Below, one piece after another: positions 1-33,490 of a DNA stretch of 33,490 bases. The stretch covers positions 1 through 33,490 of the forward strand of contig JAURGC010000008.1 of assembly GCA_030833985.1 (NCBI GenBank), in the 5' to 3' direction. How positions within the stretch are numbered: the stretch's first letter is position 1; the number at the start of each line of letters is the position of its first letter. The notes beneath the pieces were generated by a model. It saw only the letters and a program-made list of their open reading frames with translations, did no database searches and was not told the origin of the DNA. The stretch comes from Algoriphagus sp. Lineage in GTDB: Bacteria > Bacteroidota > Bacteroidia > Cytophagales > Cyclobacteriaceae. The translations under genes were made by a program, and so were the position numbers.

Positions 1-957
1 AAATAGCTCCAACTTGGCTTCTTTGTCCTTGGATTCCTCTCCAATGAGTTTGTCGTACGCATTCAAACGGGCCTTGCCTTTGGACTGTCTTGCCTTGGGT
101 GACATGCGGATCCACTCCAATTCACGCTCCAAGGTCTTCTGCCGCTTGGATTCGGTTTTCTCCTCCTGCTTGAGTCGGTTTTGCTTTTGATCGAGCCAAG
201 AAGAATAGTTGCCTTTCCAAGGAATCCCCTCACCACGGTCTAGTTCGAGGATCCAGCCGGCTACATTGTCCAAGAAGTAACGGTCGTGGGTAACCGCAAT
301 GACGGTTCCCTTGTAATTCTGCAAATGCTGCTCTAACCAGTGCACGGATTCGGCGTCCAGGTGGTTGGTCGGTTCATCGAGTAGCAATACATCGGGCTCC
401 TGCAGGAGCAGTCGGCAAAGCGCCACGCGTCTTTTCTCCCCACCAGATAGGTTGGCCACGTTGGCTTCGGCAGGTGGGAGTCGCAAGGCATCCATAGCCT
501 TGTCCAACATCACATCCAATTCCCAGGCATTGACTGCGTCTAATTTTTCTTGTACTTCCCCTTGCCGTGTGATGAGCTTGTCCATGGCATCCGGATCCTC
601 CATAAGGGCCGGGTCCATAAATTTCTCGTTAATTTCTTCAAATTCTTTGAGCAAGGCAACCGTATCTGCCACTGCTTCCTCAACCACTTCCTTGACGGTT
701 TTGCTTGGATCTAGTTTGGGTTCCTGCTCCAACATTCCTACTGTGTACCCTGGAGACCACACTACTTCACCTAAAAATTCCTTATCCAAGCCCGCGATGA
801 TGCGAAGTACAGAGGACTTACCGGAGCCATTGAGACCCAATACCCCAATTTTTGCCCCATAAAAAAAAGAGAGGTAAATATCTTTTAGGACTTTCTTCTG
901 TGGGGGGTAAATTTTAGAAACCCCTGCCATGGAAAAGATGATTTTTTCAGCGCTCAT
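1..957 (-). CDS. ettA: Energy-dependent translational throttle protein EttA (ABC-F ATPase), C-terminal part missing
   Basis: This is a cytosolic ABC-F ATPase. In this family EttA binds the ribosomal E site and gates translation elongation according to the ATP/ADP ratio. The visible 319 residues cover the first ATPase domain and the linker: Walker A GLNGSGKS at about 41-48, signature LSGGEKRR at about 170-177, Walker [12 protein letters not shown], and the H-loop THDRYFLDN. The charged linker with [14 protein letters not shown] at about 290 is typical of the EttA/ChvD branch rather than Uup. The ATG at 955-957 gives an N-terminus matching the family (SAEKIIFSM, then a [13 protein letters not shown] motif). 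Family members are about 555 residues long, so the second ATPase domain lies beyond the left edge. The gene is divergent from the DUF349 gene. Assignment to EttA over another ABC-F paralogue rests on the linker and spacing. Confidence 0.92.
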
Positions 958-1089
958 GCCAGTAAACTAGTTAGATCTGTGAGTAACAATTGTAAAAGGC
1001 AAAAATATACCTTTCTTAGGATAAGTGAGGGCTAATTGATTATTTTGCGTAAATATTGCGTATTACCACCTATAACCTAGTTTAGTGCC

Positions 1090-2340
1090 ATGAAACATAC
1101 CTTTGGATATATCCAAGACGGAAAGGTCTTTCTAAAGGGATTTTTAGGGAGAGCTGATCGGATTATCGGGGAGGTAAAAGGAGATGAAATCTCCACTATC
1201 CAATACTTTGAAACTCGCTTTGCACAGTTCCAGGAAAAGGTAGCTAAGTTAAAAGCTGCAATTGAAGAAAATCAAAACAAGGGTTCTTTTTTAATGAAAT
1301 TGATTCACTTAAAAGACTCATTGTATGAAAGTGATGCCTTGGGGGATTTTGCATCCTTGATTGCTGAACTCGAGGTGCAAGAATCCTTCTTGTCGGAGAT
1401 TATCCAAGAAAATAGAAGCAAAAACTTAACGGTAAAGCGAGAATTGATAATCGAAGCAAATGCTTTAAAAGACAGCACGGATTGGAAAGAAACTACCGAA
1501 AAATTCAAAGAGCTAAAACTCCGATGGATCAAAACGGGACCAGTTGAGAAGGAAGTTCAGGAAAATATTGAAGGGCAGTTCAATGAAGCTGTCGATCATT
1601 TTTTTGCACAGCGTCAGGAATTTTACGATCAACTCACACTTCAAGCGGAAGAGAACATTAAGGTGTACGAAGCCCTTCTCCTTCAGGCTCGAGAAGCCCA
1701 TGATTTACCAGATGCAAAGATGGCTTTTGACATCAGCAAACGAATTCAAAAAGAATGGAAAGCTGCCGGAAAAGTTCCTGCCGAGCGACGCCAACCTATT
1801 TGGGATGAATTTTCACGATTAAATAATCGCATCTTTTCCAGGTACAAGCGAACGCTTAATCTAGGTCCAGAGATGCATCCTCGGGAAGTATTGCAAAAAA
1901 TTGAAGGCATGGTGGAGGAATTGAAAAGACTAGCCCATCTACCTACCAATCAAGAGATTACACTACGCGCAAAACAAATTCAAGAAGAGTGGAAAAAACT
2001 CCCGATGCGAAAGCCAAAGGAAGCCAATCTTCCCGCGCGTTCCTACCAGTTTTTCATGGATATTATCTTTGAAAAAGCTTTTTTAGAAAAGCTTGGAAAT
2101 AGTAAGTACCCAGATTTTGGGGATAAGCCCCTTGAGGAACAAAAACAAATCAAAGCAGCTATTCTGAAAGATTTGTTGTACCGAGATCAAGGGGAATTGG
2201 AAACAATGGAAAACAATTCGGCTAACTTCCGTGTAGAGACTGCAGATTTCGAAATGATGATGAAAAAGAAGCTCTCCAATTTGAAGCGAAAGATCGATGT
2301 AAAAAATTATGTCCTAAGGCAACTTTCTCCGAGAACCTGA
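1090..2340 (+). CDS. DUF349 domain-containing protein
   Basis: This 416-residue cytosolic protein is very rich in Glu, Lys and Gln and predicted to be almost entirely helical. It shows repeated DUF349-type three-helix units, recognisable by spaced Trp positions (for example DWKETTEKFKELKLRWIKTG at about 137-156, then KEWKAAGKVPAERRQPIWDEF and EEWKKLPMRKP further on). The molecular role of DUF349 proteins in Bacteroidetes is not established. The start is the first ATG of the frame, 132 bases after the divergent ettA start. No good Shine-Dalgarno is visible, as is usual for the phylum. The C-terminal 100 residues look like a coiled coil. The gene is followed 73 bases later by the DUF2795 gene in the same orientation and may share its terminator. 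Confidence 0.85.
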   Translation: MKHTFGYIQDGKVFLKGFLGRADRIIGEVKGDEISTIQYFETRFAQFQEKVAKLKAAIEENQNKGSFLMKLIHLKDSLYESDALGDFASLIAELEVQESFLSEIIQENRSKNLTVKRELIIEANALKDSTDWKETTEKFKELKLRWIKTGPVEKEVQENIEGQFNEAVDHFFAQRQEFYDQLTLQAEENIKVYEALLLQAREAHDLPDAKMAFDISKRIQKEWKAAGKVPAERRQPIWDEFSRLNNRIFSRYKRTLNLGPEMHPREVLQKIEGMVEELKRLAHLPTNQEITLRAKQIQEEWKKLPMRKPKEANLPARSYQFFMDIIFEKAFLEKLGNSKYPDFGDKPLEEQKQIKAAILKDLLYRDQGELETMENNSANFRVETADFEMMMKKKLSNLKRKIDVKNYVLRQLSPRT

Positions 2341-2413
2341 GTACAACCTTTGTATTGAAAAAATTACTAATCTTGCACTATTATCATCCGGAACACCTCC
2401 AAAAACAAAAACT

Positions 2414-2635
2414 ATGTACTGGACACTTGAATTAGCCTCCTACCTTGAAGATGCTCCTTGGCCAGCAACCAAGGACGAACTCATCGATTATGCCATCCGC
2501 TCTGGAGCCCCACTAGAAGTTGTGGAGAACCTCCAAGAATTGGAAGACGATGGCGAGCCTTACGAAACCATTGAAGAAATTTGGCCGGATTATCCGACCA
2601 AAGACGATTTTTTCTTCAACGAAGACGAGTATTAA
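2414..2635 (+). CDS. Small acidic DUF2795 domain-containing protein
   Basis: This 73-residue acidic protein begins MYWTLELASYLEDAPWPATK and continues with a pattern resembling a helix-turn fold: a helix, a KDELIDYAIRSG segment, and VENLQELEDDGEPYETIEEIWPDYP. This matches the small DUF2795 proteins conserved in Bacteroidetes, whose function is unknown. The very acidic C-terminus (FFFNEDEY) is typical. There is no signal peptide or membrane segment, so it is cytosolic. It ends six bases before a strong hairpin terminator, so it is the last gene of the transcript, probably together with the DUF349 gene upstream. The short length is normal for the family and no truncation is seen. Confidence 0.8.
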   Translation: MYWTLELASYLEDAPWPATKDELIDYAIRSGAPLEVVENLQELEDDGEPYETIEEIWPDYPTKDDFFFNEDEY

Positions 2636-2640
2636 TGAAG

Positions 2641-2666
2641 AGTCCCGCAGGTGCGGGACTTTTTTT
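2641..2666 (+). terminator. Rho-independent terminator after the DUF2795 gene
   Basis: Perfect 9-base inverted repeat AGTCCCGCA / TGCGGGACT with a 2-base centre, followed directly by a run of T. It starts six bases after the DUF2795 stop codon. Confidence 0.9.
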
Positions 2667-2848
2667 GGAATTTCTCAGAATTTCTCTAGTTGTGTGCTAG
2701 TCTATTTGTTTTTTTCAAACTGATCAGGGGCTGTAGCTCTTTTTGAATTAATGCGGATCAATTCAACCATCAGACCAACCCTTATCAAAAAGAACTTAAA
2801 TTCTTATTTTCTTTGGTTATTGATCACAAAGCTTTTATTCAAAATGTA

Positions 2849-3691
2849 TTAAAAGGATTTGATTTCCAATCCACTAAACAATAAGGTTCCTTTTAGGATC
2901 AATACCTTGTTGGTATCCACCCCACCTTCGCGAAACATCCGCTTGTCTTCCAATCCAGCAGCGATATTGGACACTTCAGTACGGACATCCCAATGTGGGG
3001 GTATGATTAACTTGACACCGCCAAATCCAACCTCAAGGTCTAGCGAAATCACCCCAGTAAAATCCGCCTGAGTCAGGTCTAAGTCTAGGCTTCCAAAAAT
3101 CACGGTAGCCTTTCCTCCCTGAAAATTTTTGGTCATTAACTTTCGATTCACTCCGCTAAAAATGACTCTCTCATTGATTCGGTCCAAGAAGGCTGTGCCC
3201 GTGGCGCGAACAAATCCTGAATCTGGAGCCTTTGGCGACTCCTCACTTGAGGAATTGCGATCCTCTACCAAGTCGGTGGATGCAATTCTCTCCGAATTTT
3301 TTGCGTCTGCTTTATTTTTTCGGGAGTCCTCCCAATTTTGCCAGACTTTCTCAAGGGCCCTATGCTCTTTCTTTTTATTGATAATCAAATAGATGCCTAG
3401 CACAATCAAGCCTACAGGCCAAATAAATTGATCAATCCCAAAGTCAAGATCAAATTCCCGTTTCAATAAAAAATAGACCCCTATAAAGAGGATAACCGAT
3501 CCCATAAAACTCTTAAATTGCTGGTTGATCAAGGTAAAAACACCGATTACAATCAAGATCATAGGCCAGGTAAAAACCCAGCTAGGTATAAAAAGCCCAA
3601 ATTTTTTCAAAAGCAGGACAATGCCAATTCCGAGGAGGATCACACCAAAGGCGATACTGCCGTCGTTTCTTGGTTTAGTGAAGTTGTTCAT
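2849..3691 (-). CDS. LiaF-like membrane protein (DUF5668 transmembrane region plus LiaF-type C-terminal domain)
   Basis: This is a 280-residue inner-membrane protein. Residues 12-110 contain four hydrophobic segments (around 13-30, 37-54, 60-75 and 88-105), with the Gly/Leu/Ile-rich GIVLLLKKFGLF pattern of DUF5668. A charged linker (about 110-160) leads to a soluble beta-rich domain at about 165-280 with the repeated short strands of LiaF/cell-wall-active-antibiotic-response domains (IFGSLDLDLTQADFTG, VGFGGVKLIIPPHWDVRTEV). LiaF in Firmicutes is an inhibitor of the LiaRS envelope-stress system. In Bacteroidetes the role is unproven and no LiaRS genes adjoin it here. The start ATG at 3689-3691 gives the usual short hydrophilic N-terminus. 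It lies 103 bases downstream of ispD on the same strand and could be cotranscribed. Confidence 0.82.
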   Translation of the reverse strand: MNNFTKPRNDGSIAFGVILLGIGIVLLLKKFGLFIPSWVFTWPMILIVIGVFTLINQQFKSFMGSVILFIGVYFLLKREFDLDFGIDQFIWPVGLIVLGIYLIINKKKEHRALEKVWQNWEDSRKNKADAKNSERIASTDLVEDRNSSSEESPKAPDSGFVRATGTAFLDRINERVIFSGVNRKLMTKNFQGGKATVIFGSLDLDLTQADFTGVISLDLEVGFGGVKLIIPPHWDVRTEVSNIAAGLEDKRMFREGGVDTNKVLILKGTLLFSGLEIKSF

Positions 3692-3794
3692 GTGAATTAA
3701 ATTTAGTTAAGCAAATCTAGGATTCAAGACCAAATAACGATAAAAGAAATAGGTGATGCCCCTGTGGAGTCGGTAAAAAACTCAGGGAGATATA

Positions 3795-4469
3795 CTAACG
3801 AGAGGCAAGTAGAAATTCAGCAAAGGCCAAGTCCTCCAGTGTGGTTAACTTGATATTCTCGGAATTGCCCTCAATCAGGGTAATTTCCCAACCTTGATGC
3901 TCATAGACCGTGGCGTCATCCGTAAAGATATCCAACTCCTCTACCGAAAAGGCTGTTAAAAGTTTGGCGACCTGAAAAGTTTGAGGTGTTTGTACCAACC
4001 GGAAAGTGGCTCGATCTTGAAAGGCACTTATTCCATTTGGATTTATCTTGCGAAGAGAGTCTTTTAGGGTAACCACCGGTATAGCACTCCCTGATTTTGC
4101 TGCTTCTTCAAAGCTGGATTGAATTACTTTTTCACTCACAAATGGGCGCACCCCATCGTGGATTGCAACTAGCCCATCGGCAAATGGAAGAGCCATCAAT
4201 CCATTTTTCACCGATTGAAAGCGACTTGCTCCACCAGCAACAAGCTGGTGAGGGAGCACAAAATTGTGGGAATCACACAAGCCCTTCCAATATTCGAAGT
4301 CATCCTTTGGTAGAACTAGGATTAGGTGAAGTTCTGGTTCGGCGCTAAAAAATTTTTCCAGAGTATGCATTACTATGGGCTTACCTGCCAAAGGAAGGTA
4401 TTGCTTGGAAAGGGAGCCCCCCATCCGTATTCCTTTTCCACCGGCGACGATTACGGCTGCTTTGTTCAT
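3795..4469 (-). CDS. ispD: 2-C-methyl-D-erythritol 4-phosphate cytidylyltransferase
   Basis: IspD joins CTP and MEP to give CDP-ME in the non-mevalonate isoprenoid pathway, in the cytosol. The 224-residue length fits the family. The N-terminal nucleotide-binding loop is VAGGKGIRMGGSLSKQYLPL (about 9-28), where the conserved Arg and Lys contact the CTP phosphates. The IHDGVRPFVS motif at about 103-112 and TDDATVYEHQGW at about 183-194 are diagnostic of IspD. The start ATG at 4467-4469 places the Rossmann strand right at the N-terminus, as expected. The gene follows queA on the same strand but is separated from it by a strong terminator, so it probably has its own promoter in the 4470-4595 spacer. 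Confidence 0.93.
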   Translation of the reverse strand: MNKAAVIVAGGKGIRMGGSLSKQYLPLAGKPIVMHTLEKFFSAEPELHLILVLPKDDFEYWKGLCDSHNFVLPHQLVAGGASRFQSVKNGLMALPFADGLVAIHDGVRPFVSEKVIQSSFEEAAKSGSAIPVVTLKDSLRKINPNGISAFQDRATFRLVQTPQTFQVAKLLTAFSVEELDIFTDDATVYEHQGWEITLIEGNSENIKLTTLEDLAFAEFLLASR

Positions 4470-4597
4470 TCGGGTTGAAATCTTAGAAAAATGATTGCCA
4501 CAAAAAGAGGCCTCTCAAATTTGGTGAATTTCTACGCACTGACCAACGGGAAGTCCTCCAATCTGCACCTGGACCATGTCAAAAATCCAAAGGGTAT

Positions 4598-4620
4598 AAA
4601 AAAACCCCCGAAACCGGGGG
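4598..4620 (-). terminator. Rho-independent terminator after queA
   Basis: On the minus strand a GC-rich stem of CCCCCGG / CCGGGGG type with a short centre is followed by a T run (an A run at 4598-4604 on plus). It lies 13 bases past the queA stop and insulates queA from ispD. Confidence 0.85.
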
Positions 4621-4633
4621 TCGAATTTTCGAA

Positions 4634-5683
4634 TTACAAAATTAGCATAGCATCTCCGTAAGAAAAGAATCGATATTTTTCTTTAATTGCTTCTTTATAC
4701 GCCTTCATAACCAAAGGATATCCTCCAAATGCCGCTGCTGTCATGAGCAAGGTTGATTCTGGCAGATGGAAGTTGGTGATGAGGGCATTTGCAATTTTAC
4801 AGTCATAGGGAGGAATGATGAATTTATCCGTCCAGCCACTGCTCTCTTTTAGGCGCCCCCCAGCAGTTACTGAAGATTCCACCGTCTTTAATACAGTAGT
4901 TCCTACTGCTACTACGCGTTTTTTCTGGTCCAAAGATGCATTGACTAAATTTACTGTTCCTTCCGGAATATTGTAATTTTCCGAATCCATTTTGTGCTTG
5001 GTCAGGTCTTCCACATCAACCTGACGGAAAGTCCCCAATCCTACGTGGAGCGTTATGGGTGACACATTTACTCCCTTCAATTCCAAGCGCTTGAGCAACT
5101 GAGGGGTAAAATGTAGCCCTGCTGTGGGAGCAGCGACCGCTCCAACATTTTTAGCAAATACAGTTTGGTACCGCTGTCTATCTTCAGGTTCAATTTCACG
5201 CTCGATGAATTCCTTCAAGAGCGGCGTTTCACCAAGTGTGTCGATAGTTTTGTGAAATTCTTCTTCGGTGCCATCAAATAGAAACCGAATGGTCCTCCCT
5301 CTTGAGGTGGTATTGTCTATCACCTCTGCTACAAGATCACTGTCTCCAAAATACAGCTTATTTCCTACCCGTATTTTTCGAGCTGGATCTACCAATACAT
5401 CCCAAAGTTTGAATTCGGGATTCAATTCTCTTAATAAAAAAACTTCTATTTTTGCACCTGTTTTTTCCTTATTTCCGTAAAGTCTAGCAGGGAAAACTTT
5501 GGTGTCATTCGTAACAAATACATCTCCTGAATCAAAATAATCTAGGATGTCTTTGAATGATCGGTGCTCAATTTCTCCGGTCTTCCGATGAACTACCATT
5601 AACCTGGATTCATCTCGGTTTTCTGTAGGGTAGAGAGCAATCAGTTTCTTAGGAACTTCAAATTTGAAATCAGATAATTTCAT
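4634..5683 (-). CDS. queA: tRNA preQ1(34) S-adenosylmethionine ribosyltransferase-isomerase QueA
   Basis: QueA transfers and isomerises the ribosyl part of S-adenosylmethionine onto preQ1 at tRNA wobble position 34, giving epoxyqueuosine (queuosine pathway, cytosol). The 349-residue length is standard. Diagnostic segments are [18 protein letters not shown] at the N-terminus, [16 protein letters not shown] at about 54-69, [14 protein letters not shown] at about 184-197, the [20 protein letters not shown] segment at about 213-232, and [18 protein letters not shown] near the C-terminus. The ATG at 5681-5683 gives the family N-terminus. A TAtcTTTG -7 element lies 64 bases upstream on the same strand. 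No other queuosine-biosynthesis gene is in the window. Confidence 0.96.
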
Positions 5684-5746
5684 AGGGGATGATTAGGAGT
5701 AGTTGCAGTCGTCAAAACTCGATAAGTAGATAACTTTTAAAAAATG

Positions 5747-5754
5747 CAAAGATA
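5747..5754 (-). promoter_or_regulatory. Candidate Bacteroidetes -7 element for queA
   Basis: The minus strand reads TATCTTTG, an exact match to the Bacteroidetes TAnnTTTG -7 consensus, 64 bases upstream of the queA start. No convincing TTTG/TTG -33 element is visible at 19-20 bases, so the call rests on the -7 box alone. Confidence 0.45.
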
Positions 5755-5814
5755 AGTACAATAATGCCCAATTTCAGCTAACTTAACAAATTGTTTTAAC
5801 CAACTATCTATTCT

Positions 5815-7062
5815 ATGCTCTTTTTAAAGCTTTCTTGGGAAAGTTTTAGGTTTGCTATCACAGCCTTAAAATCTAACCTTACGCGCACCGTTCTCTCGCT
5901 ATTGGGAGTAACCATTGGTATTTTTGCAATCATTGCGGTATTCACTTTGGTGGATTCTTTGGAAGATAAAATCAAATCTTCCTTTGCGTTTTTGGGGACT
6001 AATGTAATGCGAGTAGACCGATTTCCATTTGCAAATGGGCCTCAGGATTATCCTTGGTGGAAATATTTTAAACGTCCTCCTGGCACGTACGCAGAATACA
6101 GATTTTTGGAAGATCGCCTGACTAATGCTGAGGGGGTCACTATTTCTTCTTCTTCTTCAGCCACCGTCCAAGCGGGCAGCAATTCTTTCCAGGGCTCCTC
6201 CCTAACGGGAGTTGCGTATACCTATCAGGATGTTTTTGAGGTGGCTCTTGAAGAAGGTCGCTATTTTTCAGAAGCAGAAATCGATGCATCTCGCAACCTG
6301 ATTATTGTTGGAAAAAAAATTGCAAACACGCTCTATCCCAACCAAAGCCCTTTGGGTAAGGAAGTGAAAATCAAAGGAATGAAATTTACCATCATCGGCA
6401 TTTTTGAAGAAGAGGGCGAGGGATTTTTGGAGCTCCCTTCCAAGGATGAAGCTTGCCTGATTCCCTTTGGCGCATTTAGTAAAATGTTCTACACCGGGCG
6501 TAATGGCCTTGAGCCGACTATTGCTGCAAAAGGGAAGGATACCGATGTAGGATTGGTTGCTTTAGAAAATGAAATGACTGGCTTACTTCGTGCCAAAAGG
6601 GGACTTAAGCCTACCGAAGAAAATAATTTTGCACTCAACAAAACTGAATTTATCCAAAATGCGATTGGGTCTATTTTTGACGTAATATCGGTAGCTGGAT
6701 GGGTTATTGGAGGATTTTCAATTCTAGTTGGCGGCTTTGGTATTGCAAATATCATGTTCGTTTCGGTACGGGAACGAACCAATATCATTGGTATCCAAAA
6801 GTCACTAGGTGCAAGAAATTATTTTATCCTGTTCCAATTCCTATTTGAGGCAGTTTGCTTGAGCCTAATTGGAGGTGGATCAGGGATCTTACTGGTATAT
6901 TTATTGAGCTTTATCCCACTGGGAAGTCTTGATTTAATTTTGTCGTTTAATAATATCCTTTTGGGTCTTGGTGTCTCTTCTGCCATTGGGGTAGTGGCCG
7001 GTATTGTCCCGGCTACACTTGCTGCACGCATGGATCCGGTCGAGGCCATTCGTACCAACTAA
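5815..7062 (+). CDS. ABC transporter permease (MacB-like periplasmic core plus FtsX domain)
   Basis: This is a 415-residue inner-membrane permease. A first membrane segment (about 20-45, SLLGVTIGIFAIIAVFTLVD) is followed by a MacB-type periplasmic core (about 45-245), then three C-terminal membrane segments (about 278-305, 328-358, 372-400) of the FtsX domain. The cytoplasmic loop MFVSVRERTNIIGIQKSLGAR at about 314-334 is the characteristic coupling segment for the ATPase. The ending PATLAARMDPVEAIR is also typical of MacB permeases. Such proteins work with a separate LolD/MacB-type ATPase, in export, lipoprotein release or mechanotransmission. No ATPase or membrane-fusion gene adjoins it, so the substrate is unknown. 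The first ATG gives a proper N-terminus. The stop codon lies inside the inverted repeat shared with recA. Confidence 0.88.
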   Translation: MLFLKLSWESFRFAITALKSNLTRTVLSLLGVTIGIFAIIAVFTLVDSLEDKIKSSFAFLGTNVMRVDRFPFANGPQDYPWWKYFKRPPGTYAEYRFLEDRLTNAEGVTISSSSSATVQAGSNSFQGSSLTGVAYTYQDVFEVALEEGRYFSEAEIDASRNLIIVGKKIANTLYPNQSPLGKEVKIKGMKFTIIGIFEEEGEGFLELPSKDEACLIPFGAFSKMFYTGRNGLEPTIAAKGKDTDVGLVALENEMTGLLRAKRGLKPTEENNFALNKTEFIQNAIGSIFDVISVAGWVIGGFSILVGGFGIANIMFVSVRERTNIIGIQKSLGARNYFILFQFLFEAVCLSLIGGGSGILLVYLLSFIPLGSLDLILSFNNILLGLGVSSAIGVVAGIVPATLAARMDPVEAIRTN

Positions 7063-7110
7063 TACCATCAAAAAAGGTCCTGTAGTTACAGGACCTTTTT
7101 TGATGGTATT
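7061..7110. terminator. Bidirectional terminator: perfect 24-base inverted repeat between the ABC permease gene and recA
   Basis: The arms at 7061-7084 and 7087-7110 are perfectly complementary over 24 bases around a 2-base centre. The core AGGACC-type stem is flanked by A and T runs, so it can terminate both the plus-strand permease gene (whose TAA overlaps the left arm) and the minus-strand recA, which ends at 7127. Confidence 0.88.
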
Positions 7111-7126
7111 CATTTATTTATTGCAA

Positions 7127-8158
7127 TTAATCTTCCAATGAAATGGTTGGTTCGGTGGGTAGCAATCCTGAAGCCCCTTTGATTTTTCCTTCCAAATCCT
7201 CTAGCAATTCTGGATTATCCAACAAAAGATTTTTCACTGCATCTCGCCCTTGACCCAATTTTTCACCATTATAGGAGAACCAAGACCCTGCTTTTTTAAT
7301 GATTTCAAGTTCGACTCCAAGGTCTATGATCTCCCCCACCTTTGAAATCCCCTGTCCGTACATGATGTCAAATTCCACCACTTTGAAAGGAGGGGCTACT
7401 TTGTTCTTTACAACTTTCACTCGCGTCCGGTTGCCAAGTACATTGTCCGCTCCTTCTTTAATTTGACCTACCCGTCGGATATCCAAACGAACTGAAGCAT
7501 AAAATTTAAGTGCATTTCCACCTGTGGTGGTCTCTGGGCTACCAAACATGACACCAATCTTATCGCGTAACTGGTTGATGAAAATACACGCACAGCCTGT
7601 TTTGTGAATGGCACCTGTGAGTTTACGAAGTGCCTGAGACATCAAACGAGCCTGAAGGCCCATCTTACTCTCTCCCATCTCTCCCTCCAATTCTCCTTTG
7701 GGTACTAATGCTGCTACAGAATCAATAACAATAATGTCGATGGCTCCAGAACGAATCAAATGCTCTGCTATTTCCAGTGCTTGCTCCCCATTGTCTGGTT
7801 GGGAAATCAGCAGGTTTTCCGTGTCAATCCCTAGCTTTTCTGCATAGTTTTTATCGAAGGCATGTTCCGCATCGATAAAGGCAGCTAATCCTCCTGCTTT
7901 TTGTGCTTCTGCGATGCAATGCATGGTCAAGGTAGTCTTTCCTGAAGATTCAGGGCCATAAATTTCAATTACCCTTCCACGAGGAATCCCTCCAATCCCC
8001 AAGGCCATGTCTAAGCCCAATGACCCGGTGGAAATGGCCGGAATATCCAATACTTTGTTGTCACTAAGCTTCATTACGGCACCCTTGCCGTATGTTTTTT
8101 CAAGCTTGTCAATGGTAAGCTGCAATGCTTTGAGCTTTTCTGCGTTGTTCGTACTCAT
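7127..8158 (-). CDS. recA: Recombinase RecA
   Basis: RecA is the ATP-dependent strand-exchange protein of homologous recombination and co-protease of the SOS response. The 343-residue length is standard. Walker A GPESSGKT lies at about 68-75, the Walker B strand [12 protein letters not shown] at about 139-150, the L1/L2 DNA-binding region follows with [20 protein letters not shown] at about 194-213, and the C-terminal domain ends with a short acidic tail. The ATG at 8156-8158 gives the common N-terminus ([21 protein letters not shown]). No LexA-type operator could be recognised in the 180-base divergent spacer. It stands alone, with no recX next to it. Confidence 0.98.
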
Positions 8159-8234
8159 GTCTGTGGGAGTTGGGTATAGATTAAAATGTTCAAGTTACCT
8201 ATTGTATTGTCAAATAACAAGCCAGAGTCGGCCC

Positions 8235-8264
8235 TTGTTTTGGCTTTGCAAATTTGTACTTTTA
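8235..8264 (+). promoter_or_regulatory. Candidate promoter upstream of the DUF3108 gene
   Basis: TTG at 8235-8237 and TActTTTA at 8257-8264 are separated by 19 bases. This fits the Bacteroidetes TTG-N19-TAnnTTTG arrangement with one mismatch in the -7 box. It lies 75 bases before the chosen start at 8339. Confidence 0.4.
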
Positions 8265-8338
8265 ACCTTCTTATCTGTGGATTTTACCAAAATAATCAGG
8301 CTATATTTTATTTTTTGTCACAAATTGTCGCAAATTCC

Positions 8339-9142
8339 ATGAGGAGCTTCTTTCAGATTACCCTGCTTGTCTTTTTCTCTTGGAGTAGTACATGGGCACA
8401 AACGCCTGCTTCCAATCTACCATTTACCTATGGGGAGGAACTTTTATTTGACGTAAGCTATGGCTGGATAGATTTGGCAGAGGCTCGTCTACAGGTAAGT
8501 AAAAAACCCATTGTTGAAAATTCTCAGGCACATTTTAAAATAGATGCCTACGGACAAACAAAGGGAGCCGCCTCTCTCTTTGGAAGGGTAAATGACAATT
8601 GGGGCACACACGTAAATACCCAAAGTCTTTTGCCGCGACTTTCTTACCGCTACATTGAAGAGGGAAGGTATAGAAGGAACGAGAAAATCTACTTTGATCA
8701 AGTTCAAAAAAAAGCTACACAAGAGTTGTATGACAGAGAAAACAAGCAGCTCAAAGAGGTGAAAGTTTTTTCTCTACCCTCTCCGGTGCAAGACCTCGTG
8801 AGTGGCTTTTACTTTTTACGAACCTTAGACTTTGACGTCCTGCGGAAGGGCCAAGAAATTTTGATTACCGGATTTTTTGATAAAGAAATATATAACCTAA
8901 AATTAATATTTGAAGGAATTGAGACCCTAGAAACGAGTTTGGGCACCAAGGAAACCTACTTGTTTTCACCTCAAATCCCAAAAAATGGTCTATTTCGAGG
9001 GGAGTATCCCGTTAAGGTATGGATTACGAAAGATGCCCATAAAATCCCAGTAAAAATAAAAGCCAACTTATTTATTGGGTCTTTGAACATTGACATTACC
9101 ACAGCAAAAGGACTAAAAAAACAACACAAAAAAACAGATTAA
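8339..9142 (+). CDS. DUF3108 domain-containing secreted protein
   Basis: The 267-residue product starts with a clear signal peptide (MRSFFQITLLVFFSWSSTWA, cleavage before QTPAS). The open frame extends 51 codons further upstream, but the signal peptide only makes sense from the ATG at 8339, so that start was chosen. The mature part is beta-rich with the DUF3108 pattern: FTYGEELLFDVSYGWIDLAE at the start, WGTHVNTQSLLPRLSYRYIEEG in the middle, and KVWITKDAHKIPVKIKANLF near the end. DUF3108 proteins are periplasmic or outer-membrane-associated and of unknown function, often in cell-envelope contexts. The gene lies upstream of the two-component pair, with a 136-base gap, so they need not be cotranscribed. 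Confidence 0.85.
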   Translation: MRSFFQITLLVFFSWSSTWAQTPASNLPFTYGEELLFDVSYGWIDLAEARLQVSKKPIVENSQAHFKIDAYGQTKGAASLFGRVNDNWGTHVNTQSLLPRLSYRYIEEGRYRRNEKIYFDQVQKKATQELYDRENKQLKEVKVFSLPSPVQDLVSGFYFLRTLDFDVLRKGQEILITGFFDKEIYNLKLIFEGIETLETSLGTKETYLFSPQIPKNGLFRGEYPVKVWITKDAHKIPVKIKANLFIGSLNIDITTAKGLKKQHKKTD

Positions 9143-9278
9143 CACTAACTTAACAATCCAACTAAAAAAGTAGTCGAATAGGATCCAAGCTGGGTCTGGA
9201 ATCAAAGAGGTAAGTTAACATTTGGTTGGAAGCGGTAGATATTCATTAATTTTCAAAAAACATTTAGGAATTCTCCCC

Positions 9279-9968
9279 ATGGCAGACAAAAAGAAAATCA
9301 AAGTATTGGTCGTAGATGACGAACCAGACATTGTAGAAATCCTTAAATACAACCTGCAAAAAGAAGGTTATGAAGTAGCTACTGCTGAAGACGGACACAA
9401 AGCTGTAAAAACTGCTATCAAGTTTCAGCCTGATGTCATTTTGCTTGACATCATGATGCCCAACCAAGATGGGGTAGAAACTTGCCTTCAGATTCGGCAA
9501 ATCCCAGAGTTAAAGCATGCTTTTATTATCTTTTTAACGGCTCGATTGGAAGAATATTCCGAAGTAGCCGCATTTGACGTGGGTGCTGACGATTACATTA
9601 CCAAGCCGATCAAACCTAGGGCTTTGATGAGCAGAATAGCCGCTCTATTTAGACGGGACTCTAAAAAGGAACAAGAAAAAGGACAAATTTTAATTCGAGA
9701 TTTGAACATAGATCGCAGCAGCTTCACTATCAGAAAGGCTGGCAAAAAAATTACTCTTCCCAAAAAAGAGTTTGAGCTCTTGTATTTCCTTGCCAATAAC
9801 CCAAACGTCGTCTACAGCCGCGATGAACTGCTTCACAATATTTGGGGATCAGACGTGTTTGTGCTTGCACGAACAGTTGACGTACACATCCGAAAAGTGC
9901 GTGAAAAAATAGGGGACGATTACATTTCTACGGTAAAAGGGGTGGGTTATAAATTTGATCAAGGTTAA
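9279..9968 (+). CDS. OmpR/PhoB-family response regulator
   Basis: This is a 229-residue DNA-binding response regulator. The receiver domain (about 7-120) carries the acidic pair D13-D14, phospho-acceptor D57 in the VILLDIMMPNQDG strand, T87 and K109 (TKP). The winged-helix domain (about 130-229) ends with VDVHIRKVREKIG and the wing VKGVGYKFDQG. The frame is open upstream to 9222, but the ATG at 9279 (MADKKKIKVLVVDDEPD) gives the normal family N-terminus. It is followed almost immediately by the cognate kinase gene. The overall form, with a small membrane kinase lacking a large sensor domain, resembles PhoB/PhoR of Bacteroidetes, but the regulated genes cannot be told from the sequence. Confidence 0.92.
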   Translation: MADKKKIKVLVVDDEPDIVEILKYNLQKEGYEVATAEDGHKAVKTAIKFQPDVILLDIMMPNQDGVETCLQIRQIPELKHAFIIFLTARLEEYSEVAAFDVGADDYITKPIKPRALMSRIAALFRRDSKKEQEKGQILIRDLNIDRSSFTIRKAGKKITLPKKEFELLYFLANNPNVVYSRDELLHNIWGSDVFVLARTVDVHIRKVREKIGDDYISTVKGVGYKFDQG

Positions 9969-9969
9969 T

Positions 9970-11037
9970 ATGCCAACAGGGTCCAGGGGATTATCATTCA
10001 TTTTAGCACTTGCTATTTCCGGGTTAGTTGCTGCATTCTTGTTTCTAATCCCTACCACCTCCCCCACGGTCCTTTGGGCCGCCCTCTTACTTTCTTTTTC
10101 AATTTCATACCTGTTAATCAGTATCACACTTGAATTTTTAGTATTTAGGGAGATTGGAAATATCTACAGTCTCTTGGAAAAAATCCAGAAAAAAGAGCTG
10201 TCAGAATTTCAAGACAAATCATTTAAATCCACACTATCTCCGCTAAAAAAAATCAATGCAGTCATTAACTCTTATGCACTAGCAAGACAGCGAGAAATTG
10301 AGACCTTACAAAAAAACGCAGAGTTTAGAAGGGAATTTATTGCAGACATCTCGCACGAGTTTAAAACGCCCATTTTTGCTACGCAAGGCTACATCCATAC
10401 CTTACTTGATGGGGCAATAGATGACAAGCATGTCCGAATGAAATTCCTAAAGAAAGCTGCCAAAAGTCTAGATTCCTTGGACCATTTGGTTCACGACCTG
10501 CTTACTCTCAATCAAATGGAAAGTGGGGTAATTAAATTTACATTTTCCGAATTTGACTTGTTAGAACTTGTAAATGAAGTAATCGAAGAGTTAGAGCACA
10601 AAGCTTCCAAAGGGGATGTTCAAATTGTACTAGAAGCAGATCAACAAAAATCTCACCTCACTGTTGGTGATAGACAAAAAATTTATCGCGTTTGTCAAAA
10701 TTTGATTTTCAATGCCATCAAATACAACCACGACGGAGGTGAAGTAAGGGTATGCTTGAAATTAACAAAAAATCAAATCCAGGTGGACATCAAAGACAAT
10801 GGACCTGGAATACCCCCTGAAGATTTGAAACGGATTTTTGAACGTTTTTACCGTGTAGAAAAAAGTAGGTCAAAAGGAAAAGGAGGTACAGGTTTAGGCC
10901 TAGCTATTGTCAAACATATTTTGGAAGGCCATAAGAGTAAAATTTCTGTGAGTTCGGCCCTAGGTAAAGGCTCTATTTTTAGTTTTGAACTGCCTCACGA
11001 GAAAGAGAAAAAAAAGGAAGAGCTTCCACCAGTCTAA
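9970..11037 (+). CDS. Membrane sensor histidine kinase (PhoR-like)
   Basis: This is a 355-residue kinase partnering the regulator just upstream. Two adjacent membrane segments (about 9-27 and 34-57) are separated by only a few residues, so there is almost no periplasmic sensor. After a short linker comes the dimerisation/phosphotransfer helix with H129 in ADISHEFKTP, then the ATP-binding domain with the N-box QNLIFNAIKYN, G1 DNGPGIP, the F-box RIFERFYRVEKSRS, and G2 GGTGLGLAI. The ATG at 9970 lies one base after the regulator stop and has AAGG six bases ahead. A TTG at 9955 overlapping the regulator is an alternative start adding five residues. The C-terminus is Lys/Glu-rich. Confidence 0.92.
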   Translation: MPTGSRGLSFILALAISGLVAAFLFLIPTTSPTVLWAALLLSFSISYLLISITLEFLVFREIGNIYSLLEKIQKKELSEFQDKSFKSTLSPLKKINAVINSYALARQREIETLQKNAEFRREFIADISHEFKTPIFATQGYIHTLLDGAIDDKHVRMKFLKKAAKSLDSLDHLVHDLLTLNQMESGVIKFTFSEFDLLELVNEVIEELEHKASKGDVQIVLEADQQKSHLTVGDRQKIYRVCQNLIFNAIKYNHDGGEVRVCLKLTKNQIQVDIKDNGPGIPPEDLKRIFERFYRVEKSRSKGKGGTGLGLAIVKHILEGHKSKISVSSALGKGSIFSFELPHEKEKKKEELPPV

Positions 11038-11127
11038 ACACCTTTAATTTATCCTTCAGCGTGTATCTGGAATAAGGAATATCGGCCATTGGTGACAGGT
11101 CTATTTTATGGATAATCTCCTTCTTTT

Positions 11128-11157
11128 TTTAGAACCCAAGAAGATTGGCTAGCTTTG
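11128..11157 (+). promoter_or_regulatory. Candidate promoter for the RluA-family gene
   Basis: A perfect TAgcTTTG -7 box at 11150-11157 is preceded by a 19-base spacer and a T-rich -33 position (TTT instead of TTG). The gene starts 26 bases after the -7 box, which gives a short leader. Confidence 0.5.
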
Positions 11158-11183
11158 TGCGCCCTTAATGGGCTCCCACCACC

Positions 11184-11894
11184 ATGAAAAAAATTGCATT
11201 CGAAGACTTAATTCTCCTTGAAAACTCGGATTTCATGGTCATCAACAAGCCCCCTTATTTTTCTAGCTTGGACGATCGACACGAAGCTCAAAACATTTTG
11301 GACCTAGCAAAGGGCTATTGGGAAGATGCACAGCTTTGCCATCGTTTGGACAAAGAAACCTCAGGATGCTTGGCAATTGCAAAGCACCCTGAAGCATACC
11401 GACATCTGGCAATGCAGTTTGAAAATCGGCAGGTCGAGAAAATTTACCATGCGGTAGTGGAAGGAATTCATGATTTCAAAGAGGAGCTGGTAGACCGCAA
11501 CTTAGCGGCAAACAACAAAGGGATCGCCAAAGTAAGTAAGGATGGAAAACCCGCCCAAACACTGGTGAATACCTTAAAGACCTACTATGCACACACCTTA
11601 GTAGCCTGTAGTCCCATAACAGGTAGATTGCATCAGATTCGGGTACATTTGGCTTACCTCAAGGCTCCAATCTGTGGAGATCCGCTTTATGGGGGTAGGC
11701 CTCTTTTTCTATCTGCGTTGAAACGTCGGTTTAACTTGAAAAAAGAAACCGAAGAGCTTCCTATAATGCAGCGTGTATCCCTTCATGCTTTTAGCATACA
11801 ATTTACCGGAATCAATAGCCAAAAAATAACCGTTCAAGCGCCTTATCCCAAAGATTTTCAAGTACTCCTCCAGCAGTTGGAAAAAAACAGGTAA
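11184..11894 (+). CDS. RluA-family RNA pseudouridine synthase
   Basis: This 236-residue cytosolic enzyme converts uridine to pseudouridine in rRNA or tRNA. The catalytic motif HRLDKETSG has the nucleophile Asp at about residue 56. The N-terminal strand LLENSDFMVINKPPYFSS and the RLHQIRVHLA motif at about 149-158 followed by ICGDPLYGG are diagnostic for the RluA family. It has no S4 RNA-binding domain, so it belongs to the short TruC/RluA-like group rather than RluC/RluD. Which uridine it modifies cannot be told from sequence. The start is the ATG at 11184, close behind a candidate promoter. It is a single gene, followed by the ribosomal protein operon with its own promoter. Confidence 0.9.
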   Translation: MKKIAFEDLILLENSDFMVINKPPYFSSLDDRHEAQNILDLAKGYWEDAQLCHRLDKETSGCLAIAKHPEAYRHLAMQFENRQVEKIYHAVVEGIHDFKEELVDRNLAANNKGIAKVSKDGKPAQTLVNTLKTYYAHTLVACSPITGRLHQIRVHLAYLKAPICGDPLYGGRPLFLSALKRRFNLKKETEELPIMQRVSLHAFSIQFTGINSQKITVQAPYPKDFQVLLQQLEKNR

Positions 11895-11977
11895 GGCAAG
11901 GCAAACTACTTTTTCTGAGAAATAGATAAAAAAAATAAGATAAACCCATGAAAATTAGGAGTTAGGATTGCAAATAG

Positions 11978-12009
11978 TTTGCATAGAAAAATAAATGCTC
12001 CTATCTTTG
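11978..12009 (+). promoter_or_regulatory. Strong Bacteroidetes-type promoter of the rplM operon
   Basis: TTTG at 11978-11981, a 20-base spacer, and TATCTTTG at 12002-12009 match the primary-sigma consensus TTTG-N19/20-TAnnTTTG of the phylum. Transcription would start near 12015, leaving a leader of about 50 bases before rplM. The leader holds a small CCC/GGG hairpin around 12013-12023 and an AT-rich stretch. Confidence 0.75.
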
Positions 12010-12065
12010 TGTCCCTTTTTGGGGTCGATAATTAATTAATAAGCTAAAAATTAAACAGTTACAAA

Positions 12066-12509
12066 GTGGATACTCTGAGCTATAAGACCATCTCAGCCAA
12101 CAGCTCCACCGTAGAAAAGCAATGGGTGATTGTGGATGCCCAGTCTGCGATTCTAGGACGCTTGGCTAGTGATGTTGCGAAAATCTTGAGAGGAAAGACG
12201 AAGCCTAGCTTCACTCCTAACGTAGATTGTGGTGATAATGTCATCGTAATCAACGCAGACAAGGTTCGATTGACGGGTGACAAGTGGGACGCAAAAGTAT
12301 ATGTGCGTCATACTGGATACCCAGGTGGGCAGCGAATCTCTACCCCTAGATTGTTGAAGCAAAAATCTTCAACCATCTTGATAGAGAAAGCTGTAAAAGG
12401 CATGTTGCCTAAAAACAGACTAGGAAGTAAGTTGTACGGCAACTTGTACGTATACGAAGGTGCGGAGCATCCTCATGCGGCACAACAGCCAAAAGCCATC
12501 ACTCTTTAA
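12066..12509 (+). CDS. rplM: 50S ribosomal protein L13
   Basis: This 147-residue L13 is a large-subunit protein that binds 23S rRNA early in assembly. It matches the family throughout: WVIVDAQSAILGRLASDVAKI at about 20-40, VIVINADKVRLTGDKWDAKVY in the middle, then RHTGYPGG, AVKGMLPKNRLG and the C-terminal LYVYEGAEHPHAAQQP. The start is a GTG at 12066. The product MDTLSYKTISANSSTVEKQW has the N-terminal extension characteristic of Bacteroidetes L13, so this is preferred over later starts. It leads the rplM-rpsI-rpsB(-tsf) operon behind a near-consensus promoter, and rpsI follows after 10 bases. In E. coli, L13 represses its own rplM-rpsI message. Whether this occurs here is unknown. Confidence 0.97.
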   Translation: MDTLSYKTISANSSTVEKQWVIVDAQSAILGRLASDVAKILRGKTKPSFTPNVDCGDNVIVINADKVRLTGDKWDAKVYVRHTGYPGGQRISTPRLLKQKSSTILIEKAVKGMLPKNRLGSKLYGNLYVYEGAEHPHAAQQPKAITL

Positions 12510-12519
12510 TTGCTGACGC

Positions 12520-12906
12520 ATGGACACAATCAATACTATCGGTAGAAGAAAAACTTCAGTAGCCCGAATTTACATGACGCCAGGGAACGGTAAAATTACC
12601 GTGAACAACAAATCAATTGAAGTGTATTTTCCATTTGAGCTTCACCAAATTGTAGTGAAGCAGCCATTGACCCTTGTTGGGGTTGAAGGAAGTTATGACT
12701 TACAAATCAATGTAGACGGTGGTGGTATCAAAGGACAGGCAGAAGCCGCTCGTATGGCTATCTCTAGAGCACTGTGCGAAGCAGATGAAGCACACAGACC
12801 TCCATTGAAAAAAGAAGGTTTCTTGACCCGTGATCCAAGAATGGTAGAACGTAAGAAGCCAGGACGTAGAAAAGCAAGAAGAAGATTCCAGTTCTCTAAG
12901 CGTTAA
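12520..12906 (+). CDS. rpsI: 30S ribosomal protein S9
   Basis: This is a 128-residue S9, a small-subunit protein whose C-terminal tail reaches the P-site tRNA anticodon. Family features are the opening [19 protein letters not shown], the [20 protein letters not shown] segment at about 67-86, and the basic tail [16 protein letters not shown], which ends in the required Lys-Arg. The ATG at 12520 is ten bases after rplM, so translation is likely coupled. rpsB follows after 39 bases in the same transcript. Confidence 0.98.
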
Positions 12907-12945
12907 TTAGGAACACTCTTCACAACATAGAAAACAATTTCATTC

Positions 12946-13707
12946 ATGTCAAAAATAGAATACAAAGACTTACTGGATGCTGGTGTTCACTTCGGACACT
13001 TGACGAGAAAGTGGGATCCAAGAATGTCTCCATATATCTTTATGGAGAAAAACGGTATCCATATTATCGACCTCAACAAAACGCTTGCTTGCCTCGAAGA
13101 AGCATCCAACGCAATCAAGCAAATTGTACGTTCCGGCAAAAAAATCATGTTTGTCGCTACAAAAAAACAAGCCAAAGACCTAGTAGCTGCAGAAGCACAG
13201 CGTCTCAACATGCCTTACGTGACCGAAAGATGGTTGGGTGGTATGTTGACCAACTTCGCCACCATCCGAAAGTCGCTAAAGAAAATGTCTTCTTTAGAGC
13301 GTTTGATGAAGGAAGATGCCTACAAAAACTTGGCTAAAAAAGAGCGTTTGATGGTTAGCCGTCAAAAAGACAAATTGGAAGTAATCCTAGGCGGTATAGC
13401 CGACCTAAGCAGACTTCCTGCAGCGCTATTTGTAATAGACATCAAAAGAGAACACATTGCAATTGCTGAAGCACAAAAATTAGGAATCCCAGTTTTTGCA
13501 TTGGTAGATACCAACTCCAATCCAAACGAGGTGGACTTCCCAATCCCAGCTAATGACGATGCATTCAAATCCGTATCCCTTTTAGTAAAAGCATTTGGTG
13601 CAGCCATTGAAGAAGGCCTATCTGAGCGTAAAAAGGATAAAGATGATGCCAAACTTTCTGAAGAGGAAGAGGCTAAAAGAGCCGTGGACGCTGAAAAACA
13701 AGATTAA
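12946..13707 (+). CDS. rpsB: 30S ribosomal protein S2
   Basis: This is a 253-residue S2, the last-assembling small-subunit protein that anchors S1 to the ribosome. The family signatures are [20 protein letters not shown] at about 7-26, [19 protein letters not shown] in the Rossmann core, and [15 protein letters not shown] at about 92-106. The C-terminus is a highly charged tail of about 30 residues (acidic and Lys-rich), usual in Bacteroidetes S2. The start ATG at 12946 is the only sensible one. A hairpin terminator follows 21 bases after the stop and separates this gene from tsf, its conserved neighbour. Confidence 0.98.
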
Positions 13708-13728
13708 TCCACTTTATGTATTGCTAAA

Positions 13729-13772
13729 AAAAATTGAACATCCGGCGACAGTCGATGTTCAATTTTTGTTTT
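13729..13772 (+). terminator. Terminator (or attenuator) between rpsB and tsf
   Basis: The arms AAAAATTGAACATC (13729-13742) and GATGTTCAATTTTT (13754-13767) are perfectly complementary over 14 bases around an 11-base loop and end in a T-rich run. The hairpin lies inside the normally cotranscribed rpsB-tsf pair, so it may reduce tsf expression rather than stop it fully. Confidence 0.75.
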
Positions 13773-13860
13773 ATCTCGGCGCTTGCGCCTTCCCAAAAGT
13801 ACAACCGATATCCTTACTGAAGGTATCTGATCTATACGAACTATCTAAACGAAACTTACC

Positions 13861-14691
13861 ATGTCAATTACTGCACAAGACGTAAACAAACTGAGACAAA
13901 TGACCGGAGCAGGCATGATGGACTGCAAGAAAGCGCTTACCGAAGCCGATGGCGACTTTGAAAAGGCAGTAGACATCCTCAGAAAAAAAGGTCAGAAAGT
14001 ATCTGCTTCCAGAGCTGACCGTGAAACAAAAGAAGGCCTTGTAGTCACTCGCTTGACCAATGGCAATGCATCAGGCACCCTGATGACCCTAACCTGTGAA
14101 ACTGATTTTGTTGCTAAAAACGAAGGGTTTGGCGCTTTTGCCAACTCCCTAATTGATTTGGCGGTAAACAACGGATCCACTAGCTCTGCTGAATTACTTG
14201 CCTTAACTATGGATGGAATCACTGTAGCGGAGAAAATCATTGAAATGACTGGAAAAATTGGTGAGAAACTTGAAATCTCTCACTTTGAAGTGGTCAATGC
14301 CGATCAGGTAGTTTCCTATGTTCACTCCAACGGAAAATTGGGCGTGCTGGTAGGATTGGTAAACACCTCTGGCGTCAATGTAGAAGAAGCTGGCAAGGAT
14401 GTTGCCATGCAGATTGCTGCGATGAACCCTGTAGCCGTAGATAAAGACGGTGTGGATGCATCCACCATCGAACGAGAAATAGAAATTGGTAAGGAACAAG
14501 CAAGAGCTGAAGGCAAACCTGAGGAAATGTTGGAGAAAATTGCACAAGGAAAACTTCAAAAGTTCTACAAGGAAAATACTTTGTTAAGTCAGCAGTTTGT
14601 GAAAGACAATTCCAAGACCATCACCCAGTACCTTGATGGCGTGAGCAAAGGACTTACTGTAAACCAATTTAAGCGTATTTCTATCGGTTAA
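13861..14691 (+). CDS. tsf: Translation elongation factor Ts
   Basis: EF-Ts is the guanine-nucleotide exchange factor for EF-Tu, in the cytosol. The 276-residue protein has the N-terminal UBA-like domain (ITAQDVNKLRQMTGAGMMDC at 2-21, followed by KKALTEADGDFEKAVDILRK), the TDFVAKNEGF motif at about 82-91 that inserts into EF-Tu, and the dimer-like core with HSNGKLGVLVGL. The C-terminal module (KFYKENTLLSQQFVKDNSKT) is complete. The ATG at 13861 is well supported by the family start. The 153-base spacer from rpsB contains a hairpin terminator and a GGCGC/GCGCC stem at 13778-13789, and no clear second promoter could be recognised there. Confidence 0.97.
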   Translation: MSITAQDVNKLRQMTGAGMMDCKKALTEADGDFEKAVDILRKKGQKVSASRADRETKEGLVVTRLTNGNASGTLMTLTCETDFVAKNEGFGAFANSLIDLAVNNGSTSSAELLALTMDGITVAEKIIEMTGKIGEKLEISHFEVVNADQVVSYVHSNGKLGVLVGLVNTSGVNVEEAGKDVAMQIAAMNPVAVDKDGVDASTIEREIEIGKEQARAEGKPEEMLEKIAQGKLQKFYKENTLLSQQFVKDNSKTITQYLDGVSKGLTVNQFKRISIG

Positions 14692-14709
14692 TTGCTGGTA
14701 GTTAATTAG

Positions 14710-14744
14710 AAAAAGCCTGTTTTTAATGGAAACAGGCTTTTTTA
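14710..14744 (+). terminator. Rho-independent terminator after tsf
   Basis: The 13-base arms AAAAAGCCTGTTT (14710-14722) and AAACAGGCTTTTT (14730-14742) pair perfectly and end in T. It starts 18 bases after the tsf stop. Confidence 0.9.
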
Positions 14745-14753
14745 ATTTCAAAC

Positions 14754-14794
14754 AAAAAGTCCGCTCTGAACTGAATCTGAGCGGACTTTTTTTT
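14754..14794. terminator. Second, bidirectional terminator between tsf and the aminopeptidase P gene
   Basis: AAAAAGTCCGCTC (14754-14766) pairs with GAGCGGACTTTTT (14779-14791) across a 12-base loop. T runs occur on both strands, so it can end tsf from the left and the minus-strand peptidase gene (stop at 14803) from the right. Confidence 0.88.
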
Positions 14795-14802
14795 AATTGA
14801 TC

Positions 14803-16092
14803 TTAAGGGTTCATCAAGGACTCAATTTCCTCTGCTTCAATTGGAATGTGCTGCATCAAATCCAAGTAGCCCTGCTCTTGCACTACAATGTTATTTTCGA
14901 TACGAACTGCAAATCCCTCCTCCGGGATATAGATTCCTGGTTCTACTGTAAAGACCATGCCCGCTGAAATCGGGAAATGCATCGTACCCACATCGTGCAC
15001 ATCCAATCCCAAATGATGGGAGGTGCCGTGCATGAAATACTTTTTGTAGGCAGGCCATTTTGAATCTTGATTTTTGATGTCTGTTTGATCGATTAATCCC
15101 AAGCCTACTAACTCCCCTTGCATCACCAGCCCCACCTCACGGTGGTAATCCTGAATCGTCACTCCAGGGCGAAGCATACTTGCTGCTTCTCGCTCTACCC
15201 GCAAGACTGCATCGTACACCTGACGCTGCCGCTGGGTATAGCGGCCATTGACAGGAATTGTCCGGGTCATGTCCGCATTGTAATTGCCGTATTCAGCTGC
15301 TACATCCAACAGCAGCAATTCACCATCCAAGCAGGCTTTGTTGTTTTCAATGTAGTGCAATACACAGGCCGATGAGCCCGAGGCAATAATAGGTTCGTAG
15401 GCAAAACCCCGACTGCGATTGCGGACAAATTCATGCACTAGCTCTGCTTCGATTTCGTATTCGGTTACTCCGGGCTGTACCATACCCAACACCCGTCGAA
15501 AACCTTTCTCGGTGATGTCACAGGCGATTTGCAGTTGCTGAATCTCTTCAGACTCCTTTACCGCGCGCAAAGCATGAAGAATCGGAGCAGCTCGCTCGAG
15601 ACGATGAAGCGGATACCGCTCTTTTACAACCTGAATAAATCGGGCATCTCGAGTTTCTACCACCACTCCTGCACGCAGGTGCTCGTTGGTATTCAGGTAA
15701 ATCGATTCGGAAAGATTGACCACTGAATTGAACACCAATTCAAATTCAGAAAGCCATAGTATTGTCTCGATCCCCGAAGCAGCAAAAGCCTCCTCCTTGG
15801 TGTACTTATGCCCTTCCCATACAGCAATATGTGCATTCGTTTCTCGGAGAAACAAAACCTCACGCCAAGCTGGATTGGGACAATCTGGCGCCAACAACAA
15901 AATGGTCTCCTCCTGATCAATGCCACATAGGTAAAATAAATCGTTATTTTGCCTAAACTTCATCGTTCCATCGGCATTGGTTGGCAAAATATCATTCGCA
16001 TTGAAAATTGCTACCCCGTTTTTCGCCATTTTTGCGGTAAACTTGGCTCGATTACGTTGGTACAATTCTTTCGGTAAGGGAGTGTATTTCAT
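14803..16092 (-). CDS. pepP: Xaa-Pro aminopeptidase (aminopeptidase P, M24B family)
   Basis: This is a 429-residue two-metal peptidase that removes N-terminal residues preceding proline. The N-terminal creatinase-like domain (about 1-170) begins YTPLPKELYQRNRAKFTAKM. The C-terminal pita-bread domain carries the five ligands: D263 in LLLDVAAEYG, D274 in NADMTRT, H359 in HGTSHHLGLDVHD, E384 in FTVEPGIY, and E399 in RIENN. Spacing of the first two ligands equals that of E. coli PepP. There is no signal peptide, so it is probably cytosolic. It is convergent with tsf and divergent from the M16 peptidase gene. The ATG at 16090-16092 gives the family N-terminus. All catalytic residues are present. 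Confidence 0.93.
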   Translation of the reverse strand: MKYTPLPKELYQRNRAKFTAKMAKNGVAIFNANDILPTNADGTMKFRQNNDLFYLCGIDQEETILLLAPDCPNPAWREVLFLRETNAHIAVWEGHKYTKEEAFAASGIETILWLSEFELVFNSVVNLSESIYLNTNEHLRAGVVVETRDARFIQVVKERYPLHRLERAAPILHALRAVKESEEIQQLQIACDITEKGFRRVLGMVQPGVTEYEIEAELVHEFVRNRSRGFAYEPIIASGSSACVLHYIENNKACLDGELLLLDVAAEYGNYNADMTRTIPVNGRYTQRQRQVYDAVLRVEREAASMLRPGVTIQDYHREVGLVMQGELVGLGLIDQTDIKNQDSKWPAYKKYFMHGTSHHLGLDVHDVGTMHFPISAGMVFTVEPGIYIPEEGFAVRIENNIVVQEQGYLDLMQHIPIEAEEIESLMNP

Positions 16093-16204
16093 GACAGAAA
16101 ATTTATCTTGCCAAGATAGTAAAATAGGGCATTTCTTGGAACGTAAATTCCTAGATCTACACTAAAAAGTAAACCTCATTTTTCCAAACTTGGTGATACC
16201 TCGT

Positions 16205-17434
16205 ATGCAATTGACTAGTAAAGAGCTTCCCAACGGGATTCGGATTGTCCATCAGGAGATTCCGCACACCCGATTGGTACATTGTGGCTTCATCCTTAAT
16301 ATTGGTAGCCGCGACGAAAACCAAGAACAAGAAGGACTTGCACATTTTTGGGAACACATGGCCTTTAAAGGCACCCAAAAGCGAAAAACGTTCCATATCC
16401 TCAACCGACTTGAATCCTTGGGGGGTGAACTAAATGCTTATACCACCAAAGAAAAGGTCTGTTTTTATGCCTCGGTGCTCAAAGAACATTATGCCAAAGC
16501 GGCTGAACTCCTCTACGACATTACCTTTCATTCTACCTTTCCTGAAAAGCAAATCGAACGAGAACGGCAGGTTATCCTGGAAGAAATGGCCATGTACCGT
16601 GATTCTCCCGACGATGCCATTCAAGATGAGTTGGATGCACTAGTATTTGAAAATCATTCGTTAGGAAGAAACATCTTAGGCACAGAAGAAACAGTAAGCA
16701 ACTTTCAGCATCAGGACTTTATTCAATTTATTTCTGCAAGGTTGGATACTTCACAACTCGTTTTTTCTATTGTAGGCAATATTTCTTTTGAAAAAGCACT
16801 CCGGCAAATCGAAGGACCTTTAACTGAAATTCCAACCAAACGTACCTTATACACCCGCAGTGGTTTTCATACCTATCAACCCAAACATAAAACGAGTAAA
16901 CGAGAAATTTCTCAATCACTCTGTGCGATCGGCAGACCTGCTTATTCCCTGCATGATCCCAAACGATACAAACTCTTTTTGCTAAATAATATCCTCGGAG
17001 GACCTAGCATGAACAGCCGCTTAAACCTTTCTTTACGCGAAAATTACGGCTATGTCTATAGCGTGGAATCTACTTATCAGCCTTTTTCAGATACGGGTTT
17101 TTTTGGAATCTATTTTGGAACTGAAGAAAAAACCCTCAATAAGAGCCTAAGTATCGTACACCGAGAGTTGGAAAAAATCCGCTCCAAAAAATTAGGAAGT
17201 CTCCAACTCCATACCGCAAAAGTACAAGCCATTGGACAAATGGCCATGTCAGAGGAAAATTACTCCAGTTTGATGCTTGTCTATGGAAAAAGCCTACTTG
17301 ACCATGGGAAAATTGATCCTTTAGACTATATTTTTGATCAAATTCGAAGCACAAGTGCAGAAGAACTTCAAGAAATCGCTCAGGAAATTTTCCAGTTAGA
17401 CCACCTTACTCAGCTTATTTATACCCCTGTCTGA
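16205..17434 (+). CDS. M16 family zinc peptidase (processing-peptidase-like)
   Basis: This is a 409-residue metallopeptidase. The inverted zinc motif HFWEH lies at 47-51 with the third ligand Glu in VILEEMAMY at about 126-127, the exact spacing of M16B peptidases. The first half (about 10-190) is the catalytic domain and the second half (about 190-400) the M16 C-terminal domain with NNILGGPSMNSRLNLSLREN, the segment that positions the substrate. The frame extends to a TTG at 16190, but the ATG at 16205 (MQLTSKELPNGIRIVHQE) matches the family start. No signal peptide is seen, so it is likely cytosolic or peripheral. It begins a run of four plus-strand genes, and the next starts one base after the stop, which argues for translational coupling. 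Its substrate is not known. Confidence 0.92.
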   Translation: MQLTSKELPNGIRIVHQEIPHTRLVHCGFILNIGSRDENQEQEGLAHFWEHMAFKGTQKRKTFHILNRLESLGGELNAYTTKEKVCFYASVLKEHYAKAAELLYDITFHSTFPEKQIERERQVILEEMAMYRDSPDDAIQDELDALVFENHSLGRNILGTEETVSNFQHQDFIQFISARLDTSQLVFSIVGNISFEKALRQIEGPLTEIPTKRTLYTRSGFHTYQPKHKTSKREISQSLCAIGRPAYSLHDPKRYKLFLLNNILGGPSMNSRLNLSLRENYGYVYSVESTYQPFSDTGFFGIYFGTEEKTLNKSLSIVHRELEKIRSKKLGSLQLHTAKVQAIGQMAMSEENYSSLMLVYGKSLLDHGKIDPLDYIFDQIRSTSAEELQEIAQEIFQLDHLTQLIYTPV

Positions 17435-17435
17435 T

Positions 17436-18080
17436 ATGGAATTTATTTCACCCGAACTACTGGCTTATTGTGAGGCGCATACCCAAGAAGAAGATCCTCT
17501 GCTCCTCAAAATTACCCGAGAAACCCAGGCAAAAGTCTTGCTTCCACGCATGCTCTCCGGACACCTGCAGGGGAAAACGCTGGAGTTCTTCGCCAAAATG
17601 CTGCAGCCTTCCGCAATCCTAGAAATTGGAACGTTTACTGGGTATTCTGCCATCTGTCTTGCTCGAGGTCTTGCCCCAGGTGGAAAACTACTTACCTTGG
17701 ATATCAACGACGAACTGGAAACGATGGTCCGTGGATTTTTTGAGGAAAGTGGATTAGCTTCACAAATCGATTACCGGCTTGGAAATGCACGGGAACTCCT
17801 ACCAACTATTTCTGGACCCTTTGATTTAATTTTTATCGATGCGGATAAATTTTTTTATAGCGCCTACTACGAGTTGGTCATCGACAAACTTCGACCTGGA
17901 GGCCTTATCCTTGCTGACAATGTACTGTGGTCAGGAAAAATCCTAGTGCAAAAGGGTCAAAAAATAGATAAGGATACACAAGCCTTACTGGACTTTAATC
18001 GGCAACTCTCCCAAGATCCACGAGTAGAAACACTCCTACTACCCATCCGCGACGGAATTCTAATGGCTAGGAAAAAGTAG
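17436..18080 (+). CDS. SAM-dependent O-methyltransferase (COMT-like family)
   Basis: This is a 214-residue class I methyltransferase of the cation-dependent O-methyltransferase family. SAM motif I is ILEIGTFTGYSAICLARGL at about 61-79. The acidic residue binding SAM ribose follows in LLTLDINDE, and the metal-binding segment is DLIFIDADKFFYSAYYE at about 129-145, with LADNVLWSG downstream. Bacterial members include TrmR, which methylates tRNA wobble uridine derivatives, and small-molecule methyltransferases. Sequence alone does not decide which applies. Coupled to the M16 peptidase gene with a one-base gap, and 61 bases ahead of the lytic transglycosylase gene. The ATG at 17436 yields the usual N-terminal helix. 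Confidence 0.88.
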   Translation: MEFISPELLAYCEAHTQEEDPLLLKITRETQAKVLLPRMLSGHLQGKTLEFFAKMLQPSAILEIGTFTGYSAICLARGLAPGGKLLTLDINDELETMVRGFFEESGLASQIDYRLGNARELLPTISGPFDLIFIDADKFFYSAYYELVIDKLRPGGLILADNVLWSGKILVQKGQKIDKDTQALLDFNRQLSQDPRVETLLLPIRDGILMARKK

Positions 18081-18141
18081 ATTTTAAAATTGGGAATCAT
18101 TTTTGCTTTCATTTAATGAGTGCTAAACAAACCTAAATAGA

Positions 18142-19698
18142 ATGAACCCCACTTTTCGCTTCTATCTTTTAACCATTTCTCTTTTTTTAATCCACTTTGG
18201 TCTCCAAGCACAACTACCACAAGTACCCTTGGAGATGCAATTTGCAGATTTAACGCTACGCATTCATCCCCAAGCGCAACGTGAAATTCAACTCGATGTA
18301 GATGCGCTCTACCGGAATCAAACCTATTTCAACCTCAAAGCAGATCGGTTTAATTTATATCTCCCCATCATTGAGCGAGAACTAAGGAATCAAGGGGTAC
18401 CCGATGAAATCAAATTCCTAGTCATTCAAGAAAGTGGACTGCTCCCAGACGCCGTTTCTACCTCCAATGCAGTTGGATTCTGGCAGTTCAAACAAGGAAC
18501 TGCAGAAGAAGTAGGCCTTCGGGTAGACAGTCAAGTTGACGAGCGAAAAAATATTGCAAAAGCAACTCGAGGAGCAGCAATATATCTCAAAAAACACCAA
18601 AACATCCTCAATAATTGGATGACAGCCTTAGTCTCCTACCAAATGGGCCTTGGAGGTGCAAAAGCCTATTTTGGGAATCAATATGCAGGACAAAAACTAG
18701 TCATCGTGGACCGAAATACCCATTGGTACTTTAAAAAGTTTCTTGCACACAAGGTAGCTTTTGAAGCCGCTAGAATTTCCCTTACTTCCAATACACCCCG
18801 CCTAACCGAAGTTCCAATCCAAGGACCGGCTACCTTTACTAGCCTTTCCAAACGTTTCGGAGTACCAGAAGCTCAATTAATTGAATTCAATAAGTGGGCT
18901 GTAAATGGGAAGATCCCCACCGGGAGCCATACCTTATTTTTACTCAAAGGCACTGGACTCCCAGAAGGACCAGTGGCTAGTCAAAATCAACCTAGGCCAG
19001 CCACTACTAGCTCGAAAAATACCCCTACCTACAAACCGAAAAATTCCTTTCCGAAAATCACTGGAAACACGACAAAGGCTACTGAGCTCCATCAAATTTT
19101 AGTCAACAATTTGGAAGGAGTTCAAGCTTCATCCCAATTACCAGCAAGTGAATTTTCTGAAGAAATCGGTATCCGTCAAAAACGATTTTTAAAATTTAAT
19201 GACCTGCAAGAATCAGAGGTCGTGCAGGAAGGTGGGTACTACTACACCGAAAAAAAGCGCCCCAGTGCAGAAGTTGAAACCCACATCGTAGAAGCTGGTG
19301 AAACCCTTTGGTCCATCTCACAAAAGTACGGGATCCGATTGGCTTCCTTGAAATCAAAAAATAGAATTCGAAAAGAAGCAGATCTTCGCCCAGGCATGAT
19401 CCTGAATTTGAAGGAAGCCAGAAAAAGAGGAGAGGCTATCCCGCTATCTACGGAGCCAATTCCTCCCACACTTTCTCCCAGTACTACTTCAAGCCCGGTA
19501 GAATCCATTCCAGTTCAATCTACCTTACAAGATCCGCCAAGTTTCCAAGAGCTTGGTCATACTGTGCGTGCAGGAGAAACCCTGTTTTCAATTTCTAAAA
19601 AATACGGGCTTTCTGTGGATGAACTCAAACAGCTAAATAGTATTGGGTCCCAAAATATAATCACAGTCGGACAAAAATTACGTATTTTGATTCGCTGA
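18142..19698 (+). CDS. Lytic transglycosylase with C-terminal LysM repeats (MltD-like)
   Basis: This is a 518-residue secreted murein-cleaving enzyme. A signal peptide covers about residues 1-23. The SLT goose-lysozyme-like domain (about 70-215) contains the catalytic Glu97 in FLVIQESGL and the GFWQF motif at 112-116, followed by the aromatic NWMTALVSYQMGLGGA helix. A Ser/Thr/Pro-rich linker separates it from two LysM peptidoglycan-binding modules (about 375-420 with EAGETLWSISQKYG, and 473-516 with RAGETLFSISKKYG). A more divergent LysM-like segment may exist at about 225-270. The family cuts the MurNAc-GlcNAc bond with formation of 1,6-anhydroMurNAc. The following DUF3078 gene starts 16 bases later. 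The ATG at 18142 sits at the signal peptide start. Confidence 0.92.
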   Translation: MNPTFRFYLLTISLFLIHFGLQAQLPQVPLEMQFADLTLRIHPQAQREIQLDVDALYRNQTYFNLKADRFNLYLPIIERELRNQGVPDEIKFLVIQESGLLPDAVSTSNAVGFWQFKQGTAEEVGLRVDSQVDERKNIAKATRGAAIYLKKHQNILNNWMTALVSYQMGLGGAKAYFGNQYAGQKLVIVDRNTHWYFKKFLAHKVAFEAARISLTSNTPRLTEVPIQGPATFTSLSKRFGVPEAQLIEFNKWAVNGKIPTGSHTLFLLKGTGLPEGPVASQNQPRPATTSSKNTPTYKPKNSFPKITGNTTKATELHQILVNNLEGVQASSQLPASEFSEEIGIRQKRFLKFNDLQESEVVQEGGYYYTEKKRPSAEVETHIVEAGETLWSISQKYGIRLASLKSKNRIRKEADLRPGMILNLKEARKRGEAIPLSTEPIPPTLSPSTTSSPVESIPVQSTLQDPPSFQELGHTVRAGETLFSISKKYGLSVDELKQLNSIGSQNIITVGQKLRILIR

Positions 19699-19714
19699 AG
19701 CGAATAGCTACCCT

Positions 19715-20707
19715 ATGCGTGCTTTTATTCTCCTTACCGTACTCTTTTTTTGCCTTCCCTGGGCTCCCTTATGGGCACAGGATCAAAAAATAGTAGCCGA
19801 TACAGTGATTATTGAACGAGACACGCTTGTCCTTTTGGGGGACTCTCTTTTGATCCAACGACCAGTAAAAGAAACCTTTTGGAAAACTGGGGGAACTTAT
19901 ACCCTAAACGTTCAACAAGTCACGTTAAGTAACTGGGCAGCAGGTGGAACAGGCTCTTTTGCCTTAAATACTGGAACCACGCTTTTTGCCAACTATAAAA
20001 AAGACAGCAAGGTTTGGGACACCCAATTGACTATTAATTTGGGCTTTAACCGGCAAAATGAGCGTGCTTTCAAAACCCGTAAAACCAACGATAATTTTAT
20101 TTTCGTAAGCAATTATGGTAGGCAGCTGTCTGAAAAATACTTTTTAACCACACAATTGGATGCCCGAACCCAATTGGCAGGAGGGTATAAATATTCCAGA
20201 CCCGCAGGTGCTGATCAAGAGATACGTACCAAAATCTCTGATTTACTTGCCCCAGGCTATTTACAATCCTCCACGGGAATCAACTACAAAAAAACTTTTG
20301 ATGACAAGAGTCGCCTCTCCATCATTTTATCTCCATTTACAGGACGATTTACGCTTGTATTGAATGATTCCCTAAGCCAAGCAGGCGCTTTTGGGGTCCT
20401 CCCTGGAGAGACTGTTCGTGCCGAAGCCGGAATGTCGGTAGCAATAGGCGGAGTCGATGTCAACTTACTCGAAAATGTAACTTGGAAATCAGATCTCAAC
20501 TTATTTTCAAACTACGAACGATTTGGTAACCTGGTAGTCAACTTCAACTCGCTGATTCGAATGAAGGTCAATAAATACATTTCAACTCGAATTGAAACCG
20601 TTCTCATTTACGACGAAGAGGTGTTAATTAAACAAGACGATGGCAGTAGCAAACAGGCAATCCAATTCCAGAATTTAATCAACTTTGGAATTTCTGTGGA
20701 TTTTTAA
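19715..20707 (+). CDS. DUF3078 domain-containing protein (predicted outer-membrane or periplasmic)
   Basis: This 330-residue protein has a signal peptide (MRAFILLTVLFFCLPWAPLWA, cleaved before QDQK). The mature chain is dominated by alternating beta-strands with aromatic ends (for example WKTGGTYTLNVQQVTLSNWA, then repeated strand-turn-strand units to the C-terminus VDF), as expected for a DUF3078 protein of Bacteroidetes. DUF3078 looks like a beta-barrel or beta-solenoid and has no assigned function. The C-terminus ends in Phe, as do many outer-membrane proteins. The gene is 16 bases behind the lytic transglycosylase gene, and its stop overlaps the dnaX stop on the other strand by four bases. 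No terminator lies between the two convergent genes. Confidence 0.83.
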   Translation: MRAFILLTVLFFCLPWAPLWAQDQKIVADTVIIERDTLVLLGDSLLIQRPVKETFWKTGGTYTLNVQQVTLSNWAAGGTGSFALNTGTTLFANYKKDSKVWDTQLTINLGFNRQNERAFKTRKTNDNFIFVSNYGRQLSEKYFLTTQLDARTQLAGGYKYSRPAGADQEIRTKISDLLAPGYLQSSTGINYKKTFDDKSRLSIILSPFTGRFTLVLNDSLSQAGAFGVLPGETVRAEAGMSVAIGGVDVNLLENVTWKSDLNLFSNYERFGNLVVNFNSLIRMKVNKYISTRIETVLIYDEEVLIKQDDGSSKQAIQFQNLINFGISVDF

Positions 20708-22484
20708 AAATCAACGTCTAGGTCAAATTTCCGCTGCAGCTCCATCAAGGCTGGGTGCTTCTCTACCAAAAACTTAAGTTTGTCCGTACTAGTATACAAT
20801 TTACCATTTTCATTTGGAGCTTCCTCCTGTTGAATAACCGTGATGGTAAAGATACTTGCACTGGTAAACTTCCGCACCAAACTAACCAGCTCAGGCTTCA
20901 TTTTTAAAGCAATATCCTCTTGAATAGAACCATTTACTTTGAGGATAAGCTCTCCTTCCTGAACTTCAATTTTTTGGTCTAGAATCGCAAGTTCTAGATT
21001 TTTTTGAGCAGCTCGATAAACTTCTTGAATGGAAAAAATGGATTGGTCTAGCAACTCTTGCGTCAGCACAATCGCTGTTACAGGCTCTGAGGCGGTCTCT
21101 ATTGGATCTTTTTTCAACTCCTCTTCCGCAAGATTTAGCTCTTCTAATTTTGTCTCTCCCACTTTCTTAGTTTGGCCAAAACTACTTGGAATGGTGAAGG
21201 TGGATCGAAGAGTGCTGGAAGCTACTGGAGAAGAATTGGAAATAGGGGCAGAATCTTTAGAAGGATTTACTGAAGGTATATCCGTCTCCATGGATTTAGA
21301 AATCAAAGGAGGGGTGTCTGCAGGAGCAGGTGATTCAATCAGGCTTTTTTTTTTACTTCTAACTCAGCTAGAGTGGCAAGTCGAAACGCTTGATTCAGTT
21401 TGGCCACCTTCATTAAGGTCAATTCCACATGCAGACGCTGATTCTTGCTGGTTTTGTAGTGAATATCACATTGGTTGGCCAAATTTAAAGCCGAAAGAAG
21501 GAAAGAAACAGAAGCCTTGTTTGTTTGCTCTAGGTAGCGTCCCTTCACGGATTCAGAAACTTGGAGTAATTCTACGGTGGCTTCATCTTTGACCACCAAG
21601 AGGTCGCGAAGGTGTTCGCTCAAACCCACAATAAAATTATGACCATCAAAGCCCTTTTTGAGAATTTCATCAAATAACAATAGCGTGGTGGAAATATTCT
21701 CCTCCAGGAGTGCCTCAACTACCTTAAAGTAGTAGTCGTAATCCAAAATATTAAGGTTGGCGATAGTCTCCTGGTAGGTTACCTTCTTCCCTGCAGAGTA
21801 AGTGACGATTAGGTCAAAGATGGACAGTGCATCCCGAAGGGCTCCATCAGCTTTGGTAGCAATCAGGCGAAGTGCTTCTTCTTCGTAGTCCACCTCTTCC
21901 ATGCCAGCAATGTATTTGAGGTGCTCGGCGATGTGTTTAATTTGAATTCGGTTAAAGTCAAATATCTGGCAACGGGAAAGAATAGTCGGGATGATCTTGT
22001 GCTTTTCTGTAGTAGCCAAGATAAAGATGGCATACTTGGGAGGCTCTTCCAACGTCTTTAAAAAAGCATTGAAGGCGGCGGTAGAGAGCATGTGCACTTC
22101 ATCGATGATGTAGACCTTGTATTCTCCTTTTTGAGGAGCGTACCGTACTTGTTCAACTAAGTTACGGATATCGTCAACCGAATTGTTGGATGCGGCGTCC
22201 AGTTCGTAGACGTTAAATGAAGCGTTGTTTTGAAAAGAAACGCAGGCATCACAGGTACCGCAAGCTTCAAAGTCCTTGGTAATGGATTCGCAGTTGATCG
22301 TTTTGGCAAGGATACGTGCGCAGGTGGTTTTTCCTACTCCCCGAGGTCCACAAAAAAGAAATGCCTGGGCAAGGTGCTTGTTTTTGATTGCATTCTGAAG
22401 GGTGGTCGTGATGTGCTGCTGCCCTACGACACTCTTAAAATCTGCAGGTCTATATTTTCTTGCCGAAACAACGAAATTCTCCAT
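20704..22484 (-). CDS. dnaX: DNA polymerase III subunit gamma/tau, two frames joined at an A10 slippery run
   Basis: DnaX is the ATPase core of the clamp loader that puts the beta clamp on DNA. From the ATG at 22482-22484 the protein has Walker A GPRGVGKT at about 46-53, four zinc Cys (65, 75, 78, 81), the DEVH box at 128-131, and SRC sensor sequences. The zero frame ends at 21339-21341, right after ten A (21345-21354), giving a 381-residue gamma-like product ending VKKKA. A -1 shift in the run opens a frame reading SLIESPAPADTPPLISKS, then continues to 20704 and yields about 593 residues. That tail has a Pro/Ser-rich linker and a Bacteroidetes-type tau C-terminal domain (about residues 490-590). 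The frame upstream of 22484 is open but not homologous. The alternative is a homopolymer indel in the assembly: eleven or eight A would fuse the frames. Confidence 0.88.
21345..21354 (-). other. A10 slippery run in dnaX (candidate programmed frameshift or transcriptional slippage site)
   Basis: The minus strand has ten consecutive A (ten T on plus) flanked by GT and GCC TGA. Zero-frame ribosomes stop two codons after the run, whereas a gain of one A or a -1 slip restores reading into the tau C-terminus. No strong stimulatory stem or Shine-Dalgarno was recognised near it, which favours RNA polymerase slippage over E. coli-type ribosomal frameshifting if the site is functional. Confidence 0.6.
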
Positions 22485-22569
22485 CCCTGCAAGATATAAA
22501 AAAGTAGTTATTCTTAGATAGGGGAATTGAGATACGAGGAAGAATTTCTTTTTGAATGTTTTGAATTTA

Positions 22570-22760
22570 AAAGTACGAAGTACCAAGTCCGTGCTAATTC
22601 GTTGAATCCATACTTTAGTCCTAGGTACAATATATCTTCTCCCAATTTTCCATCCTTCACTCGCCATACGATATGCGGTTGCATACCGTATTTAGGGCCT
22701 CGTATTTCCTACTTTGTACTACGTATATGATATATTGTACTATTTTCCCGCTACCTTTGT
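22570..22760. repeat. Repeat-rich spacer between dnaX and ssrA with nested inverted repeats
   Basis: The spacer holds a perfect 12-base inverted repeat, GTACAATATATC at 22625-22636 and GATATATTGTAC at 22729-22740. Inside it lies a near-perfect palindrome with 11-base arms, ATACGATATGC at 22666-22676 and GCATACCGTAT at 22681-22691, one mismatch, 4-base centre. Short AGTACGAAGTAC-like words occur at 22572-22583 and related ones near 22711-22725. The order suggests one or more degenerate palindromic intergenic elements. No gene is seen in 22485-22772. Confidence 0.55.
22752..22759 (+). promoter_or_regulatory. Candidate -7 element of the ssrA promoter
   Basis: TACCTTTG matches TAnnTTTG exactly and lies 13 bases before the mature tmRNA 5-prime end. 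A TTG at 22735-22737 is too close (14 bases) and no better -33 box is visible, so the -33 assignment is open. Confidence 0.5.
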
Positions 22761-22772
22761 ACTTTACTCTAT

Positions 22773-23170
22773 GGGGCTGACCGGTTTTGACAGTAGGTGT
22801 ATTCATCGGGCTCGCATGCAGGCTGGAGTATGTACGGCCTCAAAAAATTCATATAAAAGACAAATGGCGAAACTTCTTACGCCATGGCTGCTTAATCTAA
22901 CCTAAAAGGATAGATCGCTTAAAGGGTTGAGTTACGAGAGTAATTCCCCAGCCACATCCCACCGTGTTTTGCCTGATCGGCGCGGGTTTGGGGTGTCGAC
23001 TTGATCGGGATGCGGCTTGTGATGCGATTAAGCAAGTCTAAGATCAATCGCTAAGCCAAGCTCAGGTGTGTCACCCAGCGTAGATTGGTCGAAAACCCAA
23101 CTGGTGACTAAGCATGTAGACGGTACGGTGCTTCCTTATCTGGACGCGAGTTCGACTCTCGCCAGCTCCA
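22773..23170 (+). ncRNA. ssrA: Transfer-messenger RNA (tmRNA)
   Basis: tmRNA rescues stalled ribosomes and tags the unfinished protein for degradation. The 5-prime end GGGGCTGACCGGTTTTGACA and the 3-prime end CAGCTCC plus discriminator A form the seven-pair acceptor stem, with a T-arm GCGAG TTCGACT CTCGC just before it. The tag frame is GGC GAA ACT TCT TAC GCC ATG GCT GCT TAA at 22866-22895, encoding GETSYAMAA after the tRNA-borne Ala, a Bacteroidetes-type tag. CCA is not encoded directly after the discriminator (the genome reads CG), so it would be added enzymatically. The single-piece length of about 398 bases is normal. A terminator follows. Its 3-prime end borders the accessory gene block. 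Confidence 0.96.
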
Positions 23171-23200
23171 CGTTTAACTCGAACCACGAGTAAGAATTCC

Positions 23201-23232
23201 GCCCAGCCCCATAACGGAGGACTGGGCTTTTT
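23201..23232 (+). terminator. Rho-independent terminator after ssrA
   Basis: GCCCAG (23201-23206) pairs with CTGGGC (23222-23227), followed by TTTTT. It lies 30 bases past the tmRNA end. Confidence 0.8.
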
Positions 23233-23460
23233 CTTACCACTTACCCCTCCAAAAAAGCGTTTTGATGCAAATTTCACCTGGGTTTCATGAATTTCTGCGC
23301 TAAAAAGAAGAGTAGAATTTTAGGACAATAGGGGTACAAAAAAATCCATCACTAATTTAATTCCAGTTTTTATCACTTTAAATTCTTACGGCTGTATACC
23401 CACTTTTAAGCTACTTATTTACAGCAAATCAAAATTTAATTTTAGTTTTACTTATCAATT

Positions 23461-24156
23461 ATGAGTTCAGAGACAGGATTTTTCCGCAGATACAAATTCA
23501 TTGTAGACCGTTTTCCAGCTGAATGGAAAAGCTATGATATTCTGACTACTCTTTACCGCTTGGCTTTCTTTTATTTCAGAGGCTTGATCCAACGCCTTTT
23601 TTTCAAACGTTCAAGTGGATGGGTTCTAATTGGCAAAGGAGCGTCCATACGTTATTCCAGACATCTAAGTGTTGGAAGAGATTTTATAGTGGAGGACTAT
23701 GCTGAGGTAAACTGCATGACTTACCGTGGCATTGTAGCAGGTGACCGAGTAACTATCGGCAAACATGCAATCATCAGACCCACTAATATTTATGGGTCTG
23801 CAATTGGCGAAGGTCTCAAAATCGGAAACAACTCAAGTATCGGACCGTATTCCTACATAGGATGTTCCGGTTTTATTGAAATAGGAGACAATGTGATGAT
23901 GTCGCCAAGAGTAAGTATTTATGCCGAAAATCACTTATTCGATCATCCCGAACTGACCATAAAAGAACAGGGCGTAAAAAGAGAATTTGTGAAAATAGAA
24001 GACGATTGCTGGATTGCAGCCAATACAGTAATTCTTGCAGGTGTTACCATTGGTCGGGGATCAATAATCGCAGCTGGCAGTGTGGTCACTAAAGATGTTC
24101 CTCCTTACAGCGTAGTTGGTGGGGTTCCAGCAAAAGTCATAAAAAGCCGTAAATAG
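23461..24156 (+). CDS. Hexapeptide-repeat acyltransferase (WcaF/CatB-like, left-handed beta-helix)
   Basis: This is a 231-residue cytosolic acyltransferase, probably acetylating a sugar of a surface polysaccharide. After an N-terminal helical part (about 1-55) the chain becomes a series of hexapeptide repeats: [20 protein letters not shown], then [20 protein letters not shown], then [20 protein letters not shown]. The active-site region has [10 protein letters not shown] at about 158-167, with the likely catalytic His in NH. The C-terminal repeats [20 protein letters not shown] and [22 protein letters not shown] are the family hallmark. The ATG at 23461 is the only good start. It heads the trio with the asnB-like and GT4 genes, with a 36-base gap to the next. 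No clear promoter could be picked out in 23233-23460. Confidence 0.88.
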
Positions 24157-24192
24157 CTTACTGACCCTAATCAATAAAGAATAAGCTAATCT

Positions 24193-26100
24193 ATGTGTGG
24201 CATCATTGGTATAATCTCTAAAAAAGCACAAAAGAACTTTCGCTCAGATTATTTTGATCCACTCAGTCATGCGCTGGACCAGATGACCTATCGTGGGCCA
24301 GATAACAAAGGGGTTTGGATGGAAGATGGCATTTGCTTAGGCCATCGCCGCTTGTCCATTATCGATCTTTCCTCGGATGGCAATCAGCCATTTCAATCCT
24401 CCTGTGAACGCTATGTAATTGTTTTCAATGGGGAGATATTCAATTATCAGGAACTTAAATCAGACCTGAAAAAACTCGGCCATATTTTTAGAACCGAGAC
24501 GGATACGGAGGTTATTTTGGCAGCATTCAATCAGTATGGAGCCGATTTTTGTAAGGTTCTTAGAGGAATGTTTGCCCTTGTTATTTATGACCGCAAAGAG
24601 AAGGAGGTTGTTTTTGCTCGCGACAGATTAGGCAAAAAGCCACTTTTTATATTTGAAAATGAAGAGGTTATCCTATTTTCCTCCGAAATTAAGTTTTTTC
24701 ATGCGTTCAAAAATATAGTACTTGAACTTGACGAGGAAAGCCTGTTGAATTTCCTCTCCCTTCAATATATTCCTGGTCCAGCCACCATTTACAAAAAGGT
24801 TAGACAAGTCAGTCCGGGAAGTATATACAAGTATGCCGTTGGAAAAACCCTTGGGGAAAGGGGTACCTACTGGAACATTTTCGACTATGTCGGACAGCGA
24901 AAAGAACTAATGGAGATTGAGGAGATTGATAGCCTCATCGAAAAAAGCATAAAATACAGACTGATTGCAAATGTGGATATTGGATTGCTCCTTAGTGGAG
25001 GAATAGATTCATCCCTGCTCGCGTGTTACATGAATCAGTTAGCCGGGAAAAAAGTAAAGGCTTTTACTGTTGGCTTTGCTGACAAATCTATTGATGAATC
25101 TGTATTTGCAAAAAAAGTTGCAGCAGCTCTAGATCTCGATCTTGTAAATCTGAGGTTGGGAGATATTACCCATGCGGATTTCTCAAAGGCTATTTATCAT
25201 GCCGATCAGCCCCTTGGGGATTCTGCCATTATACCCACCTACCTTATTGCAAAATCAGTTTCTCAACATGTAAAAGTAGTCTTGTCAGGAGAAGGAGCAG
25301 ATGAACTGTTTCATGGCTACGATCATTACCGATACGAAAAATATTTTTACCATCTTGGAAAACTGTCATACAATGGAGCTAGAGCATTGTTAGAAATTAT
25401 TTCGGGCTTGGGAGTCCAAAAATTTGATCGAATCAGAAATAAATTAAGGAGTATTGAATCCTTTAAGTCCGATACAGGTGTGTCCCGATGGACCTCCATT
25501 TTGAGTCCGGAATTAAGTTGCCATTACCTAAGCGATTCTTTAAAAAATACCGGAAATTACACGGAACAGTTTACGGGTTTCCTTCAGAGCTTCGGGAAAA
25601 CATCAGGTAAACTTGAGTCCAGTCTGATGCTCGATTTGTTGACCTGGCTACCAGACGACCTACTCGTAAAAACTGATCGGATGATGATGGCCTGTAGCGT
25701 CGAAGCCCGAACCCCATTTCTAGATCATGAGTTGGTTGAAGAGGTAGTTAAATCATCTTCCCATTTTAACACTAATTTATTTCAGTCAAAAAACTTTCTG
25801 AGACAGTTGTTAAGGAAGAAATTGCCAGCAGCTGTTTCAGAGTTGATCGCAAACCGCCCGAAGCATGGATTTGAAACTCCAAAGCTTCACTGGATAAATT
25901 CCAGCCTCAGCGAGCTTTCCTCCTATTTATTTTCTGAAGAAAACCTAAAAAAGAATCCCTATCTGAATTCAGATAGGGTGCTTGCATTATGGAATGACTC
26001 AAAAAAACAAAAGCCAGGAACAAATTATCGCTTGGTCTGGAATATTTTTTGCTTTTTGGAGTGGTACAGACAACACGAAACTAAATTCGGACTTAAGTGA
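24193..26100 (+). CDS. asnB: Glutamine-hydrolysing asparagine synthase family amidotransferase
   Basis: This 635-residue cytosolic enzyme has an N-terminal class II glutaminase domain (about 2-215) with the nucleophile Cys2 right after the initiator Met (MCGIIGI), the conserved HRRLSIIDLS and FNGEIFNY, and RTETDTEVILAAF. The synthetase domain (about 235-600) has the PP-loop LLSGGIDSSLL, GEGADELFHGYDHYR, and RTPFLDHELV. Such AsnB homologues in polysaccharide clusters are thought to amidate uronic acid residues or other carboxyl groups rather than to make asparagine, but true asparagine synthesis cannot be excluded. The gene symbol is for the family only. It overlaps the GT4 gene by one base (TGATG), which supports cotranslation with it. 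The active-site residues are intact. Confidence 0.88.
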   Translation: MCGIIGIISKKAQKNFRSDYFDPLSHALDQMTYRGPDNKGVWMEDGICLGHRRLSIIDLSSDGNQPFQSSCERYVIVFNGEIFNYQELKSDLKKLGHIFRTETDTEVILAAFNQYGADFCKVLRGMFALVIYDRKEKEVVFARDRLGKKPLFIFENEEVILFSSEIKFFHAFKNIVLELDEESLLNFLSLQYIPGPATIYKKVRQVSPGSIYKYAVGKTLGERGTYWNIFDYVGQRKELMEIEEIDSLIEKSIKYRLIANVDIGLLLSGGIDSSLLACYMNQLAGKKVKAFTVGFADKSIDESVFAKKVAAALDLDLVNLRLGDITHADFSKAIYHADQPLGDSAIIPTYLIAKSVSQHVKVVLSGEGADELFHGYDHYRYEKYFYHLGKLSYNGARALLEIISGLGVQKFDRIRNKLRSIESFKSDTGVSRWTSILSPELSCHYLSDSLKNTGNYTEQFTGFLQSFGKTSGKLESSLMLDLLTWLPDDLLVKTDRMMMACSVEARTPFLDHELVEEVVKSSSHFNTNLFQSKNFLRQLLRKKLPAAVSELIANRPKHGFETPKLHWINSSLSELSSYLFSEENLKKNPYLNSDRVLALWNDSKKQKPGTNYRLVWNIFCFLEWYRQHETKFGLK

Positions 26101-27260
26101 TGCGCACCCATGTACTGTTAGTTGGTCACAGTGGTGATATGTACGGCGCAAGCCGATCATTGATTAAACTGGTTCGTATTCTCGAGGAGCATTATACTGT
26201 CTATGTTTTATTACCAGAGTCAGGCAGCTTGTCTGCCGAACTAACCGCTATCCTACCTACCGATAGGATTCTTTTAAATGAAAAACTTTACATTTTCACA
26301 CGTAAATCTTTCAAACTAAACTATATTCTCTCCACCCTTACCCGAATTATCCATAACATAATTTTTATCCGAAAAATTATTCTGAAATACGGGATACATA
26401 GTATTCATACCAATTCGGGAGTAGTTCCGGCTCCGGCTTTAGCCGCCAAAATTTCAGGAAAAAAACACATTTGGCATATCAGAGAATGGTTTGGAGATTT
26501 TAAACGATTCTGGCCATTTTACTCGGCGTTTATTACCCGATTTTCAGACAAGGTGTTGTGTGTATCCAAGACTATGGCAGATCAATTCCATGGGCATAAA
26601 AAGGTGTTGAGTATTTACAATGGCTTTGAAATTCCTCAGATCAATACCGAAATAGCAATCTCTGAAGAACTTCAACAAGGGATAAATCAGGCAGACTTGG
26701 TTTTGGGTTGCACTTCTAGAATCAGGCTGATTCGAAAAGGACAGGAATACTTGATCGAAGCAATTGGAATCCTGACTCAAAAAACCGGTAAAAATATTCA
26801 AGCAATTTTAATCGGAGATTATGTGCCAGGCTATGAATGGCAAAAAGAGACCATTGCCTCACTGATTAAAAAATACCATCTAGAAGACCGGATACATTTT
26901 CTGGGACATTTAGCTAATCCTCTTCCATATTATAAATTATTTGATGTTTTTGTTTTGCCTTCAGGTGAGCCGGAACCTTTTGGTGGGGTTATTATGGAAG
27001 CTATGAGTTTAGGATTGCCTGTAATTGGCTCGAATGCAGGAGGAACGACAGAACAAATTGCTAATGGGCAAAATGGGTATTTGTTTGAAAATAAAAATTC
27101 AGAAGACCTTGCTAAAAAAATAGAACTTTTCCTGAATGATCCTTCAAGCATTCACTTATTTGGAAATTGCTCAAGGGAAAGGATGGAAAATTATTTTAGT
27201 CTGGAGCTTCATAGGGAGAATATCCTGAAGCTTTATAAGGATGTTTGTGAAGCTATTTAA
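26100..27260 (+). CDS. Family 4 glycosyltransferase
   Basis: This 386-residue GT-B fold enzyme uses an activated nucleotide sugar to extend a glycan, here probably a surface polysaccharide. The N-terminal Rossmann half starts HVLLVGHSGDMYGASRSLIK. The C-terminal half has RIRLIRKGQEYLIEAIGILT and the GT4 signature PSGEPEPFGGVIMEAMSLGLPVIGSNAGG at about 289-317, with the E(x7)E motif. The ATG at 26100 overlaps the last base of the asnB-like gene stop, and the GTG at 26097 is a less likely start. Acceptor and donor cannot be told. There is no terminator after it that I can recognise, and the 412-base spacer to the first sulfatase suggests the transcript ends here. Confidence 0.88.
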   Translation: MRTHVLLVGHSGDMYGASRSLIKLVRILEEHYTVYVLLPESGSLSAELTAILPTDRILLNEKLYIFTRKSFKLNYILSTLTRIIHNIIFIRKIILKYGIHSIHTNSGVVPAPALAAKISGKKHIWHIREWFGDFKRFWPFYSAFITRFSDKVLCVSKTMADQFHGHKKVLSIYNGFEIPQINTEIAISEELQQGINQADLVLGCTSRIRLIRKGQEYLIEAIGILTQKTGKNIQAILIGDYVPGYEWQKETIASLIKKYHLEDRIHFLGHLANPLPYYKLFDVFVLPSGEPEPFGGVIMEAMSLGLPVIGSNAGGTTEQIANGQNGYLFENKNSEDLAKKIELFLNDPSSIHLFGNCSRERMENYFSLELHRENILKLYKDVCEAI

Positions 27261-27672
27261 CGGGCAAATTACGGATTTTAGAGAAGCCTATTCTACTTTT
27301 AGTAGCAGCTAGAGGTTCTTACTTTTGTGGGAATGACTAAAATTATTAAGGAAATTGGGGAAGGGCGCTTGCACCAAAAACATTCCTTCAATAGGATCAA
27401 ATTAACCCTAAACTCTTAAAATTAATCTTGGATAAGGCATTTGCGAGACTTCATTGCCTTAATTTTTAAGCGGCAATTTATCCGCTATTCTTCGCACCAC
27501 TTAAACCAATTGGGACATCCGTATTTATTTACTTAGGAGAAGGATTCCGTTGGCTTTCAAGGAGAAATGGAGGCGTATTATCTTGGATTTAAGCGACATT
27601 GTCTTGAGTAAAAATCTTTATTTTTCTCTATCTTTCTTATGATACATAAGCCTATCAAACCTGATTTCACCC
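27261..27672. other. Non-coding spacer between the GT4 gene and the first sulfatase gene
   Basis: No gene, RNA or repeat could be recognised in these 412 bases. A weak hairpin with AGCGG / CCGCT arms lies at 27470-27487. Near the end, TATCTTTC at 27629-27636 resembles a -7 box with one mismatch, 37 bases before the sulfatase start, but no TTG lies at 19-20 bases in front of it. The spacer may contain a promoter for the sulfatase pair. Confidence 0.5.
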
Positions 27673-29118
27673 ATGAGAATCCTTCCCTTTATCTTAGCTT
27701 CCCTACTATTTTCAAAAATGGTCTTTGCTCAAAAACAAGAAGTTAGGGCTAAGAATATATTGATTATCTATTCGGATGATCAAAGCTACCATGCATTAGG
27801 TGCCGCAGGAAACAAAGAAATTTCAACACCTAATCTGGATAAATTGGCAGAATCTGGACTAATGTTTACCCAGGCTCATGTGATGGGGGGACATCAGGGG
27901 GCTGTTTGTATTCCAAGTAGAGCCATGCTACTTACAGGCCGTTATGTAAACAGATTGCCCAGCGATGGCAGTACGATTCCTGATAGCCTTGTAAGCCTTC
28001 CTGAACTATTGAGAGAAAAGGGTTACAACACTTATCACACCGGAAAATGGCATAGTGATAAATCCTCCCATAACCGAATGTTCAATTTAGGTGGAGATAT
28101 TTTTTTCGGAGGAATGCATTTCCCAGAGTTTGGAGGACAGGAACATCCTACTGTTTATCTTTTTGATAGCACAGGAGTGTATGATGAAAAGCGAAAAAGG
28201 ACTAGCAATACTTATAGTACCACACTTTATGCTGAAAATGCCATCCGTTTTTTGAGCAGTTCAATCGCTCAATCAAGGCCTTTTTTCTGTTACGTAGCAT
28301 TTACTTCACCACATGATCCCCGAACTCCTCCTGAAAAATTTGAGAGGATGTATGATCCTGCAAAAATCTCCTTACCAGCAAATTTCCTTAGCAAACATCC
28401 CTTTGATAATGGTGACCTGAATGTACGAGATGAAAAATTACTGCCAGTTCCGCGTGATCCAAATGCAATAAAAAAAGACATCGCTTTGTATTATGGTATG
28501 GTCAGTGAAATGGATGCTCAGGTGGGAAGAATTTTAGAAGCCCTTGAAAAAAACGGCTTAGTAGAAAATACCTTAATTGTTTTTGCAGGTGATAATGGCT
28601 TGGCAATGGGTCAGCATGGTTTATTGGGAAAACAAAATTTATATGAACATAGCATTAGAGTGCCAATGATCCTATCAGGGCCTGGGGTACCAATCAACAA
28701 AAAGACGGATGGCTTTACATACCTGAGTGATATTACTCCCACAATTATAGATTACTTACAGCTAACTAGACCCGCAAGTGTGGAAGGAATATCCTTACTA
28801 CCAATTTTACAAGATCCTACGAAGAAAGTGAGATCATCCATATATAATGTTTACGGACACTGGAGCAGAAGTATAAAAACCGACGACGGATTCAAAATGA
28901 TTGTTTACAACGTAGATGGCATTACCACAACCCAATTGTTCAATCTTAAAAACGACCCACTGGAAATTACTGACCTATCAAAAGATCCGAATTATCATGG
29001 AAAGGTACTAGAGATGAGAAATTTATTAAAACAACAAATGGCAGATACGTTTGACAACCTTCAAATTGATTTGCCTGATTGGGGAAGAAACAAAAATCAG
29101 AAGTCTCGAGGAAGCTGA
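27673..29118 (+). CDS. Secreted formylglycine-dependent sulfatase (family S1)
   Basis: This 481-residue sulfatase has a signal peptide (MRILPFILASLLFSKMVFA, cleaved before QKQE). The metal-binding start is NILIIYSDDQS with D35-D36. The maturation motif C79-I-P-S-R-A-M-L-L-T-G-R supplies the formylglycine nucleophile, and its Cys form needs an anaerobic (anSME) or FGE-type maturase encoded elsewhere. Further conserved parts are HTGKWHSD at about 120-127 and VFAGDNGLAMGQHGLLGKQN near 300. S1 sulfatases remove sulfate from sugars or aromatics. Which glycan is not evident. The start ATG is at the signal peptide. The second sulfatase follows after 71 bases with no terminator, so the pair is probably cotranscribed. 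Confidence 0.9.
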   Translation: MRILPFILASLLFSKMVFAQKQEVRAKNILIIYSDDQSYHALGAAGNKEISTPNLDKLAESGLMFTQAHVMGGHQGAVCIPSRAMLLTGRYVNRLPSDGSTIPDSLVSLPELLREKGYNTYHTGKWHSDKSSHNRMFNLGGDIFFGGMHFPEFGGQEHPTVYLFDSTGVYDEKRKRTSNTYSTTLYAENAIRFLSSSIAQSRPFFCYVAFTSPHDPRTPPEKFERMYDPAKISLPANFLSKHPFDNGDLNVRDEKLLPVPRDPNAIKKDIALYYGMVSEMDAQVGRILEALEKNGLVENTLIVFAGDNGLAMGQHGLLGKQNLYEHSIRVPMILSGPGVPINKKTDGFTYLSDITPTIIDYLQLTRPASVEGISLLPILQDPTKKVRSSIYNVYGHWSRSIKTDDGFKMIVYNVDGITTTQLFNLKNDPLEITDLSKDPNYHGKVLEMRNLLKQQMADTFDNLQIDLPDWGRNKNQKSRGS

Positions 29119-29189
29119 TTCTCATGAAATTGCTTTATCGAAAAAAGTCAATAAATAAATTGAATAGCTAAGGTTAAAAATTTCAGGTA

Positions 29190-30956
29190 ATGCTAAGATA
29201 TACTCTTTTTTTCACCCTTTTTTTTAGTTGTGTAATTACCATTAAATCAAACGCCCAATCAAACCATCCAAATATTATCATCATTCTAGCAGATGATCAG
29301 GGGTGGGGAGATCTTGGCTTCAATGGAAATAAAACAGTGAACACTCCAAACCTGGATCAGCTAGCAAAGGAAGGAATCGTGCTAGATAGATTTTATGTCA
29401 GCCCTGTATGCTCACCCACTCGAGCAGAACTCCTGACGGGAAGATACCACGTACGTGGCGGGGTCACTGGCACTTCCAGTGGTTTTGAAAGACTGGACCT
29501 GGATGAAGTAACCTTCGCAGAGGTGTTTAAAAAAAATGGTTATAGAACTGGGGTTTTTGGAAAATGGCACAATGGAGGCCAAGCTCCCTATCATCCAAAT
29601 ACCAGAGGCTTTGATGAATTTTATGGCTTTTGTGCAGGCCATTGGGCGGAATATTTCAATCCAATTTTAGAACATAACGGAGAAATAATACAAGGAAAAG
29701 GATTCATAATTGATGATTTGACTTCACAAGGAATCCAATTCATAGAAAACAATAAGGAAACCCAATTCTTGGCATACTTCCCTTACAACACACCACATAG
29801 CCCGATGCAGGTTCCTGATGAATATTGGGGTCGCTATGAAAACAAGCCTTTAGCACAACAAGGTAGCCTCCCTGAACTGGAAGACTCTTTGCATACCAAA
29901 GCTGCCTTAGCAATGACAGAGAATATCGATTGGAATGTGGGGAGAATCATCCAGAAATTAGAAGAACTGAACTTAATGAATAACACTATTGTCATTTATT
30001 TCTCAGATAACGGCCCAAATGGGCATAGATGGAACGGCCATATGAAGGGAATAAAGGGAAACACGGATGAAGGTGGGATAAGATCCCCGTTTATCATTCA
30101 ATGGAAGGGCAAATTGGCAAAAGGAACCACTGTCAACAACATCACATCAGTACTTGATATTTTTCCAACCCTTGTAGATTTAGCTGACATTGAAAATCAG
30201 CAAACAAAGCCATTTGATGGGTTAAGCCTTAAAAATCTACTGACAAAAAATCAAGATGTAGCGGTAAACGATAGAATCATTCCTAGCTATTGGTCGGGCA
30301 AAACAAGTATACGTAGTGAACGATTTCGGCTTTCTAGTGATCTCAAATTGTACGATATGCAAAATGATCCAGACCAAACAAGCGACATTCGTAAATCCCA
30401 TCCAGACGATTATAAAAAACTCCTTGCTTGGAAAGATGAATGGATAAGAACAGTCCTAAATGAATTACCAGAAAATGATACCAGGCCATTTACTGTTGGC
30501 AATCCGAAACTAGAACTAACAATCTTACCTACCTCAGAAGCTACCGGAAAGGGAAATGTCATCCGATCCAATAAATATCCAAATAGTAGTTTTTTTAGGC
30601 AATTTAGAAATTCAGAAGATGAAATTAGTTGGACTGTTGCCGTCCAAGAATCTGGAGTTTTTGAAATCGAAGTATACTATGGGTGCAGTGATGCAAATAT
30701 TGGATCGGAGTTAATAATTGAATTTGGGGGTAGTACATTGACTCATCAACTTTCAGCTTCAAATGAAAAACCGCTAATCGGCATGGAAAATGACCGAGTT
30801 TTAAGAATGGAATCTTACACCAAGGATTTTTTACCGATGAAATTTGGAAAAATTGCATTGGAGAAAGGTGAAGGTAAATTGAAACTACGTGTAAAATCCT
30901 TGAAAAAACCAGATGATTTGGAAATCAATTTAATTACGCTCAGAAGAATTGATTAA
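29190..30956 (+). CDS. Secreted arylsulfatase-type sulfatase (family S1) with C-terminal beta-domain
   Basis: This 588-residue sulfatase has a signal peptide (MLRYTLFFTLFFSCVITIKSNA). The catalytic start NIIIILADDQGWGDLGFNG carries the metal aspartates D35-D36. The maturation motif is C74-S-P-T-R-A-E-L-L-T-G-R, with Thr in place of Ser, as is common. FGKWHNGGQAPYHP and YFSDNGPNG complete the active site. Residues from about 450 to 588 form an added beta-rich domain of carbohydrate-binding type (ISWTVAVQESGVFEIEVYYG), seen in many arylsulfatases of marine Bacteroidetes. It is distinct from the first sulfatase, so the two probably act at different sulfate positions or linkages. No SusC/SusD genes adjoin it. 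Confidence 0.9.
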   Translation: MLRYTLFFTLFFSCVITIKSNAQSNHPNIIIILADDQGWGDLGFNGNKTVNTPNLDQLAKEGIVLDRFYVSPVCSPTRAELLTGRYHVRGGVTGTSSGFERLDLDEVTFAEVFKKNGYRTGVFGKWHNGGQAPYHPNTRGFDEFYGFCAGHWAEYFNPILEHNGEIIQGKGFIIDDLTSQGIQFIENNKETQFLAYFPYNTPHSPMQVPDEYWGRYENKPLAQQGSLPELEDSLHTKAALAMTENIDWNVGRIIQKLEELNLMNNTIVIYFSDNGPNGHRWNGHMKGIKGNTDEGGIRSPFIIQWKGKLAKGTTVNNITSVLDIFPTLVDLADIENQQTKPFDGLSLKNLLTKNQDVAVNDRIIPSYWSGKTSIRSERFRLSSDLKLYDMQNDPDQTSDIRKSHPDDYKKLLAWKDEWIRTVLNELPENDTRPFTVGNPKLELTILPTSEATGKGNVIRSNKYPNSSFFRQFRNSEDEISWTVAVQESGVFEIEVYYGCSDANIGSELIIEFGGSTLTHQLSASNEKPLIGMENDRVLRMESYTKDFLPMKFGKIALEKGEGKLKLRVKSLKKPDDLEINLITLRRID

Positions 30957-31264
30957 GTCAAATTTAAATCTGATTCTTTGGATAAAGACAAAAGAGTAAA
31001 ACCCAATTTGGCTTTTGTCCCATTGTATTTATTCGTAAAGTAAGAATTGAAAATATAAAATCCTTCCCCCCTCAAAAACCGATATCCTTGTGAAGAAATT
31101 AGTGCTTTAGTAGGCTAATCAGTAGCTTTTATACAAGTTATTTAAAAGAAAAAATAGATTAAATCACTTGAAATTTCGCCTAAATTTTTCCACTCATAAA
31201 AAACAGGTTGGAGGATTGTGATTTTGTTAAAACATTGAATCAACAAATTTCTCAATCTTTACCT
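30957..31264. other. Non-coding spacer between the second sulfatase gene and the hydrolase gene
   Basis: These 308 AT-rich bases hold no recognisable gene, RNA or strong hairpin. TTG-leader open frame codons at 31208-31264 look non-coding because the signal peptide of the next protein starts at 31265. No promoter of the TTTG-N19-TAnnTTTG type stands out. Confidence 0.45.
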
Positions 31265-32191
31265 ATGAAGAATCTTTTAAAATTTAGCTTATTTAGTTTT
31301 TTAGTTGGCTTTGCTACTACTGCTTTTTCTCAGGATGGCACCATCTATCCACTAGAAACACCCAAAGAACCAAATGCGATTCTATTGGGAACTGGAACAG
31401 TTGACAATCAACCTGCCCCAGAAACTTGGTTTAGGCAATGGGGAGATCCCATGGCTCGAAATATTTCCACAGCTACCCTCACTCCTTTCCTACCCGAACC
31501 AGGAAAAGCCAATGGAACAGCTGTAATTGTAGCCCCAGGGGGAGGGTTTAGTTGGCTTTCTATGGGAAATGAAGGTTGGGAAGTGGCGGAAGCATTAGCC
31601 AAGCAAGGAATCGCAGCTTTTGTACTCAAGTATAGATTGTATCCTACCCCACCTCAATTGGAAGATTTTTCTGCCTGGATGAACCGCCCAAGAAATGCTC
31701 CACCAGCACCAAATACGACAACCACAACTCCTGCACCTTCCCCATTACAGCGTGACTTATCGAATCAATTGGAAGATGCGGAGGCAGCTTATGCCTTGTT
31801 GGTCAAAAATGCCAAAGAATGGGGGATTGACACCTCTAGAATCGGAATGATCGGCTTCTCCGCAGGAGCTGGATTGACGATGCATGCCACCCTTAATTCG
31901 AACACAATGAAATTGGCATTTATTGGACCTATCTATGGAGGAATGGGCCCTGTGGAAGTTCCCAAAGATGCGCCACCCATGTTCAATGTAATCGCTACAG
32001 ATGATTTTCTATTTCAAGGACAATTTGGAATCATTCAGTCTTGGCACAAGGCAGGTCGACCCGTGGAACTTCACCTGTACCAAAACGGAGGACACGGTTT
32101 TGGACTTGGAAATCCCAACCGAACAAGCAACCGTTGGTTTGATGCCTTTGTCCATTGGTTGGATGTAAACCAGTTTATGGGTAAGAAGTAA
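31265..32191 (+). CDS. Secreted alpha/beta-hydrolase (acetyl-esterase/BD-FAE-like)
   Basis: This 308-residue serine hydrolase has a signal peptide (MKNLLKFSLFSFLVGFATTAFS, cleaved before QDGT). The oxyanion region is VAPGGGFSWLS at about 89-99, the nucleophile S199 lies in GFSAG, the acid is probably D246 or D247 in IATDDFLF, and H277 lies in NGGHGFGLG. This arrangement fits esterases that deacetylate xylan or other polysaccharides and are often labelled dienelactone hydrolase or xylan esterase. An inserted Pro/Thr-rich segment (about 143-160) interrupts the fold between two helices. The frame is open upstream to a TTG at 31208, but the signal peptide fixes the ATG at 31265. It ends before a strong terminator. 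Confidence 0.87.
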   Translation: MKNLLKFSLFSFLVGFATTAFSQDGTIYPLETPKEPNAILLGTGTVDNQPAPETWFRQWGDPMARNISTATLTPFLPEPGKANGTAVIVAPGGGFSWLSMGNEGWEVAEALAKQGIAAFVLKYRLYPTPPQLEDFSAWMNRPRNAPPAPNTTTTTPAPSPLQRDLSNQLEDAEAAYALLVKNAKEWGIDTSRIGMIGFSAGAGLTMHATLNSNTMKLAFIGPIYGGMGPVEVPKDAPPMFNVIATDDFLFQGQFGIIQSWHKAGRPVELHLYQNGGHGFGLGNPNRTSNRWFDAFVHWLDVNQFMGKK

Positions 32192-32236
32192 ATAAAAAAG
32201 AACGCATAGACTCATCAAAAAATTTGAGTGACTTCA

Positions 32237-32270
32237 TCCCTCTAGTAGCACATACTAGAGGGATTTTTTT
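32237..32270 (+). terminator. Rho-independent terminator between the hydrolase gene and the cytochrome-domain gene
   Basis: The 11-base arms TCCCTCTAGTA (32237-32247) and TACTAGAGGGA (32253-32263) pair perfectly over a 5-base loop, followed by seven T (32264-32270). Confidence 0.9.
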
Positions 32271-32281
32271 GTTCGTTAGAT

Positions 32282-33490
32282 CTAGTAGACGATGGAGTCT
32301 GTTGCCAATTTGGGGAGGGAATAGGTACTTCCTTCAAAAACAAAAGGGAAATTGATCTTTGTGGCTGATATCAATTCAAATGCGGCTGGTGTCTCGTACC
32401 CGAAAACTTTCTCCAAACTTTTGCTTGCCGAAAGTGCTTGTAGCTGACCCAGGGTTACGGTTGTTTCATTCAAATACAGCAGTTTTAAATTTTTGATTTG
32501 GCTCAACTTTCCTAGCTCTTTTCCAGATATCGCCGTGCTATTGAGCTTCAGTACAGTGAGGTTAGGCAACGTACCAAGCTGGTCAATAACAGCGTCTGTT
32601 ACTTTGGTTTCACTCAAATCCAAGTAGGCAATTCTATTTTTAAATGGGGCCAGTTGCTTCCAATCCGCATCCTGAAAAGCTGGAAAATTGGTGCAGGTGA
32701 TTTTCAAAAATCCCGAGCCTGACGCCACTGCTTCTGCAAATATTCCAGTTGCTTTCACCGAGGTCAAGGAATCAGCTGCAATCGGCGATAGCTCCGTTAT
32801 TGGGTAAAAAGGAATCTCATTTTTTAAGATAAATCGTTCAACCAAATTCTTGGAAATCCCTGCGGCAGCCAAGGTGCCTTTTTCTTTGGCACCATCTTTA
32901 ATCCAACTTTCAATCAAGGTTATTTCCTCTTTGGAAGGCTGGTTTTTTTCGGCCGGAGGCATGTGTTTTTCATCTTCCTTGGGCAAAAGAAGCCGAGCAA
33001 AAAGGGTGCTGTGAGCAGCATCGCCAGCGTTCAACACCTGGCCATCCTCTCCCCCCTTCTTCAACCCTTCAAAGGAAGAAATGTCCAATTCTCCTTTTCG
33101 ATTTCTTGGGTTGTGGCAGCTTTTGCAGTTTTTATTGAGAATGGGTTGGATCACTTCTGCATAGAGCTGTGCATTTTCCCAAGTTTCCTCGGTCAACTGT
33201 GGCCCCAATTCCGATTGAACCGCTACACCAAACAGGGACTGAAGATTTGCTGGAAGGACTTCCGTAAAGTAGCCTTCTCCATGTGTCAGGTTCCCACCCC
33301 AATGCCCTGTAATCCCCAAAAAAACTCCCAGAATAAGAGCTAATCCTCTGATTTTGAAAGTTAAAACTTCCTGTTTTTTGACGAGCAAGTACATCCCAAA
33401 GCTCCCTAAAGAGGTCGCCACACCTCCGATGAGATGGGTTTGAATGTCTTCCCAAGCAAAACCTTCCCACTGGTATTGGAGATAGCCACT
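32282..33490 (-). CDS. DUF2231/c-type cytochrome domain membrane protein with LRR-like tail, N-terminus missing
   Basis: The frame is open to the right window edge (the visible start reads SGYLQYQWEGFAWEDIQTHL), so the true start lies beyond 33490, and a GTG at 33421 is internal. About 403 residues are visible. An N-terminal membrane region includes LIGGVATSLGSFGMYLLV and ALILGVFLGITGHWGG, which with HLIGG and NLTHGEGY resembles DUF2231. A planctomycete-type cytochrome domain follows, with the haem motif CKSCH in the QPILNKNCKSCHNPRNRKG region, a LLPKEDEKHMPPAEK segment, and a final methionine-proline signature. The last 130 residues contain LRR-like repeats (LDLSETKVTDAVIDQLGTLP, then VLKLNSTAISGKELGKLSQI). 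Such proteins are anchored in the inner membrane facing the periplasm. Their role, probably electron transfer, is uncertain. Confidence 0.82.
   Translation of the reverse strand, partial: SGYLQYQWEGFAWEDIQTHLIGGVATSLGSFGMYLLVKKQEVLTFKIRGLALILGVFLGITGHWGGNLTHGEGYFTEVLPANLQSLFGVAVQSELGPQLTEETWENAQLYAEVIQPILNKNCKSCHNPRNRKGELDISSFEGLKKGGEDGQVLNAGDAAHSTLFARLLLPKEDEKHMPPAEKNQPSKEEITLIESWIKDGAKEKGTLAAAGISKNLVERFILKNEIPFYPITELSPIAADSLTSVKATGIFAEAVASGSGFLKITCTNFPAFQDADWKQLAPFKNRIAYLDLSETKVTDAVIDQLGTLPNLTVLKLNSTAISGKELGKLSQIKNLKLLYLNETTVTLGQLQALSASKSLEKVFGYETPAAFELISATKINFPFVFEGSTYSLPKLATDSIVY

Follow-up and report, generated by a model that had tools for sequence, protein, structure and literature searches.

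How can one dnaX gene provide both the gamma and the tau form of its product if the reading frame closes before the tau part is reached? Tau is the form which links polymerases together at the replication fork. The question is raised by a locus of Algoriphagus sp. (assembly GCA_030833985.1, contig JAURGC010000008.1) located in the window, i.e., the whole analysed stretch of 33,490 nucleotides, where the two parts of dnaX occupy different frames of the minus strand around ten consecutive A. The site is composed of the following features:

21339..22484, minus strand: dnaX zero frame encoding the gamma form, 381 aa plus TGA, with the AAA+ ATPase, the lid and domain III
21345..21354, minus strand: proposed A10 slippage run, its first A being the third base of gamma codon 377
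21339..21341, minus strand: TGA closing the gamma frame, the second codon past the A10 run
21335..21337, minus strand: stop codon TGA of the third (+1) frame close behind the run, this frame having an open length of 1 codon
20704..21351, minus strand: C-terminal region of tau, lying in the -1 frame; from 21351 on it has 215 codons and then the stop

Reading of the minus strand at the site gives GTA AAA AAA AAA GCC TGA, with the run spanning codons 377-380, which bears out a previous sequence-only reading of this DNA, in which the zero frame was said to end two codons past ten A. The gamma start at ATG 22484 is backed by homology, since the alignment of relatives begins at residue 1. The tau (-1) frame is open through the A10 run as far as TAA 20706-20704, and the full product obtained with one extra A has 593 aa, so that the sizes of about 381 and 593 residues given earlier agree with arithmetic on the sequence. 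In the gamma part, the Pfam families DNA_pol3_delta2/AAA, DNAX_ATPase_lid and DNA_pol3_gamma3 (residues 248-366) were found, TIGR02397 scores 432.8 bits, and residues 1-366 match positions 1-365 of PRK14971, the NCBIfam model of DnaX; the A10 run lies shortly after domain III. Residues 57-214 of the tau part match positions 459-614 of the same model (E 7.2e-10) with 38.3 bits, far below its whole-protein cut-off of 685 bits. Together with the open frame, this match confirms that the -1 frame holds the tau C-terminal part down to 20704, as the sequence-only reading had it, and the AAA+ module, the lid, domain III and the tau C-terminal region are thus all found at dnaX. The tau part has no Pfam match at E 0.1, and the sub-cut-off match to PRK14971 is its sole NCBIfam recognition; for this reason a split dnaX such as the one with its tau part at 20704-21351 may appear in annotations as two entries, a truncated dnaX and a hypothetical protein. 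Generally, automatic annotation may label such genes truncated, split or pseudogenes.

We suggest that gamma and tau are very probably produced from this single gene by programmed transcriptional slippage at A10. RNA polymerase would slip on the run, giving mRNAs with 9, 10, 11 or more A. The unslipped A10 mRNAs (also A13 and A7) would be read to the TGA and yield gamma of 381 aa, those lengthened by one A (A11, and likewise A8 and A14) would enter the -1 frame and yield tau of 593 aa, and the third-frame mRNAs would end a few codons on, resulting in gamma-like proteins. Since slippage by any number yields all frames, each non-tau frame should end soon. In the window, both of them end near the run (TGA 21341-21339 and TGA 21337-21335).

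One alternative is an indel in the homopolymer, introduced by assembly or sequencing into a gene whose true form is a single frame. It is favoured by the state of the window's genome, a 2.6-Mb draft in 229 contigs which is 82% complete. Against it, the survey of 72 genomes of the genus (G047, G048, G061 and G066 are without a usable site) revealed the identical -1 split at the A-run in 68/68 Algoriphagus loci, own genome included, with A10 in 64 of them and A11 in 4. Five of these loci (L013, L040, L044, L046 and L054) are from genomes listed as one contig. The zero-frame stop and the tau frame are both conserved, and in the 30 genus loci fetched first the flanking codons vary while the ten A are constant. 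Since the split is conserved across the genus, chance and assembly error are excluded, and we assign a negligible probability to the indel. The homopolymer caveat of the sequence-only reading is thereby removed; single-frame relatives without the A run, named there as the refuting case, were sought within the genus, and the opposite was found.

Another alternative is fission or decay of the gene, after which gamma alone would be made or the tau domain would be translated from an internal start. A TTG at 21306 does open an ORF, although no conserved ATG position (ATG being the sole start codon considered) was found in the tau frame among 70 genus rows, and an internal ATG start was rejected. 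The tau frame is, moreover, open back through the run and under purifying selection in the genus: the dN/dS of the tau part is 0.03-0.24 in 8 of the 9 computable genus pairs and 0.45 in the ninth, where dS is 0.05, while two further pairs are saturated. Fission or decay is therefore considered very unlikely.

To place the locus in a broader context, we extended the search to 118 genomes of the family, 148 of the order, 149 of the class and 148 of the phylum, with one named collection of 80 loci in addition. The loci read, relative to the matched genomes, amounted to 68/72 for the genus, 86/114 for the family, 66/132 for the order, 76/158 for the class and 30/109 for the phylum, and 51/80 loci of the named collection were kept after removal of duplicates. 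In total, 411 loci were read, of which 377 are distinct (34 duplicates were removed; L001 is out as a copy of L002). They comprise best matches and 198 regions picked by place, often one per genus or family, and do not represent a prevalence survey. Among the 377 distinct loci, 215 are split in the -1 direction, 145 are fused and 7 are split in the +1 direction, while 7 run off the contig and 3 are short; subtraction of the last two categories leaves 367 classed genes.

A run of A ≥ 9 is present at the site in 331/377 distinct loci of this phylum-wide sample. By architecture, it occurs in 213/215 genes split by -1, 108/145 fused genes, 7/7 genes split by +1, 3/7 off-contig loci and 0/3 short ones. 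By kinship, it occurs in 68/68 loci of the genus, 85/86 of the family, 56/66 of the order, 68/76 of the class, 16/30 outside the class and 38/51 of the named loci. The architecture is thus scattered over the phylum and is not particular to this Bacteroidota lineage; its kind was described as early as 2013. Relatives with a single frame do exist, yet 108 of them keep the A run, so a single frame alone does not refute the slippage.

The length of the run is rather uniform: among the 331 loci, A10 is present in 281, A9 in 23, A11 in 23 and A12 in 4, and length 10 is found whatever the codon phase and in all sampled GC bands (0.28-0.67). In genes with GC ≥ 0.55, the run is present in 12 (A10 in 11) and absent in 8. 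Within the 367 classed genes, 336 A9+ runs are located in the 400-nt linker, compared with about 33 expected there from composition, while the longer core has 4 and the tail has 3. In the window's own genome, A10 gives 20 overlapping matches (16 distinct runs) versus about 209 matches estimated from the dinucleotides of the window alone, and only two of the 16 runs, one of them that of dnaX, have a position deep within an ORF. A counter-point is that the lysine-rich linker makes A-runs likelier. Nevertheless, judging from these counts, an A-run at least 8-9 long appears to be kept at dnaX by selection.

The run is not universal, since 37/145 fused genes and 14/30 loci outside the class are without A ≥ 9. 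Among them, L117, L148, L150 and L367 from the same order or class have a fused dnaX without a linker A-run of 7 or more, and these lineages may have lost a slippage-made gamma form.

The expectation that each non-tau frame ends soon can be followed in both architectures. Among the fused genes that have the run (108), the median distance to the stop is 2 codons in the -1 frame (10 at control positions) and 5 codons in the +1 frame (11 at control positions). Most p-values ignore kinship, and the trustworthy test is the one restricted to a single gene from each family (n = 36), in which the median stops are at 2 (-1) and 3 (+1) codons with p of 3e-10 and 4e-7, respectively. In the 37 fused genes without A ≥ 9, which include the genes with A7 considered below, the mean rank at a fixed offset is 0.34 for the -1 frame (a weaker effect) and 0.49 for the +1 frame (no effect). 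Where a split gene has the run (220 genes), the gamma frame is closed 1-8 codons past the codon holding the last A, and the third-frame stop comes at a median of 3 codons.

While the run stays, the frame encoded beyond it changes repeatedly. A FastTree phylogeny of 204 run-bearing loci requires at least 37 changes between the fused and split states, the mean for shuffled labels being 62. With weak branches collapsed, at least 19 (support < 90) or at least 12 (support < 95) changes are left; these counts are lower bounds, as the polytomies were resolved in favour of few changes. On the 375-row tree, which includes nearly all loci, the fused/split state changes 41 times, and the presence of the run changes at least 21 times; therefore, the run too is often lost or regained. 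Among the loci with the run, more than one architecture occurs within 15/56 coded families and 3/197 genera. The closest differing pair, L398 and L399, has a 99.1% identical gamma core, one gene being fused with A10 and the other split with A9, and this difference may be an assembly error in one of the two. On balance, the run appears to be kept more than the frame: the encoded frame flips and the run mostly stays. Seven split genes have +1 as their sole long frame past the run; it extends for 184-311 codons, and the assignment was made from its length and by eye.

These data bear directly on the alternative in which the mRNA is faithful and tau results from a programmed -1 shift of the ribosome at those A_AAA_AAA heptamers that are in phase. 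Any run this long holds such heptamers, dnaX of E. coli works in this way (PMC5009743), 215/222 splits are in the -1 direction, and the 58 nt downstream of the run in the window fold well (z -2.67). However, the seven +1 splits are out of reach of a -1 shift, which also offers no reason for early stops in both alternative frames of the fused genes or in the third frame of the split genes, and the run is mostly 10 long, not 7, whatever the codon phase. The stimulators are not conserved either. The downstream fold of the window (z -2.67 and -3.27 in two calculations) is not repeated in its relatives, the mean z over the 68 genus loci being -0.4 with 3% of them below -2, and a conserved stem-loop was rejected as a feature of the site. 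Over 150 genes, the mean fold z is -0.43 downstream, -0.52 upstream and -0.05 in a control stretch. An upstream Shine-Dalgarno (SD)-like stimulator was rejected as well: its tetramer occurs in 110/327 relatives, slightly more often than in synonymous resampling but near the 95.1 expected, and SD sequences are not recognised by Bacteroidia ribosomes (PMC9976891). At the window site, A_AAA_AAG is not in phase, and A_AAA_AAA is the sole in-phase heptamer type. Because of the +1 splits, the third-frame stops, the length of 10 in all phases and the lack of a conserved SD-like or stem-loop signal, we favour transcriptional slippage and regard the ribosomal shift as improbable for this gene.

The situation may differ in some relatives. 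Eleven Pontibacter loci (L215, L217-L222, L224, L229, L236 and L237) and L120 have a fused dnaX with only A7. These genes have one in-phase A_AAA_AAA and stops 2 (-1) and 3 (+1) codons on, and in Pontibacter, a clade whose run is shortened to A7, ribosomal frameshifting may be at work. A_AAA_AAG is present at the site in L119 (fused) and L312 (split). In the metagenome-assembled genomes of Arcicella (L242) and Cytophagales (L251), the A-run is replaced with G_GGA_AAG directly before TAG (4140-4149 in L242), and just upstream of it CCCGCC and GGCGGG are able to pair (4117-4149 in L242, and likewise in L251). The -1 frame after G_GGA_AAG extends for 204 codons in L242 and off the contig end in L251. 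In these two, the site may have turned to a shift made by the ribosome or aided by a hairpin.

The earlier proposal that two DnaX forms are made by slippage at the A run is the best explanation of the locus; the slippage, its efficiency, the existence of both proteins and their work in the clamp loader are what we infer from comparison. Since flips of the encoded frame are tolerated, slippage at A10 is suggested to be heavy enough to give tau and gamma from either frame. A broader supposition, which we consider fairly probable, is that the control element of dnaX in Bacteroidota would be the run and not the frame. With A10 kept in any codon phase, transcripts in each of the three frames would arise at similar levels. 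The choice between tau and gamma as the frame written in the DNA would then be nearly neutral and would have flipped dozens of times, and RNA polymerase, not the ribosome or the encoded frame, would determine the tau:gamma ratio. Gamma would then be conserved in most of the class, while the A7 Pontibacter, L119/L312 and L242/L251 would have replaced slippage with ribosomal shifting.

Several known systems resemble this locus in part. Antonov et al. (2013; PMC3711429) described dnaX in two ORFs for 17 genes from 12 genera, all in the -1 direction; nine of these genes have 10 A, for which transcriptional slippage was suggested, and the species with 10 A are given in a supplementary figure. The window is like this set in having gamma and tau in two ORFs, the -1 transition and the A10 run. 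In contrast to the set, where all shifts are -1, here the run is traced through fused, -1 and +1 forms together with the stops in other frames. The same authors consider orthologues with both shift directions as a mark of transcriptional slippage, and our seven +1 genes beside the -1 genes represent, by sequence comparison, exactly this case. As far as these sources go, the two-ORF dnaX with 10 A was thus already known in 2013, and what appears new is the phylum-wide run kept across fused, -1 and +1 forms. Among titles and opening lines of the mostly open-access literature, a phylum-wide dnaX run with flipping frames was not found.

In Thermus thermophilus dnaX, slippage was measured at A9 (PMC1088944, PMC5009743). 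It shares with the Bacteroidota genes the A-run, the near stops in both other frames and two expected products. Its tau is in the zero frame, as in the 108 fused relatives with the run, but not in the split gene of the window, where gamma is the zero frame and slippage would be needed for tau; besides, slippage was measured in Thermus and is deduced here. Escherichia coli dnaX (PMC5009743, PMC3711429) is also one gene for gamma and tau, with an A-rich shift site and the -1 direction. However, it combines A_AAA_AAG and tau in the zero frame with an upstream SD-like and a downstream stem-loop stimulator, which are not conserved here. In Blochmannia, genes with frameshifts in poly-A tracts include dnaX, and restoration of the frame by slippage was proposed (PMC3017870), which is a further likeness. 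There, however, the shift is inside the tau-specific part, and the AT-biased symbiont genomes have more than 100 long poly-A tracts in genes, whereas the run studied here is rare in its genome and kept at one place.

According to a review (PMC3290774), most other bacteria keep no dnaX frameshift signatures and may not make gamma. In our sample, a slippage-type run is present in 315/347 loci assigned to the window's class, with membership of the named loci read from titles, and this argues that making of a gamma-like form is probably under selection there. The result bears on the importance of gamma outside a handful of model bacteria. In addition, the dnaX genes of Bacteroidota offer a “natural experiment” in which polymerase slippage may be told from ribosomal frameshifting by comparison alone.

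A side locus of the same genome, L422 (G000:C85:2619-2629), has an A11 where, by Pfam, a GH20 hexosaminidase meets a sodium:alanine symporter within one open frame of 954 codons. The query from this locus is unbroken in its own and 16 other genomes of the genus, while elsewhere it is found in two pieces, some of them within one long open frame. Of the 17 loci inspected, counting that of the own genome, only 3 have the A11, so this run is not an old element.
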